Source of the DNA: Pigmentibacter sp. JX0631
GTDB lineage: Bacteria > Bdellovibrionota_B > Oligoflexia > Silvanigrellales > Silvanigrellaceae
Length of the DNA stretch: 64,000 nt
Assembly: GCF_029873255.1 (NCBI RefSeq)
Contig: NZ_CP123622.1
Coordinates: 1,762,501-1,826,500 of the forward strand
Direction of reading: 5' to 3'
A program made the position numbers and the translations under genes. Positions within the stretch are counted from its first letter, which is position 1, and each line of letters opens with the position of its first letter. Shown here piece after piece: positions 1-64,000 of the stretch. The notes beneath the pieces are model-generated. The model was not told the origin of the DNA, did no database searches, and saw only the letters and a list, made by a program, of their open reading frames with translations.

Positions 1-1195
1 TTAAATTTGCATACACATCTCGTTGCGCACGCATAAATTCTTGGATACGTGCATTACCCCATTTCGGCCAATTGTGCGATGCAAACATCACTTCTGCCTG
101 TTTTCCATATTTATATAAAGATTCATTAATATGTTTTGACCAACTAAGTGCGTCTCTAACTAGCGCTCCTCTTAAAGTGTAGATATTATGAACAGTGCTA
201 GTTATATTTTCAGCTGCCCAAAAGGCTTTCCATTCTGGAAAATAAATATTCATTTCAGCCGGAGCTTCTGTTCCTGGTGTATTTTGAAATTCTAATTTAA
301 CTCCATCTATTGTCATTGTTTCAAAATCGTTTGTAACTATATAATTTGGAGCGATTAATCCAACTGTGCCAGCTGAGGTCATTTTTCCTATGGCCTGATC
401 AACATGCCCCCGTTCATTTCTTGGCAAATACAATCCGTATTGGTAAAACAGTCTTCTATTCATAACCGTACCGGCATACACATTTTCAGAAACAGCGGCT
501 TCCATAAAACCTTTGGGAGCAATAACTTTAACGCTTCCATTTTTAGCGTCATTTTCATTAATTACGCCATGAACTCCGCCAAAATGATCACTATGTGAGT
601 GTGAGTAAATGACTGCTTTTATGGGAAGAACACCGAAATAATGATTTAATAAATTAATTGCTGCTTGAGCTGTTTCTTTTGAGGTCAAGACATCAATTAA
701 TATCCAGCCATTTTGCGTTCTAATTGCAGTTAAATTTGCTAAATCATACCCTCTTACTTGATAAATTTTATTTGGCATGACTTCGAATAATCCATATTCC
801 ATATTGAGTATAGCTTGTCTATACAATGAAGGATGGATACTTCCTGTATTTGCAGATGTTTTTAGAAAATCATAAAAATGAAAATCCCAAATAATATTTC
901 CATTATCTCCTTTTATAAACCTCTCACTTGGTTTTATTAATAAACCTTTCATAGATTCTTCAAAATCTCTTTTGTCATTAAAAGGCAATATTAATTTTTG
1001 TTGTTCTTGATAATTGATAGTGAAGTTTGATGGTGGCTTTGTTTGGTTATTAAATTTCGGGGGTTGGGAAGTTTTTTTATTTGTGCTTTTATTTTTTTTA
1101 ATATTCAAGGTTTCTGGATAAGCAAAGCTTGGTATTATTAAAAAAGAATTTATGATTAATGGGGCTAATATAAATGGACAAAACTTTTTTAGCAT
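1..1195 (-). CDS. Alkyl/aryl-sulfatase (metallo-beta-lactamase fold), 3' end outside window
   Basis: The frame opens at an ATG at 1195-1193, preceded by an AAGGAA-type ribosome site, and stays open to the left window edge (about 398 codons), so the C-terminal part is missing. The first ~25 residues form a signal peptide (MLKKFCPFIL start, PSFA-Y cleavage region), so the enzyme should be exported. The zinc-binding motif HSHSDH lies at residues 199-204, followed by FGGVHG. This arrangement, with a long N-terminal region before the HxHxDH, fits the SdsA1/BDS1 group of alkyl sulfatases that hydrolyse alkyl sulfate esters such as dodecyl sulfate. Family members are usually ~650 residues, so about 250 residues should lie outside. 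Other metallo-hydrolases are possible, but the length before the motif favours alkylsulfatase. Confidence 0.8.
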   Translation of the reverse strand, partial: MLKKFCPFILAPLIINSFLIIPSFAYPETLNIKKNKSTNKKTSQPPKFNNQTKPPSNFTINYQEQQKLILPFNDKRDFEESMKGLLIKPSERFIKGDNGNIIWDFHFYDFLKTSANTGSIHPSLYRQAILNMEYGLFEVMPNKIYQVRGYDLANLTAIRTQNGWILIDVLTSKETAQAAINLLNHYFGVLPIKAVIYSHSHSDHFGGVHGVINENDAKNGSVKVIAPKGFMEAAVSENVYAGTVMNRRLFYQYGLYLPRNERGHVDQAIGKMTSAGTVGLIAPNYIVTNDFETMTIDGVKLEFQNTPGTEAPAEMNIYFPEWKAFWAAENITSTVHNIYTLRGALVRDALSWSKHINESLYKYGKQAEVMFASHNWPKWGNARIQEFMRAQRDVYANL

Positions 1196-1278
1196 AATTT
1201 CATTCCTTTAAATATTAAGCAATTAGTAAACAGAATTTATTACTTAATATAAAAAGCAAAAAAAAAACAATTAAATTA

Positions 1279-1821
1279 TTATGTTGAACTTATTTTTTGG
1301 ATTAAAATATTAAGTTCTTCTTTATTTTCAAAAAAAACTCTCAATTCACCTTGCCCTTGTTTGTTAAAAGAAATCCTGCAATGTAAATTAATTTTACTTT
1401 TAATTAAATTTTCAAATTTTATTGCTTCATTTAATTCTAATCTAGGATCTGTTTTAATCACTTTTCTTTTTTTTAATACACTCTTTTTTTTCATAATATT
1501 TAAATTTGGTTTTGTGCCTTGCCCTAACTCAATCATTTTTTTAACTTCTATCCTTAACTTTTTAAAGTTGTCTTTTTCACATTGTTTTCTTTTAGCTGCA
1601 AAAGTATCTATTAATACTTTTCTTGAAAATAATTCAGGGTAAGCTAGTATTTCCTGTTTTACAGAGTCTGGTATTCTTGCTAGCCAAATTGCACGACTGA
1701 TTGTTTGAGGATTTTGTTTTACTTCGATTGCAATTTCTGGGACAGACTTGCCGCTTAAAAAAGCAGTTCTCCAAGATTCTCCCAAAGCAAAAAATCGAAC
1801 ACCTGAAAGTCTCGTAGACAT
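1279..1821 (-). CDS. ParB-like helix-turn-helix protein without nuclease domain
   Basis: This 180-residue protein starts at an ATG with a good AAGGAG site. Residues ~24-50 read like the ParB/KorB helix-turn-helix (VPEIAIEVKQ, then QTISRAIWLARIP), followed by a helical linker. The last ~35 residues end in a strand-helix segment (ELRVFFENKEELNILI) resembling the ParB C-terminal dimerisation domain. The middle is very lysine-rich (KKKSVLKKRKV around 111-121). The N-terminal CTPase/ParB nuclease-like domain with its GxxRR motif is absent, so this is not a complete partition protein. A DNA-binding regulator or adaptor derived from ParB is more likely. No ParA is nearby. The assignment rests on motif reading only. 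Confidence 0.55.
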   Translation of the reverse strand: MSTRLSGVRFFALGESWRTAFLSGKSVPEIAIEVKQNPQTISRAIWLARIPDSVKQEILAYPELFSRKVLIDTFAAKRKQCEKDNFKKLRIEVKKMIELGQGTKPNLNIMKKKSVLKKRKVIKTDPRLELNEAIKFENLIKSKINLHCRISFNKQGQGELRVFFENKEELNILIQKISST

Positions 1822-2149
1822 GAGTTCTCCTTTTTTTATTAAAACTCATCTTTTTTTAATCTTTAAATTAAAAAAATCTAATAAAATAAACATTAAATAA
1901 AAATTTTGAGTTTTGAAAGAGATTTTTATAGATTTTTTTTCAGAAAATAAACTAAGTCTAAAATTAGACTAAAATAATGTTACTTTAATTTAGAGTTTAC
2001 AAAATTTTATTTTTCCCTAATTAAACACAATTATTTAAATACTTTTTTATGATAGATATCCAAAATAAAAATAAATAAAAAAATTAGAATTTTTAAAATT
2101 ATGTGATAAATTTATTTTATATAAATTTTATTTTTTAATGAAGGATAAT
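1822..2149. other. Intergenic region between divergent genes
   Basis: This 328-bp divergent region is extremely AT-rich and must hold the promoters of the ParB-like gene (leftward) and the permease gene (rightward). I see no convincing ORF or RNA gene. The only clear structure is the 16-bp dyad at 1955-1970, listed separately. Confidence 0.5.
1955..1970. promoter_or_regulatory. 16-bp inverted repeat, operator candidate
   Basis: AGTCTAA-AA-TTAGACT is a perfect 7-bp inverted repeat with a 2-nt centre. It lies between the divergent ParB-like gene and the permease gene, about 130 bp from the former and 180 bp from the latter. Its size and symmetry fit a dimeric repressor site. The neighbouring HTH protein would be the first candidate ligand, but this is inference. 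Confidence 0.3.
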
Positions 2150-3526
2150 ATGGATATTAAAGACAATAAATTAAAACCTGTTCTAGGAACGTTTCAACTT
2201 TGGGGAATTGCAGTAGGTCTTGTAATTTCCGGAGAATATTTTGGATGGAGTTATGGTTGGGGAAGTGCAGGAACTTTAGGATTTTTAGTTACTTTTTTTC
2301 TGATTTCAAGTTTGTACTTTACTTTTATTTTTAGTTTTACCGAATTATCAACAGCAATTCCTCATGCTGGAGGACCATTTGCTTATGCAAAAAGAGCTTT
2401 TGGACCAATAGGTGGATATATAGCGGGATTTGCAACTCTAGTAGAATTTTTATTTGCACCGCCAGCTATTGCGTTGGCTATTGGAGCCTATCTAAATGTT
2501 CAATTTCCATCATTAGATCCAAAATGGATTGCTTGTTTTTGTTACTTTATTTTTACAATTTTAAATATATTAGGTGTTAGCATTGCGGCAAGTTTTGAAC
2601 TGGTTGTAACTATATTTGCTATAATAGAATTGCTTATCTTTATGGGAGTTGTTCTTCCAGGATTTAAATTAGAAAATTTTATCAGTCATGGCTGGGCTGG
2701 TAGTGATCATTTTTCAATAACTAGTATCTCGGGTATATTAGCGGCGATACCTTTTGCAATTTGGTTCTTTTTAGCTATAGAAGGAGCTGCTATGGCAGCA
2801 GAAGAAGTTAAAAATCCAAGAAAAACTATCCCAAGGGCATTTATTTCTGGAATTATGACATTAATAATTTTAGCGCTTGGAGTTATGATTTTTGCAGGTG
2901 GTGTTGGCGATTGGCGGAAATTTGCAAACATAAATGATCCTTTACCAGAAGCAATGAAGGTTATTGTTGGAAACTCTAGTGGTTGGTTGCACATGCTTGT
3001 TTGGTTAGGATTATTTGGATTAATAGCCTCATTCCATGGAATAATAATGGGATACTCTCGCCAAATATTTGCGCTTTCGCGTGAAGGATATTTACCAAGT
3101 TTTTTGGCAAAAATACATCCTACTTTTAAAACTCCATACATAGCTATATTCATAGGAAGTATATTTGGTATTTTAGTTATTTTTAGTGATAATATAATAA
3201 AAATTCAAGGACAAACTTTAAGTGCAAGTATCGTTACAATGTCGGTGTTTGGTGCAATAATAATGTATATTATATCAATGATGTCATTATTAAAATTAAG
3301 AAAAAAAGAACCTGAACTAGAGCGCCCTTTTCAAGCACCTTTTTATCCTTATTTTCCAATAATAGCACTTATTTTGTCAATTATTAGTTTAATTTCAATG
3401 TTATATTTTAATTTGTATTTAGGTGTAATATTTTTTATTTTATGTATTGTATGTGGTTTTTATTCTCTATTTTTTTACAAAAGAAGATTGAAATTTGAGA
3501 ATAGTAAAGAAGTTCAACTTAATTAA
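2150..3526 (+). CDS. eat: Ethanolamine-permease-like APC transporter
   Basis: A 458-residue polytopic inner-membrane protein with about 12 hydrophobic segments. The N-terminus (LWGIAVGLVISGEYFGWSYG) is the signature of the ethanolamine permease branch of the amino acid-polyamine-organocation superfamily; uptake of ethanolamine or a similar small amine by cation symport is expected. An in-frame ATG at 2138 exists, but AAGGA at 2141-2145 sits just upstream of the ATG at 2150, so 2150 is preferred. No eutBC ammonia-lyase genes are visible, so the substrate's fate here is unknown. The gene converges on the next permease with a 4-bp overlap of stop codons. Confidence 0.8.
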   Translation: MDIKDNKLKPVLGTFQLWGIAVGLVISGEYFGWSYGWGSAGTLGFLVTFFLISSLYFTFIFSFTELSTAIPHAGGPFAYAKRAFGPIGGYIAGFATLVEFLFAPPAIALAIGAYLNVQFPSLDPKWIACFCYFIFTILNILGVSIAASFELVVTIFAIIELLIFMGVVLPGFKLENFISHGWAGSDHFSITSISGILAAIPFAIWFFLAIEGAAMAAEEVKNPRKTIPRAFISGIMTLIILALGVMIFAGGVGDWRKFANINDPLPEAMKVIVGNSSGWLHMLVWLGLFGLIASFHGIIMGYSRQIFALSREGYLPSFLAKIHPTFKTPYIAIFIGSIFGILVIFSDNIIKIQGQTLSASIVTMSVFGAIIMYIISMMSLLKLRKKEPELERPFQAPFYPYFPIIALILSIISLISMLYFNLYLGVIFFILCIVCGFYSLFFYKRRLKFENSKEVQLN

Positions 3527-5106
3527 TTTGAATGATTATTAAGAATTTTTTGATAAATTTCATTGGTTTCTTTTTCGCTTAAAGCAGTTTTTTGCGCATA
3601 TAAAAATACTACTAAACTTGTAATAGCAATTACAATAAAGTCTAACTGCATAGAAATAATTCCTAATCCACCTTTATAAGTTCCCAAGTAAGAAACAATA
3701 CCAGATAACAAAAGATAAAGTATTAACCAGCTAAAAGATTTTAAGGAGAGTGTTTCTTTGCGAGCGGATTTGCTTAAATAATGAGACATTATAAAAATAA
3801 AAATTCCTAAACCAACAGCAACAAAAAGTTTCCAAACCGTTTCCCAGCCAGTCCATTGCAACATAAGATTACAAACATAAAAAGATAAAAATGAAAGAAA
3901 TTTTGGAAAAGGTAGTTTAAATGGCCTTGCTAAATTTGGAAGATTTTTTCTAAAAATAGGAAGACAAATAGGCCCACAAGCAAGCGAGAGAACAATAGCA
4001 GCGGATAAAAAAGCTATCATTGATTGCCAACCAGAAAAAGGGAGAAAAAATAACATCCCAATTAAAAAGTTAACAAGTATTGCAACCCAAGGAATTGAAA
4101 AGCGATTTACTTTAGAAAAAGCTTTAGGAGCATCGCCCTGGATGCTCATTGAATATAAAATTCTAGAAGAAGAAGCTACAAAGCCTACTGCAGTTCCAAA
4201 TGGCGAAATAATGGCGTCGAAATATAGAACTTTCACCATAAATGCAAAACCTAAAGCTATAAATATACCTGCAAAAGGACCAGCGTCACCAGTAAAACTA
4301 ATTTTATCCCAACCATTCGTAATGGCACTTGGATCAACCGATAAAATAAACCCAATTTGCAAAATAACATATAAAGCCATACTCGCTAGAATGGAGCCAA
4401 ATAGAGCGAATGGTATTGATTTTTGTGGGTTTTTAGCTTCACCAGCAAGAAAAATTGCAGTTTGAAATCCAAAAAATGAAAAGCTAACTCCTCCAACAGA
4501 AATAGAAGATAGTAGACCATTAAATCCAAAAGGGAAAAATTCATGCGACGTTAAATTTTCTGGATGAATGTTAGAAGATAAAAGCAAAATAGCAACGCCT
4601 ACTGGAATTATAAGCTTCCAAATAACGACAATTTTATTTGTTTCTGCCATAAATTTTACGCCAACTATATTGATAAAAGAAAGGACTGCCATTAACAAAG
4701 TAGCAAAAATAAGACCTTTGTTTGTTAGAGTGTCTATTCCATTTATTTTTTCCATCAAGTTTGGAACGTAATTAGAAGCGTATTGAAGGACAGCTTGTAC
4801 CTCAATAGGTGCTACAACCATTGTCCATAGCCAAGTGATCCAAGCAAAAATGGCACCGGTCATTTTGCCGTGGCTTAGTAAAGAATAGGCTGTAGAACCA
4901 CCACTTAAAGGTAGCATAGTAGATAATTCAGCAAACGATAAAGCAATAATACCAACGCAAAATCCACCTAATATCCAAGCAAGTATAGCGGCAGGGCCAG
5001 CAGATTGAGCTGTGTAAAAGGATCCAAAGAGCCAACCAGATCCAACCATAGAGCCTATAGATAAAAATAAAAGACTTGTTTTGGAAATATTTCGTTTAAG
5101 TTGCAT
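3523..5106 (-). CDS. APC-family amino acid permease
   Basis: A 527-residue membrane protein with 12 or more hydrophobic segments. The first helix carries the unwound substrate-site motif typical of APC transporters (SIGSMVGSGWLFG, residues ~16-28), and FAELSTMLPLSGG follows. A second helix-6-type motif (FSFFGFQTAIFLAGEAKNP) is present around residues 209-227. It probably imports an amino acid across the inner membrane; the substrate cannot be told. Its 3' end overlaps the convergent ethanolamine-permease-like gene by 4 bp. It belongs to a different APC branch from that neighbour, so the pair is not a recent duplication. Confidence 0.8.
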   Translation of the reverse strand: MQLKRNISKTSLLFLSIGSMVGSGWLFGSFYTAQSAGPAAILAWILGGFCVGIIALSFAELSTMLPLSGGSTAYSLLSHGKMTGAIFAWITWLWTMVVAPIEVQAVLQYASNYVPNLMEKINGIDTLTNKGLIFATLLMAVLSFINIVGVKFMAETNKIVVIWKLIIPVGVAILLLSSNIHPENLTSHEFFPFGFNGLLSSISVGGVSFSFFGFQTAIFLAGEAKNPQKSIPFALFGSILASMALYVILQIGFILSVDPSAITNGWDKISFTGDAGPFAGIFIALGFAFMVKVLYFDAIISPFGTAVGFVASSSRILYSMSIQGDAPKAFSKVNRFSIPWVAILVNFLIGMLFFLPFSGWQSMIAFLSAAIVLSLACGPICLPIFRKNLPNLARPFKLPFPKFLSFLSFYVCNLMLQWTGWETVWKLFVAVGLGIFIFIMSHYLSKSARKETLSLKSFSWLILYLLLSGIVSYLGTYKGGLGIISMQLDFIVIAITSLVVFLYAQKTALSEKETNEIYQKILNNHSN

Positions 5107-5259
5107 ATTTTTACTTTACCTTTTGAAAAGTTTGTAGAGTCTTTGGCTCACCATGTAGTAAGACTAAAGAGACTTTGATAGGCATGTATGCAATAAAATT
5201 CTTGGCCTGTCATCCAGTTTTTTTAATTTTTTTGTAACATATTATTTTAAGGTATAAAT

Positions 5260-6246
5260 ATGCTAAAAACTCTTAGTGCTAAAGTCACCGAACTTCATAT
5301 AGGAGAAAGATTTGATGTAGTAGCTACACATCTCTTTCCTAATATAAGTAGAAAAAAGATTAAAAATATTATTGATTCTGGAGGGGCATATTTAAATAAA
5401 AAGAGAATAAAAATTGCTAAAACAGAAGTGAAAATTGGGGATAAAATAGAACTTTTTTGGGAAGAAAATAGCATAGATAATACTCAAAAAGGATCTATAA
5501 AGCAATTAAATATAAAAAATAATATCGAAATCAAAATAGATACTGAAACATTAATATTTGAAAACGAATCATTTTCTATTATTAATAAACCAGCTGGAGT
5601 TGCATCTCAAGCGACTCTAACTTCAAGTACTGATACAATTTTTCATTTGTTAAATAAAGTTTATCCGGAGAAGTTTGATTTAAAAAAAATGTTTCTAGTT
5701 CACAGATTAGATAAAGATACTTCTGGATTAATGATTATAGCAAAAAATTTAGAAGTCCAAAAGAAATTCGAAAATTTATTTAGGGATAAATTAATAGAAA
5801 AAAATTATTTAGCATTATGCTTTTCCAAGCCAAAACAGAATGAGGGAGAGTTAAATTTTCCAATTGCAAAAGACAGTAATAGAAAAAATTGTTACTTTGC
5901 AATAACTAATCCAAATTCTAAAAACAAAAATGCAAAAGAAGCTTTTACTAAATATAAATTATTACAGTACTATAATGATGCAAATATTTCTTTAGTATCT
6001 TGTTTTCCAAAAACAGGAAGAACTCATCAGATAAGAGTGCATTTAAATGCTATTGGTTGTCCAATATTGGGCGATAAAACTTATTCACAAAATATTTATG
6101 GTCATAAATATTATCAAATAGCTTTAAGGCATATGTTACATGCTTGTTATTTGAAATTTCAATTTGAAGGTCAGAATTTTGAATTTAATTTAGATCTACC
6201 GAAAGATTTTAAAAGTATAATAGAAACTATAGAAGCTGTTAAATAA
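5260..6246 (+). CDS. RluA-family 23S rRNA/tRNA pseudouridine synthase
   Basis: This 328-residue cytosolic enzyme isomerises uridine to pseudouridine in RNA. Residues ~10-70 form an S4-type RNA-binding domain. The catalytic motif HRLDKDTSG lies at 148-156 with the nucleophile Asp151, and GRTHQIRVH follows around residue 255. The S4 plus catalytic domain layout matches RluC/RluD-type synthases. Which uridine is modified cannot be decided from sequence alone. The gene stands alone; the next gene starts 133 bp downstream. Confidence 0.87.
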   Translation: MLKTLSAKVTELHIGERFDVVATHLFPNISRKKIKNIIDSGGAYLNKKRIKIAKTEVKIGDKIELFWEENSIDNTQKGSIKQLNIKNNIEIKIDTETLIFENESFSIINKPAGVASQATLTSSTDTIFHLLNKVYPEKFDLKKMFLVHRLDKDTSGLMIIAKNLEVQKKFENLFRDKLIEKNYLALCFSKPKQNEGELNFPIAKDSNRKNCYFAITNPNSKNKNAKEAFTKYKLLQYYNDANISLVSCFPKTGRTHQIRVHLNAIGCPILGDKTYSQNIYGHKYYQIALRHMLHACYLKFQFEGQNFEFNLDLPKDFKSIIETIEAVK

Positions 6247-6378
6247 TTTTATAGCAGTATTATGTCATATAAGCTTGAAAATATTTTGAGATAGTTTTAT
6301 CAAAAAAGAATCTTGATTCATTGTTTTGTAAAAAGCAATCGCTCTGCCAAGAGATACACAACTCAAAGGAGGATAGGC

Positions 6379-7611
6379 ATGTCTTATAAATTGATTACTG
6401 TTCCACAAGGTGGAGCTCACATAAAAGCTGACGCTAATGGTAAAATTGAAGTTCCTGATAATCCAGTGATTCCTTATATTGAAGGTGATGGAACTGGTCC
6501 TGATATTTGGTATGCTTCTCAAATGGTTTTTGATGCTGCAGTTCAAAAAGCGTATGGCGGGAAAAAGAAAATACATTGGATGGAAGTACCTGCGGGAGAA
6601 AAATCATTTAATAAACATGGAAATTGGTTGCCAGATGAAACTATTGACGCCATTAAAGAGTTCAGAGTGGCAATCAAAGGTCCTCTTACAACTCCAGTTG
6701 GTGGTGGAATTCGTAGTTTGAACGTTGCATTAAGACAAATATTAGATCTTTATCAATGTGTTCGTCCTGTTAAGTGGTATACAAATGTTCCTTCTCCAGT
6801 TCGCGAGCCGCAAAAAGTTAATATGTGTATTTTTCGCGAAAATACAGAAGATATTTATGCAGGAATTGAATTTAAAGCTGGAACAGAAGAGCAAAAAAAA
6901 TTACGTGAGTTTTTAGCTAATACTTTAGGAAAAAAAGTTCGTGAAGACTCAGGTTTAGGAATTAAACCAGTAAGTGAATTTGGTTCAAAGCGTTTAGTTA
7001 GAGCAGCTATTAATTATGCAATTAAAAACAAATGTAAAAGCGTTACTTTAGTTCATAAAGGTAACATAATGAAGTTCACAGAAGGTGCCTTCCGTGATTG
7101 GGGTTATGAAGTTGCTAAAACAGAATTTAGGGAGCATTGCGTCACATGGGAAGAATGTAATGGGAACGCTCCTGCTGGGAAAATTCTTGTCAAAGATGCT
7201 ATTGCTGACAATATGTTCCAACAAGCTCTTTTACGTCCAGATGAATATGAAGTACTAGCTTGTACAAATTTAAATGGTGACTATTTATCGGACGCTCTTG
7301 CAGCACAAGTTGGCGGCTTAGGTATTGCTCCTGGAGCTAACATCGGTGATGGTTTTGCTCTTTTTGAAGCTACACATGGTACAGCGCCAAAATATGCAGG
7401 GCAGGATAAAGTGAACCCTGGTTCTGTTATTTTAAGTGGTAATATGATGTTCGAGTATCTTGGCTGGAACGAAGTTGTTACTTTAATTGAGAAAGCTTTT
7501 GAAAAAACTCTAGCGCAAAAAGTTGTAACTTACGATTTTGCTCGTCAATTGAGTGGTGCAAGAGAAGTTAAATGTTCTGAGTTTGCAAAAGCTATTATTT
7601 CTAATATGTAA
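6379..7611 (+). CDS. icd: NADP-dependent isocitrate dehydrogenase
   Basis: The TCA-cycle enzyme that oxidatively decarboxylates isocitrate to 2-oxoglutarate. Starting from the ATG at 6379, which has a strong AAGGAGG at 6367-6372, the protein has 410 residues, close to the E. coli enzyme (416). An upstream in-frame ATG at 6313 lacks such a site. [14 protein letters not shown] begins the Rossmann-like core. [11 protein letters not shown] carries the active-site serine that E. coli IDH kinase/phosphatase modifies. [14 protein letters not shown] binds substrate. [14 protein letters not shown] contains the Lys-Tyr pair that confers NADP preference. Confidence 0.95.
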
Positions 7612-7631
7612 AGTTTTTGTATTGAGGTCAT

Positions 7632-8693
7632 TTGAAGTATATAAGTACAGTAAAAAGTGTTTATAGCAAGTATTCTCGTCTTTTGCCCTGGGCGAGTTTA
7701 ATTTGGGGTATTGCTTCAAGCTTTTGGCTTACAAGAGATTATTCCAAAGCTTATCGTTTAGGGCTTTTCACTATTGCATTTTTTATTTTAATAATTTTAA
7801 TGTCAACTTGGTATAGTTACATTACTAGAATTTCACAAAAAAATCAAAGTAACCTAAAAAAAATTCATATTAATATTCACAAACAAAAAGATTTATTTGA
7901 ATTTGTGGGTCTTACTGTTACACAATATTTTATTCAATATATCTTTATGTTTTGCATTCCTTTTTTGTATTTTAGACAAGAATGGATTTGGTTGTTTTTT
8001 TGTTCATTTTTTGTTGGAATGACTTTATGGGATCCCTTTTGGATTCGTCTTTTTAAAATTCAATTATTTCGTTTGTTTTTAAGATTAATAGCAACTTGCA
8101 TGGTATTTGGATTTCTGTATGCAGTTTTTTTTCCGCAATTCATAGATTATTACTATGTATGGTTTACTATTATTTGTTTTACAGTAATTTTTCCATGGAA
8201 TTCTCTTTTTTTGAGAAATGAAATTAATATTCCTGAAATTGCAGCTTCATTTATATTAACAATTTTTATTGCAATACATTCCTTTGTTCCTCCTGAATAT
8301 CAATTTCCAGTTATTTCAATATGGGTTGAAAATAGTAATTATTCTATAGATAAACCAGGCAATAAATCTTATGAACTAATTAAAGGAAATATTAAATCCA
8401 GAAAAGATTTTATTAGTACTTTAAATTCTGGAAAACAAATTTGTGCAATTTCTCCAATTATTGCTCCTGCAGGTTTTTACTCAAAAATATATCATGAGTG
8501 GTATATTGATGATCGATTTGTTGATAAAATTACTTTACCTTCAATATCTGGTTCAGATATCAATGAACAACACAGTACTTATTCTTGTAAAAAGTTTTTT
8601 TTAAATTTAAAAACTGTGAAAAAAATTACCACAAAAATTTATCTTAAAAATGGAATTTATGTAGGAAGGCAATTTTTAATAATTTCGGACTGA
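7632..8693 (+). CDS. Membrane protein, possibly with a C-terminal DUF2914-type domain
   Basis: A 353-residue protein starting at a TTG with GAGG upstream, 20 bp after icd. The first ~215 residues hold about 7 hydrophobic segments. The last ~130 residues are soluble and probably face the periplasm (IYHEWYIDDRFVDKITL, then IYLKNGIYVGRQFLII). That tail resembles the pattern of the DUF2914 family, in which a conserved Trp-Tyr strand is followed by a terminal 'G-x-x-v-g-x-x-x-f-x-v' strand. Function is unknown. The 3' end overlaps the convergent cysteine-cluster gene by 37 bp, which is long for convergent genes. Confidence 0.6.
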   Translation: MKYISTVKSVYSKYSRLLPWASLIWGIASSFWLTRDYSKAYRLGLFTIAFFILIILMSTWYSYITRISQKNQSNLKKIHINIHKQKDLFEFVGLTVTQYFIQYIFMFCIPFLYFRQEWIWLFFCSFFVGMTLWDPFWIRLFKIQLFRLFLRLIATCMVFGFLYAVFFPQFIDYYYVWFTIICFTVIFPWNSLFLRNEINIPEIAASFILTIFIAIHSFVPPEYQFPVISIWVENSNYSIDKPGNKSYELIKGNIKSRKDFISTLNSGKQICAISPIIAPAGFYSKIYHEWYIDDRFVDKITLPSISGSDINEQHSTYSCKKFFLNLKTVKKITTKIYLKNGIYVGRQFLIISD

Positions 8694-9463
8694 GCTTCTT
8701 CAAGCGCAAGTATATCTTTTTCTGAAATTTGATATCCTAAACTTGCGAGTAATTCAATATAAAGAGAAAAATCGTTAACTGCTTCTGCATATTCATCTTT
8801 AATTTCTTCACTAGTTAAATGTTTTTCTGTTAAAAAACATTCTAAGCCCTCTTTTGTACAAAGAGCTGCTAAAAGAATAGGTAAATGACCGATTGTGCTT
8901 CTACCAAACAATTTTTTTTCATATTCACGAATTTCATCTTGGATATTTGAACCAATTTCGTTTGTAATTTCTAGGCTTCGATGTGTTTGTTTCAACTGGC
9001 ACTTAGCTGGGGAGTCTAAACTATTAAAAAACTCACATATTAAAGGTCGCATTGTGAATATTCCACAATGTCCTGAAAATTGATTACCATCTTCTTTAAC
9101 AAAAAAGGGGCAAGGAGTTTTTAGGTTTAAAAACTTTTTTTGATCTTGATCTTTGAATGGTAATGTTCCTAAGTCTTTCGCAAAATCAAAATATTTGCTT
9201 GAATATTCAAACAGTTTTGCAGCTAAAGCTTGTAAATCATATCCTTCAGCCAGTAACCTATTTAAAAGGACAAATGCCTCACCTAAAGTAATTGGCACCA
9301 TTGGAAAGTGACAACAAGCTCCGCAGCCTTTCGTACAAGTGATTTGTTCTTTCGGAAATTTTTGCGAAAAATTAGTCACTGCTAATTGAGCTTCACTTTG
9401 ATAAGAATCATATTTATTAAGTACGTACGGTATTAATTTTTCTACTGCTGATTTATAGTCCAT
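8657..9463 (-). CDS. YkgJ-type cysteine-cluster protein
   Basis: A 268-residue soluble protein if translation begins at the ATG at 9463, which has GAGGG upstream; an in-frame ATG at 9499 gives 12 more residues. The motif CTKGCGACC (Cys43, Cys47, Cys50, Cys51) and a second Cys set (CPFF, later HCGIF and RPLICEF) form the zinc- or iron-chelating cluster of the YkgJ/UPF0153 family. The family is widespread but its biochemical role is not settled. The C-terminus is helical. The 3' end overlaps the gene at 7632-8693 by 37 bp on the opposite strand. Confidence 0.75.
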   Translation of the reverse strand: MDYKSAVEKLIPYVLNKYDSYQSEAQLAVTNFSQKFPKEQITCTKGCGACCHFPMVPITLGEAFVLLNRLLAEGYDLQALAAKLFEYSSKYFDFAKDLGTLPFKDQDQKKFLNLKTPCPFFVKEDGNQFSGHCGIFTMRPLICEFFNSLDSPAKCQLKQTHRSLEITNEIGSNIQDEIREYEKKLFGRSTIGHLPILLAALCTKEGLECFLTEKHLTSEEIKDEYAEAVNDFSLYIELLASLGYQISEKDILALEEAQSEIIKNCLPT

Positions 9464-9546
9464 GATTCTACCCTCTATTAAAACATTTCCAAGTTCCATG
9501 TATGCTTTTTTGGGAGTGGATACAAGAGTTAAAGTAGTTATAATGT

Positions 9547-9674
9547 CAGTTAAGAGTTGTGAAAAGAAATGCGAGGATCGAAGGAATAGCTACAATTTGT
9601 CAAATAATTTTTGAGAAAATAAAAGTAACAAAGTTGCAACCAAAGGTTTGGCAGAACCAATTCATCACGATTTA
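9547..9674 (+). repeat. Dispersed ~125-bp repeat, copy 1
   Basis: This segment aligns over its whole length with 45749-45872 and, more weakly, with 13131-13251. Shared blocks include AATGCGAGGAT, TCAAATAATTTTTG-like sequence, GTAACAAAG and the end block TTTGGCAGAACCAA-TCATCA. All three copies have the same orientation. Read in one frame, the copies give related peptides (NARIEGIA in copy 1, NARIEEIV in copy 3, then WQNQ), but copies 2 and 3 carry in-frame stops. This suggests decayed coding remnants of a mobile or repeated gene. This copy lies immediately 5' of the ABC-3C-like operon. Confidence 0.75.
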
Positions 9675-9739
9675 TAATATTTCCTGCAAATTTTTTTCAG
9701 AATTTTTTCCTACATTTTTTAAAACGAAGTCCAAAATTT

Positions 9740-9797
9740 AAGTGAACTTAAAATATATTTTCCTGTGCCAAAGGCTGGAAAAGGATAAGTTTCACTT
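9740..9797 (+). promoter_or_regulatory. Structured hairpin element upstream of the ABC-3C-like operon
   Basis: An outer arm AAGTGAACTTA (9740-9750) pairs with TAAGTTTCACTT (9786-9797, one bulge). An inner TTTTCC (9758-9763) pairs with GGAAAA (9777-9782). The nested pairs give a stable-looking ~58-nt stem in an otherwise AT-only region. It may be a terminator or part of a leader or small RNA. No U-run follows on the + strand, so simple intrinsic termination is not well supported. Confidence 0.35.
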
Positions 9798-9994
9798 CAC
9801 TTCATTATTTTAAGATATTTTTTTAAATAACTAAATAAATATTTGGTAATCTTTGATTCTTAAAATAAATCTTTTTTAATATAAATACAATTTAATCCTT
9901 TTTAAGTAATTTAAATTTTTACAAATTATTGCATTTGAAAATTAACAAAAATTCATTTACTACTTTATCGACTATCTATCAGGAGAGATGTATA

Positions 9995-10183
9995 ATGGAT
10001 AAATTTATCGAAGTGATATTAGAAAATAAAATATATCTGATTCTTACTATAGTAACTTTAGTTATTATAACTGTAAGTGTTTCTTTTAATTCTTTCAAAA
10101 AAACAAAAAATAAAAGTATAAAAATAGTTCAAAAAAATAATATTGTTAATGGTAATATGGCTGGAAGAGATATAAGGAAATAG
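9995..10183 (+). CDS. Membrane-anchored microprotein with GNMAGRDI tail
   Basis: First gene of the four-gene island, 62 residues. ATG at 9995 follows AGGAGAG at 9981-9987; an upstream in-frame start at 9929 lacks this. Residues ~12-33 are one transmembrane helix (IYLILTIVTLVIITVSVSF), followed by a basic segment and a tail reading NNIVNGNMAGRDIRK. The tail motif recurs in altered form at the N-terminus of the next protein. I know no named family for this protein. By context it may anchor the ABC-3C-like complex to the membrane or sense membrane damage; that is inference. It is separated from the next gene by only 3 bp. Confidence 0.6.
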   Translation: MDKFIEVILENKIYLILTIVTLVIITVSVSFNSFKKTKNKSIKIVQKNNIVNGNMAGRDIRK

Positions 10184-10186
10184 AAA

Positions 10187-10735
10187 ATGTTAGAAAGTAT
10201 AAAGCAAAAAAATAATACTGCTGGTAGGAATATTGTAGCAGGAAATATGGTTGAAAATAATTTTTTGATTAATTTAAATATACCAAAAGAAATTGAGGAA
10301 ACCTCGGATGTTGAAATCAAGAAAAGTATATATAAATTTATGAAATTCTTAAAAAAAAATGAAGAAGAAAATGAATTAATTGGACTTGAAAAAAAGCTTA
10401 TTGATGCGCATATGAATAGTTCAGTAAAAAGGGCATTAAAGAAAAAAGAAGAGGCTTTTACAATGTGTCTAATGAATTCATTACATCCAGAATTTATTAT
10501 AAAAACTGCGCACTGCCTTTCTTTTATTGAATATGAATTTAGTAATAAAATAGAAAGTTTTTTTGATGAAAATGAAAATATAACTAGAAATGAAGAGAAA
10601 AGAAAAGGTATTAAAAAAATTCAGGATGAAGTAATCACTGACTGTAATAAAATCTATAATTTTTTTGATTTTGGAGATATTGAGGGTTTACTCTTTATGC
10701 TTGCAGGACATTGTCATATTAAGTGGGTGCCATGA
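10187..10735 (+). CDS. ABC-3C-type C-terminal-domain protein
   Basis: A 182-residue protein. The N-terminus contains NNTAGRNIVAGNMVENN (about residues 8-24), a Gly/Asn-rich motif related to the tail of the preceding microprotein. The rest is helical and charged. It ends in a block DFGDIEGLLFMLAGHCHIKW (residues ~161-180) that matches my recollection of the C-terminal domain in ABC-three-component systems, where a '..G.CHI.W' ending is conserved. In those systems this protein usually carries or replaces an effector domain; here no extra nuclease or other effector domain is visible. Its stop codon overlaps the start of the next gene (ATGA at 10732-10735). Confidence 0.6.
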   Translation: MLESIKQKNNTAGRNIVAGNMVENNFLINLNIPKEIEETSDVEIKKSIYKFMKFLKKNEEENELIGLEKKLIDAHMNSSVKRALKKKEEAFTMCLMNSLHPEFIIKTAHCLSFIEYEFSNKIESFFDENENITRNEEKRKGIKKIQDEVITDCNKIYNFFDFGDIEGLLFMLAGHCHIKWVP

Positions 10736-11214
10736 TTATCTATCATAAAGCTTTAGATCCGTATCATTGTTACTATCGTTTTTTATTTTACAGCCATTCT
10801 TTAAAGGTTAATAGCGTAGACTTCGATAGATTGAGGCTAATGGATTTTTACTACTTATTTCCAAGTCTTCTCCACGATTTTGATAAAAAAAATTCAAAGA
10901 AAAAGAAAAAAAAATTTCCAGAACAATTTGAAAATTTAGAACTAAAAATTCAAATATTTTTTAATCTCTTGCCTATTCAAAAGCAAGCATTAGGATATTT
11001 ATTTTCTGACGGTTATTATAATTTAAATAATTATTTAAATAGTAATGAAATTGTTCTAGAAAAAGAAATTGAACCAGAAATTTTGGATTTATTTTTAAAA
11101 GAAAAAATTGGAAAAGAAACTTGGATTGAGTTATTTTTCAAATATTTCAAAAATTATGAGTTAAAAAAGATAAAAAAACTATCAAAATTAATGGATACAA
11201 AAAATGTTATATAG
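10732..11214 (+). CDS. ABC-3C middle component (MC5-like)
   Basis: A 160-residue protein; ATG at 10732 overlaps the preceding TGA, which I prefer over the GTG at 10723. The N-terminus reads YHKALDPYHCYYRFLF, followed at ~residue 34 by RLRLMDFYYLFP. This pair of motifs fits the middle component of ABC-three-component conflict systems, most like the type called MC5. A poly-lysine loop (KKNSKKKKKKF) sits near residues 52-62, and the C-terminal half is helical. The protein is expected to bridge the ABC ATPase and the CTD protein. It overlaps the ATPase gene by 11 bp, so the two should be translationally coupled. Confidence 0.65.
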   Translation: MIIYHKALDPYHCYYRFLFYSHSLKVNSVDFDRLRLMDFYYLFPSLLHDFDKKNSKKKKKKFPEQFENLELKIQIFFNLLPIQKQALGYLFSDGYYNLNNYLNSNEIVLEKEIEPEILDLFLKEKIGKETWIELFFKYFKNYELKKIKKLSKLMDTKNVI

Positions 11215-13120
11215 TCCTTCCATATTTATAAAACAATTAAAGCTGTATGCAGGTGTGAAACCTGCATACGATCAAAAGTTTGATTATGGTCTTAATATTA
11301 TAAGAAGTAAAGATAATTCTACAGGTAAGTCTAGTATTCTAAATTTTATATATTATATTTTAGGTGGAGACATTTACAGTTGGACAAATGCGGCACATGA
11401 GATTGATTATGGTCTTATGGAAGTAGAGTTAAATGGAGATATTTATACACTTTTGCGGAACAAGAATAAAGAAGAAGAAGCTGTGTCTATTTTTAACAGC
11501 CCTTTAATTGAGGTTGAAAAAAATATAGATATAAGATTTTATAGTACTAAAAGCATAGATAATTTTAATGAGCTTTATAGTAATTATATTTTTGAAAAAT
11601 TAAATATTCCTAACGTTGCAATAAATGAAAACAGAAATTTAAAGTTTCAAGATCTTCTTGGTTTATTATATTCAGATCAAGATACATCTGTGTATTCTAT
11701 CTTTAAGAATTCAGAAAAAAGCAATGAAGCAATAAGAAAAATAATTTCTGAAATTTTTATATTTTCAAAAGACACTGATTATTTAAAAAAACTAAATTTA
11801 TTAGCAGAAGCTAAAAAAGAATATGCAAAATATAATAATAACATTAATGTTCAAAATGATAATTTGAGTGGATTAAAGTTAATGCATTTTAATGAAGAAA
11901 AATTAATAATTGCAAATAAAAAGGAAGAAATTAATAAAGAGATATTTGAATTAAGTAATATTACAAAGATTAAAAAAAATAAGAATTTGGACAATGAAAT
12001 TCTAACTATTATGGAAATAGGTGAAATTGGAAGTAATGAAATAGATAAAATTCAAAATAAAATAATTTCTTTAAGAGAAGAACTACAATTAGTTAAACAA
12101 CAAATTCGAGAAAAGGAAATATACTTGAAAGAGTCAACTGCCTTTTTGGAGGCTTTGAAAGATAGACAAAATGCAATTAATACTTCACTTATTGTGTCAA
12201 AAAAAATTGAAAATATTGAGTATAAATTTTGTCCTTCATGTTTCTCAAACAATATATCTAATAATTTTGAAAAAGATTGTTGTTACCTATGTAAAAATAA
12301 AATTGATAGAAATGTAAGAAAATACAGCAGAAATAAAGCTTTACAAGAAATTGAATTTCAAGAAAAAGAATCAAAAGAATTATTTTCAGACATGCAAAAA
12401 GCTAAGAAACATCTTGAAGAAAAAAAAATAAACATAAATAAAGAAATAAAAGAATTAGAAAAAAGATTTAAAAACATATATGAAATTTCTGATGTTAAAA
12501 GTGCTGAAAGAGATCAGAAATTAATTGAATTAGGAATAAGTCAATCAAAATTAAAAGAATTAGAATATATAGAGGGCTATGAAAAAGACATCCAAAAAAT
12601 GATAATTATTAAAGAAGAATTAAAAGTAAAAATGCAACAAATTCAGAATGATATTAGACAGATAGAGGATAGTGGATTAAAAAATGAGTATTTAAGATTT
12701 ATTGAAAATTCTATGAGAAAAATTCTGAAAGAAGATGCAAAGGTGGATGGTACTTTTAACTCTATTAGTGATATTAATGTTTACTTTGATAAAAATAGAA
12801 TTAATATTAATAGCAGTAAAATTTCAGCTAGTTCACAAGTTATTCTAAAAAATGCTTTGCATTTGGCTATATTTGAATTGTCGCTAAAATATCCGAGTGT
12901 TTTATATCCGAGACTGTTATTACTCGATAATATTGATGACAAGGGCATGACCTCTAGTAGGAGTCAAAATTTTCAACGAATTATGAAAACATTAAGCCAG
13001 AAGTATGATGTCAAGCATCAAATCATTCTTACAACAACACAAATAGCTGAGGAGCTTGATAACACTAGCTGTTGCATTGGCGATGTTTATACTGCAAGTA
13101 ATAAAACTTTAACTTTATAG
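11204..13120 (+). CDS. Rad50/SMC-like ABC ATPase of an ABC-3C system
   Basis: A 638-residue coiled-coil ATPase. The P-loop is KDNSTGKSS (residues 36-44), with Lys in place of the usual first Gly. Long coiled coils flank a four-Cys zinc knuckle (Cys343-x2-Cys346 and Cys360-x2-Cys363). The C-terminal ATPase half has the Walker B block LLLLDNIDDKGM (Asp575, Asn576 where Glu is usual), followed by RSQNFQ and an H-loop region (HQIILTTTQIAEEL). This is the layout of ABC-3C ATPases, predicted by Krishnan and co-workers (2020) to act in nucleic-acid-directed biological conflict. It is the last gene of a tightly overlapping four-gene operon; repeat copy 2 begins 10 bp after the stop. Confidence 0.72.
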   Translation: MLYSPSIFIKQLKLYAGVKPAYDQKFDYGLNIIRSKDNSTGKSSILNFIYYILGGDIYSWTNAAHEIDYGLMEVELNGDIYTLLRNKNKEEEAVSIFNSPLIEVEKNIDIRFYSTKSIDNFNELYSNYIFEKLNIPNVAINENRNLKFQDLLGLLYSDQDTSVYSIFKNSEKSNEAIRKIISEIFIFSKDTDYLKKLNLLAEAKKEYAKYNNNINVQNDNLSGLKLMHFNEEKLIIANKKEEINKEIFELSNITKIKKNKNLDNEILTIMEIGEIGSNEIDKIQNKIISLREELQLVKQQIREKEIYLKESTAFLEALKDRQNAINTSLIVSKKIENIEYKFCPSCFSNNISNNFEKDCCYLCKNKIDRNVRKYSRNKALQEIEFQEKESKELFSDMQKAKKHLEEKKININKEIKELEKRFKNIYEISDVKSAERDQKLIELGISQSKLKELEYIEGYEKDIQKMIIIKEELKVKMQQIQNDIRQIEDSGLKNEYLRFIENSMRKILKEDAKVDGTFNSISDINVYFDKNRININSSKISASSQVILKNALHLAIFELSLKYPSVLYPRLLLLDNIDDKGMTSSRSQNFQRIMKTLSQKYDVKHQIILTTTQIAEELDNTSCCIGDVYTASNKTLTL

Positions 13121-13130
13121 TTAATAATAG

Positions 13131-13251
13131 CTAAGAATTGTCAAAAGATATGTGAGTATTGAAGAAATTGCTCCAAATATTTAAATAATTTATGCGAAAA
13201 AAAGTATTAAAGGAGGTAACAATTAATTGGCTGAACCAACTCATCACCATT
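13131..13251 (+). repeat. Dispersed ~125-bp repeat, copy 2 (diverged)
   Basis: This copy begins 10 bp after the ATPase stop codon and has the same orientation as copy 1, 3.6 kb upstream. Recognisable shared blocks are TATTGAAGAAAT, CTCCAA, AAATAATTT, AAAGGAGGTAACAA and the end block TTGGCTGAACCAACTCATCACCATT. It is more diverged than copies 1 and 3 are from each other and has in-frame stops in the shared reading frame. Copies 1 and 2 exactly bracket the ABC-3C-like operon. Confidence 0.65.
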
Positions 13252-13327
13252 GGCCTCACTTCTTATAAATAATTTTATCAACTTTTAACTGGCATTTATA
13301 TTTACAAAATATTTTTAAAAAATGCTT

Positions 13328-14095
13328 TCAAAAAAATCTCCCATGACTTGGAATAGTCAATATAATAGGCTCATTTTCGGTAACAATAATAGAGTGCTCA
13401 AATTGTGCTGCTCTTTTATTTTTCTCGATAAATAAAGTCCAGCCATCTTTGTCCTCTTTTGCATATTTAGCACCGTTGGACAAAAAAGGTTCCACGGTTA
13501 TTACTTGGCCATTTTGAAGTATTCTGCGATCATTTTTATCAAAATAAGGGGCAATAAATTTAGGCTCTTCATGTAAGGATAGACCAACTCCATGGCTGCC
13601 TAAGTTTTCAATGATGGTGAAATTTTTTTCTTTAGCTATTTTCTCAATGGCAGAACCAATATTTGAAATTTTTGCACCAGCTTTAATACTATTAATTCCT
13701 GCATACATGGCTGCAATTGTTGCTTGGCATAGTTTAATCATATTTAAATCATTATTTTCATCAATGATAAATGATCCGCCTGTATCAGCAAAAAAACCAT
13801 CTAACTCTGCTGATACATCGATATTAATTAAATCACCGGATTTTATTATGTTACTTGATGGTATACCATGTGCAATATGATGATTAATAGAAATGCATGT
13901 TGCACCTGGAAAATTATACATCAATTGGGGAGCGGATTTTGCATTATTTTTTTTTAAAAACTCTGAACCTATTTCATCTAATTCTAAGGTAGTCATTCCC
14001 GCGCGAGCCATACTTTTCATATAAACAAGAGTATCAGCAACAATTGTACCGATTTTTTGCAATTTTTTTACTTCTTCATCCGTCTTAACGATCAT
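13328..14095 (-). CDS. map: Methionine aminopeptidase, type I
   Basis: A 255-residue cytosolic metallo-protease that removes N-terminal methionine from new proteins. The five metal ligands and the catalytic His are all visible: His76 (HGIP), Asp93 (NIDVS), Asp104 (DTGG), His168 (SHGVG), Glu202 (VEPF) and Glu233 (FEHS). Length fits type I enzymes without an N-terminal extension. ATG at 14095 follows AAAGG. It is not next to rpsB or adk, so it is probably monocistronic, divergent from the ntrY gene. Confidence 0.95.
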   Translation of the reverse strand: MIVKTDEEVKKLQKIGTIVADTLVYMKSMARAGMTTLELDEIGSEFLKKNNAKSAPQLMYNFPGATCISINHHIAHGIPSSNIIKSGDLINIDVSAELDGFFADTGGSFIIDENNDLNMIKLCQATIAAMYAGINSIKAGAKISNIGSAIEKIAKEKNFTIIENLGSHGVGLSLHEEPKFIAPYFDKNDRRILQNGQVITVEPFLSNGAKYAKEDKDGWTLFIEKNKRAAQFEHSIIVTENEPIILTIPSHGRFF

Positions 14096-14220
14096 AAAAA
14101 ACCTTTAATATTAGTGTATTTATATTAATTGGAAACACTATATAATATGTTATACATTGAAAATTGAAGATTTCTAATAAATAAAATAAAATTTCAAAGG
14201 TTTTTAATAGCTGTCATAAA

Positions 14221-16389
14221 ATGAGGCATATATTTATGAAAGTACGTTCTAGACTGTACATTTTGCTAGTATGGATTATTTTCGCAGTATTTATTGTTAT
14301 TTCTGGCACATGGATTGAAACACATATTGTTAAAGATGGTGCTTTTTTTGGAAACAAATTTTTTGGAAGTTCATTTTTTTTGTTTTTTTCAGCTGTAAAT
14401 ATTAACGTTATTTTGCTGTTACTCTTTGTATTTTTAACTTTTAGAAGCGGTGTTAAGTTAATTGTCGATAATTCACATGGGGCATTTGGAAGTAAATTAA
14501 ATACTAAATTAGTAACTGCATTTTTATTTTTTGCTTTGCTACCAACTGTGGTTTTACTATATGTATCAACAAAATTTGTTAATACGAATTTTGAAAAACT
14601 ATTACCTTCAAACTTTGTTGAAGCTACAGAAGAAACATTGAATAGTGAAGCGACTTATCAAAATCAAATATTATCATTATTTTCTTCACAAAATCCAACT
14701 AAAGACAACTTAACAACTTTTGATTTTGTGCGTGAGTTAAAAAAGGAAAAGTATCTTTATCTATCTGAAAAAGACCAAAAAAATTCAAACAAGATTGAAA
14801 ATATAATAGAAGAAAAAAAATATGACATTGGGGCTAAAGCAAGCTGGTTTGAATTTGATAAGGAAAGAATGATATTAATTAAAGCAAATTCTACATACAT
14901 ATTTGGGATTATTTCTCCTAAAATGTTGCATCCTCAATGGTTATTACTTAAATCTGAATATCCTGAGTCGCATAGTGCTGCAAAAATTTTGAAATTATCA
15001 TACTATGTTATGCTTGGCGTAATTACTTTACTTATTATTTTTTCTGCGACTTGGTTAGGATTTACAATTGCAAGAGAAATAACAGTTCCTATGCAAATAT
15101 TATCAAAAGCTACAGAAAGTCTTGCACATGGAAATTATTCAGTAAAAATTGATGATATAGTCTCTGATGATGAAATGGGAAAATTAGCTTTAAGTTTTCG
15201 TTCGATGGTTTCTGATTTAAAAATTGAAAAAGAAAGAGCTGATATATTTTCAGCAGAGTTAAAAAGAAAAGCAGATGAATTATTAATAAAGTCTGAATAT
15301 AATGAAATATTATTGCGAAATATTAATGCTGCTGTTATTGCATTAGATGAAGAATTAAATATTGAAACTTGGAATAATAGAGCTGAAAATTTATTTAATT
15401 TTAAAGAATATGAAGTTTTAGGAAAAAAGATTTACGATATTGTTAATATCAATTTTTATGAAAAAGCTCTTTTAAATCCTTTGTCAGAACTATCTAATGC
15501 AGCTCATAAAAGGATTGCAATTGAATGGGCGGGAAAAATATTTGAAGTTGAATATCAGCTGCAAATTCTTTTAAGTGGATTAGTTTCATCAAGAGGGAAA
15601 ATCTTTAAAATAATATTTATTAATGACATAACAGAATTAGCTAAAGTGCAAAGAATGGTGGCTTGGCGTGATGTTGCACGAAGAGTGGCTCACGAAATAA
15701 AAAATCCTTTAACACCTATTAAACTAGGAGCTCAAAGAATTGAAAAAAGGTTTTCACAACATTTTAAAGGAGATGAAAAAGATATATTTCAAGAAACAGT
15801 CAAGATTATTCTTCAAAGTTCAGAAAGTATCAGAATACTAGTAGATGAATTTATCAAGTTTTCTCGAATGCCGCATTCATATCTCGAAGAAGGTAACATC
15901 GTTGAAACAGTTTACATGGCTATGCGAGGATTTGTCGGCAATCAAGAAAATGTACCAATGGTATTTGAAGCGAATATAAATTCAAACCATATTTTGTTAA
16001 GAAATGAAGAAAGAATAGCTAATTTACCAATAATTCACAGTAAATTTGATCGTGATCAAATAGTTAGATTGTTCGTTAATTTAATTTCAAATGCAGTAAC
16101 TGTATCATCAGAAGAAAAATCTCCTGTTGTTATCTCTATTACGAGCAAACCTCATCAAACTTTTGTCAAAATTCAAGTGAAGGACAATGGAGCTGGTTTA
16201 TCCAATGAAGTACTATCAAAACTATTTGAACCATACTTCAGTACAAAAAAAACAGGTACTGGATTGGGTCTTGTAATAGCAAAACAAATTGTTGATGAAC
16301 ATAATGGCAAAATATATGTTGAAGAAAACCTACCAAAAGGTACAGTGTTTACCGTTGAAATCCCAAAACAAGGGAGTCAATTTGAATAA
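14221..16389 (+). CDS. ntrY: NtrY-type membrane sensor histidine kinase
   Basis: A 722-residue sensor kinase. Three hydrophobic segments lie in the first ~125 residues and another at ~260-285, followed by a HAMP linker, a PAS domain (~380-470) and the kinase core. The H-box RRVAHEIKNPLTP carries His491. The ATP-binding domain shows DNGAGLSNE and the G2 box GTGLGLVIAK near the C-terminus. The domain order matches NtrY, which phosphorylates NtrX. A second ATG at 14236, with GAGG upstream, is an alternative start. The response regulator gene follows 11 bp downstream, so the pair should be co-transcribed. The signal is unknown; NtrYX systems have been linked to nitrogen, redox and envelope control. 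Confidence 0.88.
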   Translation: MRHIFMKVRSRLYILLVWIIFAVFIVISGTWIETHIVKDGAFFGNKFFGSSFFLFFSAVNINVILLLLFVFLTFRSGVKLIVDNSHGAFGSKLNTKLVTAFLFFALLPTVVLLYVSTKFVNTNFEKLLPSNFVEATEETLNSEATYQNQILSLFSSQNPTKDNLTTFDFVRELKKEKYLYLSEKDQKNSNKIENIIEEKKYDIGAKASWFEFDKERMILIKANSTYIFGIISPKMLHPQWLLLKSEYPESHSAAKILKLSYYVMLGVITLLIIFSATWLGFTIAREITVPMQILSKATESLAHGNYSVKIDDIVSDDEMGKLALSFRSMVSDLKIEKERADIFSAELKRKADELLIKSEYNEILLRNINAAVIALDEELNIETWNNRAENLFNFKEYEVLGKKIYDIVNINFYEKALLNPLSELSNAAHKRIAIEWAGKIFEVEYQLQILLSGLVSSRGKIFKIIFINDITELAKVQRMVAWRDVARRVAHEIKNPLTPIKLGAQRIEKRFSQHFKGDEKDIFQETVKIILQSSESIRILVDEFIKFSRMPHSYLEEGNIVETVYMAMRGFVGNQENVPMVFEANINSNHILLRNEERIANLPIIHSKFDRDQIVRLFVNLISNAVTVSSEEKSPVVISITSKPHQTFVKIQVKDNGAGLSNEVLSKLFEPYFSTKKTGTGLGLVIAKQIVDEHNGKIYVEENLPKGTVFTVEIPKQGSQFE

Positions 16390-16400
16390 GGATAATCATT

Positions 16401-17825
16401 TTGAATACTAGTCAAATTTCAGGAAAAATACTTGTTATAGATGATGAAAAAGACATTTGTTCCACTTTGTCAGGTATTTTGAGTGATGAGGGATATAAAG
16501 TAATTAGTGCAAATACTGCAGAAAATGGGTTAAAACTTGCCAAAAGAGAGCTCCCTGATGTCTGTTTTCTTGATGTTTGGCTCCCTGATTCTGAAGGTAC
16601 AGAAACTTTAGAGAAACTGAGAAATATAAATCCAGATTTATATATAATAATGATGAGTGGGCATGCGAATATTGAAACCGCTGTGAAATGTACACGTCTT
16701 GGCGCTACTGACTTCATTGAAAAGCCTTTAAGCCTTGAAAAGGTTCTTCTAAATGTACAAAATATCTTGCATTTAAAAGACTTAAAATTTGAAAATCAAA
16801 ATCTAAAAAACAGAGTAGAAAGAAAGTATACTCTTTTAGGAACATCACAAGCTTTAAAAGATATAATATCAACTGTAGAAATGGTTGCTAATCGTAACAC
16901 TACTATTTTAATTACTGGTGAAAATGGAACTGGAAAAGAAAATGTAGCCAGGTTAATTCATCAAAAATCAGCAAGGTCAGCAAAGCCTTTTATTGCAATA
17001 AATTGTGCTGCAATTCCAGATGAATTGATTGAAAGTGAATTATTTGGGCATGAAAAGGGAGCATTCACAGGCGCGCATACTGCAAAAAGAGGAAAGTTTG
17101 AGCTTGCGCATAATGGAACATTATTTTTAGATGAAATAGGTGACATGAGTTTAAAAACTCAAAGTAAACTTCTTCGAGCACTTCAAGAACAAAAAATTGA
17201 AAGAGTTGGCTCGGATGAAACAATCACTGTTGATACTAGAATTATTGCCGCAACCAATAAAAATTTAGAAGAAGAAATAAAAAAAGGAAATTTTCGAGAA
17301 GATTTATATTATCGAATAAATGTTATTCCAATAATATTGCCACCATTAAGACAAAGAAAAGAAGATATTGAATTAATTTCTTCACATTATTTATCTCTAT
17401 TTTCTGCTGAAAATAGTATTAAAAATAAGAAACTTTCACCTGGTGCGGTTCAAATATTAAAATCCTATTCTTGGCCTGGAAATGTCCGTGAATTGAAAAA
17501 TATAATGGAAAGACTTTCTATTATGGTTTCAGCTGATATCATTGAGCCGCAGCATTTACCTTATCCAATTAGTAATATAAAATATGAAAAAAATGAAGAG
17601 TTTGAAAATCTGTTTTTATCAAGCGATTATAAAGAAGCAAGAGCAAAATTCGAAAAAATATATATTCAAAGGAAATTAGAAGAATTTGACGGAAATGTTT
17701 CAAGAACAGCTGATGCAATGGGTATGGAAAGAAGTCATTTATATAGAAAAATGAAGCAATTAGAACTTATAAATGAGAGCGAAAAAAATACTGAGGAGGA
17801 AAAATTGAATGAAAACTGCAATTAA
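16401..17825 (+). CDS. ntrX: NtrX-type sigma-54-dependent response regulator
   Basis: A 474-residue regulator starting at TTG 16401 with AAGGAT upstream. The receiver domain (1-125) has the phospho-acceptor Asp58 (CFLDVWLP). The AAA+ domain has the Walker A GENGTGKE (173-180), the sigma-54 contact motif GAFTGA (220-225), and later FLDEIGDM and the arginine-finger region. The C-terminus carries a Fis-type HTH (GNVSRTADAMGMERSHLYRKM). It should activate sigma-54 promoters after phosphorylation by the adjacent NtrY. Its last 17 bp overlap the next gene. Confidence 0.9.
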   Translation: MNTSQISGKILVIDDEKDICSTLSGILSDEGYKVISANTAENGLKLAKRELPDVCFLDVWLPDSEGTETLEKLRNINPDLYIIMMSGHANIETAVKCTRLGATDFIEKPLSLEKVLLNVQNILHLKDLKFENQNLKNRVERKYTLLGTSQALKDIISTVEMVANRNTTILITGENGTGKENVARLIHQKSARSAKPFIAINCAAIPDELIESELFGHEKGAFTGAHTAKRGKFELAHNGTLFLDEIGDMSLKTQSKLLRALQEQKIERVGSDETITVDTRIIAATNKNLEEEIKKGNFREDLYYRINVIPIILPPLRQRKEDIELISSHYLSLFSAENSIKNKKLSPGAVQILKSYSWPGNVRELKNIMERLSIMVSADIIEPQHLPYPISNIKYEKNEEFENLFLSSDYKEARAKFEKIYIQRKLEEFDGNVSRTADAMGMERSHLYRKMKQLELINESEKNTEEEKLNENCN

Positions 17826-18978
17826 AGTAATCACTCTTTTTTTTATATCAGTATTAGCGATATATTTTTTATACAATAATAATATATTAGATCTAAATTC
17901 ATTAAAGAATGCTTTTTATGAGCATAAAAAATTAATTTTATTAATTGCTATTCTACAAGTTATAAATTGTTTTTTAATGACTGCACGTTACTTCAGTATT
18001 TTAAAGATATTTAAAGTAAAGACGGATTTTCATAACGTAACAGCTGCTACTTTTGTAAGTAACGGTTTAGGACAATGGTTGCCTGGTTCAATGGCTTTTA
18101 TTGAAGTTATTAGAATAGGATTAATGTTGGGAGCTGATAAGTATAATTTTTTAAATAAGAAAGAAAAAAAATTAGAAGGTGATAAAGAAATTAATTCGAA
18201 TTCTTTTTTAGTAGAGAAGAATTTAAATGAACTTTCATTAAAGTCTAAACTTTTAGCAATTTCAATAATGGATAGAATTATTGGTATTCTTGTTATGTTA
18301 GGTTTTGGTATTATTTTTTTATTAAAAGAAATAATCTTTATGAAAAATACAATTCATTTAGAGTTAATTTTCTATTTTTCTTTTTCTATTTTTCTTTTTC
18401 TATTTTTAGTTGCCCTTCCTTTTATTTCAAGAATATTATTCATAAGGAAATTAATTACTAGAATTGAGAGAATTTTAATTACTCCTATAAAAGCTAAGTT
18501 GATAAAAAAAGTACTTAAAAAATGTTTTGAAGAGATTAATTCTCTTCTTGATGCAATCGCGCTAGGGAGTAAAAAAATTGCTTCATTTGGAGTACCAATT
18601 ATTTTTAGCTGTTTTTCAGTCCTATCTTTAGTATTTTCTTTTTATTTCAGTGCCAAAGCAATTTCAGCTAATCTTCCTTTGCAAGTAATTTTTGCAGTAT
18701 TACCAATGCTAAGTCTTGCTTCATTGATACCAATGGGGCTTGCTGGAATGGGTGGAATGCAAATAGTTAGTGTACTATTGTTTTCCATATTTGCTGTTTC
18801 CTCAAATACGGCCAGTTCGGCTCAGTTATTGCAGACTGCAGTCAATTTGTTGTCAATTTCTTGTGTAGGTCTCTTTTTTGCCCGTTTGAGTGCCAAACAA
18901 ATTCATGCGATAATACAAGCAAAGAAAAATGCAAATTTACTCGCCAAAAGAAATATGTCTGACATAACAGACATTTAA
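17809..18978 (+). CDS. Flippase-like membrane protein (LPG-synthase TM / UPF0104 family)
   Basis: A 389-residue polytopic protein with about 8 hydrophobic segments. SNGLGQWLPGSMAFIEVIRIG (around residues 82-102) and PMGLAGMGGMQIVSVLLFS (around 304-322) correspond to the two conserved Gly-rich motifs of the lysylphosphatidylglycerol-synthase TM region/UPF0104 family. That family includes lipid flippases and uncharacterised proteins; there is no synthase domain here. A lysine-rich loop around residues 116-140 is unusual. ATG at 17809 (AGGAGGAAAAATTG upstream) lies inside the ntrX gene, so the protein is translationally coupled to NtrYX. Confidence 0.7.
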   Translation: MKTAIKVITLFFISVLAIYFLYNNNILDLNSLKNAFYEHKKLILLIAILQVINCFLMTARYFSILKIFKVKTDFHNVTAATFVSNGLGQWLPGSMAFIEVIRIGLMLGADKYNFLNKKEKKLEGDKEINSNSFLVEKNLNELSLKSKLLAISIMDRIIGILVMLGFGIIFLLKEIIFMKNTIHLELIFYFSFSIFLFLFLVALPFISRILFIRKLITRIERILITPIKAKLIKKVLKKCFEEINSLLDAIALGSKKIASFGVPIIFSCFSVLSLVFSFYFSAKAISANLPLQVIFAVLPMLSLASLIPMGLAGMGGMQIVSVLLFSIFAVSSNTASSAQLLQTAVNLLSISCVGLFFARLSAKQIHAIIQAKKNANLLAKRNMSDITDI

Positions 18979-19026
18979 ATAGTAAAAAAATTTTATCTTT
19001 TTCAAGATTTTTGAATTATTTTGTGA

Positions 19027-19170
19027 TATAATACTGAAGTCCTAGCTTGTTGCCCAATACTGCTGCTGAATTCTCTAACTATCGAATAATAGGTTAGTTT
19101 ATTTCTAATAGCACTATCAAGCTAAGATTATGATATTAAAGACATTTATTTCTTTGAAAGGAGGTGGCAA
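19027..19170 (+). promoter_or_regulatory. Promoter -10 and structured 5' leader of the 134-aa gene
   Basis: TATAAT at 19027-19032 is a consensus -10. Downstream, TAGCTTG (19043-19049) pairs with CAAGCTA (19118-19124), closing a ~70-nt domain. Inside it CTAAC-TAT (19075-19082) pairs with ATA-G-GTTAG (19089-19097) with one bulge and a 6-nt loop. The leader ends at a strong AAGGAGG before the ATG. This is a candidate cis-regulatory RNA; I do not recognise a known riboswitch class. Confidence 0.4.
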
Positions 19171-19575
19171 ATGCAAGGAAAAATCTATGATAATTCGTTT
19201 ATCTCAACAATAGATTATCAAAAAGTTGAGGGGCTTCGAAAAGTATATGAGTGGATTCAGCTCCATACTGAGCTTTGCCATCTATATGCTAATATTAAAA
19301 GTAGTTCAGAAAAAGAAATTTTAAAGATAAAAGTAGATGAGTCTTTTCTTAAAGGAAAAGAGCTTATGGACGAAGTATTTCATGCAGAAGAAAGTCGGGA
19401 TAGAAAAACTTATATACCTTTGTCTGGGATGAATCGTTTCGCTAGTAATAGTGAAGATAGTTTAACCTTATCCAGAAGAGATTTGTTAACTAATTTAGGT
19501 AAATCTGAAGTCCCAGCGTTAACTAATGTAAAAAAGGCTCCATTACCTAGTAGAACTTATTTAAAAAAGAAATAA
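19171..19575 (+). CDS. Hypothetical polar protein, 134 aa
   Basis: A 134-residue soluble protein with no signal peptide, membrane segment or domain I recognise. The N-terminal ~75 residues look helical (KVEGLRKVYEWIQLHTELCHLYANI and a KGKELMDEVFHAEE segment). The C-terminal ~55 residues look disordered and Ser/Arg-rich. Its start is well supported by AAAGGAGG. It has its own promoter with a long structured leader and an intrinsic terminator, so it is a monocistronic, probably strongly expressed gene. Confidence 0.7.
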   Translation: MQGKIYDNSFISTIDYQKVEGLRKVYEWIQLHTELCHLYANIKSSSEKEILKIKVDESFLKGKELMDEVFHAEESRDRKTYIPLSGMNRFASNSEDSLTLSRRDLLTNLGKSEVPALTNVKKAPLPSRTYLKKK

Positions 19576-19598
19576 TAAAATTGAATGATCAATTATTA

Positions 19599-19635
19599 AA
19601 GGTTTGTGTATGGTTTTTATACAAGCCTTTTTTTT
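19599..19635 (+). terminator. Rho-independent terminator
   Basis: AAGGTTTGTG pairs with (T)ACAAGCCTT around an ~11-nt loop (one G-U and one terminal G-U pair), and the stem runs into a T-run at 19628-19635. It lies 24 bp after the stop of the 134-aa gene and should end that transcript. Confidence 0.75.
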
Positions 19636-19685
19636 GATCATGAATTCAAATATATCTTTTAAGTCTTTTTTAGATTGGAAGATAT

Positions 19686-20135
19686 ATGATAAAAATAATT
19701 CAGTTTTCAGTACTTTTTCTTTTGTTTTTACTAATAATATTTCTTTTTTTTAAAATAAAACAAATTCCGAATTCTGTAAATAAAAAAAACCATTATTTAA
19801 GCCAAAGTATGTTAAAAAAATATAAATATGAATTGTATGTAAAAAACTCTTCCTGGAGTTTTTTGTCATCACTGGATAAGCTTCAAATTGGTGAATTTTA
19901 TAATTTAATAGAATTTATAGATAACTCTGAAAAATGTTATTTAGGTATATTTTATTTAAGGAAATTTGATGATAGTGGAATTTATTTTCGCTCTGAAAAA
20001 AAAATTGGTGAATCAAAGTTACTAAAATTTTCTCAAGTTTATAATAAAACTTTGCAAACTAAAATTTTTTCAAGCAATTCAATATCTACAGAGAATTTGT
20101 TACTTTCAGATTGCACAAATTGGGTCAAATATTAA
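19686..20135 (+). CDS. Hypothetical membrane-anchored protein, 149 aa
   Basis: A 149-residue protein with one N-terminal hydrophobic helix (residues ~4-24) and a soluble, probably periplasmic remainder. Later sequence alternates strand-like segments (EFYNLIEFIDNSEKCYLGIFYLR, SGIYFRSE). I do not recognise a family. It sits 1 bp before the next gene, which has an exported, secretin-N-domain-like protein, so the two are probably an operon. The bitopic arrangement resembles small pilus/secretion accessory proteins, but there is no direct sequence support. Confidence 0.6.
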   Translation: MIKIIQFSVLFLLFLLIIFLFFKIKQIPNSVNKKNHYLSQSMLKKYKYELYVKNSSWSFLSSLDKLQIGEFYNLIEFIDNSEKCYLGIFYLRKFDDSGIYFRSEKKIGESKLLKFSQVYNKTLQTKIFSSNSISTENLLLSDCTNWVKY

Positions 20136-20136
20136 A

Positions 20137-20526
20137 ATGAAAATCTTCTTAACTTTTATTTTAATAATTTTTGAACTTAATGTTTTATCAAAAGATAGTT
20201 TTGATAATTATATAACTTTAAAAATGGGCTCAAAATTTTGTATTTCAAACAAAAAAATATTAGAAATAAAAAATTTATCGGATGAAGTATTAAGCATTAA
20301 AAACAATATTCTAAATAATAAAATTTGTATTTATCCTGTAAAAATTGGGAATGGATATTTAGAATTACTACTCTCTGATGGAAGAAAAAGATTAAATCTT
20401 GTTATTCAAATTTTGCCAAATAAAAAAGAAAAAAATATTCCTCCTAAAAATAGAGGTGGAAATTCAAAAATAACTATATTTGATAAGAATTTAAAGAAAA
20501 AATATGTGATTGATGGATGGAAGTAA
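20137..20526 (+). CDS. Exported protein resembling the N-terminal domain of pilus secretins
   Basis: A 129-residue protein with a signal peptide (residues 1-18, cleavage near LSKD). Residues ~25-95 follow the pattern of the T2SS/T3SS pilus-secretin N-terminal domain: an opening strand with a Gly-x-x-hydrophobic turn, a V/I-x-x-L-S-D-E-V segment, then KIGNGYLELLLSDGRKRLNL and a final strand LVIQIL. The full secretin is absent, so this would be a free-standing domain. The tail is basic and Asn-rich. The pairing with the preceding membrane protein suggests an envelope complex; this is inference. A 14-bp inverted repeat overlaps its stop codon. Confidence 0.5.
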   Translation: MKIFLTFILIIFELNVLSKDSFDNYITLKMGSKFCISNKKILEIKNLSDEVLSIKNNILNNKICIYPVKIGNGYLELLLSDGRKRLNLVIQILPNKKEKNIPPKNRGGNSKITIFDKNLKKKYVIDGWK

Positions 20527-20551
20527 TATTAATTAAATAATTAATATTACT
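20522..20551. repeat. Perfect 14-bp inverted repeat at a gene end
   Basis: AGTAATATTAATTA, 2 nt, TAATTAATATTACT. It spans the stop codon of the preceding gene. It is all A/T except at the ends and has no T-run after it. It may serve as a weak terminator, an mRNA 3' stabiliser or a binding site. Confidence 0.5.
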
Positions 20552-20659
20552 AAACTTAATTTTATAAGCAACTTTTAAACTACATACTTGCGTTGTGCTC
20601 AAGCAATTGATACTTTTAAGAGTTCAGTATTTTGGCACATTTAACTCTGAGGTGCTTTG

Positions 20660-21124
20660 GTGTTTGGTTTTAGTAGTGGTGAATTGCTTCTTATAGCTTT
20701 AATTGCTTTATTATTGTTTGGTAATGATAAATTGCCAGAAAATATGAAAAAAATGATAAAAGGCTTAAATCAAGCAAAAAAAGTGGCAAAAGATGTTCAA
20801 GATTCTTGGCATGAAGTCAAAATTGATGTTCAAAGAAGCATTATGCTAGAAGAAGAATCAAATCAAATTAAGCAATTAATAAATGACTCCGCCGTTGAGG
20901 ATACAAATCATATAGATATTCAAGGAAAACAAATAAATCATCTAGTTTCTCAGGAAGATCTAGATAGTCACTTCTCTAATTTTGAAAAAAATCAAGAAAA
21001 TAATTTAGTAAATGCAAGCAACATTGAACTAAGCAATAATGAAGATGCTCATTTTCCTGAGCATTCTTATGTCTCAGCTAAAGAATATGCTAATTCTACT
21101 CATTTTGTTGGTCCAAGGTTATAA
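20660..21124 (+). CDS. tatA: TatA/TatB-like twin-arginine translocase subunit
   Basis: A 154-residue protein starting at GTG 20660; GAGG at 20649-20652 fits this start better than the TTG at 20657. Residues 1-21 form the short membrane helix with the typical opening FGFSSGELLLIALIALLLFG, followed by LPENMKKM and a long amphipathic helix. The acidic, Asn-rich tail (residues ~70-154) looks unstructured. TatA and TatB share this layout; the long tail is TatB-like while the first residues are closer to TatA. It acts with TatC, not in this window, to export folded proteins. Confidence 0.8.
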   Translation: MFGFSSGELLLIALIALLLFGNDKLPENMKKMIKGLNQAKKVAKDVQDSWHEVKIDVQRSIMLEEESNQIKQLINDSAVEDTNHIDIQGKQINHLVSQEDLDSHFSNFEKNQENNLVNASNIELSNNEDAHFPEHSYVSAKEYANSTHFVGPRL

Positions 21125-21260
21125 TATTCTCCGCTCTTTTTATTATTTTCAATTCCAAAAAGTAATACGAATTCTTAGTTCAAAAAAATGACTCATAAGT
21201 ACAATTATGGGCATATTTTTCCGATGCAAAAATGTTTATTTAACTTTTTTAGGAATTTTT

Positions 21261-21689
21261 ATGCGGAGTATTCTATTTATTATTTCAGTAATTTTGATAA
21301 TAGGATTAATTTTCTATTTTCTAATTTCTTTGAAAAAAAGTTATTATATGAAAAGAAAAAAATTAAGATTCTGGGTATTTAAAAGAAGAATAATGAGTAT
21401 AAAAAATTTTGAAAATCTTTCTGAAATGATTTCTCGTGATATATTAGAAGCCCTTAGAGCTGGAAATCATATGCATATTCAAGCTAAAGCACTGTTGCCT
21501 TTATTACTTGATGTCAGAAAAACAGGTGAAAAATTGTTATCACAACAACATTTCTATCATATTATTTTATTTCCGTCAGGAGAAAGCCGAATAAGAAAGA
21601 AGGTAGAAAGATTGATTCAAATAGAAAAATTGTTAAAGTCCCTACCTAAACAAAGCATTTCATATGAAAATATTCATGAAAGGCTATAA
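21261..21689 (+). CDS. Hypothetical single-span membrane protein, 142 aa
   Basis: The ATG at 21261, preceded by AGGAA, is preferred over upstream starts because the membrane helix (ILFIISVILIIGLIFYFLIS) begins directly after it. A strongly basic segment follows (KKSYYMKRKKLRF), indicating the C-terminus is cytosolic. The remaining ~90 residues are helical (SEMISRDILEALRAG, and KKVERLIQIEKLLKSL near the end). No family is recognised. It is followed after 23 bp by another small protein gene, probably co-transcribed. Confidence 0.6.
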   Translation: MRSILFIISVILIIGLIFYFLISLKKSYYMKRKKLRFWVFKRRIMSIKNFENLSEMISRDILEALRAGNHMHIQAKALLPLLLDVRKTGEKLLSQQHFYHIILFPSGESRIRKKVERLIQIEKLLKSLPKQSISYENIHERL

Positions 21690-21712
21690 TTTGATAAGGA
21701 TAATAATTATTT

Positions 21713-22042
21713 ATGGAAAATGTAGTTAATTTTCCCACAAGAATGAAAAGAAAATCAGATGAAGTTTGGTATTGTCGTGAATATTGGAGTGGTGATTCTA
21801 GAGATGGCCAATTTATAAATGGAGATGGATATCACTATTTTGAAATGATTGGTGATGGTGTTGTCCAAAAAGCTTATGAATACTATGAAAATGATGAAGG
21901 CGAAGAGAAAGTAACACCCACTCCTGAACTAGTTGGAATTAATTGGTTTGAATTTTTTGGATTTGAAGACGAAGAACTCTTAGAAATTGTCAAAGAGCAT
22001 GAATTTTATCATATAGAACAACTAGTTAAAAAGACTTCTTAG
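21713..22042 (+). CDS. Hypothetical acidic protein, 109 aa
   Basis: A 109-residue cytosolic protein rich in Glu, Asp and aromatic residues (WYCREYWSGD, FEFFGFEDEEL). No known domain is recognised. AAGGATAATAATTT precedes the ATG. The preceding membrane-protein gene ends 23 bp upstream and a DnaJ-family gene follows 81 bp downstream. A small 7-bp hairpin lies just after the stop codon. Confidence 0.65.
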   Translation: MENVVNFPTRMKRKSDEVWYCREYWSGDSRDGQFINGDGYHYFEMIGDGVVQKAYEYYENDEGEEKVTPTPELVGINWFEFFGFEDEELLEIVKEHEFYHIEQLVKKTS

Positions 22043-22053
22043 GAACCCTTGCC

Positions 22054-22075
22054 ATCTAATAAATGAGCATTAGAT
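22054..22075 (+). terminator. Small hairpin after the 109-aa gene
   Basis: ATCTAAT (22054-22060) pairs perfectly with ATTAGAT (22069-22075) across an 8-nt loop, 11 bp after the stop codon. The T-tract after it is short and broken, so it is at best a weak terminator or a leader structure of the following dnaJ-type gene. Confidence 0.3.
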
Positions 22076-22123
22076 TTCTACAAAACGAGGCTCTTTAGTT
22101 TTCGTTATAATTTGGAGAAACTA

Positions 22124-23068
22124 ATGAAATATTATGAAATTCTTGGGGTTAGCAAGAATGCGAGCTCAGATGAAATAAAAAAAGCCTATCGAAAAATGGC
22201 TATGCAATATCACCCTGATAGAAATCCTGGAAATAAAGCTGCTGAGGACAAATTTAAAGAAATGTCTGAAGCCTATGCAGTTCTTTCTGATCCTGAAAAA
22301 AAGAAGCAATACGATATGTTAGGAGATGCTAGATTCTCTCAACAACAAGGTTCAGGTTTTCAAGAAGATATTTTTAGAAATATGGATTTCGATAGTATTT
22401 TTAGGGAAATGGGATTTTCTGGCTTTGGTGGTTTTGGTTCAAATGGAAAATTTGGAGGTTTTGGAGGATTTGGTAGAAATCAGCAGCAGAAAACCGGTGC
22501 GCGAAAAGCAAATTATCGCAATACAGAGCCAGAGGATTACTCACGCTTTGATCTTGAACACGATTTAGAAATCGGTTTTATGGATGCCTATAACGGCTCA
22601 GAAAGATATGTAAGCTTTGCTTTGAGCAATGGTGAAAATATTTCAACTAGAATTAAAGTTCCAGCTGGTATTGAAACTGGAAAAAAATTAAGAGTCAAAG
22701 GACATGGAAGAATGGCTCCCGATGGAAACAAAGGAGACTTGTATCTCAGCGTTAAAGTTATGCCACATCCCGATTTTACAAGACTAGAAAATGATATTGA
22801 AGTTGAAACAAAAACTCCATTTAGTTTGTTATGCCTAGGTGGAGTATTAGATGTTCAAACTCCTGTAGGAGTTAAACAAATTAAAATAAGACCAGGAATG
22901 CAAAACGGAATAAAGGTTAGATTGAAAGGTTTAGGATTTCCAGTTATGGGATCAGCGACTGAGCGTGGAGATTTATACGCAGTGATTTCTGTAAAAGTTC
23001 CTACTCAAGAAGAAGTAAATGATGAAAATAGAGAGCTTTTTGAAAAATTACAAAAAGCTGGTTTTTAA
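22124..23068 (+). CDS. cbpA: DnaJ/CbpA-type co-chaperone (class B)
   Basis: A 314-residue J-domain protein that stimulates the ATPase of DnaK. The J domain spans 1-70 with HPD at 30-32. A Gly/Phe-rich linker follows ([19 protein letters not shown]). The two beta-sandwich peptide-binding domains cover ~145-310. There is no CxxCxGxG zinc finger, which places it with CbpA/class B proteins, not DnaJ itself. GGAGAAA lies 6-7 bp before the ATG at 22124; an in-frame TTG at 22112 is less likely. dnaK is not in the window. Confidence 0.85.
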
Positions 23069-23146
23069 ACACAGTTTTTGTTAGAGTTTTTTCTTAATTG
23101 ATATTAATAGATATCATTATTTAAAAAATTATGAAAAGGATTTTAA

Positions 23147-23449
23147 ATGAGCATAAAGTACGTCATAAATAGAGATTTGGATCAAGTAAAAAGCGAGCTT
23201 ACAAAACTTATAGCGTCTGAAATAAAAAAAGATTATGTAAAAACTTCATGGGAAAATAATCAATTAATAATTAAAATTGAAAAAATGGGTTCTAGTGTTA
23301 TTTGTATTGCACTTAAAAATGAAAATGGTAAAGTTCACATTTGTGAAGAAAGCAGGAAAATTGCTTTCACACATAAACCATTTGCTGGTGAAGTAGAAAA
23401 AATGGTAGCAGATATTCTTGGCAATAAGCTAGGAGCTCAGAGGGCTTAA
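23147..23449 (+). CDS. Small protein, possibly polyhydroxyalkanoate-system family-like
   Basis: A 100-residue soluble protein. It opens with an amphipathic helix (DQVKSELTKLIASEIKKDY) followed by strands (TSWENNQLIIKIEKMGSSVICIALKN) and a C-terminal helix ending in EVEKMVADILG. The order helix, W-x-x-x-x-L strand, strands, P-x-x-x-x-V-E helix recalls the 'polyhydroxyalkanoic acid system' family (PHA_gran_rgn), but the match is by shape only. ATG at 23147 follows AAAGGA. The lipoprotein gene starts 6 bp downstream and is probably co-transcribed. Confidence 0.5.
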   Translation: MSIKYVINRDLDQVKSELTKLIASEIKKDYVKTSWENNQLIIKIEKMGSSVICIALKNENGKVHICEESRKIAFTHKPFAGEVEKMVADILGNKLGAQRA

Positions 23450-23454
23450 TTCGT

Positions 23455-25155
23455 TTGAGTCTTAATAAACTTAATTTTAAGTTGAATGTACTTAAATCAA
23501 CTACAATAGGAATTATTGCAGTTGTAAGTGTTTCTTGCTCTACAGTAGCGATAAATAATCCCTCTAAAATTTTAAAAAATAAATTAGAAAAAATTTTAGA
23601 GTCAAATTTGTCTGAAGAAGATATAGAATTCCTTCAAGATTTTGATTCTGTTAATTTAGCATTTGCGAAAATTTCTGAAAGTAAATTTGATAGTGCAAAT
23701 GAAATCGCTCAGAAAATATTATATAAACCCAATCTTTCAATTTCATTATATAAATATGCTTTCAAAGCTTATACAATTTCTAGTTTATTAAATGAATCAA
23801 AATATCCAAAAAAGGATAATATAATTAAAAATTTTGATTTTAATTCATTTCAAGATAAGCAATGTTCGCAATTGTGTGACAGTCCTGGTTGGAAAGTATT
23901 AGTTAAAAATGAAGTTATTATTTTTTCTTTAAATGGATATAATGATATTGTTTTATCAGATGATATATTTGCTTTAATAAAACAAGAAAAACCAATATTA
24001 TCAATTGATCCTATTTTTTTAGGATTTAAACAAATAAATTTCCAGAATGTTTCGTTTCAAACAAGTCCAAATTTAATTTTGGGCAATGAATTACAAATTG
24101 ATCTTGATGAAAAAATTGCGTTATCTTATTTCCTGCATGGTGAATTTACTAAATCGATTGAATTATTTACGAAATTACTAGCTAAAACAAGTGATATTTC
24201 TTTTAGATCTTTTTGTTACTATTGGATAGGAAGATCCTATTCAGCCTTAAGTAATTTTGCTGAGGCCAAAAAATATTACTATTTATCAGGAAATGAAAAT
24301 CCATTGGGATTATATGATGCTTTATCGGGACAAATGCTAAATAATATTTCAGGTAGGGCTTCAACTATAGAATCATCTCCTTTTCTCCATAATTGGGAAT
24401 TTGAGAAAAATAAGTGGATAAAATATCAATTTAATGAAAAAGATAATTCAGAGATAATTATTGGATTAAAATATGCAATATTAAGCCTTACTAAATTAAA
24501 ATTAGATTATAATGTAAATGATATTGAAACAATGCAAAAGGTTTTTAAAAATGAAAAATCATTAGAAAAATTGATTTTAAACGATGAAATTAGTTGGCTT
24601 ACTAAAACATGGGAAAATAAATTTAGTTTAAATTCAAGTAATGAAAATAAAAAGATTATTAGCAATAATATTACTTGGCTTAATTATGTAGTTGGAAATT
24701 ATCTTCAAGCTATATTGTTAATATCAAAGATAAAAGACACCCTTGATCCATTAAGCGAACAAAACAATTTTTTGTATTTTCTTTTTTATCCTCAGTTTTA
24801 TAAAGAGCAAATGCTAAAAGCAAATAATAGTTGCCATGTGGATCCTGATTTAATGTATGCAATATTCAGACAAGAAGGTTTTTTTCAAAGTGAAGTTATT
24901 TCTGATGATGTAGCTATTCAAAAAGTTTGTAATTTAAAATATATCATGGATAGATATAAAAATAATATTGTTAATACTTTAAGTGCTTATAGAGCTGGCA
25001 CAGAGCTTACAGATATATGGCTAAATGAAAATGTTAAAATTAATGATGATCCTATTTTTATGGAATATATACCAGATTCAAAAATAAAAGAATTTGTCCA
25101 AGGAGTAATGAAAAACTATTATAATTTTAAATGGATTTATTATAACAGAAATTAA
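23455..25155 (+). CDS. Lipoprotein with degenerate soluble-lytic-transglycosylase domain
   Basis: A 566-residue protein starting at TTG. The signal peptide ends near a lipobox-like SVSC with Cys28. Residues ~220-290 contain tetratricopeptide-like helices (SIELFTKLLAKT, YWIGRSYSALSNFAEAKKYY). The C-terminus resembles the SLT domain of Slt70/MltE enzymes: VDPDLMYAIFRQEGFF with putative catalytic Glu474, then DRYKNNIVNTLSAYRAG. The conserved Gly-Leu-Met-Gln region between these is missing; a much shorter segment takes its place, and AYNAG has become AYRAG. Overall architecture resembles Slt70 (helical superhelix plus SLT), but peptidoglycan cleavage is doubtful. Confidence 0.6.
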   Translation: MSLNKLNFKLNVLKSTTIGIIAVVSVSCSTVAINNPSKILKNKLEKILESNLSEEDIEFLQDFDSVNLAFAKISESKFDSANEIAQKILYKPNLSISLYKYAFKAYTISSLLNESKYPKKDNIIKNFDFNSFQDKQCSQLCDSPGWKVLVKNEVIIFSLNGYNDIVLSDDIFALIKQEKPILSIDPIFLGFKQINFQNVSFQTSPNLILGNELQIDLDEKIALSYFLHGEFTKSIELFTKLLAKTSDISFRSFCYYWIGRSYSALSNFAEAKKYYYLSGNENPLGLYDALSGQMLNNISGRASTIESSPFLHNWEFEKNKWIKYQFNEKDNSEIIIGLKYAILSLTKLKLDYNVNDIETMQKVFKNEKSLEKLILNDEISWLTKTWENKFSLNSSNENKKIISNNITWLNYVVGNYLQAILLISKIKDTLDPLSEQNNFLYFLFYPQFYKEQMLKANNSCHVDPDLMYAIFRQEGFFQSEVISDDVAIQKVCNLKYIMDRYKNNIVNTLSAYRAGTELTDIWLNENVKINDDPIFMEYIPDSKIKEFVQGVMKNYYNFKWIYYNRN

Positions 25156-25237
25156 TTTTTTGACAAATTTATGACGTTTATTTTTTAAAAATTATTTAAG
25201 TTATAATGAAATTAAATTTATTTTTTGGAAGTTCATA

Positions 25238-25621
25238 ATGCATGTTTCTAAATTACTAATTGTTGATGATTCTAGATCTGTTCTTGCATTCATCTTGGAT
25301 TTTTTTCTTGATGATGAAAATTATGAGGTTTTCACTGCTGAAAATGGAAAAGTTGCTTTAGAAGTATTTGAAGATGAAAAAGATATTGAATGCATAATTA
25401 TGGACTGGGAAATGCCTGTAATGAGTGGATTGGAAACATTAGTAGAAATAAAAAAAATAAATCCCAAAATGTCTGTTATAGTTATGAGTGCAAAAAATGG
25501 TGTTTCCGATGTGCAAAAAATGCTTTCTTATGGAGCGAATGATTTCATTATTAAACCATTTACGAGAGAAATTTTTTTAGATAAAGTTAAAGCTGTTCTT
25601 GAAAAGAAGAAAAATTCTTAG
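25238..25621 (+). CDS. CheY-like single-domain response regulator
   Basis: A 127-residue receiver domain with no output domain. The acidic pair is Asp10-Asp11, the phospho-acceptor Asp56 (IIMDWEMP), the switch Ser84 (VMSAKNG) and the conserved Lys106 (IKPF). All active-site residues are present, so it should be phosphorylated. No kinase or chemotaxis gene is adjacent, so its partner is unknown. It may relay signals to motility or another kinase network. Confidence 0.88.
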   Translation: MHVSKLLIVDDSRSVLAFILDFFLDDENYEVFTAENGKVALEVFEDEKDIECIIMDWEMPVMSGLETLVEIKKINPKMSVIVMSAKNGVSDVQKMLSYGANDFIIKPFTREIFLDKVKAVLEKKKNS

Positions 25622-25670
25622 TTTTTTAATCACAATAAATTAACTTAATATCTTAAATATGAAGGACTTT

Positions 25671-25994
25671 ATGGCTTGGGTATATCTTTTTATTGCTGGA
25701 GTATTTGAAATCGTCTGGGCTTTATCTCTTAAAAATATTGATGGGTTAAACAAAGTTTCTCCAATTTTAATTACAATAGTAGGTATGGCAATAAGTTTTT
25801 TCTTTTTATCTCTTTCATTAAAATCACTTCCTGTTGGAACAGCTTATGCAATTTGGACAGGAATTGGAGCAGTCGGCGTTGCTTTGTTTGGTATTTTATT
25901 TTATTCAGAACCAATAAATTTTAGTAGAGTATTTTGTTTATTATTAATAGTTATAGGTATTCTTGGATTGAAACTATCTTCGCCTACTCACTAA
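25671..25994 (+). CDS. sugE: SugE/Gdx-type small multidrug-resistance exporter
   Basis: A 107-residue four-helix membrane protein starting at ATG 25671 with AAGGA 4 bp upstream; the in-frame ATG at 25659 lacks a site. The essential Glu13 (AGVFEIVWALSLK) and the block LPVGTAYAIWTGIGAVG match the SugE/Gdx subgroup of the SMR family, known for guanidinium/proton antiport. It works as an antiparallel dimer in the inner membrane. I looked for a guanidine riboswitch upstream and found none; the 5' region is short and unstructured. Confidence 0.87.
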   Translation: MAWVYLFIAGVFEIVWALSLKNIDGLNKVSPILITIVGMAISFFFLSLSLKSLPVGTAYAIWTGIGAVGVALFGILFYSEPINFSRVFCLLLIVIGILGLKLSSPTH

Positions 25995-26004
25995 ATTAAT
26001 AGTT

Positions 26005-27768
26005 TTATTTAAAATTATCTAATGAAAATGGATATTTTTCTTTTTGGATAATATGTTTTGCAATATTTCTAATACTATCATCATGGTTTGCTTTTAAATT
26101 ATAAACACTTTGATTTATTCTTGCTTTTGCGTCTCGAATAATTAATTTTGCCATAGATAGTTCAACATCATTTTTTTCAGGTCCACCATGCTTTTCTAGT
26201 ACAGAATTAATTCGACTAAGAACTGCTGATATTACATAAGTATCAATAGCGATATCAGCTAGACGAGCTAATTGAAGTTGTTCATCAATAAGTTTGTGCC
26301 CATAATTGCGGATAAGTTTTGAAGCTGAAGTTGCTAATGCATGAGTTGCCGAAGATAATCGTTCGCATTCTTTTTCAAGAGCTGGATGAAAGCCTTCTAG
26401 TTTTTCTGCCATTACACTCTTTTTTACTTCGCTAAAAGCAAATTCGGAAATAAACCCAATTTTTTCAATAGCAGAATTTAAAAAATCAAGATTCTTTGGA
26501 CTCTGTAAAGATTGCAATTCTTTTCCTAATCTTTGATATTGATTTGCTGTTTCTTTTAATCCGGTCATTGCAATAAATAATCTTAAAATTTCATTTGTTC
26601 CTTCAAAGATAAGGCCAATTCTTCCATCTCGTAATTTTCTTTCAATTCCATATTCAACCATATAACCATTACCGCCATGAATTTGCATTGCAGTATTGAT
26701 AGTCTTCCAGCCAACTTCAGTGACAAAAACTTTACAAATAGCAGCTTCTATACTGTAATCTGTATCACCAGCATCAACCAAACTTGTTGCAAAATAAGTA
26801 GTAGCTTCAGAAGCGTATATATGCATCGTCATTTCAGTAAGCATTTGTTGGATAAGACCGAAATCAGAAATTGAATGACCAAATGCTTTTCTATTTTTTG
26901 TATAAGTAATGCAATCATCCATTAACGATTTCATGGCTCCAAGAGCGCCGCCTGCTAAACCCATTCTTCCTTGATTTAAAATTCCCATAGCAATTTTAAA
27001 TCCATCACCAGGTTTTCCTAAAATATTTTCTGCCGGTACTTTTACATCTTTAAAAAATACTTCAACTGTTGATGACGCTTTAATTCCAAGTTTTAATTCT
27101 TCTGAACCATGACTAACACCACCCATATCTCTTGTTACTATAAAAGCTGTTATTTTATCTTCACCATTAATTTCTTCTTTCGCAAATACCGTAAAAAAGT
27201 CTGCAAAGCCGCCATTAGTGATCCATAATTTTGAACCATTAATAATATAATGATCTCCATTTTTTACTGCTCTTGTTTTTATTCCAGCAGCATCTGAACC
27301 AGCTGTTGGTTCAGTTAATGCAAAAGATGCTATCATTTCTCCAGAAGCGAGTTTTGGCATGTATTTGGCTTTTTGCTTTTCGTTACCATAAAGATAAAGA
27401 CCTTTTAATCCAATTGAACTGTGAGCTCCAGCTGTCAAAGTAACAGATGAATCATGTCTATTTAATAATTCTAAAGTTCTTGTATATAACGTTTGAGTTA
27501 ATTCGCTACCACCAAATGCTTCAGGAATAATTAATCCAAATAAGCCCATTTCCTTCATGCCTTTGATTATTTCTGGAGGCAATTTTTTTTCTTGATCAAA
27601 TTTTAAACTATCAACATTTTGTTTCATCCAATCGTTTATTGAACTTGCCATTAAAGTGTAATCGTTTTCTCGATGGGTATTAAAAAATGGATAGTGATGT
27701 AATGATTTTTCAGGTATATGTCCATTAAATATATTTTTCATAAAACTAAATTTAGAATTTTCTGACAC
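26005..27768 (-). CDS. Long acyl-CoA dehydrogenase (VLCAD/FadE-like)
   Basis: A 587-residue flavoenzyme starting at GTG with AAGGAGG 6 bp upstream. The first ~390 residues are the standard acyl-CoA dehydrogenase fold: [14 protein letters not shown] and [11 protein letters not shown] bind FAD and substrate, [10 protein letters not shown] and [10 protein letters not shown] (which holds the catalytic-type Glu) follow. The extra ~190-residue helical C-terminus is like VLCAD/ACAD9-type enzymes. It should catalyse the first step of beta-oxidation of long-chain acyl-CoAs. A shorter acyl-CoA dehydrogenase gene is transcribed divergently from the same 213-bp intergenic region, hinting at common control. 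Confidence 0.88.
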
Positions 27769-27981
27769 AAATCCTCCTTATAGCAGATATTTTTCAATCT
27801 GAGTTTCCTTTTGAATTTAAATTATCTGATTCAATAAGTTTGAGCAAATACCAAAATTCATTTCTTGCCGTTTACGCCAAATTTGTTTGTATTTCTTTTT
27901 ATCCATTGCAGCTTTTTCATTTTACACATAATTTGAAGGAAGAGAATGTGAACTTTTTGTTAATTTATATGGAGATTGATT

Positions 27982-29124
27982 ATGGCTATGTTTGAGCTAA
28001 ATGAGACACACAAGCAATTGTTTGATATGGCTAAAGATTTTTCAAATAAAGAGGTATGGCCAAAAGCAAAAGAATTAGATGAAACGGCTAAATTTCCTAT
28101 TGAATTACTAAAAAAAGCACATGAATTAGGATTATTAAATGCTTTTGTGCCAGAAGAAGTGGGGGGATTAGGTTTAGGAACTTTTGAACATTGCTTAATT
28201 TCTGAAGCTCTTGCAATGGGATGCGCGGGTTTTTGTACTGCTGCATTAGCAAATGATCTTGCAGCTGTTCCTGTAATTCTATCCGAAAATAAAACTGTTT
28301 GGAAAGATTTATTAGCTCCTATGGTCGAAGAATGTCTCATGGCTTCTTATTGCGTGACGGAGCCTGGGGCAGGAAGTGATGTAGCAGGAATTAAAACAAC
28401 AGCAAAAAAAGTAAAAGATAAATATGTTATAAATGGTTCAAAAATGTGGATTACTAATGCAAATTATGCAAACTGGTTTTTTGTGTTGGCAAAAACAGAT
28501 CCCTCTGCAGGACATAAAGGAATGACTGGTTTTGCAGTTCCGGCGAAGACTCCAGGTATTACAATTGGGAGAAAAGAAGACAACATGGGTCAGCGTTGTA
28601 GTGATACTCGTGGTGTTACTTTTGATAATGTAGAAGTCCCAGAAGCTTATTTATTAGGTAAAGAGGGTGATGGTTTTAAATTAGCTATGGGCGCATTTGA
28701 TAGAACTAGGCCAGCTGTGGCAGCGGAATGTGTTGGATTGTCACAAAGAGCAATGCAATGCGCAATAGATTACGCTAAACAAAGGACAGCTTTCGGGAAA
28801 TCTATTGCTGACTATCAAGGTGTTAGTTTTTTGATTGCTGAAATGGCTAGAGATATAGAGGCTTCTCGTTTGCTTGTTTGGAAAGCTGCTTGTGAAGTGG
28901 ATGAAGGGCGAAAAAATACTTATTTTGCTTCCATAGCAAAAATGTTTGCCGCAGATGCCTGCATGAAAATAACCACAGATGCCGTTCAGGTCTTTGGTGG
29001 ATACGGCTATAATAAGGAATATCCTGTGGAAATGTTAATGCGGGACGCAAAAATTTTCCAAATTTATGAAGGAACATCCCAAATTCAAAGGATGATTGTA
29101 GGCAGAATGCTTCTGGGGCATTAA
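27982..29124 (+). CDS. Acyl-CoA dehydrogenase, short/medium type
   Basis: A 380-residue tetrameric-type acyl-CoA dehydrogenase. I chose the ATG at 27982 (GGAG at 27971-27974) over TTG 27976 and ATG 27988. Motifs include YCVTEPGAGSDVAGI, KMWITNANYANW, the second FAD segment VQVFGGYGYNKEYP and IYEGTSQIQR, which carries the catalytic Glu. The sequence is close to medium/short-chain fatty acyl-CoA dehydrogenases that feed electrons to ETF. It is divergent from the longer dehydrogenase; together with the enoyl-CoA hydratase at 49.2-50.0 kb it gives part of a beta-oxidation pathway. Confidence 0.9.
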   Translation: MAMFELNETHKQLFDMAKDFSNKEVWPKAKELDETAKFPIELLKKAHELGLLNAFVPEEVGGLGLGTFEHCLISEALAMGCAGFCTAALANDLAAVPVILSENKTVWKDLLAPMVEECLMASYCVTEPGAGSDVAGIKTTAKKVKDKYVINGSKMWITNANYANWFFVLAKTDPSAGHKGMTGFAVPAKTPGITIGRKEDNMGQRCSDTRGVTFDNVEVPEAYLLGKEGDGFKLAMGAFDRTRPAVAAECVGLSQRAMQCAIDYAKQRTAFGKSIADYQGVSFLIAEMARDIEASRLLVWKAACEVDEGRKNTYFASIAKMFAADACMKITTDAVQVFGGYGYNKEYPVEMLMRDAKIFQIYEGTSQIQRMIVGRMLLGH

Positions 29125-29146
29125 TCTTTGCTTTGTTAATGGTTTT

Positions 29147-29167
29147 CATTGTGCTAAGCACTCAATG
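29147..29167 (+). terminator. Short hairpin between acyl-CoA dehydrogenase and ribH
   Basis: CATTGTGC pairs with GCAC-TC-AATG across a TAA loop (one 2-nt bulge), followed by GATTTTG. It may be a weak terminator of the dehydrogenase transcript. No FMN riboswitch signature is present in this 75-bp gap. Confidence 0.3.
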
Positions 29168-29199
29168 GATTTTGTGTAATCTATAAGGGAGTGTAATAA

Positions 29200-29658
29200 A
29201 TGAAACCATCTGAGGTTAAAATAGGTATTGTTGTTGCTCGTTTTAATGAAATAATTACTTCAAAATTAGCTTCTGGTGCAAAAGGTTTATTACTAAGAAG
29301 AGGGCTTAAAGCTGAAAATATTATTGAATTAGAAGTACCTGGCAGTTTTGAAACTCCATTAGCTGCACAGCTACTGATTGAACAGAAAAAAGTTCATGGA
29401 ATCATTGCTTTAGGTGCTGTTATTCGTGGTGCTACAGATCATTACAACTATGTCTGTTCATCAACTTCTTCGGGATTGATGAATGTTCAATTGGCGCATT
29501 CCGTTCCAGTAGCATTTGGGATTTTAACTTGTGACACAATGGAACAAGCTTTTGATAGGGCTGGCGGAAAATTAGGAAATAAAGGATCTGAAGTGGCGGA
29601 TGCTGTTTTAGACATGGTAATGATAAAATCTTCATTAGTAGGAAATGTACTTTTATGA
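29200..29658 (+). CDS. ribH: 6,7-dimethyl-8-ribityllumazine synthase
   Basis: A 152-residue enzyme that condenses the ribityl-aminopyrimidine with dihydroxybutanone phosphate in riboflavin synthesis; it forms icosahedral or pentameric shells. Key motifs are VVARFNE, VPGSFETP, GAVIRGATDHYNYVC (with the catalytic His) and GILTCDTMEQAFDRAGGKLGNKG. The start has GGGAG upstream. It overlaps nusB by 4 bp (ATGA), the classic ribH-nusB arrangement. Confidence 0.95.
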   Translation: MKPSEVKIGIVVARFNEIITSKLASGAKGLLLRRGLKAENIIELEVPGSFETPLAAQLLIEQKKVHGIIALGAVIRGATDHYNYVCSSTSSGLMNVQLAHSVPVAFGILTCDTMEQAFDRAGGKLGNKGSEVADAVLDMVMIKSSLVGNVLL

Positions 29659-30098
29659 TTGAGAATAGCAAAGGTTTAAAACCCGCTGATTTTAAACAAA
29701 TTAGAAGATCTGCAGTTCAGTTTGTGTATCAACAAGATATTAATCAACAATTTGTAATGCAATATCAAACTCTACAACATTTTATGCATCAATCTGAAGT
29801 CATCGAAGCACAGAAAGACTTTTTGCGAAATTTTTTGACAGTACTTTTTGAGAATAGTAAAAAGATTGATGATTTAATAGAAGCATACGCAAAAAACTGG
29901 AAAATTTCTAGAATAGCTAAAGTTGATCTTGCAATTTTACGTGTCGCTATTTTAGAACTTTTGGAAAGAAATGACACAGATGTAGGCGTTATCATAGCTG
30001 AAGCAGCTTCGATTGCGCAGGAGTTTGGATCAGGAAATTCAGCTAGTTTTGTTAATGGCATACTTGATGCAATTGCTAAAGATGTGCGGAAAGCTTAA
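29655..30098 (+). CDS. nusB: Transcription antitermination factor NusB
   Basis: A 147-residue all-helical RNA-binding protein. It opens with IRRSAVQFVYQQDI (the RRxA..xLY motif), then WKISRIAKVDLAILRVAILEL and ends with SASFVNGILDAI, all typical of NusB. It joins NusE/S10 at boxA RNA to prevent premature termination of rRNA operons. It is translationally coupled to ribH. Confidence 0.94.
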   Translation: MIENSKGLKPADFKQIRRSAVQFVYQQDINQQFVMQYQTLQHFMHQSEVIEAQKDFLRNFLTVLFENSKKIDDLIEAYAKNWKISRIAKVDLAILRVAILELLERNDTDVGVIIAEAASIAQEFGSGNSASFVNGILDAIAKDVRKA

Positions 30099-30132
30099 AT
30101 AAAAAATTTTGTTTATTTAGGGTCAAAATTTC

Positions 30133-30870
30133 ATGAGAGAAATATACTTACTTGAAACTAAAGACGCATGCCATAAATTTCTTTTAAACAGAACTGCTAA
30201 TGGTTTTTTGCCAGATACTTTTTTAGGGATTGGCTCTTTTAGTAGTAAAATACCTTCTTCAGGAACAGGACTAGTTATTCAATCTAGCCCTAAATTTTTT
30301 ATAAAAGAAATATCTGAAAGTATAATTCAAGGGCACTTTTCAGCATTTGAAAAAGAATCTTTGCTTATGCAAGTACCTTTGGGAGAAGTAGGGAATTTTC
30401 CGATTGCTAGATGGCTTTTAATAGGTAAACATTTAAGTATTTTTGATTCAGATAAGATTGATGCTACTCAATATTTACCAACAAAAGAGTTAATGCAAGT
30501 AAGAACAATTGAAGAATTTATGCAAGTATATTTGAGTTTTATATTTCCACATATTCATGAAATTAGAGCACAATCTGTATTGTTTTTATTTGATATCAAT
30601 ATTTATATTTCATATATAAAAAAATTCTTTAATTGGCTCGCAAAACAAACTTCGAACCCTTTGTTAATTAAAACTATTCTTGAAATTTCATCCATTGATT
30701 TTCAAAGAAAAATTACGGACGAATTTCTTTGGTTTATTTCAGAGTCTTCTTTACATCCATGTATAGCAATTTTTCCTTCTACTAAAAATAGTTTTACAAG
30801 TTTTATTCAGTCAGCAAGAAATATAAAAAGACAAAATGGTTATTCCGAAGAGTTATTCTTTAAATTATAA
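30133..30870 (+). CDS. Hypothetical protein, 245 aa
   Basis: A 245-residue protein 35 bp after nusB. No signal peptide or clear membrane helix. I recognise no domain. Segments such as GTGLVIQSSPKFFIKEISESII and LFLFDINIYISYIKKFFNWLAK suggest a mixed alpha/beta cytosolic fold. It lies between nusB and a PilZ gene (14 bp downstream) and is probably co-transcribed with them. It may be lineage-specific. Confidence 0.6.
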   Translation: MREIYLLETKDACHKFLLNRTANGFLPDTFLGIGSFSSKIPSSGTGLVIQSSPKFFIKEISESIIQGHFSAFEKESLLMQVPLGEVGNFPIARWLLIGKHLSIFDSDKIDATQYLPTKELMQVRTIEEFMQVYLSFIFPHIHEIRAQSVLFLFDINIYISYIKKFFNWLAKQTSNPLLIKTILEISSIDFQRKITDEFLWFISESSLHPCIAIFPSTKNSFTSFIQSARNIKRQNGYSEELFFKL

Positions 30871-30884
30871 CAAAAGGATTTCCT

Positions 30885-31289
30885 ATGCCTGGAGAAAAGC
30901 AAGCTAAAAAAATTGAGAAAAGAAAAAATGTCAGACATGAAATCGATTTTATAGTTTCTTTATACAGAAATGGAACTTTAGTTGCTCCTAACAATCGCTT
31001 TAAAAATATTTCAACTGCAGGTGCATTAATTAGTATATCTAGAGAATTTGATTTTATTATAGGGGAAAGATATATTTTAATTCTTGAAGAAGATAGACTT
31101 TTGCAAGAATTTAATTTGACTCTTGACCCAATAGAAGCACTAGTTAAGCATAAAGATCAAAGTAATGAGTTTCTTGTGGGATTTTCTTTTTGTAACATTA
31201 CCGACAGGAATAAAAGAATAATAAAAAAAATAATTGACAATAAATTCATGCTGAAAAATTTTCCTAAATCGTGGCAAATAACTAAATAA
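30885..31289 (+). CDS. PilZ-domain protein
   Basis: A 134-residue single-domain protein. The c-di-GMP contact residues are visible: the R-x3-R element at Arg13/Arg17 (KRKNVRHE) and the N-x-S-x2-G motif at 41-46 (NISTAG). It ends with a helix after GFSFCNI. It likely binds cyclic di-GMP and modulates motility, pili or another target by protein contact. AAAAGGA lies 8 bp before the ATG. No diguanylate cyclase is in the window. Confidence 0.82.
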   Translation: MPGEKQAKKIEKRKNVRHEIDFIVSLYRNGTLVAPNNRFKNISTAGALISISREFDFIIGERYILILEEDRLLQEFNLTLDPIEALVKHKDQSNEFLVGFSFCNITDRNKRIIKKIIDNKFMLKNFPKSWQITK

Positions 31290-31293
31290 TTTA

Positions 31294-32208
31294 CTATAAA
31301 TAAACAGATTCTATAACATGGTTTGCATTATTAGTTACAAAACCAGTGAAATATTCTTCCCATTTTTCAGGATTTTGTACTAATGGATATCGCCAGGTGA
31401 ATTCTATAAAAGCACTTGGCACTATTACTTCACCATCAATTAACTGAGTTTTAATTAATTTACCTTTAGTCGAACATTGTTCTAATAGATCATTTTTAGA
31501 CCCTTTTATAATGCTAGGTGAAATATTTAGTTCAATATTTAAGTTTTTCTGGAAATATTCAACAAAATTACTTAGGGAGTCAAATGCATTTAAAAGGCTT
31601 ATATTAAAAGTATAGTGATTTGGAACTCTTCCAAATACCAATGCCCAAGATAGTAGCTCATTAAATTCATTGACAGTATTATATTCCTTTAGTGTTAATA
31701 AAGGCCAATCTTTATTCAGATAGTCACATGTTATTTTAACTAATTCTTGCGCAGCAGTTTCATCACCTAAAAAAGTTTTACCACACAATTTTTGAAATAG
31801 TTCAATATTCAACTCTGGAGTTAGTTCTGAATACTTTAAAACTATTTTTCTAATTTCATCAGGAAATTCAGATAGTACAAAATCAGAAATTACTACTTGT
31901 GGAGGAGCTTCAATGGCTTGTTTTCCTAAAGCAGTACATTCAGCAAGCCACATAAACCTGTTTTGTTTTTCAATTAATCTTTCTCTCCCTTGAGATAGAT
32001 AACCTAAACAGGAATAAACTTGAAATAGATTGTCCATACCAGTATTTGGACCAGGAATGTCTATCAAAGCGTAATGGTCAAAAGTAATTTTTGAGTTTGA
32101 AATTATGCTCAAAAAATTATGTATTTTACAAGCATCTTCATTATTAGTTTTAAATTCTTCCCAAAGTTTGCAGTTAATCTTTGATCTTACATTTTCTAAA
32201 AGATTCAT
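31294..32208 (-). CDS. DUF1338 / 2-oxoadipate dioxygenase-like protein (HglS/YdcJ family)
   Basis: A 304-residue protein. The family's His-His-Glu metal ligands can be assigned: His45 (TFDHYALID), His198 (VPNHYTFNI) and Glu269 (AFIEFTWRYPL). Between them are GYLSQGR and VLSEFPDEIRKIV in the first half and KGSKNDLLEQCSTKGK in the second, all matching the DUF1338 pattern. Characterised members (HglS) convert 2-oxoadipate to D-2-hydroxyglutarate in lysine catabolism. Whether this one does is unknown; no other lysine-catabolic genes are nearby. ATG has AAGGA upstream. Converges with the PilZ gene, 4 bp apart. Confidence 0.72.
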   Translation of the reverse strand: MNLLENVRSKINCKLWEEFKTNNEDACKIHNFLSIISNSKITFDHYALIDIPGPNTGMDNLFQVYSCLGYLSQGRERLIEKQNRFMWLAECTALGKQAIEAPPQVVISDFVLSEFPDEIRKIVLKYSELTPELNIELFQKLCGKTFLGDETAAQELVKITCDYLNKDWPLLTLKEYNTVNEFNELLSWALVFGRVPNHYTFNISLLNAFDSLSNFVEYFQKNLNIELNISPSIIKGSKNDLLEQCSTKGKLIKTQLIDGEVIVPSAFIEFTWRYPLVQNPEKWEEYFTGFVTNNANHVIESVYL

Positions 32209-32392
32209 AAGTTGGTCCTTTTTTAAAACTTAATTATACCTTATAATATAGCGTAAATTTTTTTGAAAACGAAATAATACGCACCTAAAAATCTTGAAAA
32301 TAATGTAAATATCTTTAGAAAAATTGTATTTTTTTTAATTGAAATAAATATTTTTATTAATTAATTTATATTTTTTACTTGGGGGTCATAAA

Positions 32393-33559
32393 ATGAGAAA
32401 AATATTACTCATACTAATTATTTTTACTAACTCTTGTATGCATAAAACTGAGAATGGGAGTTTAGAAAAAGTAAATAATAAAATTAATTCATTAAATTTA
32501 AAAAATAATCCAATTTCTATAGCTATTAATTGTCCAAAAAAGTTTAAAGAAAATGTTGTTTATTTAAACTATGGAAGTACAAAAAAAGAGCAAGAAATTA
32601 TGCCAAATGAAAATTCAATATATGAAATAGGAAGCCTTACAAAATTGTATTTAGCAGCACTCACTATCCAGCAAGTTGAAAAAGGAAATATTAGCCTAGA
32701 AGAAAGTATTGCAAAGTATCTTCCAAACATACCAAGCGATTGGCAAGACATAAAAATTAAAAATTTACTAAATATGACCAGTGGGATTCCAAGTCATTTT
32801 GGAAGTGCAAATTTATATAGTGTAGAAAATTTTCATTCATATATGCTGAATCCTTATCAATATTTTGATAAAAATTTAATTATCCAGAAAATTTTAACAC
32901 AGAAAGCTTTATTTAAAAGTGGAATAGCCTGGGACTATTCAAATATAAATTATTTATTAATTGGCATTATTTTAGAAAAAATTACAGGAAAGAAATTAGA
33001 TACATTATTCAAAGAAAACATTTCTGAAAAATTACATTTAAAGAATACTTACTTTGTAAATCATTTTATAAGAGACGAAATTCCAAATTCTAAAATAAAT
33101 ACTTTAGTAGAAGGGTATCCTTCCTTAGAAAACTATTTAGCTAAAAAGAATGCAAATACTTTTAGCGTATCAGCTGCATGGGGTTCAGGTAATGTAATAT
33201 CCTCAACAAAGGATGTTCATATATTCATCACTTCATTTTTTAACAAAGATGGTAAATTATTTAACCAAAAAAATACTTATGAACTATTTAAAAACTACTT
33301 TTTTGAAATTGCAAGCTATAATCTTAGTAATTATTTTAATTCAAATAAATATTCCCTCGGGGTATTTGCAAAAACAAATGAAGTAACTGGTTTGACTGAC
33401 TACTTACATACAGGAGGGATACCTGGTTATAATTCTTTGTTTTCTATTACTCCGTCTGAAAATGTTTCATATTGTTTGCTAACTGGTTCTTTAAATTTAG
33501 ATGAGTTTACAAATTTAGTTAAAGGAATTAATGATTTTATTAATCATGAATGTTATTAA
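32393..33559 (+). CDS. Serine beta-lactamase-like lipoprotein (class C / D-Ala-D-Ala carboxypeptidase fold)
   Basis: A 388-residue lipoprotein (lipobox FTNSC, Cys15) likely in the periplasm. The active site has Ser81-x-x-Lys84 (IGSLTKL), the Tyr182-Ser-Asn triad (WDYSNINY) and a C-terminal HTGGIPGYNS in the KTG position. This is the 'beta-lactamase family' (PF00144) of serine hydrolases, which includes class C beta-lactamases, DD-peptidases and esterases. Substrate cannot be told. The start has GGGGGT upstream. A possible pseudogene fragment on the other strand abuts its stop. Confidence 0.85.
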   Translation: MRKILLILIIFTNSCMHKTENGSLEKVNNKINSLNLKNNPISIAINCPKKFKENVVYLNYGSTKKEQEIMPNENSIYEIGSLTKLYLAALTIQQVEKGNISLEESIAKYLPNIPSDWQDIKIKNLLNMTSGIPSHFGSANLYSVENFHSYMLNPYQYFDKNLIIQKILTQKALFKSGIAWDYSNINYLLIGIILEKITGKKLDTLFKENISEKLHLKNTYFVNHFIRDEIPNSKINTLVEGYPSLENYLAKKNANTFSVSAAWGSGNVISSTKDVHIFITSFFNKDGKLFNQKNTYELFKNYFFEIASYNLSNYFNSNKYSLGVFAKTNEVTGLTDYLHTGGIPGYNSLFSITPSENVSYCLLTGSLNLDEFTNLVKGINDFINHECY

Positions 33560-33738
33560 TTAATATCTATTTGTTCAAAAACGAAGTTTGAATTTTTTAA
33601 TAGTAAATTTTTTGATTCTACAATATAAAATGACTTATATTTTTCAGAGTTTTTCTCCTTTTGAAGCAAAATAATTTTATCCTTAAGTTTAACAGATTGA
33701 TCAATAAAACTTAAGGTATTAGCTGGAATTTTTGTGAA
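33556..33738 (-). pseudogene. Possible 3' gene remnant
   Basis: On the minus strand a frame of 60 codons ends at TAA 33558-33556 and reads IPANTLSFIDQSVKLKDKII, then IVESKNLLLKNSNFVFEQI. Upstream, an ATG at 33750 is followed after two codons by TAA, so the frame is closed at its 5' end. The composition is protein-like, which suggests the tail of a decayed gene. I cannot name the parent family. The stop overlaps the stop of the convergent beta-lactamase-like gene. Confidence 0.3.
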
Positions 33739-33821
33739 TTAGTTTTTCATGTAAAAAATCGCTATATTATTAAGATATTATAACAAAAACAGTTTAAATT
33801 GTGTGACAAAAAGTGTTACAT

Positions 33822-34778
33822 TTAGTTTAAAAAAGAATTCATCCAATTTTGGTAATATTTTATAACAGTACCCATGCATATCTGATTCGTAGGATAAAAC
33901 ATTGCAGAACCAAAAGAGTTTAATGCATAAGCAAAATACTTATTATTTTTTTTAACAAGGATTGGACCACCAGAATCCCCATTTAAGCACGATCCTTTAG
34001 TTCTGTTTCCGTATGTAAAAGTTACAGTTTCAGAGGGTTTATATTGTATAAGTGATTTATCCAAATTACTTTGTGCAATTATGGCGTCAAGATTTCTATA
34101 TAAATTAAATATTTTTTTAGCATATTCTTCTTGTCTTAAGTAGGGGAGTTTTAAATTACTATGATATGCATTATTTATATTGGTGTCGATTAAGTTTGCT
34201 AATGTCCAATTTAATTCTTTTTCTGATTTATATTCAGTGATTCCATATCCAATAATCACAACACTTTCATTTGCCTCAATGGGTTCAGAAAGAATTTCAA
34301 TCTTTGTAGCATTTATTTCTTTTGCACTAAGTTTGGTTTTTACTAAAGCAATGTCACCTATATAAGTTAGGTATTTTTCTTTATTAAAAGGAAAATTAAT
34401 ACCAATACTATTAAATGCTAAAGGATGAGTTATTACATTAATAGTTTCAGATTCCTTCTTGTTGAAAGATTCTACAACATATTCTTTGTTAGAAAAAACA
34501 CAGTGTGCTGCTGTTAGAACATAATAATCATGTACAAAAAAACCTGAACAAATTGTAGATCCTTGAGTCTTTATTTTAACAATTGAATTATTCTCTGGTG
34601 CATTTTCTATATCATATCTATCACAATTTTTAGATACTTTATTCGATGAGATAGTAAAATTGTCACATGTATTATTTACCTCATTATTTTTATTATTTAT
34701 TTTGTTATAAATTATTTCGTTTTTTTTGGAACAGGAAAAAATAAAAATTGTAACTATGACATTTAATATGTATTTCAT
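33822..34778 (-). CDS. Trypsin-like serine protease lipoprotein, last gene of SDP-like operon
   Basis: A 318-residue S1-family protease with a lipobox-like IFSC (Cys16). Catalytic triad: His92 (LTAAHC), Asp142 (GDIALVK) and Ser269 (NGDSGGP). It should be anchored facing the periplasm or outside. It starts 3 bp after the stop of the SdpB-like gene, so it is almost certainly in the same transcript. It may process the SdpC-like precursor, remove toxin, or act on competitors; the sequence does not decide. A second S1 lipoprotein lies at 47.9-48.8 kb outside any toxin operon. Confidence 0.85.
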   Translation of the reverse strand: MKYILNVIVTIFIFSCSKKNEIIYNKINNKNNEVNNTCDNFTISSNKVSKNCDRYDIENAPENNSIVKIKTQGSTICSGFFVHDYYVLTAAHCVFSNKEYVVESFNKKESETINVITHPLAFNSIGINFPFNKEKYLTYIGDIALVKTKLSAKEINATKIEILSEPIEANESVVIIGYGITEYKSEKELNWTLANLIDTNINNAYHSNLKLPYLRQEEYAKKIFNLYRNLDAIIAQSNLDKSLIQYKPSETVTFTYGNRTKGSCLNGDSGGPILVKKNNKYFAYALNSFGSAMFYPTNQICMGTVIKYYQNWMNSFLN

Positions 34779-34781
34779 TTT

Positions 34782-36026
34782 TTAGTCTTTTATTGAACAT
34801 GATTTTATATTTATAATTTTTGAAATAATATTTCTATTTTTTGCAAAAATTCTATAAAAGAATTTTTCTATAATTAATGGAAAATATAATTTTTCAATTA
34901 TCACTATTATGAAGAATAATTTTTTTGATGAAATACTTAATAAAAAATTTATTCCTAACGCTCCATTAAAAAATATCATTTTATCTTTCTCAGAATTTAT
35001 TTTAATTTCATTAATTGAATTATCAAATAAAGGTATAAAATTTATTTTAAAGTAGCTATTATTTATATTGACAAATTTTGATATAAATATTTTGCAAATC
35101 CCACAATTTCCATCATAATATACGTTATAATTGTCAGAGTATTTATTTTCCCATTTTTTATAGATTATATTGCTATAGTTTTTTAATACTCTATAATCTA
35201 AAGTATAAAGTATTAAAAAAGCACTTACATTTAAAAAAAATGCAGGTAATCCATGAATTATAGCAATACTAAAATGAAACAATATTCCAAGAAAGCAAAA
35301 AATTGATTTATATTGTATGGGCATAAAAATGCATACAGCTAAAAGTAATTCAAAAACTAAAACTCCATAAGTTAAAAATACGATAACATAATCATTATCT
35401 ATGACTGTATTTATAAAATATTTTAAATATTTTGGTGAACCAAAAAATGAATCATTAAACCAGTAGTACAAAGCTTCACCATTAACCCAATCTGGTACAA
35501 AAAGCTTACCTACACTAGCATGAAAATAAAAAATAAAAGCTTGTATACTTATTAATATTAAAATTAGAAATGATATTTCGTTACTAAAAAAATTTCTAAA
35601 ATTGCCTTCGTATTTTTGATTTTGTGTAAACCAGTGCCATTTTCTTTTGTCAATTAATACTAATGGACATAAAAATAAAGTTATCAAGTAATTAATCTGA
35701 TCACCTCCTTCTATGAATTTACAAGCATTTACAAAACTAAAAGAAACCCATAGATGTAGAAAGTAAAAATATCTTGGCTTATATCCAATTATTACAAAAA
35801 ATAGTATAATTAAAGATATTATCTTGCTATATGTGAATCCAAATATATAAAATAAATTAATATCTTTTATAATATTTTTTTGAATGAACTCGTTTGAATA
35901 AGAATCTTGAATAAATATTACATTTAAGTCATTAATATATAAAAGAATAAAAGTAGCAAGACCTAATAAAGACCTAGCAAAACCTTGTAAAGGATTTAGA
36001 TAACTAAATTTTTCTTTTAATTGCAT
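34782..36026 (-). CDS. SdpB-like HTTM membrane protein fused to a DCC thiol-redox domain
   Basis: A 414-residue protein. Residues ~15-280 hold about 7-8 hydrophobic segments typical of the HTTM (vitamin-K-dependent carboxylase-like) fold shared by SdpB. Residues ~300-400 are a DCC/DUF393 domain, marked by YYDGNCGICK with Cys308-x-x-Cys311. In Bacillus, SdpA and SdpB are needed to convert SdpC into the active SDP peptide. Here the redox domain could form the disulfide in the toxin. It overlaps the SdpA-like gene by 10 bp. HTTM-DCC fusions occur in other bacteria; the link to a toxin rests on the neighbouring genes. Confidence 0.7.
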   Translation of the reverse strand: MQLKEKFSYLNPLQGFARSLLGLATFILLYINDLNVIFIQDSYSNEFIQKNIIKDINLFYIFGFTYSKIISLIILFFVIIGYKPRYFYFLHLWVSFSFVNACKFIEGGDQINYLITLFLCPLVLIDKRKWHWFTQNQKYEGNFRNFFSNEISFLILILISIQAFIFYFHASVGKLFVPDWVNGEALYYWFNDSFFGSPKYLKYFINTVIDNDYVIVFLTYGVLVFELLLAVCIFMPIQYKSIFCFLGILFHFSIAIIHGLPAFFLNVSAFLILYTLDYRVLKNYSNIIYKKWENKYSDNYNVYYDGNCGICKIFISKFVNINNSYFKINFIPLFDNSINEIKINSEKDKMIFFNGALGINFLLSISSKKLFFIIVIIEKLYFPLIIEKFFYRIFAKNRNIISKIINIKSCSIKD

Positions 36027-36559
36027 ACAAATTTTACCTTTGTATATTTAACTTTTTGGGTATTTTCAAAATATCTCCAAGCTCTTATTTGTGGTTTATG
36101 TTTTATATATACATAATTTTTACTGCAGAAATTTTTAAAATATTTATGTTTCTTGTCAATACTTAATAAATTTTGATTGCCTTTAAAATATATAATTTTA
36201 TTAAAATCTCCTTGTACCCAATTATTCTCAGGAATTAAACTACTCATATTGATTATCTCAGAAATATATTTTCTTACTTCTCTATCAAATCCAAAATATT
36301 CATTAAATCTAGTTCCAATAAAATCATATTCTTCAAATGGATTTTTATCCCAATACAAAGATATTCTTTCTTCCTTAGGATCTTTTGTAAAGAAAGCCCA
36401 TCCTTGTGGTAATGTAGAAATTAAAATATTTTTTTGTTTCATATTTGAATTTATAGCAATATTTGGAACGTAAAAAATCAATACTAAAAAAAATATAGAT
36501 ATTAAAAACAAAAAAAGAAAAGTTCTGTAAACGACAAATACTATATTTCTTTTAAACAT
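36017..36559 (-). CDS. SdpA-family protein
   Basis: A 180-residue protein with one N-terminal membrane helix (FLFLFLISIFFLVLIFYVP, residues ~14-32). The soluble part contains LPQGWAFFTKDPKEE followed by a conserved aromatic/charged region, the pattern of the SdpA antimicrobial-peptide-system family, in which a 'Q-G-W-x-F-F-T' segment is typical. In B. subtilis SdpA acts with SdpB in SDP maturation. It lies 7 bp after the SdpC-like gene and overlaps the SdpB-like gene by 10 bp. Confidence 0.65.
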   Translation of the reverse strand: MFKRNIVFVVYRTFLFLFLISIFFLVLIFYVPNIAINSNMKQKNILISTLPQGWAFFTKDPKEERISLYWDKNPFEEYDFIGTRFNEYFGFDREVRKYISEIINMSSLIPENNWVQGDFNKIIYFKGNQNLLSIDKKHKYFKNFCSKNYVYIKHKPQIRAWRYFENTQKVKYTKVKFVCN

Positions 36560-36566
36560 TTTAATT

Positions 36567-37202
36567 TTAATTTCCGTATGTTGTAATTATATCTGAGAGA
36601 ATTTTTTTGTATCTTAAAGAATTATTATTTTCGTCTTGAGAATATCCTACCCAATTCCAACGTGCTACTGCGTGAGCTACACCTACAGTATGAACAGCTA
36701 CAACAGCAACATAAACAGCAGCTCCTGCAACGCAAACTAATCCAGCAAAGGAACAGTTCTCTGCGCTACTTTGACTAAATGAATTTTCTTGTAATTCTTC
36801 ATTTTCTTTAATATATTTTTTACTATTATATATTAAATCATCCAAAGAATAAATATTTTTTTCTTTTATTGAGTCTTCAATCTTGCTAAAAAATAAAGGG
36901 TCTTGCTTTTTTATGTATTCTATTTGTTTTTCGGTTTGCTTATATATTTTTTCTTTTTCATTATCAGATAAATTTAAATTATTAATATGATGATTCAAAC
37001 GAATTTCATCAATTTGGTCAGCAACCTTTCCATGGCCATATACAATTGATTTATATACTTCTACTCCATCAATATTCTTTTTATTTTGAATGGTTACAGC
37101 ATTTTTATTTCTCTCATTTGATGAATTTTTGCATGAATAAAAAGATTGGGAAATCAATGTAATTGATAATAGAGTACAAAAATATTTATTACTTAATTTC
37201 AT
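36567..37202 (-). CDS. SdpC-like peptide toxin precursor
   Basis: A 211-residue exported precursor (signal segment 1-23 with FYSC, Cys24). Its layout parallels B. subtilis SdpC (203 residues): an early VYKSIVYGHGKVADQI segment like the 'F-G-Q-G-x-V' region of SdpC, a helical mid part with KKQDPLFFSKIEDSI, and near the C-terminus two cysteines (Cys150 and Cys157) opening a 30-residue hydrophobic stretch (SFAGLVCVAGAAVYVAVVAV) that ends at RWNW. In B. subtilis the corresponding disulfide-bonded segment is the 42-residue SDP toxin. Here the Cys pair has six residues between, against five in SDP. ATG follows AAGGAG. First gene of the operon. Confidence 0.7.
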   Translation of the reverse strand: MKLSNKYFCTLLSITLISQSFYSCKNSSNERNKNAVTIQNKKNIDGVEVYKSIVYGHGKVADQIDEIRLNHHINNLNLSDNEKEKIYKQTEKQIEYIKKQDPLFFSKIEDSIKEKNIYSLDDLIYNSKKYIKENEELQENSFSQSSAENCSFAGLVCVAGAAVYVAVVAVHTVGVAHAVARWNWVGYSQDENNNSLRYKKILSDIITTYGN

Positions 37203-37523
37203 ATTATAACTCCTTTTTATTAAAAGTATTTTTTAGAGAATTAGATATTTTTATCTATTTTTAAAAATATCTATATATCAATTATATAAAAAATTGTTAA
37301 AGTAAATTAAAATAGCTTACCATAACAATTTTGTTCTTAACTCGCTGTTATCACTTTAAGGATACCAAAATAATTTAAGATAATAATGTTTTTTTAACTC
37401 ATATAGTAAGAGGGTGGTACATTTATTTGCACATCAAAGCCTTCGAGACGCACTAAGTAAAAGCTTCACTAAGTACACGGGGGGTGGGTAATATTATTTT
37501 GTCATGTTTTTGGTATTAATTCC
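37203..37523. other. Intergenic region upstream of the SDP-like operon
   Basis: A 321-bp gap. The right part (about 37405-37490) is markedly more GC- and G-rich than its surroundings and holds a direct repeat CACTAAGTA at 37451-37459 and 37467-37475 (period 16) and a GGGGGGTGGG run at 37479-37488. The left part is AT-rich and should contain the sdp promoter. No ORF is seen. Confidence 0.4.
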
Positions 37524-40391
37524 CTAAATATTGTATACTTCGTAACTATCATCATCTTGAATATCAATTTCACTATTATCAACAGGTGCTTTAAGAAGTT
37601 GTAAAAGATCTTCACGTGAAAGATTTTTAAATACTTCTTCGTCTTGCTCAATAAATCGTTCAAAAATAATTTTTTTCCTACTGATAATTTCATCTATTCT
37701 TTCTTCTAGAGTTCCTTTAGTAACCAATTTATAAACTTGTACATTTCTAATTTGACCAATTCTATGAATTCTATCTGTAGCTTGATTTTCTTTTGCTGCA
37801 TTCCACCATCGATCAAAATGGATAACAACACTTGCTGAAGTTAGATCAATACCAGTACCGCCAGCGAGTAATGAGCCAATAAATACTTTAACATCATCAT
37901 TTTCTTGAAACTCTTTGACTATATTTCCTCTGTTTACCGATTGTCCTGTAAGAGTGACATGTTTAACACCTTGCAAGGATAAGCGTTCAGATAATTTATG
38001 AACCATTTTTGCATATTGTGAGAATACAACGACTTTTTGATTACTTTCTAAGGCCTCTCCTAATAATTCATCAAAAACTTGTAATTTACCACTTCCGATA
38101 TTGTTATATTGAGAATCAATGATACTAGGATCGTTACAAATTTGTTTTAGTAAACTTATTAAACTAAAAATATGGATATAAGGAATAGGATTTTTTTCAT
38201 TTTGTAAGTCATCAATAATTTTCTTGCCTTTTAAATTTAAAGCTTCATTATATAGACGTTTTTGCTCTGAATTTAAATGGCAATAACGAATATCTTCAAC
38301 TTTTTCTGGCAAATCAGTTAATACATCCATTTTATTTCTTCGCATTTTAAAAGGATGTATTAATCTATGTAATTCTACATCAGAAATAGGATCAACGTCT
38401 TCACTACTGATCATATATTTCTTTTTAAATTCTCCGTCGGTACCTAAATAATTAGGCGCTATATAATCAAATAAATTCTTTAATTCTAATAGATCGTTTT
38501 CTAAAGGAGTTCCTGTTAGACATAGGCGCATGTTACTATTGATTTTACATGCAGCCTTATATGTTCTTGTACTTTGATTTTTAACAAGATGAGCTTCATC
38601 TAAAATTACTAAATTCCATTTAAATTGCATTAAAATTTGGATATCTCTTAGTAAAATTCCATAACTTGTTACAAATGCGTAGTGATGGCTTTTATTTTTT
38701 TCAATTTTTAATAGGTGATTTTTTCTATTTGGCCCATGAAAACAGAGACTGTTAATATTTGGTATATACTTTGCCATTTTATCGAGCCAATGATCTATAA
38801 CGCTAGTGGGACAAACAATTAAAGAGATTGAATTTTGTTCATTATGCGTAATGCTAGAAATTAATCCCATTGCCTGGTGAGTTTTTCCTAGACCCATTTC
38901 ATCAGCAAGTAATCCACCTAATTGATTATTGTACAACCACCAAAGCCATCTTAAACCATCTTCTTGATAGGGGCGTAATTTTAAATTTGTTTCCTTAAGA
39001 GAAGGTAATGATAAAGTTTCTCTTGATATTAATCCAGCTCTTATTTTTTCAATTACAGCAGGTTTTCCTTTTACTTTACTTTCTGAACCAAATTGTTCGT
39101 GAAATTTAACAAATTCCAATGTAGATAATTTAAGTTGTCCATCTTCTTGAACTTTATTTTTTAACCAATCCAACTCGGATGTTATTTTAATAAATCCTTT
39201 TTCAGTTTCTAGATATTGTTTTCCTTCTGCTCTAGCTTTAAGAATTTGAATTAGAGAACCAGAATTATCAAAATTGTTTTTTTCATTTTCTAAATTAGAG
39301 CTAAATTTAGCATCTACTAGAATTGAACCATCTAAAGATTTTGAAAGAGTAAATTCTGGTATTGTAATTTTTTTAAAAACTTTTATCTTAGATAAACTTT
39401 CATTTAGGACAATGTCGGCAGTTTCTTTGAGTCTTGAAAAATCGTTTTCTAAAAGACTTGCAGCAGTATCGCCTGAAACGAGTCCCACTTTCGGATATTC
39501 ATTCCATCTAGATATTTGAGTATTATTCATTTTATCTACATATGGTATATAACCAATTTTCTTTATAAACAATCCAGATTTACCAACAAAAGTTTGGTTT
39601 AAATCGGAAATAGATAGCTTTTTAATAATTTTGCCATCTTTTATAATAGCTATATATTTTTCAATGGTAAAACCTGTTTTACCGTTTCCTTTAACATTAA
39701 AATATCTTTTTGCAACAACATTATGTGTAATTAATTTTTTAACTTTAGCGGATGATTTTTCAATATATTTATCATTAAATAAAAGTTTACAAGTATCATC
39801 AATGCCAAATCGGTAATTTATTTTTTTTGTATTTTCAATTTGAACTATGGCATTTAACCAAGGCTCTTCTTTATCTAAATCTATAGATACTAACTCAGTT
39901 ACGTTAGAAGAGAATACATTTTCTAAATTACTACTCTCGAGAATTTGTTTAGCATCGTTAATTATTTCCCATTTTTCTTCGTTACTGTATAGATTTTTCT
40001 TATTATCAGCTTTTTGTGGTGTAAAAGGATTTTGCTGAATTGAATTTAAATGAGAATCAGAATCTCCAGCGCTAAAATTTAACTTTTGGAGTAAAGATTT
40101 TTTTTCTTGATCAAGATATATACAAAAAGCAGCGATATGTTGGCATTTTTCAGCTCTTCTTCTATTTGCTTGGCAAGTACATTCCATCCATTGTACAAAT
40201 CTTCCTTGAGCATGAATTTTGAGTCTTACTTCGTAATTTTCACCTATGCCAGCTTTAACTCTGCAACTTAATAATTCGCCAAATGATTGAAAATTATGAA
40301 TACCACCAGAACGATATATGGAAATACCATTTTGCCAGTTGTTTCCTTGAAATTGAGAAAATACAAAATCTATAAATGAATTAGAAGCCAT
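37524..40391 (-). CDS. SNF2-family DEAD-like helicase with SWIM zinc finger
   Basis: A 955-residue protein. The N-terminus has a SWIM zinc-binding motif (CTCQANRRRAEKCQH, around residues 73-87). The C-terminal ~500 residues are a Swi2/Snf2 ATPase: Walker A ADEMGLGKTHQ, motif II LDEAH, LTGTPLEN, GTGIDLTSASVVIHFDRWWN and RIHRIGQ. Such proteins (HepA/RapA-like but with SWIM) translocate on double-stranded DNA and may remodel RNA polymerase or other complexes. The central ~350 residues are beta-rich and not identified. It is monocistronic. Bacterial SWIM-SNF2 proteins have no firm physiological role. Confidence 0.88.
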   Translation of the reverse strand: MASNSFIDFVFSQFQGNNWQNGISIYRSGGIHNFQSFGELLSCRVKAGIGENYEVRLKIHAQGRFVQWMECTCQANRRRAEKCQHIAAFCIYLDQEKKSLLQKLNFSAGDSDSHLNSIQQNPFTPQKADNKKNLYSNEEKWEIINDAKQILESSNLENVFSSNVTELVSIDLDKEEPWLNAIVQIENTKKINYRFGIDDTCKLLFNDKYIEKSSAKVKKLITHNVVAKRYFNVKGNGKTGFTIEKYIAIIKDGKIIKKLSISDLNQTFVGKSGLFIKKIGYIPYVDKMNNTQISRWNEYPKVGLVSGDTAASLLENDFSRLKETADIVLNESLSKIKVFKKITIPEFTLSKSLDGSILVDAKFSSNLENEKNNFDNSGSLIQILKARAEGKQYLETEKGFIKITSELDWLKNKVQEDGQLKLSTLEFVKFHEQFGSESKVKGKPAVIEKIRAGLISRETLSLPSLKETNLKLRPYQEDGLRWLWWLYNNQLGGLLADEMGLGKTHQAMGLISSITHNEQNSISLIVCPTSVIDHWLDKMAKYIPNINSLCFHGPNRKNHLLKIEKNKSHHYAFVTSYGILLRDIQILMQFKWNLVILDEAHLVKNQSTRTYKAACKINSNMRLCLTGTPLENDLLELKNLFDYIAPNYLGTDGEFKKKYMISSEDVDPISDVELHRLIHPFKMRRNKMDVLTDLPEKVEDIRYCHLNSEQKRLYNEALNLKGKKIIDDLQNEKNPIPYIHIFSLISLLKQICNDPSIIDSQYNNIGSGKLQVFDELLGEALESNQKVVVFSQYAKMVHKLSERLSLQGVKHVTLTGQSVNRGNIVKEFQENDDVKVFIGSLLAGGTGIDLTSASVVIHFDRWWNAAKENQATDRIHRIGQIRNVQVYKLVTKGTLEERIDEIISRKKIIFERFIEQDEEVFKNLSREDLLQLLKAPVDNSEIDIQDDDSYEVYNI

Positions 40392-40462
40392 TTTTATTCT
40401 GTCTAAAAATTTTTTTAAAAAGAACGAATTCTTTTTAAAAATTAAATTAATGGGAAATATAA

Positions 40463-41962
40463 TTAGTTATTTCTACTTGCGACTCTTCCATCACTTCTTT
40501 CAAGTTTAAGATAATCCGCAAGTGTAGTTTGTGCTACAGAGCTTGCACGTATAACCCAGTTTTGTGGGCTTGCGATTACTGTTCCGATAGCAATACTGTT
40601 GGGACTATTTAGAGGCGCAATACCGCTAAACCAAGTGTATAAAACATCTCTATTTTCTGGATCAAGAAGAGTACCTGTTTTACCACCAATTTCATCAGCA
40701 TCTGCTCTAGTTCCAGCTTTGTGAAATGTCCTTCTACTTGTCCCAGTAGCAATTGTAGCTAACATAAGAGTTTCAACTTTTAAAGCAGTTTGTGGTGAAA
40801 CTATTTTACCAATTTGAATTGGTTTTGCTCTGTAGACTTCTTTCCCTTCAGTATTAAAAGCAGCTTCTACAAGATATGGAGCCATCATGATTCCTTTGTT
40901 GTTAATAGCCGCAGACAGTAAAGCAGCATGCACAGGATTGAGTTTCGTAGCTCCAAATCCAGCTCCTGCTTCAGCAACTTCTTGAGGTGTTGCGGTGTCT
41001 GGATCTGGTAATAGAAACATACTAGTTTGAAGTTTTACATCACTGGGTATCGGTTTATTAAACATAAATCGTTCAGCATAATATTTTAAAGATGAAAGTC
41101 CAACATCATAAAGTGCTATTCTAGCAAAAGCAGTGTTACAGCTTGAGCCAAAAGCTTTTGCAAAAGTTAAGTGTTGGTTATCACGAGCTGGATCAGCGAG
41201 CCAATTTCCATTTCTTAGATTACCACAACCCCCGCGAAAAGATATTTCATCATAAGGATTTAGATTTCTTTTTTCAATAGCTGCTGAAGCTGTTACAATT
41301 TTCATTAGACTTGCCGCTGGTGCTCTTGAAGAAACTGAAATAATTGCATTTCTATTTCCTCCATTCTGCGACAAAGCTAAAATTTTTCCAGTTTTTGGAT
41401 CAATAATGGCAGTAGATCCTGTTAAAATTTTTGTATGAGTTAAATATTTTTCAGCAGCGTCTTGCAATTGCTGGTCTATTGTTAATTCTAATTTATAGCC
41501 TTTAAAATAAGAATATGTTTTCCCATTTTTGAAAAATATTTTTGAGGCGACCTCAGGCCAATCAATTTGTCCAAATGGTGTGCTAAAAGCTACTCCATTA
41601 TTATTTAATGCTTCTCTTGGATCAGTAAAGGCTTTTACTTTAATAGGTGCTTGATTAAACCGATTTTGATTAATTAATGAAGAACCATTATAGGCAGAAA
41701 AAAGAACAGGTTGAGCTGTAACATAAAGAGTTTTAGCATCAGTACGAGCGAAGTTTTCTTCTCTAACTCTTCTTTTTTTTCCTTTTCCAATTTTTCTATT
41801 TTTACTTTTTGCTTTGCCTTTAATTTTTTTACCATTCTGTGAGTATAAAATTGTTACATTTTTGTTTTGAGCAGAAGCCTCAATAGAAATTAAATCACAG
41901 AATATTATAGATATAGCAGTGATAAATAATAATTTTATATATTTTTTGATAACAAATTTCAT
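40463..41962 (-). CDS. Penicillin-binding protein (transpeptidase, class B type)
   Basis: A 499-residue exported transpeptidase. Signal/anchor segment at 5-30 (up to SAQ). All three penicillin-binding motifs are present: Ser218-Leu-Met-Lys221, Ser274-Cys-Asn276 and Lys428-Thr-Gly430. There is no glycosyltransferase domain, and the N-terminal part is short. A very basic stretch (residues ~45-67, KGKAKSKNRKIGKGKKRR) follows the signal and is unusual for a PBP; it may bind anionic peptidoglycan or teichoic-like polymers. It likely cross-links peptidoglycan. No division or elongation genes flank it. GAGGA precedes the ATG. Confidence 0.85.
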   Translation of the reverse strand: MKFVIKKYIKLLFITAISIIFCDLISIEASAQNKNVTILYSQNGKKIKGKAKSKNRKIGKGKKRRVREENFARTDAKTLYVTAQPVLFSAYNGSSLINQNRFNQAPIKVKAFTDPREALNNNGVAFSTPFGQIDWPEVASKIFFKNGKTYSYFKGYKLELTIDQQLQDAAEKYLTHTKILTGSTAIIDPKTGKILALSQNGGNRNAIISVSSRAPAASLMKIVTASAAIEKRNLNPYDEISFRGGCGNLRNGNWLADPARDNQHLTFAKAFGSSCNTAFARIALYDVGLSSLKYYAERFMFNKPIPSDVKLQTSMFLLPDPDTATPQEVAEAGAGFGATKLNPVHAALLSAAINNKGIMMAPYLVEAAFNTEGKEVYRAKPIQIGKIVSPQTALKVETLMLATIATGTSRRTFHKAGTRADADEIGGKTGTLLDPENRDVLYTWFSGIAPLNSPNSIAIGTVIASPQNWVIRASSVAQTTLADYLKLERSDGRVASRNN

Positions 41963-42007
41963 TAGAATTTCCTCAGACTAATTCTTATTGAAAATTGTAA
42001 CACACAT

Positions 42008-42724
42008 TTACCTTTTTTCATCTATACCTAGCTGAGAATTCAAATCTTGCTTCGTAATCGTCCAACAATGCAAGGTGCTCGTTTCTAATTCACCTTTTCG
42101 AACTATAGGTACAACGCGTTTTGAGTGATAAATACCAAAGTTGTTGGAGTTATTCAGATTTGAAAGCCTTTCTTTAACATCTGTGACACTATTGCCATAT
42201 AATATTTTCGGCATTTCTTCGAAGATCGAAAGATAGATTATAGCATTATTCTTACTATATTCTATAATTTTATTTAAAGCGAGGCATCTAATTATGCTTA
42301 GGATATTAAAATCAATAGGAAAAATATTTTTTTTTGCTTGAATAATAAGACTTTGGCCAGTAAAACTTAAACTTTTGTCAATAATCTCCTTTTCTTTTTC
42401 TTTAAATATCATACTAGTATATAATATTGGTATCTCTATAACTTCTATAATGGGAATCAGTTGTGAAGGATTGCTCCATGCTACATAAGTAACAGGAATT
42501 GAGGAGTAATACCCATGTCCCAGTTTTCCTGCTGTCGTAAAAATAGGATATATATTAGGTATTTTTACAATTTCTGATAAATCTTCATCACAAGAGCATG
42601 TATTTTTTCTTTTAGAAAAAGTATTGTGTCTGAGAATAGTGTTTTTCCGTTCCTTTGGAATAATATAGGTTAAAGGTAACGAATCGAATAGTTTTTTAGC
42701 TGCAATAAATGCTTTAGTTGTCAT
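42008..42724 (-). CDS. Hypothetical protein, 238 aa
   Basis: A 238-residue soluble protein with no signal peptide. It has a CSC pair near residue 43 and alternating strands (YYSSIPVTYVAWSNPSQLIP, EVIEIPILYTSMIF). I recognise no family. It is separated from the PBP gene by 45 bp on the same strand and is divergent from the bactofilin gene. Function cannot be proposed. Confidence 0.55.
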   Translation of the reverse strand: MTTKAFIAAKKLFDSLPLTYIIPKERKNTILRHNTFSKRKNTCSCDEDLSEIVKIPNIYPIFTTAGKLGHGYYSSIPVTYVAWSNPSQLIPIIEVIEIPILYTSMIFKEKEKEIIDKSLSFTGQSLIIQAKKNIFPIDFNILSIIRCLALNKIIEYSKNNAIIYLSIFEEMPKILYGNSVTDVKERLSNLNNSNNFGIYHSKRVVPIVRKGELETSTLHCWTITKQDLNSQLGIDEKR

Positions 42725-42840
42725 ATCCTTGTCCTACTACAATTAGTATCTAACAATCATTTATTAATTTTTATACTTTTATAATACGAACTATTTTAGT
42801 GTTTAAAAAGTTTAAAAAATAATTTTTTGGAGAAAATAAG

Positions 42841-43278
42841 GTGTTTGCTAAAGCTAAGGAATTAAAAGTTATGTCATCCACACAAAGTATTGAAAATGTA
42901 TCTAAAAAATTTAAAGGCGTCCCTTTTTCTCTCCTTGGAAGCCAGACATTTTTTCAAGGTAAGGTAATCTTAAAAGGTGAAGCGAGACTAGCTGGACATA
43001 TTGAAGGGACTATCATTTCTGAAGATGTCTTAATAATTGAAGAATCTGCACTGATTAAAGGTGAAATACAAGGAGTGGTCATTGAGGTAAGCGGCGTTTT
43101 TGAAGGGACAATTAAAGCTGCCGAGCTTCTAAGATTAACACCGACAGCGCGTGTGCAAGGAGAGATTGCTTCATATAAATTAATAGTAGAAGAAGGTGCA
43201 AAATTATTAGGTAAATTGTCTTGTTTAGATCCTCCAAGACATGTTAAAGATGATGTTACTTTAGCAGTAGTAAGTTAA
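42841..43278 (+). CDS. Bactofilin (polymer-forming cytoskeletal protein)
   Basis: A 145-residue protein starting at GTG, with GGAG about 8 bp upstream. The core (~residues 30-135) is a right-handed beta-helix made of repeated short strands with regular Gly turns (VILKGEARLAGHIEGTI, IKGEIQGVVIEVSGVFEGTI, VQGEIASYKLIVEEGAKL), the hallmark of bactofilins. These self-assemble into filaments without nucleotide and often guide cell-wall enzymes or cell shape. A nearby PBP (divergent) fits that context. The following gene is 38 bp downstream and probably co-transcribed. Confidence 0.88.
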   Translation: MFAKAKELKVMSSTQSIENVSKKFKGVPFSLLGSQTFFQGKVILKGEARLAGHIEGTIISEDVLIIEESALIKGEIQGVVIEVSGVFEGTIKAAELLRLTPTARVQGEIASYKLIVEEGAKLLGKLSCLDPPRHVKDDVTLAVVS

Positions 43279-43315
43279 TTGATAAGATATTTATCCCATC
43301 TTAAGGAGAATATTT

Positions 43316-43813
43316 TTGAATTCTGAGAAACAAGAAACTAAAGACTCAATAAAAGACATTTATAGTGAATCAAAACATAGAATTCGATTAATATTGGCTA
43401 TGCTAGGGAAATATGAACCTGAAAAAATAAATCCGTTACCTGATGAAAAATCTTTTGCAACTATTTCTAATTTAATAAATAGTATTATGAGTGCAGCGCA
43501 ATTTGAATCAGAAAATCAATATAGAAATGCAATTGTTGAAATTTCAAATTGGATGAATTGCGCATTTAATCAAGAATATCTTACTAAAAATGAAAAATTA
43601 TATCCAAATCCATTATTTGCTGTAAGAAAAGGTGGAGAAATTTTGCACTCCTTTTTACATAGAGACTTAAGAAGAAAACAATTTTCATCTGAAGAAGATG
43701 AAATATATAGAAATTTTTTAAAATTAATTTCTTCCTTGCCTGATCCAAGAAATAAAAAATTAGATCAAGGTGATGTTGATGGTATGATAGATGATTTATT
43801 AAAAACTAGTTAA
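43316..43813 (+). CDS. Hypothetical helical protein, 165 aa
   Basis: A 165-residue protein starting at TTG with AAGGAG upstream. Mostly helical and charged, with no signal peptide or membrane helix (SKHRIRLILAMLGKY, LINSIMSAAQFES, LHRDLRRKQFSSEEDEIYRNFL). No family recognised. It follows the bactofilin gene by 38 bp, so a cytoskeleton-associated role is possible but unproven. Confidence 0.55.
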   Translation: MNSEKQETKDSIKDIYSESKHRIRLILAMLGKYEPEKINPLPDEKSFATISNLINSIMSAAQFESENQYRNAIVEISNWMNCAFNQEYLTKNEKLYPNPLFAVRKGGEILHSFLHRDLRRKQFSSEEDEIYRNFLKLISSLPDPRNKKLDQGDVDGMIDDLLKTS

Positions 43814-43905
43814 TAATTATGAACAACCCGCCTCTTTCATTGCTTTTTAGTATTATCTTAAATAATATATTTAAGGTTTTTATTTTTTAATTTTTGGATG
43901 TTAAA

Positions 43906-44859
43906 ATGCAGAATATTAAGTATTTTTCAAGATTTGCATGGTTTTTCTTGTGGTATAATTTTTACGCCGTATTAGGTGGAGCGTATGTACGCGCAACAGG
44001 GTCTGGTGCTGGTTGTGGTGAGCATTGGCCTTTGTGTAATGGTCAAGTTGTTCCGAATCTATCAACAATTCATACGGTAATAGAATATACCCACAGGGTA
44101 TCTAGTGGAGTTTTAGGAATTGGCTCTATAGTACTTTTGTTTTGGGCTTTTAGAGTTTCTAAAAAAGGCGATCCTATTAGAAAATCTGCTTCTGTTGCCT
44201 TTTGTTTTGTTGTTTTTGAAGCACTATTAGGTGCTGGGCTCGTAATATTTGGTTTAGTAGCAGCTAATTCCTCCATTTTACGGACGGTTGTTATGTCTTT
44301 GCATTTGGTTGCTACTTTTATATTAATAGCATCAATAGCATTAACGGCTGCATGGTCATCTGGATTTGTAAATGTTTGGAAATTTAGAATTAGTGATAGA
44401 AGAATTTTTCCAGCATCATTAATAATAATTGGAATGTTTTTTATTGGTATGACAGGAGCAATTACTGCTTTAGGTGATACATTGTTTAAACCAAATTATG
44501 TAGGAGAAGGTTTGGTTAGTGATTTTTATCAAGCAGAGCATTTTTTGAAATCTTTGCGTGTTGTACATCCTATTTTAGCAATTTTAATTTCAATATTTAC
44601 TGTATTTACAGCTTGGTTTTTAACAAATAAAAATTCATCTAAAACGCAAAAGAAAATGTTATACTATATTGTAACTATTTTTATTGTTCAAATATTATCT
44701 GGTTTTGTAAATATCTTTCTATTAGCTCCTGTTTGGATGCAAATGGTACATCTATTTCTCGCTGATTTAACTTGGATAGCTTGTGTTTTATTTTACAGTG
44801 AGGTTTTATCAAAAGAATGTGTTCAAAATGAGGGTGAATTAGGTTTAATTAAAAATTGA
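43906..44859 (+). CDS. COX15/CtaA-type heme A synthase-like membrane protein
   Basis: A 317-residue, 8-helix membrane protein; ATG 43906 (GGAT at 43896-43899) is preferred over TTG 43894. The motif [21 protein letters not shown] (residues ~24-44) gives the conserved extracytoplasmic Cys37-Cys44 pair and His40, and His63 lies in [10 protein letters not shown]; both are heme-site residues of COX15/CtaA. Heme A synthase oxidises heme O for cytochrome c oxidase. The C-terminal histidines VVHPI and MVHLF are also present. No ctaB or oxidase genes are in the window, so the gene is an orphan here. Confidence 0.87.
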
Positions 44860-44873
44860 AAGATTGGTTAGCC

Positions 44874-45602
44874 TTATTTCCTAACTCCATATTTTTTATA
44901 AATATTATCAATACTTATTATTGTCTCCTTTTTAATAAATTCATCTGTAATTTTTTGGATAATTTGTGAGTCAGTATTTTTATTACATGCTAAATATTGT
45001 ATAGAAGATCCAAATTGTAAAATTTCTTTAATTTTAATGTTTAAACTAGCAGCAGTTTTTAAAGCTTCAGATCTGTTCATTGCTATTAAATCTAGCCTAT
45101 TCGAAGCGAGCATTTTGAACATTCTAGAATTTTCTGTGACCTCTTTTAAGTTACTAAAATTTTCATTTTTTAGTTTTTCAGAAATTATAGAATCAATATT
45201 TACTCCAATTTCATATTTTTTTGCTTCATGTAATGTTTTTAAATAAATTTTACTATTTTGTAAAGAAAATATTGATAAAGCATTACTGCCAACTATACCT
45301 GTCCAATAAAAAGAATTTTCTCTTTTACTATTTCTTCCTGTTGGGAAAATACAAGTATTATGATTTATTAACGCTAAGTGAATTGCTCTAGGCCACGGGA
45401 AAAAATCCAGATTATAATTTATTTTAGTCTTTTTTAGGATAAGTTTTACAATTTCATAAGAAATACCTTCAGTTAGATTTTCTTTATTTTTAAAGATCCA
45501 AGGATATTGAGAGTTGTCAGAAAGGATATTTAATCCATAACAGTTCAAGTTGAAGTTAAATATAATTGTTAAATTTAGGAAGTGAAGTATTTTTATAAAC
45601 AT
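44874..45602 (-). CDS. Extracellular solute-binding protein, family 3-like
   Basis: A 242-residue exported protein with an N-terminal signal (residues 1-24). The fold is like small periplasmic amino-acid-binding proteins: GISYEIVKLILKKTKINYNLDFFPWPRAIHLAL matches the conserved 'G-x-x-x-E-x-x-x-x-x-x' opening and DLIAMNRSEALK the second lobe. No permease or ATPase is adjacent. It may be a stand-alone sensor or binding protein. Converges with the heme A synthase-like gene, 14 bp apart. Confidence 0.68.
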   Translation of the reverse strand: MFIKILHFLNLTIIFNFNLNCYGLNILSDNSQYPWIFKNKENLTEGISYEIVKLILKKTKINYNLDFFPWPRAIHLALINHNTCIFPTGRNSKRENSFYWTGIVGSNALSIFSLQNSKIYLKTLHEAKKYEIGVNIDSIISEKLKNENFSNLKEVTENSRMFKMLASNRLDLIAMNRSEALKTAASLNIKIKEILQFGSSIQYLACNKNTDSQIIQKITDEFIKKETIISIDNIYKKYGVRK

Positions 45603-45748
45603 GACCTAATTCTTTTTGTTTTTATAATAATAGCAGAAAATACTCAGTCATAAAAAGATTAAAATTTGACATACTAAATATTTTTTCTTTTTATTTCCTT
45701 CACCTTGAATACGAATATTACTAGAATTTGTAAAATATACAAATGATG

Positions 45749-45872
45749 CCAGTAAAGAGTTGAGAAAAGTAATGCGAGGATTGAAGAAATAGTTCCAATT
45801 TGCTAAACAATTTTTGGAAAAAAGGTAACAAAGGAGCTACCAATGGATTGGCAGAACCAACTCATCAACATT
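45749..45872 (+). repeat. Dispersed ~125-bp repeat, copy 3
   Basis: The best-preserved partner of copy 1 (9547-9674): long shared blocks AGAGTTG-GAAAAG-AATGCGAGGAT, CCAATTTG/ACAATTTG, GGTAACAAAG and GATTGGCAGAACCAACTCATCA. Same orientation as the other two. It lies in a 283-bp intergenic gap between the solute-binding protein gene and the membrane protein gene, both leftward. There is an in-frame TAA in the reading frame shared with copy 1. No terminal inverted repeats are seen. Confidence 0.75.
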
Positions 45873-45885
45873 TACTTAAAAATAG

Positions 45886-47226
45886 TTAATTCTTTATAAC
45901 TATTACGAATTTAGATTTACCTTGAGAAACTTGAACTTGTCCAGTGGTTTTTGTTTCTTGATAATATTTAATTTCTTTAGCTGTATTATTCCATAACTCA
46001 ATAGATGAATTGTTATCGAATGGTAAAGTAAAAAAATTATATCTGTTTTGGAATATAAAATTTAAGAAAAGAATAAATATTATCGCATAAGCATATTTAC
46101 TTTGTAATTTTTTATTTAAGAATCTAAATAATATAGTATAAATGGATATAATAGAAACTGGTATTAAAAGAAATAAATATCGTGAATTAAATAAAGAAGG
46201 TTCATTGATAAGGCCGAACCATCCCGTATTCCAAGTTCCCTTGCGAACTAAACAAGTCATTAAGATAAGAATAATATAAGTAAAAATACCTGAAAATATA
46301 ATTAAATATTGGTTTTTTGACCAAGTTTTATATACAAAATAAGAGAATAATACAGTAAATGCAAAACCTAACCATAAAACCGTTTGCCAAACTTGATTTA
46401 AATAGAAAGTATATTGGTCGCCAAAAATAGGAATTAAAAACATTCTGTTAAATATGGAATATAGAAATCGATTTGGGAAAAATTGTCTTACAAATTCTAT
46501 TTTTGCTTCTAAACCTGCTTCGCCTTGAGTCCAAACATCATGAGAATTTGTAATATATGCATAAGAATTTATTAGAGTACTAAATATCACGATATTCAAT
46601 AAAATTAAATGCTGTTTAATTTTATTTTTAAAGTCAATCAAATGTTGCTTTTTAATAAGATAAATTCTTATCATTAAAAGAGGTAGTATAGTACATAATT
46701 CACCAGCACTAAGGCCTGCAAATAAAAAAAATAAGAAATGTCTTAGTGAATATTTTTTGTTTAAATCATAAAACAGCAGAAGAACACAACATAAGAAAAG
46801 TACAGAATGCAAGTTTGCAAAATTTCCTAAAAAATCAGTTTGTCCTGGAAGAAAAAGAAAGGAAATTGAAATAATCAAGCTAATAATTTTGTTTTGTGTG
46901 ATCCAAAGGAATTCATTTTTCATTATTATATGCAAGGCAAAAGAAAATAATGCTGAACACTCTATCAAAGTTATATAAGGATAATACTCTATAGTTATTT
47001 TGTATGAAAAATAAGATAAAATTTGTGGTAAAACCTGAAAATAACCAGAATATGGTAAAATAATGGATGAGAAACCATGCTCAATAGAGTTTTTAAGGAA
47101 CATGTAACCATCTTCTCCCCAAAAACCAGGTTGGGAAAATCTTATGTGCTGCTTGAAAATAATTATAAGAAAAAAGAAAATAAAAAATTTATATTTATCA
47201 AAAAGTGTTGTTATACTTTTAACCAT
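45886..47226 (-). CDS. GT-C-like polytopic membrane protein
   Basis: A 446-residue protein with about 10-11 hydrophobic segments. The first periplasmic loop has FWGEDGYMFLKN (residues ~35-46), the acidic 'E-D' motif typical of GT-C membrane glycosyltransferases that use polyprenyl-linked sugars. A later loop with NTGWFGLINEPSLFNSRYLF is also typical. A role in glycolipid or lipopolysaccharide glycosylation is plausible. No other glycan genes are nearby, so the acceptor is unknown. Start ATG has GAGAAA upstream. Repeat copy 3 begins 14 bp beyond its stop codon. Confidence 0.6.
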   Translation of the reverse strand: MVKSITTLFDKYKFFIFFFLIIIFKQHIRFSQPGFWGEDGYMFLKNSIEHGFSSIILPYSGYFQVLPQILSYFSYKITIEYYPYITLIECSALFSFALHIIMKNEFLWITQNKIISLIISISFLFLPGQTDFLGNFANLHSVLFLCCVLLLFYDLNKKYSLRHFLFFLFAGLSAGELCTILPLLMIRIYLIKKQHLIDFKNKIKQHLILLNIVIFSTLINSYAYITNSHDVWTQGEAGLEAKIEFVRQFFPNRFLYSIFNRMFLIPIFGDQYTFYLNQVWQTVLWLGFAFTVLFSYFVYKTWSKNQYLIIFSGIFTYIILILMTCLVRKGTWNTGWFGLINEPSLFNSRYLFLLIPVSIISIYTILFRFLNKKLQSKYAYAIIFILFLNFIFQNRYNFFTLPFDNNSSIELWNNTAKEIKYYQETKTTGQVQVSQGKSKFVIVIKN

Positions 47227-47386
47227 ATGTTATTTCTCACAAAAAAATAAATCAAAATGCCAATAAAAGCTACCTTAGGGGATTCTTTTTTTCAAGTAGT
47301 TTATGAATATGAAAGTTATGTGAGATTTTAAATTATAAAAAAAATAATACAATTTTTAAAAATAAAATTACAATTAAATAATTTTT

Positions 47387-47764
47387 TTAATTTCGTATTT
47401 GATAATATCGGACTTCAGATTTATAGGCATTTTCTTCTAAAACTTTGAAAACAAATAAATTACTTTTTACTTGATAATATCCTTCTATAAAATAAGTAGA
47501 GTTTAATGCCTCATTATTATTTTTTGTAGCAACAGTACAGTAACTCAAGTCAGGGCAAAATATATTTGTTTCAACAACATTTTTTTCTTGTGTATTATGA
47601 ATGTAATTAAGATAGAAGTTTTGAATTATAGAATCATCAATTGATTCTACAGAGGAATTCATAGTTTGATAAAACTCCTCTTTTTTAATTTGGTTTACCT
47701 GATTTAAAGCATATGAAACAGTGTTAGATAGTCCTAAAAAGGCAACTAGAAAAAATTTTTTCAT
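47387..47764 (-). CDS. Small secreted protein, 125 aa
   Basis: A 125-residue protein with a clear signal peptide (1-19, cleavage near SYA-L). The mature part is about 105 residues with two Cys near 69 and 76 (FCPDLSYCTV), which may form a disulfide. No family recognised. It stands alone between the GT-C-like gene and the second protease gene. The start lacks a strong ribosome site. Confidence 0.5.
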   Translation of the reverse strand: MKKFFLVAFLGLSNTVSYALNQVNQIKKEEFYQTMNSSVESIDDSIIQNFYLNYIHNTQEKNVVETNIFCPDLSYCTVATKNNNEALNSTYFIEGYYQVKSNLFVFKVLEENAYKSEVRYYQIRN

Positions 47765-47882
47765 ATTTACATAACTTCATTCTTAATGGTTGATAAAAAT
47801 AACAGTACAAAAAAACTTTACAATCAACCAAAATAAATTTCAAACAAGAAATATTTTAAAAGAAAGGTTCGATATCTATAAA

Positions 47883-48839
47883 TTATTCAGTTGTTTCAAT
47901 TTTTTCACCAGGACTTAAGTTTGCTTTGATCCAATCTAAATATGGATAAATATAAGTAGTTACAGCATCTTGAACCATGCATCCATCATTTTTATCAGGA
48001 ACAGCTTGGAGTCCAGAGACGTTAGTATTTATTCCTTGAGTGACAGTTAAAACTTCACCTTTCTTATTAAAATGTCCGCCTCCGGAATCACCGTTACAAG
48101 TTTGTCCTAATAAGCGCTTTGTTGTGATAAATGTATCACCTACATCATTTATTATAGAACGATTAATTTCGTATTTATAAGCAGGTTTATTATAATGATT
48201 AAGTTGTTCGACATTTAATTCAACTTTTTTGTTAGGTTTAAATATTTCAGTTACAGTCCAACGCTTGATATTGCCACTATTTTCGTTGTTTTCATTACTT
48301 CGACCAAAGCCAATGGTAATTATCCGTTCTCCTATTTGATATTTGGTAGCAATCTTTGCGGGTAAGATATTTATTTTTGTAAGAGAATCAGTTGTTTTGA
48401 TTATTGCAATATCACCAATTGGTACGTAACTTGAATATTGATCGTCTTTATTAAATGGGTTTTTGGTAAATAATTTGTTGGCTATAAATTTTCCAGATAT
48501 TCTTTGAGAGCTATTTTTTGGATTACTAATCTCAATTCTATCTGGAATAGTTTCAAAACAATGTGCTGCTGTAAGAATTGTTTTATCAGAAATTGCTACT
48601 CCAGTACAAAATCCTGGGTCGTTACCGAAATATTCTAGCGAGATATAAACAGAGGATTTTGACCCTGCTACATCCTCAATATTATTTTCACATCCATTAT
48701 GGATTTTATTAGAAGCAGATTGATCAAAATCAGCGTATAAATCACTACAAGTATAAACTACTTTTTTCTCCTCTTTTTGCTCTTTGCAAGAAGAAAAAAG
48801 AAAAAATGAACAACAGGAGAGAAGCAAAAGACGTTTCAT
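47883..48839 (-). CDS. Trypsin-like serine protease lipoprotein
   Basis: A 318-residue S1-family protease. The ATG at 48839 puts the signal peptide (MKRLLLLSCC) at the N-terminus with lipobox FSSC (Cys18); an in-frame upstream start at 48863 adds eight polar residues and is less likely. Catalytic triad: His93 (LTAAHC), Asp143 (GDIAIIK), Ser252 (GDSGGG). The final Gly-Gly-Gly in place of Gly-Gly-Pro is a small deviation. It is a relative of the protease in the SDP-like operon but not adjacent to toxin genes. Confidence 0.85.
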   Translation of the reverse strand: MKRLLLLSCCSFFLFSSCKEQKEEKKVVYTCSDLYADFDQSASNKIHNGCENNIEDVAGSKSSVYISLEYFGNDPGFCTGVAISDKTILTAAHCFETIPDRIEISNPKNSSQRISGKFIANKLFTKNPFNKDDQYSSYVPIGDIAIIKTTDSLTKINILPAKIATKYQIGERIITIGFGRSNENNENSGNIKRWTVTEIFKPNKKVELNVEQLNHYNKPAYKYEINRSIINDVGDTFITTKRLLGQTCNGDSGGGHFNKKGEVLTVTQGINTNVSGLQAVPDKNDGCMVQDAVTTYIYPYLDWIKANLSPGEKIETTE

Positions 48840-48872
48840 AGAATTGTCATCCTGAGCAAACAAAAGTATTAG

Positions 48873-49211
48873 TTACCAATATTCAGCTTGAAGAGTGATA
48901 TCTTGGAAAACTCTAGTTAAACAAGCTAGACGCTCGTTTTGCGCCTTATTATTTTTTTGTAAAGTTTCTTTTTCAAAATTATTTTGAATAGACAATGATT
49001 CTGACTTCATTTGAATGATTTTAACATTACAGGCTCCACAAACGCCAACTCCTGAACAAGCTGCACCTATTGGTACTCCTCGTTTCCGAAGAAAAACCCA
49101 TAAATTTGAACCAGATCGGATGTTAAATTCATCAAAAATTTCACCAGACTTATTCATCAAAGAAATTTTTACTATTTTAGCTAAGTCGTTTGTTGAAGAG
49201 TTTTCCATCAT
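48873..49211 (-). CDS. 2Fe-2S ferredoxin
   Basis: A 112-residue electron carrier. With start at ATG 49211, the cluster cysteines are Cys52, Cys58, Cys61 (CSGVGVCGAC, C-x5-C-x2-C) and Cys97 (LAC), the adrenodoxin/vertebrate-type spacing. A longer frame from TTG 49250 overlaps the 3' end of the enoyl-CoA hydratase gene by 26 bp. It should shuttle electrons to an unknown oxidoreductase. It is the last gene after the hydratase on the same strand, probably in one transcript with it. Confidence 0.82.
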   Translation of the reverse strand: MMENSSTNDLAKIVKISLMNKSGEIFDEFNIRSGSNLWVFLRKRGVPIGAACSGVGVCGACNVKIIQMKSESLSIQNNFEKETLQKNNKAQNERLACLTRVFQDITLQAEYW

Positions 49212-49224
49212 AAAACTTTCAGCA

Positions 49225-50001
49225 TTAAAAATTTGGGGCTCTTTTCTCAATAAAAGCTGCCAATCCTTCTTTTGCTTCAGGAGTATTAAAAAGTAAACCG
49301 AATTCTACAGATTCTAAAAGACAACCTTCTTTAAAGCTACTTACACTCCCAAACTTAACAACTTTTTTTGCAATTTTTAAGGCTGTTGGAGCATTTTTTA
49401 AAATTTTGTCAGTTATATCATTTGTGAATATTGAAAGTTCTTCATGTTTTGTCACGTGATTTAAAAGCCCAGCTTGAAATGCTTCTTGTGCAGAATATTT
49501 ATGCGCAGTAGATATCCATTCAATCGTTTTTGCTACTCCAATTCTTTTCGCTAGTCTTTGGGTTCCAGAAAACCCGGGTATTAGGCCCAGAGTAACTTCA
49601 GGTAATCCAAATTTTGCTTTTTCTGAAGCTACAATTAAATCACAAGCAAGAGCTAATTCTAAACCTCCTCCTAAAGCAAATCCTTGAACTTGCGCAATGG
49701 TAATTTGTGGAAGATTTTCAAGAGTGCCGAAGATATTTGCCGCATATTGTGAAAACTCGCTTGCTTCTTTTGCAGATGTAAATTCTAACATTTCTTTAAT
49801 ATCAGCACCTGCAACAAAAGCTTTATCGCCAGCACCACAAACTACTAAAACTTTGACTTCATTGTTTTCCTTAAGTAACAAACAGTGATCGTATATTTCT
49901 TTAATGACTTGTTTATTTAAAGCATTTAATTGATTTGGGCGGTTTATTTTTAAAGTGGCTTTTTTTCCATTAATTTCTAGTTCTGTTAATTTATCGTACA
50001 T
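49225..50001 (-). CDS. Enoyl-CoA hydratase/isomerase (crotonase family)
   Basis: A 258-residue hydratase of fatty-acid beta-oxidation. The oxyanion hole segment is FVAGADIKE. The two catalytic glutamates are Glu115 (GGGLELALACD) and Glu135 (FGLPEVTLGL), followed by IPGFSGTQRL. Both Glu residues mark a true enoyl-CoA hydratase, not an isomerase. GGAG (AGGAGATAATTTT) precedes the ATG. The preceding dsbA-like gene ends in a strong terminator, so this gene begins its own transcript. Confidence 0.9.
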   Translation of the reverse strand: MYDKLTELEINGKKATLKINRPNQLNALNKQVIKEIYDHCLLLKENNEVKVLVVCGAGDKAFVAGADIKEMLEFTSAKEASEFSQYAANIFGTLENLPQITIAQVQGFALGGGLELALACDLIVASEKAKFGLPEVTLGLIPGFSGTQRLAKRIGVAKTIEWISTAHKYSAQEAFQAGLLNHVTKHEELSIFTNDITDKILKNAPTALKIAKKVVKFGSVSSFKEGCLLESVEFGLLFNTPEAKEGLAAFIEKRAPNF

Positions 50002-50014
50002 AAAATTATCTCCT

Positions 50015-50041
50015 AAAAAAAGCTACAGGTCTTACCTGTAG
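50015..50041 (-). terminator. Rho-independent terminator of the DsbA-like gene
   Basis: On the minus strand CTACAGGT, a 3-nt loop AAG, then ACCTGTAG (8 perfect pairs), followed by C and a run of T. It lies 40 bp after the DsbA-like stop codon and just before the ribosome site of the hydratase gene. Confidence 0.85.
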
Positions 50042-50080
50042 ACTATTTACTCTAGATAAATAATTTCAGCAAACTTTTAT

Positions 50081-51196
50081 TTAATTCTTCTCAGATAATT
50101 CGTTATTAATTACCTTTTCAAATTCTGATTTAGGCAAGGATCCCATTAGTTGAATTCCATTAATATAGAATGCAGGAGTAGCATTGATTCCTAAACTTTG
50201 TCCATATTCAATGTCCGCATTAATTTTATCATGGATTGCTTGATCTTTTCTGCAGTTATTAAAATCATCAATTTTAAGACCTATTTTTTGTGCTAATGAT
50301 AAGTAAGTTTCCTCATTTAATTTTTTATGGTTTTCAAACAATCCATCATGCATTTGCCAATACTTTCCTTGTTTATTTGCGCATTCTGCTGCGATAGCAG
50401 CAGGAATAGCTTCAGGATGAATTTGAACTAATGGATAATTTTTAAAGACAAATTTTATTTTATCTTTGTATTGTTTTAGAACTTCTTCAACTACTGGCTG
50501 TGCTGAAGCGCAATAAGGGCATTGAAAATCTGCAAATTCAACGATAGTGATTGGAGCATTTGCTGAACCCTTAAATGGAGCATTACTTATATCAACATTA
50601 ATTTTAGGAGTAGCTGGTTTACTTGCGCCTGTAACTTCAATTTCACCTTTACTAATTGCTTGTGAAATTAAACCGCGAAAGTAACTTCCTGCAGCTTGAT
50701 TTTGTAAGTAAGGCTTAACCAAAGCCTCTTGTTGCTCGGGAGTTTTTCCTTTTAATTGTGGATTTTCAGAGTTTTCTTTAATAAATTGCTTGATTTGTTC
50801 TGGAGAAATATTTGATTTTTCTTGAATAAACATTTGTTCAGCTGCATTAGTATTTGAAACGCCTTTATTTTTCATATAATCTTTAATAATTTTATCAAAA
50901 TATCTTTTAGCTAATATATTTTCTATAGCTTTATATGATTGACTTTCAGCATCAAACAATGACTGCATTTCTTGAGTTGTTAAATCTGAGCGCTTTAAAG
51001 TGACTCCATTATATTTACCAAGAACATCAGATGCTGATGAAACCTTTGAAACATTGTTGCTTATTGTAGATGTAAACGAGGTTTGCCCAGTTAAGCTGTT
51101 CGACATCTTTTTATAATCATGAAAAAATAAAGGTATTGAGCCAACAACTGCTGCAGCAATAAAAATACCACCTATAATAAACTTTCCTGAAGACAT
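50081..51196 (-). CDS. DsbA-family thiol oxidoreductase with N-terminal SurA-like segment
   Basis: A 371-residue membrane-anchored periplasmic protein (single helix 6-26). Residues ~55-190 are helical and charged and resemble a SurA/PrsA N-terminal chaperone domain. Residues ~205-370 are a DsbA-type thioredoxin fold with Cys226-Pro-Tyr-Cys229 (FQCPYC) and the cis-proline loop INATPAFYING. It likely introduces or isomerises disulfides in exported proteins, such as the cysteine-containing lipoproteins and the SdpC-like precursor. AAGGAG precedes the ATG. Confidence 0.85.
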   Translation of the reverse strand: MSSGKFIIGGIFIAAAVVGSIPLFFHDYKKMSNSLTGQTSFTSTISNNVSKVSSASDVLGKYNGVTLKRSDLTTQEMQSLFDAESQSYKAIENILAKRYFDKIIKDYMKNKGVSNTNAAEQMFIQEKSNISPEQIKQFIKENSENPQLKGKTPEQQEALVKPYLQNQAAGSYFRGLISQAISKGEIEVTGASKPATPKINVDISNAPFKGSANAPITIVEFADFQCPYCASAQPVVEEVLKQYKDKIKFVFKNYPLVQIHPEAIPAAIAAECANKQGKYWQMHDGLFENHKKLNEETYLSLAQKIGLKIDDFNNCRKDQAIHDKINADIEYGQSLGINATPAFYINGIQLMGSLPKSEFEKVINNELSEKN

Positions 51197-51246
51197 ATAA
51201 ACTCCTTTAAAGCAAAATTCATACTTAACCCTTAATTAAGCATCAT

Positions 51247-52056
51247 TCACATATTTTGCACACTTTTAATATTTTCAGCAAGTTCTTTAGAATATCGCTT
51301 TTCTTCATTTTTACCGTCTACTTCTGGTAAGGTTTGAGCTTTTTTAAACAATTCTAAAGCAATTGTTTTATCTCCAGATTTTTTCTTCAAAATTCCAAGA
51401 TACATTGTATTTAAGCGAAACTCCGGACAAGTTTGAATTGCCTGATTAAAATAATCTTCAGCAATTTTTTTGTCTCCAAAAGAAATTAATCCTCCGGGAA
51501 CTTCCTGATAATATCTGCCAAGAATCCTTAATGGACCACACCATTGGTATTTTGGGTCAATCTTTGCTGCTTCAAGCAAAGCATCTCTTCCTGGTTTTGC
51601 GTTACTTAAAGCAGAGAAAATTCCTTTCGATAGACCATAAGACCCTAAATTAATTGCATACCAGTAGTATCCTTCAACCTTCTTAGGTTCCAATTCTTTT
51701 GCTATTTTTCCTGCTTCGTATCCATATTTAAATAATTTTATTTTATCTAATTTTGGAGTAGCTTCAGAAAGAGTAAAATTTCCATAAAAATAAACTAATC
51801 TAGCTACTTTCCATGCTATGTTAAATTCTTTTGGGATTGGAGTTTCTTTACTGAGGAAAAGATAAATTTGATTTTCACCGTCAGTGTTTTCTCTATTATT
51901 CCAAAGAGAGTCTAAAAATTTTTCAGAAATTAAATCTTGAGCTTCATTATTTACTATTTCTTTATTAGTAGATTTTTCATCACTATGTGAAGGAAAAACA
52001 ATAAATAAAGATACGAATAATAAAAAAAATCTTTTAATGAATTTATTTTTTAACAT
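51247..52056 (-). CDS. TatT-like TRAP-transporter component (TPR lipid-binding type)
   Basis: A 269-residue exported protein (signal 1-25, ending near PSHS-D). The body is helical repeats of tetratricopeptide kind, with VEGYYWYAINLGSYG, PKYQWCGPLRILGRYYQEVPGG and a TPR end (GDKTIALELFKKAQ), matching the TatT family associated with TRAP transporters in spirochetes and others. No TRAP permease or TatP gene is adjacent, so it may act alone. The ribosome site lies in an 11-bp hairpin (52061-52112). Confidence 0.72.
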   Translation of the reverse strand: MLKNKFIKRFFLLFVSLFIVFPSHSDEKSTNKEIVNNEAQDLISEKFLDSLWNNRENTDGENQIYLFLSKETPIPKEFNIAWKVARLVYFYGNFTLSEATPKLDKIKLFKYGYEAGKIAKELEPKKVEGYYWYAINLGSYGLSKGIFSALSNAKPGRDALLEAAKIDPKYQWCGPLRILGRYYQEVPGGLISFGDKKIAEDYFNQAIQTCPEFRLNTMYLGILKKKSGDKTIALELFKKAQTLPEVDGKNEEKRYSKELAENIKSVQNM

Positions 52057-52060
52057 ATGT

Positions 52061-52112
52061 TCTCCTAAAAACTTCTAATCATATGCGGTTAAGACTATAT
52101 TTTTTTAGGAGA
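52061..52112 (-). promoter_or_regulatory. Hairpin sequestering the ribosome site of the TatT-like gene
   Basis: In the transcript TCTCCTAAAAA (complement of 52102-52112) can pair perfectly with TTTTTAGGAGA (complement of 52061-52071) across ~30 nt. The downstream arm contains the AGGAG Shine-Dalgarno 4 nt before the ATG at 52056. Formation of the stem should block translation, so this is a candidate translational switch or RNA thermometer. Confidence 0.5.
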
Positions 52113-52158
52113 GCTGTAAATAAAAGAAAGGATTAAAATAATTATCTAATTGAATAAA

Positions 52159-53406
52159 TTAAGCTAAACAAATTTTTTTCAAATCCGTTGCTTTATCTAT
52201 TTTTTCCCAAGGAAAGTTATTTCTACCAAAGTGCCCATAAGAAGCAGTTTCATGATAAGTGTAACCATTTTCTTGAGGGTTCAATAGATTAAATGTTTTA
52301 ACAATTCCTGCGGGAGTCATATTAAATACTTTTTGGATGGCTTCTTCAATTTTAATTCGTGCAACTTTTTCTGTGCCGAATGTATTCACATTTACACTTA
52401 CAGGTTGAGCAACGCCGATTGCGTACGCTATTTGAACAAGAGCTCTATCAGCTAAACCAGCTGCAACAATATTTTTTGCTATATAGCGCCCCATGTATGC
52501 TGCGGAACGATCTACTTTTGAAGGGTCTTTTCCAGAAAAAGCACCTCCTCCATGAGCACCATGACCACCATAGGTATCAACAATAATTTTTCTTCCAGTT
52601 AATCCACAGTCACCTTGTGGACCACCAATAACAAATTTTCCAGTTGGATTAATATGGTATTTAGTGTTGGAATCTAATAGATTTTGAGGAATAGTATTTT
52701 TAATAATTTTCTCAATTACATACTCTTTAATTTCTTGTTGAGTTACATTTTCGGAATGCATTGTACTGACAACAACAGTGTCAATTCTTTTCATTTTACC
52801 GTCATGATATTCAACAGTAACTTGAGATTTTGCATCTGGTCGTAACCAATTTACATTTCCTTCTTTTCGAGCTTTTGATAAGTTTCTTAATATAGAATGT
52901 GCGTATTGAAGAGTAGCAGGCATATATTCCGGAGTTTCATTTGTTGCGTAGCCGAACATCATACCTTGATCTCCTGCTCCTTGTTCTTTATGAAGACCTT
53001 CGCCTTCATTTACACCTTGAGCGATATCCGGAGATTGTTGATCTACAGCAACAATTACACCACAGCTTCGATATTCAAAGCCGTTATCAGGATCATTATA
53101 ACCAATTTCTTTTATAACATTTCTTGCTATATCAGAATAACTTTTCATTTTTCTTTTAAGTTTAAGTTCATTTGTATGAACAGTCTCAGGATTCACTGTT
53201 ATTTCACCAGCAATTACCACAAGACCTGTTTTGCAAAGAGCTTCACATGCAACTCTTGCTCTTGGATCAAAAGTTAAAAGTTCGTCTAAAATACCATCAG
53301 AAATTTGATCAGCCACTTTATCAGGATGGCCTTCACTAACACTTTCTGATGTGAAATAGGTAACTTCTGGAGAAAATGTCTTGTTAAGAAGCGAGCGTTG
53401 AAACAT
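52159..53406 (-). CDS. metK: S-adenosylmethionine synthetase
   Basis: A 415-residue enzyme making S-adenosylmethionine from methionine and [23 protein letters not shown] at residues ~22-41 and the P-loop-like [22 protein letters not shown] are signatures of MetK. The length is slightly above the usual ~385. ATG follows AAAGGAAA. No SAM riboswitch is seen in the 69 bp between rnpB and the start. It lies directly downstream of the RNase P RNA gene on the same strand. Confidence 0.96.
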
Positions 53407-53465
53407 ATTGTATTTCCTTTCATATCAACCGCTGCAGAAGGGTTAACTTTAATTTATTAAAGGTA

Positions 53466-53484
53466 ACAAAAAAAATCGGGTAAT
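53466..53484 (-). terminator. Terminator at the rnpB 3' end
   Basis: The minus strand reads ATTACCCGA followed by an eight-T run (complement of 53468-53475). The P1 stem of rnpB plus this U-tract should give intrinsic termination before metK. Confidence 0.65.
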
Positions 53485-53823
53485 ACATAAGCCGGATTCT
53501 GTTTTAAACTACAATTTCTCTTGATGCTATGTTGCCATAACATTCTTTGCAGCCAACCCGAGTGTCATTGAATCGAGCAAATTCTCCACCCCTATTTGGC
53601 CTTGCTTCGAATGGGGTTTGCCAGACTGATTGTTGCCAACCAATATCCGTGAGCTCTTACCTCACGATTTCACCATTGCCAGTCTTGCGACTTCGGCTGT
53701 TTATTTTCTGTTGCACTTTCCGTCGAGTTGCCCCGCCTGGTCGTTAACCAGCATTCTGCTCTATGAAGTCCGGACTTTCCTCACTCCTAACAAGTTAGGA
53801 CGCGTTGTAGTTGAATTACCCGA
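53476..53823 (-). ncRNA. rnpB: RNase P RNA (bacterial type A)
   Basis: The minus strand contains the universal P4 block GAGGAAAGTCCGGACT (complement of 53767-53782) and the 3' block ACAGAATCCGGCTTA (complement of 53488-53502). The 5' end TCGGGTAAT (complement of 53815-53823) pairs with ATTACCCGA (complement of 53476-53484) as a 9-bp P1 stem, giving a ~348-nt RNA. It is followed at once by a long T-run. The ribozyme matures tRNA 5' ends. It is divergent from the AlaX-like gene. Confidence 0.93.
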
Positions 53824-54319
53824 ATTCTCACCATTAATATCTGGAACCCAGCAAAGCAAGGAAGATTTAAAATATTTTAGCCTTTTTTTTATCTAATTGA
53901 GATTTCTATTGGCGACAAGTAGATTTTAAAACTCCACTCAGTCATTAGTTTAATGGTCTTCTCAAGACATGCAAAAAAGATATTTTAAATTGCGAATTGA
54001 AAGATATAATTCTAAATTCATTTCTAAAGAGATAAACTTGATTTTTTTATTTTTTAGTAATATTTTCTATTGGTTTATAAATTTCTCAGGATCGAAAAAA
54101 AACATGTTTGAATTTAGAAAATTTTTTTAAAAAATTTATAAGAAAGAAAAACATAAAAAGTAACAAAGTGAAATTTTTTTTAAAATAAAATTCTTTAATA
54201 ATATTTTTAACCAAATAATTATTTAAAAAGTTTCTAAAGAATAATTATGATTCCTAGAGATAAGTAATACCGTATTAAAATTTATTTTGTAAATATTTCG
54301 ATTGTTTATTGAGGTTAGT
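53824..54319. other. AT-rich intergenic region between rnpB and the AlaX-like gene
   Basis: A 496-bp divergent region holding the rnpB promoter on the left. Beyond ~53880 it is almost pure A/T. I see only a small hairpin GTCTT-CTC-AAGAC near 53956-53968 and no credible ORF or tRNA. Confidence 0.5.
53834..53839 (-). promoter_or_regulatory. Putative rnpB -10 element
   Basis: On the minus strand TATTAA lies about 10 nt upstream of the predicted rnpB 5' end (53823). No convincing -35 box; TTGCTT upstream is 14 nt away, which is short. Confidence 0.35.
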
Positions 54320-55063
54320 ATGACTTATATAACAGAAAAGCTTTATTACTCTCATCCGTATCATTTTCAAGCTAAAAGCTTTTTTGAAAAAAGATCAGAC
54401 GATTCTTTAGCATTAAAGCGTTCAATAGCCTATCCAGAAGGTGGGGGACAAGTTGGTGATATTGGTTCATTTCTTTTCAACGATAAATTATTTTCTTTTA
54501 TTGATACAAGAAAAGTGATTGGCAAAGGTAGGACGATTATTCGAAAAGATTTTCCCTTAATCAATGTCGAAAGTGAAATTCAAATTAAAATTTCTTCTGA
54601 TGATTATGATTGCTTACCAGATAGTGGAGAAATTTTAGTAAAAATTAACAAAGATTATCGGGCTTCAGTATCAATCAGTCATACTATTTCTCATTTAGTT
54701 TATCTTGCAATGAGTGAATTACGCCCTGATGTTTCTGAGAACACGAAAGGTTGTTTGATTACTCAAGATGGAGGTCGATTTGATGTATTTGTAGAAAAAT
54801 TTTTAATAGAAGATATTTCTTTTATAGAAAATTTTGTCTCCAATCTATTAACTTCTAATAAAGAAATTCTAATTACAGAAATAGAAGGAGAACCTGAATG
54901 TCGAATTTGGAATTTAAGTTCTTTTAAAAAATTATTATCTTTGTTAATAATAAGAAATATCATAGCTAAAAAGCGGAGTAATGCCTACTATTTAGGCGAG
55001 GTAGGTTCTTTTGTACGTTACGAAGCGAGAATGGTATTGTCTAAGCTAAAAAAATTCGGTTGA
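54320..55063 (+). CDS. AlaX-like alanyl-tRNA editing protein with incomplete zinc site
   Basis: A 247-residue protein starting at ATG 54320 (GAGG at 54311-54314); an in-frame TTG at 54302 is less likely. YPEGGGQVGDIG (38-49) and the HxxxH zinc motif His121-Thr-Ile-Ser-His125 are typical of AlaRS editing domains and free-standing AlaX, which hydrolyse mischarged Ser- or Gly-tRNA(Ala). In the usual second motif, CxxxH, this protein has ECRIWNL: the Cys is kept but the His is absent. Activity is therefore uncertain. It lies just upstream of the fused glycyl-tRNA synthetase gene on the same strand. Confidence 0.75.
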   Translation: MTYITEKLYYSHPYHFQAKSFFEKRSDDSLALKRSIAYPEGGGQVGDIGSFLFNDKLFSFIDTRKVIGKGRTIIRKDFPLINVESEIQIKISSDDYDCLPDSGEILVKINKDYRASVSISHTISHLVYLAMSELRPDVSENTKGCLITQDGGRFDVFVEKFLIEDISFIENFVSNLLTSNKEILITEIEGEPECRIWNLSSFKKLLSLLIIRNIIAKKRSNAYYLGEVGSFVRYEARMVLSKLKKFG

Positions 55064-55153
55064 TAAAACTTAACTTTCTTTTCTAATTCGAGTTAATAGT
55101 GTAAACGATCAAGCGTGGAATTTTTTTTGATTTTTGTGTGAAAGGTGTGCCCT

Positions 55154-58100
55154 GTGGAAATTAAGAATTTTCAAGAATTTATTATATCTCTTTGCAATTA
55201 TTGGGTTAATCATGGCTGCATTTGGAGTCAACCTTATGATGCAAATATGGGAGCAGGGACGTTTCATCCTCACACATTTTTAAAAGGAATTGGGCCGGAG
55301 CCATGGCGTTCTGTCTATGTACAGCCGTGTAGAAGACCTGTTGATGGGAGATACGGAAAAAGTCCGTATCGCTTTCAACATTACTATCAGTTGCAGGTTT
55401 TATTAAAACCTTCACCGGCAAATATTGTGGATATTTTTCTTAAATCGCTGGAACATGTTGGAATTAATTTAAAAGAAAATGATATAGGTTTGTTGGAAGA
55501 TGATTGGAAAGGTCCTACCCTTGGAGCTTGGGGGCTCGGTTGGGAGATAAGAGCAAATGGCCAAGAAGTAACTCAATTTACTTACTTTCAACAACTTGGA
55601 GGTTTAGATATTGATGTTGTATGTGGTGAAATAACCTATGGTTTAGAACGTCTGTATATGTATTCAAAAGGTTATAAAAATGCTCTAGAAATACCTTTTA
55701 ATGAGCATTTCACCTATGGAGATATTTTTTATCAGAATGAATTTGAATTTTCTCATTTTAATTTTAAAGAAGCAGATATTAAAGAATTGCTTGATCATTT
55801 TGAAAAATGTGAAGAAAAAGTCTCTCAATTATGTGAGAAAAATCTTGTCTTACCTGCTTACGATTATGTTCTACAAGCTTCTCATGCATTTAATCTACTA
55901 GATGCAAGAGGTGCTATTTCAGTTAGTGAGAGACAAAGATATATAGGTCGAGTAAGGGATTGTGCAAAAAAATGTGCAATACAATATAGAAGTGCAAGAG
56001 AAAAATTAAACTTTCCTATGCTAGATAGACTTGATACCGATGCTCGACAACCATTGTTTCCTTTAGGAAGTCAAAATATCTTAACCGTTCCAAAAGAAAC
56101 TAAAATATACAAAAATCTTGAGCAACTAGGAAATAATGACAGAATAAATGTAGTTTTTGAACTTGGTGTTGAAGAAATGCCTCCAGCATTTCAACTTTCT
56201 GCAAAAGCAGAAATAGAAGAAAAAATTATTAATTTTATTAATACAAATAATTTAAATTGGCAAAATAATTTTTCGCAAAATTCGTCAGATTTTCCTAATT
56301 ATAAAGTGGAAATTTCTGCGCGAAGACTAAGTATACAATATTTAAATATTCCTAAGCAAGAAAAATCAAGAATAGAGGAAATATGGGGCCCTGCAGAGAG
56401 AATTGCTAGAAATTCTGATGGTACTTTAACTCAAGCTGGTATAGGTTTTTGCAAAAAAAATAATATAGATTCTTCTTTAATTGAATTTAAAAAGAAAAAT
56501 GATGGTACTTTTTTGTTTGCTTCAAAAGAAGTTATTGGAAGAGATTTTCCTTTACTTTTAGCTGAAAAATTTAAAGAATGGTGTTATGAATTAAAAGCAC
56601 CTTTAAAAATGAAATGGTTACCGCAAAATATTAGCCCTCAATTCATAAGGCCAGTACGTTGGGTACTTGCATTAGTAAATGATCTTGTAATTGAATTTGA
56701 AATGTTTGGTATTAAGTCAGCGCGTTTAACTTGTGGACAAAGAATATTATTCCCAGAATTAACAGCTATAGATAATGCAAAAAATTATGAGAAAATATTA
56801 CTTGAATTGTCAGTTGTACCTGCATTTAAAAGTAGGAAAGAAAAATTTGAAAATGATGCTATTAAATTAGCTAGGCAAGTTAACGGACAAATTAAACCTG
56901 ATGATATGCTATTGAAAAAATGCTTAGGTTTATTTGAAAATCCAGATTTGTTTATTGCTGATTTTGATCCCAAATATTTACGATTACCAAAGCCTTTAAT
57001 AACAAGTGTTCTTCGTGAACATATGAATTATTTTTCAGTGGTTAAAGAAAACACTAATGACTTGTTACCTTATTATATAGGCGCAGCTAATTACGCTTGT
57101 ACAAAAAAAGCTGAAATGATAGAGGGAACTAAAACTGTTGTCATTGGACGTTTAGAAGATGGTGCATTTTATTATGATACTGATTTAAAAACGCCATTAT
57201 TTGATTTGCGTTCTAAGCTAAAAGATCAACTATTTAATGCTAATATGGGAACATTATTTGATAAATCTGAAAGGTTGATTAAAATTTCAGCTAATATTTG
57301 CCAAGAACTAAAAGCTGATCTTGACTTTGTAGTGTTAGAAAAAGCAGCCGAATATTGTAAAGCTGATTTAAAAACAGGTTGTGTTCAAGAATTCCCAGAT
57401 GAAATGCAAGGTATAATGGGTGGTATTTTAATAAAAGAACAAAATATTTTGAATAATCAATTAAAATCAGAAAAGGCTGCGAAAGCAGTTGAAGAACATT
57501 ACTTACCTGTAGGAGCTTCTAGTGAACTACCAAATTCACTAGAAGGTGCTATTTTATCTTTAGCCGATAAAATTGATTCTTTATGTATGATGATCTGTCA
57601 TGGTGCTGAGGTCAAAGGTAACAAAGACCCGTTTGGGTTAAGAAGACTTGCCCTTTCAATATCAAGGCTACTTGGTGTAAAGGGAGAATTAAATCATTTA
57701 AATATTTCTTTAAAATCAATAGTTGAAATATGCTTAAATGTGATTGAAGAAAGTTACGTTATAAAAAATGAAAGTCGTCAAAAAATTTATTCATTTATTA
57801 TTGAACGAATGAAAGCTTCCTTAATTGAAGATTTTGATACACGTATTATTGATGCCCTATCAAAACCTTTAATAGAAGAGCATTTAATTAATGTAAGAAA
57901 TTTTGCTGAAAAAATTACCCATGCTTTGAAACAAAATGGAAAAGGGTCTCTTCTTGAAGCATTAATTCCATATAAAAGAGCAAAAAATTTAACTCAAAAT
58001 TGGCAAAATAAAGAAGAATTAAATATTTCACTTTTTAAAGCAAATGAAGAATTATCTTTATATGAAAATTTAAAAAGTGTAGAAAATAAAGTACGTGAAT

Positions 58101-58294
58101 TTAAGCAAAATTCAGATTATGAAAATTTGTTACTTTCGTTAGCTAGTTTAGCAGATCCTATGTCGAAATTTTTTGAAAATGTGATGGTCAATGATCCTGA
58201 CGAAAAATTAAAGAATAATCGCTTAACTCTTCTATCTAGACTTTGTTTCATGTATGAGGAAGTAGCGGATTTTTCTCTTATTCAGGTTCAATAA
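55154..58294 (+). CDS. glyQS: Glycyl-tRNA synthetase, alpha-beta fusion
   Basis: A 1046-residue class II synthetase. GTG 55154 (AAAGG 8 bp upstream) fits best; an in-frame GTG at 55145 is an alternative. Residues ~1-300 are the GlyQ alpha subunit: SQPYDANMGAGTFHPHTFL, PCRRPVDGRYG and QHYYQLQV. A short linker leads to GlyS from about residue 332 (FELGVEEMPPAF), continuing to the beta-subunit HD-like and anticodon-binding regions (PVGASSELPNSLEG). In E. coli these are separate subunits; single-chain fusions occur in Chlamydia and others. Charges tRNA(Gly) with glycine. Confidence 0.94.
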   Translation: MEIKNFQEFIISLCNYWVNHGCIWSQPYDANMGAGTFHPHTFLKGIGPEPWRSVYVQPCRRPVDGRYGKSPYRFQHYYQLQVLLKPSPANIVDIFLKSLEHVGINLKENDIGLLEDDWKGPTLGAWGLGWEIRANGQEVTQFTYFQQLGGLDIDVVCGEITYGLERLYMYSKGYKNALEIPFNEHFTYGDIFYQNEFEFSHFNFKEADIKELLDHFEKCEEKVSQLCEKNLVLPAYDYVLQASHAFNLLDARGAISVSERQRYIGRVRDCAKKCAIQYRSAREKLNFPMLDRLDTDARQPLFPLGSQNILTVPKETKIYKNLEQLGNNDRINVVFELGVEEMPPAFQLSAKAEIEEKIINFINTNNLNWQNNFSQNSSDFPNYKVEISARRLSIQYLNIPKQEKSRIEEIWGPAERIARNSDGTLTQAGIGFCKKNNIDSSLIEFKKKNDGTFLFASKEVIGRDFPLLLAEKFKEWCYELKAPLKMKWLPQNISPQFIRPVRWVLALVNDLVIEFEMFGIKSARLTCGQRILFPELTAIDNAKNYEKILLELSVVPAFKSRKEKFENDAIKLARQVNGQIKPDDMLLKKCLGLFENPDLFIADFDPKYLRLPKPLITSVLREHMNYFSVVKENTNDLLPYYIGAANYACTKKAEMIEGTKTVVIGRLEDGAFYYDTDLKTPLFDLRSKLKDQLFNANMGTLFDKSERLIKISANICQELKADLDFVVLEKAAEYCKADLKTGCVQEFPDEMQGIMGGILIKEQNILNNQLKSEKAAKAVEEHYLPVGASSELPNSLEGAILSLADKIDSLCMMICHGAEVKGNKDPFGLRRLALSISRLLGVKGELNHLNISLKSIVEICLNVIEESYVIKNESRQKIYSFIIERMKASLIEDFDTRIIDALSKPLIEEHLINVRNFAEKITHALKQNGKGSLLEALIPYKRAKNLTQNWQNKEELNISLFKANEELSLYENLKSVENKVREFKQNSDYENLLLSLASLADPMSKFFENVMVNDPDEKLKNNRLTLLSRLCFMYEEVADFSLIQVQ

Positions 58295-58295
58295 A

Positions 58296-59240
58296 ATGGA
58301 ATTATTAAATTCTTTTAAAGTTATTGGTAAAGAAGATATTCTTCAAAAGAAAAATAAAATTGCTATTACCTTTGGGAATTTTGATGGAGTTCATCTAGGA
58401 CATATTCATCTATTAAATGAATTAAAAAAAATTTCAAAAAATAGCCCAATTGTGGTTGTCACTTTTGATCCGCATCCTGCGGTTTATTTTTCTGGTGTAA
58501 GTAAGCCGTTACTTAATACTATCGGAGATAAAGTTAAATTATTACTAGAATCAGGTGCGAGTGCAGTAGTAATTCAACCATTTAATCAAAGTTTTGCAAA
58601 TCTATCTGCAGATGATTTTTGCAATTGGTTAAAGGAAAATTTTAATATTTGTGCAGTCATTTTAGGTTATGACTTTTGCTATGGTAAACAGCGTTTAGGG
58701 AATTTTGAGCATATGAAAGCATTTGCTGAAAAAGAACAGTGGGAAATTAGAAAAGCTGAAGCATTTAAGTTATACACTAGTAAAGTTGTGTCTTCGTCTT
58801 CTATTCGAGAACTTATTTCGCAGGGGCAGGTTGAAGAAGCAGAACAATTGTTAAGTCGTCCCTATTTCTTACCTGGTACTGTTGTACGAGGTGATCAACG
58901 TGGGAGATTAATAGGCTTTCCAACTGCAAATATTGATCTTCATGAAGAGTTAGTTGTTCCTAAGTATGGTGTTTATGCTTGTTTTGTTGAAATTGAATCA
59001 TCAAAAGAGTTATTGCCTGCGGTTATGAATTGTGGAGTTCGTCCTACAATTGCCAAAGGTTTAAAGTTACAGATTGAAGCACATATTTTAAATTTTTCTC
59101 AAGATATTTACGGAAAAGAAGTAAAGTTTTTTCTGAAAAAATTTATCCGTGGTGAAATGAAGTTTGAAAGTATCGATCAACTTAAAGAACAAATAACAAA
59201 AGATGTTGAACAGGCGAAGAATTTATTTATGGATATTTAA
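58296..59240 (+). CDS. ribF: Bifunctional riboflavin kinase / FAD synthetase
   Basis: A 314-residue enzyme converting riboflavin to FMN and then FAD. The N-terminal nucleotidyltransferase has GNFDGVHLGH (28-37) and FDPHP; the middle has SSSIRELI. The C-terminal riboflavin kinase domain begins at ~185 (PYFLPGTVVRGDQRGRLIGFPTANI) and ends with SIDQLKEQI. It starts 1 bp after glyQS and abuts ppk, suggesting an operon glyQS-ribF-ppk-ppx. It uses riboflavin made by RibH elsewhere in the window. Confidence 0.95.
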   Translation: MELLNSFKVIGKEDILQKKNKIAITFGNFDGVHLGHIHLLNELKKISKNSPIVVVTFDPHPAVYFSGVSKPLLNTIGDKVKLLLESGASAVVIQPFNQSFANLSADDFCNWLKENFNICAVILGYDFCYGKQRLGNFEHMKAFAEKEQWEIRKAEAFKLYTSKVVSSSSIRELISQGQVEEAEQLLSRPYFLPGTVVRGDQRGRLIGFPTANIDLHEELVVPKYGVYACFVEIESSKELLPAVMNCGVRPTIAKGLKLQIEAHILNFSQDIYGKEVKFFLKKFIRGEMKFESIDQLKEQITKDVEQAKNLFMDI

Positions 59241-61574
59241 ATGAATAATAAGTCAATTAACACAGAAAAAAGTACTCAAAAAAATCTTCCAGTAATTGAT
59301 GTTTCGAATTTTCAAAAAGATGTCCAAGTACATAAAAATATTCATCTTGATGATCCTGATTTATATATTAATCGTGAAATTTCATGGTTAACATTTAATG
59401 AAAGAGTGTTATCAGAAGCAGAGAATAAGTTAGTCCCTTTAATTGAGAGATTAAAATTTTGTATTATCTTTGCTTCTAATTTAGATGAATTTTTTATGGT
59501 AAGAATATCTGGTCTTTTGCGACTAGTTTCAAAACCAAGCAATTCTTTATACTATGATGAAGAAGATTCTGAAGAAATGCTTGATGAAGTAGCAATAAAA
59601 GTAAGGGGATTATTAAAACGTCTTTCTAAATGCTTACAGAATGAAATTCTACCTGAACTTGGTTTGAACAATATAACAATTCCAAGATTTGGAGAATTAA
59701 CAAGATCTGAAGAAGAAAAATTAGATATTCATTTTGAAAGTCAAGTTTTTCCTGTTTTAACTCCGCTAGCAATAGATCCTGCTCACCCCTTTCCTTATTT
59801 ATCAAATCTTTCTTTGTATCTAGCTGTTACTTTTGAGGGTGTTTCGGATAATGGCGAGCCATTACTTGCACTTGTTGAAGTTCCTCAAAAAATTATGCGT
59901 TTAATTCCAATTTCACAAAAAGTAAGTAAACAAAGATTTTTTTTACTTGATGAACTTATCAAAAATTATATGCCAACTCTTTTTCCATGGACTCAGGTAA
60001 CAGGAGCATATGCGTTTAGAGTAACAAGAAATTTAGATTATCAATTACTTGATCATGAAGTAAAAGATTTAATGAAGTCTATTGAATATGAATTAAAAGA
60101 TAGAGAGCAAAAAACTGTTGTAAGGCTAGAATATGAAAAAAATATGCCTGATTGGTTGCGAAATAAATTAGCCGCTGTTTTAGATTTAGATTCTTCTGAT
60201 CTGTATGAAATTGAAGGAATGATTAATATCCGAGATTTAGCTCCGTTACTAAAAATTGAAAGATTAGATCCATATTTAAAAGATGAAGCTTTTAATCCAA
60301 GATTGAATATCAATTTAGTAGATGCCAGTAGAGATATTTTTGATATTATAAAAGAACGCGATATATTATTACATCACCCTTATGATTCATTTGCAAGTGT
60401 TTTAGATTTTCTTCGTAGTGCAGCGAAAGATGAGAAAGTTTTAGCTATAAAACAAACATTATATCGATCTGGCGGAGATTCTCCAATTATTGAGGCGTTA
60501 GCTAATGCCGCAGAAAGAGGAAAACAAGTAACAGTTGTGGTAGAATTGAAAGCACGTTTTGATGAAGCGAATAATATTGAATGGGCAAAAAGACTTGAAA
60601 GAGCAGGAGCGCATGTCGTTTTCGGTTTTATTGACTTAAAAACCCATGCAAAATGTACATTAGTTGTAAGAAAAGAAAAAAATAATTACTTACAAAAATA
60701 TGTCCATTTATCAACTGGAAATTATAACAGTTCAACTGCAAAACTTTATACTGATATCGGTCATTTAACAACTGATCCAATATTGTGTGATGATGTAGCG
60801 AATGTTTTTAATTTTATCACTGGTTTTAACATACTTCGTGATCAAGATTTAACTCAAATGAAAATTCCACATTTTGAAAAAATTAAAGTAGCTCCTTTTC
60901 GTTTAAGAGAGCAAATTATTCAAATGATAGAAAATGAAAAAAAGAAAAACTGTTCTGAAAATCAATCACATATTATATTTAAAATGAATTCTTTAGTTGA
61001 TGTAAAATTATGTCAGGCATTATATCGGGCTAGTCAAAAAGGAGTGAAAATTGATTTAATTATTAGAGGTATTTGTATCTTAAGGCCTGATGTTCCCGGA
61101 GTATCCGAAAATATTCGTGTAATAAGCGTGATTGATAGATTTCTAGAGCATTCAAGAATATTTTGGTTTAAAAATGGCGGAGACCCTCTAATTTTCTGTG
61201 GTAGTGCTGATTTAATGGAACGAAATATGGATCGGCGAATTGAAATTGTTTGGCCCATAGAAAGTCCCGAGTTAAAGTCTAAATTAACAGGAATTTTAAC
61301 TACATTTTTATTAGATAACTGCAAAAGTCATGAAATGCAAAGTGATGGTACTTATATAAGAAAATTACCTATTTTGAATGAAAAAGTATATCGAAGTCAA
61401 GATAAATTTATTGAATATGCAAGACGTTATGGTATAAAATCTATAGCCTACGATCAGGCAATTAAGCCTTTATTTGAAAAAAAGGATTTTGATCGCATTC
61501 CTGAAAGATTTATTCCTTCATTAGTTGTTGAAGAATTAAGCGCAAAAAGTTCTAAGAAAAAGAAGAAAAAGTAA
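59241..61574 (+). CDS. ppk: Polyphosphate kinase 1
   Basis: A 777-residue enzyme that polymerises ATP gamma-phosphate into polyphosphate and reverses the reaction. NREISWLTFNERVL and ASNLDEFFMVR mark the N domain. The catalytic, autophosphorylated histidine is His469 (LKTHAKCTLVVR), with the second active-site histidine His637 (FLEHSRIFWF). RNMDRRIEIVWPIE is in the C-terminal domain. The ~35-residue polar N-terminal extension and Lys-rich tail are extra. It begins directly at the ribF stop and overlaps ppx by one base. Confidence 0.95.
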   Translation: MNNKSINTEKSTQKNLPVIDVSNFQKDVQVHKNIHLDDPDLYINREISWLTFNERVLSEAENKLVPLIERLKFCIIFASNLDEFFMVRISGLLRLVSKPSNSLYYDEEDSEEMLDEVAIKVRGLLKRLSKCLQNEILPELGLNNITIPRFGELTRSEEEKLDIHFESQVFPVLTPLAIDPAHPFPYLSNLSLYLAVTFEGVSDNGEPLLALVEVPQKIMRLIPISQKVSKQRFFLLDELIKNYMPTLFPWTQVTGAYAFRVTRNLDYQLLDHEVKDLMKSIEYELKDREQKTVVRLEYEKNMPDWLRNKLAAVLDLDSSDLYEIEGMINIRDLAPLLKIERLDPYLKDEAFNPRLNINLVDASRDIFDIIKERDILLHHPYDSFASVLDFLRSAAKDEKVLAIKQTLYRSGGDSPIIEALANAAERGKQVTVVVELKARFDEANNIEWAKRLERAGAHVVFGFIDLKTHAKCTLVVRKEKNNYLQKYVHLSTGNYNSSTAKLYTDIGHLTTDPILCDDVANVFNFITGFNILRDQDLTQMKIPHFEKIKVAPFRLREQIIQMIENEKKKNCSENQSHIIFKMNSLVDVKLCQALYRASQKGVKIDLIIRGICILRPDVPGVSENIRVISVIDRFLEHSRIFWFKNGGDPLIFCGSADLMERNMDRRIEIVWPIESPELKSKLTGILTTFLLDNCKSHEMQSDGTYIRKLPILNEKVYRSQDKFIEYARRYGIKSIAYDQAIKPLFEKKDFDRIPERFIPSLVVEELSAKSSKKKKKK

Positions 61575-63148
61575 TGTTGAATTTGCCGGATAGAAAAGTA
61601 TTTGAAAAAAAAAGAATAGCTGCAATTGATGTTGGATCAAATAGTATACATATGCTTATTGTAGATATGGAATCTATAAATTCTTTTACTATAATTGCTT
61701 CAGAAAAAGACCAAGTAAGATTAGCTGCTTCTATTGATGATGATGGTAATTTAACATCTGATGCCTTAAATAAAACAATAGTTGTGTTAAGAAAAATGAA
61801 AGAAGTAGCGGATAGCCTTAAAGCTCAAATCAGAGCGGTGGGGACTAGTGCATTGCGTGAGGCTAAAAATTCATCTGATTTTGTTGCAAAACTATACAAA
61901 AAAACAGGAATCGATGTTGAAGTGATTTCTGGACACGAAGAAGCCCGCTTAGTTTACTTAGGAGTGCAACAAGGTTTACCTATTCATGGGAAATCTACAC
62001 TTATAATTGATATTGGTGGAGGATCAACTGAAATTGTTGTTGGACAATGGGGTGAAGAGCGTTTTGCAACTTCCCTAAAATTAGGTTGTGTACGTTTGAC
62101 GCAAATGTTTCTTGCAAGTGATCCTTTAAGTGATGAGCATTTAAGATCTTTAGAATTATATATCAATACTAGACTAGAGCCCGTTCTTTCAGAGGTTGAA
62201 AGAATTGGATTTGATATAGCCGTAGGTTCTTCAGGAACAATAAAAGCAATAAAATCTTTAGTGCTTGGGATTTTGAATACCCCTCCCCTTCAAACTATGC
62301 ATGGTTCAGTTTTAACTGCAAAAGAAATTTGGCTAGCAAAAGAAGCCTTGTTAAAGGCGAGATCATTAAAAGAAAGAAAACAACTTCCAGGCTTAGACAC
62401 TAAAAGAGCGGAAATTGTTGTTGCTGGACTGTTTGTTTTAAGTTCCATAACCAAAATATTGGGAATAAGGGAATGGACTATTTCATTAACAGCTCTTCGA
62501 GAAGGAATTCTTTTTGATACTATTTTGCGGGATGGGGTGTGGTTACAAGGTGATACAACTGATGTCCGTTGGAGATCCGTCCGTTCATTTGGCCAAAAGT
62601 TTCATATTGATGAAGCACATGCTTTTCATATTACTTCCTTTGCTATTAGTCTATTTGATCAACTTTTATTTAAGCACAATTTATCTAGTGCTTGGCGTGA
62701 GTTCCTAAGATCAGCGGCTTATTTACACGAATGTGGTTTATTTATTGGTCATACTGGACACCACAAACATACTTTTTATTTTATCAGAAATGCTTCTCTC
62801 CCTGGGTTTACTACAAGGGAAATGCAAATAATTGCAACAATTGTACGTTATCATAGGAAAAGAATGCCCAGAGAAAGTGATGAAGTATACTGTGATTTTG
62901 ACAAAGAAATTCAAAAGGCAGTTAATATTTGCGCGGCAATTTTACGACTTTCTGTTTCTCTAGATAGAGGTCGGCAAGGTAAAATACAAGAGATTATTGT
63001 AAGAGAAAATTCTAATAGTAAAATGAGTTTGGTTGTTTATTTAAGAGCAACTCATGATATCGAACTTGAAATGTATGAGGCAGCAATTGAGAAAAAAGCA
63101 TTTGAAAATGTTTTTTCATGTTCCCTTGAATTAATGTTAGAGCAATAA
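61574..63148 (+). CDS. ppx: Exopolyphosphatase / GppA family phosphatase
   Basis: A 524-residue enzyme of the ASKHA fold. AAIDVGSNSIHMLIVD (phosphate-1 loop, residues ~16-31) and IDIGGGSTEIVVGQWG (phosphate-2) are diagnostic of Ppx/GppA. The second half has an HD-like region (HECGLFIGHTGHHKH). It hydrolyses polyphosphate ends and/or pppGpp. The start ATG overlaps the ppk stop (TAATG), so synthesis and breakdown of polyphosphate are coupled. Confidence 0.93.
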   Translation: MLNLPDRKVFEKKRIAAIDVGSNSIHMLIVDMESINSFTIIASEKDQVRLAASIDDDGNLTSDALNKTIVVLRKMKEVADSLKAQIRAVGTSALREAKNSSDFVAKLYKKTGIDVEVISGHEEARLVYLGVQQGLPIHGKSTLIIDIGGGSTEIVVGQWGEERFATSLKLGCVRLTQMFLASDPLSDEHLRSLELYINTRLEPVLSEVERIGFDIAVGSSGTIKAIKSLVLGILNTPPLQTMHGSVLTAKEIWLAKEALLKARSLKERKQLPGLDTKRAEIVVAGLFVLSSITKILGIREWTISLTALREGILFDTILRDGVWLQGDTTDVRWRSVRSFGQKFHIDEAHAFHITSFAISLFDQLLFKHNLSSAWREFLRSAAYLHECGLFIGHTGHHKHTFYFIRNASLPGFTTREMQIIATIVRYHRKRMPRESDEVYCDFDKEIQKAVNICAAILRLSVSLDRGRQGKIQEIIVRENSNSKMSLVVYLRATHDIELEMYEAAIEKKAFENVFSCSLELMLEQ

Positions 63149-63177
63149 ATTTTATAATAAGTAAAGGGAAGATAACA

Positions 63178-64000
63178 TTGAATCGTAAACAGTACTTTAA
63201 AATTTATATCTTAGTATTTATTGCCTTATATTCAGAGTTTAATTTGGCAAATCAAGAAATGTTTGTTAATATTCCTTTAGATAAAAAATATGATGAAGAA
63301 TCTAGTAACGTTGTTATTGGGCAGAATCAATGTAAAACTATTGAAAACGGAATTTCAGGAAGAATTGTTCTTGAAAATTCCAACATCAATAAAAATGATC
63401 AATATAAAAATATTGTTATTCGCATTTTAGGAGTAGATTATACTAAACCTGATGGTATTTTCTACGAATATTATCCGAGTGATAATGGGTGTTTTAATTT
63501 AACAAATATACCTATTGGTAGTTCTATTATTTTAAAAATTTGGGATACTAATAACGTTTACTACTCAAAAACTGTCAATGTTTATGCAAATGCGAATTCT
63601 AGTTTTTATGAAATTCCTTTAAGTTTAGAAAGTAAAATATCCTCAGAATCAAGAACTGCTTTAGTATCTTCCCAATTTTATAATAAAGCAGGAATTTGTG
63701 GACAAGCTATTGGCTTACCGCCTGGGGACTTATTGGGAACTAGCATTTATGTAGAAAATGCGAATAAGAAAATATTTCAAGCAAATTATTCTAATGATTT
63801 TTATATTAGTTCAGCAAATTTAAAAACTCTTTCTATGAATGGCTACTTTTGTGTATTTAATTTAGACTCTTGTAGTAAAAATGAAGAAAATTGTTCGGAT
63901 AATCCAAATTATAATTTGTATTTTACTTTAAAAAATGGTGAGAAAAAAAGATTCAATTTAATAATACCAGCTACTTCTTTTTCAGATGGAAATTTCTTTG
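63178..64000 (+). CDS. Secreted hypothetical protein, 3' end outside window
   Basis: A frame opening at TTG 63178 with AAGGGAAG upstream runs to the window edge (274 codons). The first ~22 residues are a signal peptide (YFKIYILVFIALYSEFNLA). The mature part is beta-rich, Asn/Ser-rich, with repeated carboxypeptidase-regulatory-like strands (YEYYPSDNGCFNLTNIPIGS) and several cysteines (ICGQ, FCVF, DSCSKNEENC). This suggests an exported, disulfide-stabilised surface or adhesin-like protein. No family recognised. It is 29 bp after ppx but may be a separate transcript. Confidence 0.6.
   Translation, partial: MNRKQYFKIYILVFIALYSEFNLANQEMFVNIPLDKKYDEESSNVVIGQNQCKTIENGISGRIVLENSNINKNDQYKNIVIRILGVDYTKPDGIFYEYYPSDNGCFNLTNIPIGSSIILKIWDTNNVYYSKTVNVYANANSSFYEIPLSLESKISSESRTALVSSQFYNKAGICGQAIGLPPGDLLGTSIYVENANKKIFQANYSNDFYISSANLKTLSMNGYFCVFNLDSCSKNEENCSDNPNYNLYFTLKNGEKKRFNLIIPATSFSDGNFF

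Follow-up and report, generated by a model that had tools for sequence, protein, structure and literature searches.

RNA thermometers of the ROSE and fourU types sequester the Shine–Dalgarno (SD) sequence in a hairpin. The transposase genes of IS10 and IS50 are protected from outside transcription by an RNA structure that hides the ribosome-binding site, and in the classic anatomy of translational coupling the 5′ arm of an SD hairpin lies over the stop codon of the upstream gene. A further arrangement is that of gene e of phage T4, for which a review describes long early transcripts that fold and are poorly translated, and late transcripts that are devoid of the 5′ part of the structure. According to the same review, for gene e and I-TevI the long early transcript hides the SD and the transcripts from an adjacent late promoter are well translated; in related phages a late promoter is located within the region encoding the 5′ strand of the structure (PMC3014915). 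The Salmonella ugtS-ugtL operon is described as giving rise to two mRNAs, one of which alone permits translation of a given gene (PMC8896665).

The locus described in this work lies in a stretch of DNA of 64,000 nucleotides, which we call the window, from a genome of 3.65 Mb assembled as one contig. The features of importance, in the order in which they would be transcribed, are the following.

53406-52159, minus strand: metK (S-adenosylmethionine synthetase), separated by 102 nt from the TPR gene downstream and the presumed source of read-through RNA
52120-52092, minus strand: promoter-like block TTTACA-N15-TATAGTCT, predicted from conservation and a sigma-70-like match
52120-52115, minus strand: -35-like element TTTACA
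52112-52102, minus strand: 5′ arm of the hairpin, UCUCCUAAAAA, between the -35-like and -10-like elements
52101-52072, minus strand: hairpin loop of 30 nt; both the predicted start site and the TATAGTCT portion of the block fall within it
52097-52092, minus strand: -10-like element TAGTCT at a spacing of 17 nt (alternative TATAGT at 15)
52085, minus strand: predicted transcription start, 7 nt past the -10-like element and 17 nt beyond the end of the 5′ arm
52071-52061, minus strand: 3′ arm of the hairpin, UUUUUAGGAGA, which contains AGGAG
52066-52062, minus strand: SD core AGGAG within the 3′ arm, the ATG following 5 nt further on
51247-52056, minus strand: TPR gene ("TatT-like", tatT), 269 aa, ATG at 52056-52054, the gene that the hairpin would control

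The first-pass annotation had placed the AGGAG in one arm of a perfect 11-bp inverted repeat, and this was confirmed. The stretches 52061-52071 and 52102-52112 of the minus strand form 11 Watson–Crick pairs across a loop of 30 nt, such that the leader reads UCUCCUAAAAA, loop, UUUUUAGGAGA, ACAU and the ATG at 52056. The same palindrome appears when the plus strand, the complement of the mRNA, is folded (z -1.99; 7 of 200 shuffles equally stable). A five-codon ORF (MIRSF; 52065-52082, minus strand) spans the hairpin loop and the 3′ arm, with its stop codon overlapping the SD. Its frame is retained in L002, and by eye there is none at that place in L003-L007 (L001 designates the leader of the window, and L002-L007 those of other members of the genus).

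The product of the TPR gene has a hydrophobic N-terminus, as read from the sequence, and its matches to the Pfam TPR families are weak and below the cut-off. A relative is encoded in all 14 of the family genomes examined. NCBIfam BstC was matched by 14 of 14 aligned family members at E≤0.1, the window's protein scoring 33 bits against a cut-off of 350, and the family profile matches the solved structure of BstC (7t1s, E 3.8e-13). No molecule named TatT is found among the matches listed for this profile (60 of 89), so that the label "TatT-like", under which the gene was first described, is acceptable as a loose name and is unconfirmed as an assignment. Upstream of metK lies rnpB. The metK leader carries GCAGCGGTTGATATGAAAGGAAA (53413-53435, minus strand); this sequence is the same in L060-L066, seven members of the genus, and is missing from L067. 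This leader gave no Rfam match at the gathering score, and its five sub-threshold matches at E≤10 include no thermometer or riboswitch family.

An SD helix that covers at least 3 SD bases is present in seven of the eight genus genomes examined, with these arms (5′/3′).

L001 and L002: UCUCCUAAAAA / UUUUUAGGAGA, a common 11-bp stem
L003: UCUGCCAG / CUGGCAGG
L004: CCCUAUCA / UGGUAGGG
L007: CCCUAUCGA / UCGAUAGGG
L005 and L006: AUAACCUCUU / AGGAGGUUAU

L004 and L007 have arm letters in common, and hence the set amounts to about four independent lineages. Between lineages the arm letters, the register and most of the loop differ, and the occlusion of the SD is kept. Covariation in homologues had been proposed as a check on the hairpin, and SD occlusion is retained across the genus with changed arm sequences. 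The same arrangement built from different letters in related bacteria suggests that it has been selected. The eighth and distant genus member (L013) has no comparable SD helix, and its nearest upstream ORF is oppositely oriented. A first contig scan for relatives returned none; a second, which made use of the alignment, returned 15 loci, seven of them already in the set. Among the eight further loci, helices were computed for L080 and L083, and the distant L015-L018 and L087-L092 were excluded. By a fixed-position rule, unlike the rule used elsewhere, L011 gave a G-U-rich SD helix of -13.8 and L014 one of -12.1, the helices of these two being only G-U-rich or distant; by the same rule L012, L013, L080 and L083 gave none that is strong (-8.1 or weaker).

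The 5′ arm coincides with a block of the leader that resembles a promoter. The pattern TTTAC[A/T]-N15-TATAnnCT, with an A run preceding TATA, is common to the leaders. When five lineages were aligned with MAFFT without an anchor, 17 of the 29 block columns were invariant versus 15 of the 100 others, and seven of these 15 are letters of the SD and the start codon. When the alignment was anchored on the pattern, the block had 17 invariant columns out of 29 and the flanks had 5 out of 66. The search pattern itself fixed nine of these 17, and without the fixed columns the comparison becomes 8 of 20 versus 5 of 66 (Fisher p 0.0014). Scored with a sigma-70 matrix, the block is the best match of its own leader in all seven cases, reading TTTAC[A/T]-N17-TAnnCT in six and TTTACA-N15-TATAAT in L003. 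The score itself is ordinary, as control leaders reach it in 33/160, 7/35, 8/34, 8/36 and 13/27 cases. It is therefore conservation and spacing, rather than the score, that speak for a promoter. Consensus promoter scans of five leaders did not list the block in any of them; they list other candidates upstream, such as a 10/12 site inside the upstream gene in L006, and RNA from these would carry the hairpin. When the spacing of -35/-10-like pairs was tested crudely across intergenic DNA, no spacing was enriched, and the regions upstream of rnpB and tmRNA, taken as promoter yardsticks, revealed no clear consensus by eye. Exact matches to TTTACA-N5-9-AAAAAATATA occur once in the genome, at this leader.

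In L001 and L002 the 5′ arm fills the spacer of the block, and in L003-L007 it covers the -10 region and the bases that follow. As judged from these sequences, the pairing partner of the SD has shifted within the predicted block with the outcome unchanged. In all seven leaders the 5′ arm ends before the predicted +1, by 17 nt in L001 and L002 and by 2-4 nt in L003-L007. The first-pass annotation had held that the stem would never form if transcription began downstream of the upstream arm. The gene's own putative promoter is predicted from the sequence to have just such a start, yet the stem could still form in RNA entering from metK.

We compared the computed cost of opening the SD in the two kinds of RNA. 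At 37 °C it is 8.0-13.2 kcal/mol in the read-through RNA versus 0.9-3.0 kcal/mol in the RNA from the predicted start, the latter being about that of the control medians (2.1-3.2 kcal/mol). When the predicted start was moved by -6 to +2 nt, the cost was still 0.8-4.1 kcal/mol in the five lineages. In L007 the base-wise accessibility of the SD is no higher in the gene's own transcript (0.06 vs 0.17), and the opening cost falls from 11.2 to 2.2 kcal/mol. A scan of the metK-tatT gap in the window for intrinsic terminators found no terminator-like site, nor did one of the corresponding gap in L003, L004, L006 and L007. These scans are weak, as only 0.1 sites would be expected by chance per short region, and they covered the leaders other than L002 and L005.

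Since the hairpin would be absent from the gene's own RNA, it could matter only in RNA that enters from upstream. Taken together with the lack of a terminator-like site in the scanned gaps, this leads us to read the hairpin as a read-through silencer of the T4 gene e/I-TevI type, to which we assign a probability of about 0.58. In favor of this reading we also count the persistence of block and hairpin in L005 and L006, where a transposase gene now stands upstream, and the lack of a comparable helix in L013, where the nearest ORF upstream runs in the opposite direction. The tatT gene would have its own predicted promoter in the metK-tatT gap, and the promoter DNA would double as the template of the 5′ arm, this arm being located upstream of the start site. 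RNA begun at that promoter would be without the 5′ arm and its SD would be open. RNA running in from metK would possess both arms, fold, and hide the SD. The output of the TPR protein would then follow its own promoter and not the transcription of metK. The active promoter, the start of the RNA, the read-through RNA and the block to translation are all predicted elements of this scheme. The ordinary promoter score lowered our confidence in it from 0.62 to 0.58 and slightly raised that in a regulated switch.

Such a switch, responsive to temperature, a ligand, a protein or a small RNA, would operate in a main transcript that starts upstream of the 5′ arm. We consider it unlikely, albeit deserving of some weight. 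SD occlusion is conserved through the rewiring, a thermometer needs no conserved letters, and candidates for a promoter exist further upstream, the score of the block being ordinary; on the other hand, the 5′ arm is situated inside the conserved promoter-like block. The annotation had proposed an RNA thermometer or relief by a trans-acting factor, and support was obtained for neither. The SD does lie in a hairpin, as in a thermometer, but the computed stability is not marginal within the growth range: freeing the SD costs 13.2 kcal/mol at 37 °C and 15.6 at 25 °C, values that are high for a thermal switch, and the mean unpaired fraction of the SD was computed as 0.00 at both of these temperatures. 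The arms, the register and most of the loop are unconserved between lineages, which argues against a bound ligand or protein as the relieving factor. Rfam at the gathering score matched RNase P RNA only across the window, leaving the leader without a match. At E≤10 the leader yielded six sub-threshold matches, far below the cut-offs, with no thermometer or riboswitch family among them. A SAM or other riboswitch beside metK was considered and set aside, as there was no match to a riboswitch family and no conserved aptamer.

A different genus of the family brings in the possibility of translational coupling. In L008, L009 and L010, 23-24 nt separate the end of metK (its identity confirmed by Pfam) from the start codon of the TPR gene, and a hairpin of 10-13 bp with a 6-nt loop covers SD bases, its 5′ arm including the metK stop codon. 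The helices are equalled in 36, 4 and 45 of 2000 shuffles, respectively, the shuffle being the only comparison made for them.

L008 2277-2301: SD hairpin in the metK-TPR gap
L009 2340-2365: SD hairpin in the metK-TPR gap
L010 1272-1297: SD hairpin in the metK-TPR gap

By analogy with the classic anatomy, the hairpin in these three would fit translational coupling. Extended to the window, the same idea would have the ribosomes that finish metK melt the stem, with translation of tatT dependent on them. We regard this as improbable. Despite the precedent of the stop codon within the 5′ arm in L008-L010, the 5′ arm in the window starts 46 nt past the metK stop, probably too far for direct opening. 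Moreover, the next gene upstream in L005 and L006, from Spirobacillus-like genomes, is a transposase gene, and the block and the hairpin are retained in both.

L005 315-1226: PDDEXK_2-family transposase gene, directly upstream of the TPR gene
L006 2503-3426: PDDEXK_2-family transposase gene, directly upstream of the TPR gene

Further upstream in G007, rnpB is followed by what resembles the start of metK, which suggests that the transposase gene was inserted between metK and the TPR gene.

A purine-rich SD in an AT-rich leader often meets its complement, and chance pairing had to be weighed against this background. The comparisons make it a very improbable account. When only the sequence upstream of the SD was shuffled, a helix equal to or better than that of the window arose in 9 of 2000 shuffles. 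For the other leaders the corresponding counts were 3 (L002), 61 (L003, with an overlap of 3 bases), 51 (L004), 4 (L007), 27 (L005) and 29 (L006), and the 51-61 of some lineages lend chance a measure of support, as does the recurrence of single helices this strong in 1 of 160 SD-bearing controls of the own genome and 1 of 27 in G007. Controls were drawn from the output of a home-made gene finder (360, 80, 80, 70 and 71 genes in G000, G006, G004, G005 and G007), those with an SD match numbering 161, 35, 34, 36 and 27; removal of the TPR gene itself reduced the G000 set from 161 to 160, and the control start codons were picked partly by the presence of an SD. The single-helix measure depends on the overlap demanded. 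The L003 helix covers 3 of 5 SD bases, and if four are required 14 of 35 controls are equally good; if all five are required, L007 (3 of 34 controls) and L004 (2 of 36) lose their lead. The clearest result comes from the SD-opening energy, a folding measure that is independent of the helix rule and, as with all energies computed here, refers to naked RNA. In a read-through context of 190 nt, the cost was 13.2 kcal/mol in L001, 8.0 in L003, 11.2 in L007, 12.9 in L004 and 11.7 in L006. The 160 controls of the own genome have a median of 2.4 and a maximum of 9.1 kcal/mol. The same-genome cost was reached by 0/160 controls for L001, 0/35 for L003, 0/34 for L007, 0/36 for L004 and 0/27 for L006, that is by none of the 292 control genes of the five genomes pooled. 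When the upstream regions and SDs of the five lineages were permuted, the true within-genome sum was better than that of every other arrangement among the 120 permutations. A single mismatched pair, the L006 upstream region with the L004 SD (-20.0), nevertheless surpasses both corresponding true pairs. The sequestration of the SD is non-random, and the initial judgment that so exact a sequestration is unlikely to be due to chance was borne out by the shuffles and by the own-genome and pooled controls.

Strong SD helices at other genes of these genomes merit a separate description. The strongest of the own-genome sample, GAAAGCCTCT/GGAGGTTTTC (L023 16186-16247), lies upstream of a VapE-like gene. 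Its 5′ arm by eye nearly matches a second loop partner, AGAAGCTTTC, which would allow two mutually exclusive hairpins. By Pfam, the three own-genome genes that rank next in strength of the SD helix are mobile or toxin-like, as is the top gene of G007; the scan covered these four of the 14 other listed genes.

L023 16247-17581: VapE-like
L035 7575-8141: resolvase
L035 1006-2724: Mu-type transposase
L056 10717-12420: ParB-nuclease/PTP protein

Least plausible of the alternatives, and very improbable, is that a repressor acting at the promoter binds the inverted repeat as its DNA operator, with an incidental overlap of the SD: the repeat does overlap the promoter-like block, but the arm letters vary by lineage, in every lineage the 3′ arm takes in some or all of the SD, and a protein site would tend to preserve its letters.

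Returning to the reading as a read-through silencer, we note a broader proposition, offered as a speculation that is rather unlikely to hold. The chromosomes of this family may use anti-SD arms embedded in promoters as standing insulation. On this proposition, when a gene gains its own promoter within an operon, the promoter sequence would evolve to silence the read-through RNA and would take the place of an earlier coupling hairpin formed at the stop codon of the gene upstream; the arms would be re-invented repeatedly as the functions of promoter and SD are kept. If the silencer reading is true, one DNA stretch would serve as both promoter and antisense arm, translation control rather than a terminator would insulate an operon gene from its neighbor, and co-directional genes with no terminator between them need not be co-expressed. 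The rewired arms would represent a natural mutation series for the joint evolution of promoter sequence and RNA folding.

Among the known systems, the ROSE and fourU thermometers likewise have the SD inside a hairpin. The stem here is a perfect 11 bp of high computed stability, without an Rfam match at the gathering score, and its 5′ arm is probably absent from the gene's own RNA. The locus differs from ugtS-ugtL in that the short mRNA is the one without the ribosome-binding site there, whereas it is the long RNA that would hide the site here. As in IS10 and IS50, the hairpin would form only in RNA that comes from outside, the gene here being a conserved cellular gene in contrast to one of a mobile element. 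With T4 gene e the comparison is as follows. The long transcript is computed to pair the SD in a stable helix, with an opening cost (13.2 kcal/mol) above that of all 160 own-genome controls; a nearby promoter is predicted from the conserved block, with the 5′ arm upstream of the predicted +1, the matrix score being ordinary, the spacing test showing no enrichment and the consensus scans not listing the block; and upstream transcription may be supplied by metK, which is on the same strand across a 102-nt gap in which no terminator-like site was found. The differences are the phage timing, the special late sigma factor and the experimental support in T4, compared to a chromosomal metK-tatT gap and a sigma-70-like block read from sequence. 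By this analogy the design is the same as that of T4 gene e, with membership in the class unproven. The setting, between housekeeping genes of the cell and rewired several times, is of interest in its own right, and if the reading is true, it would constitute a cellular and genus-wide case of a control that is best known from phage T4.
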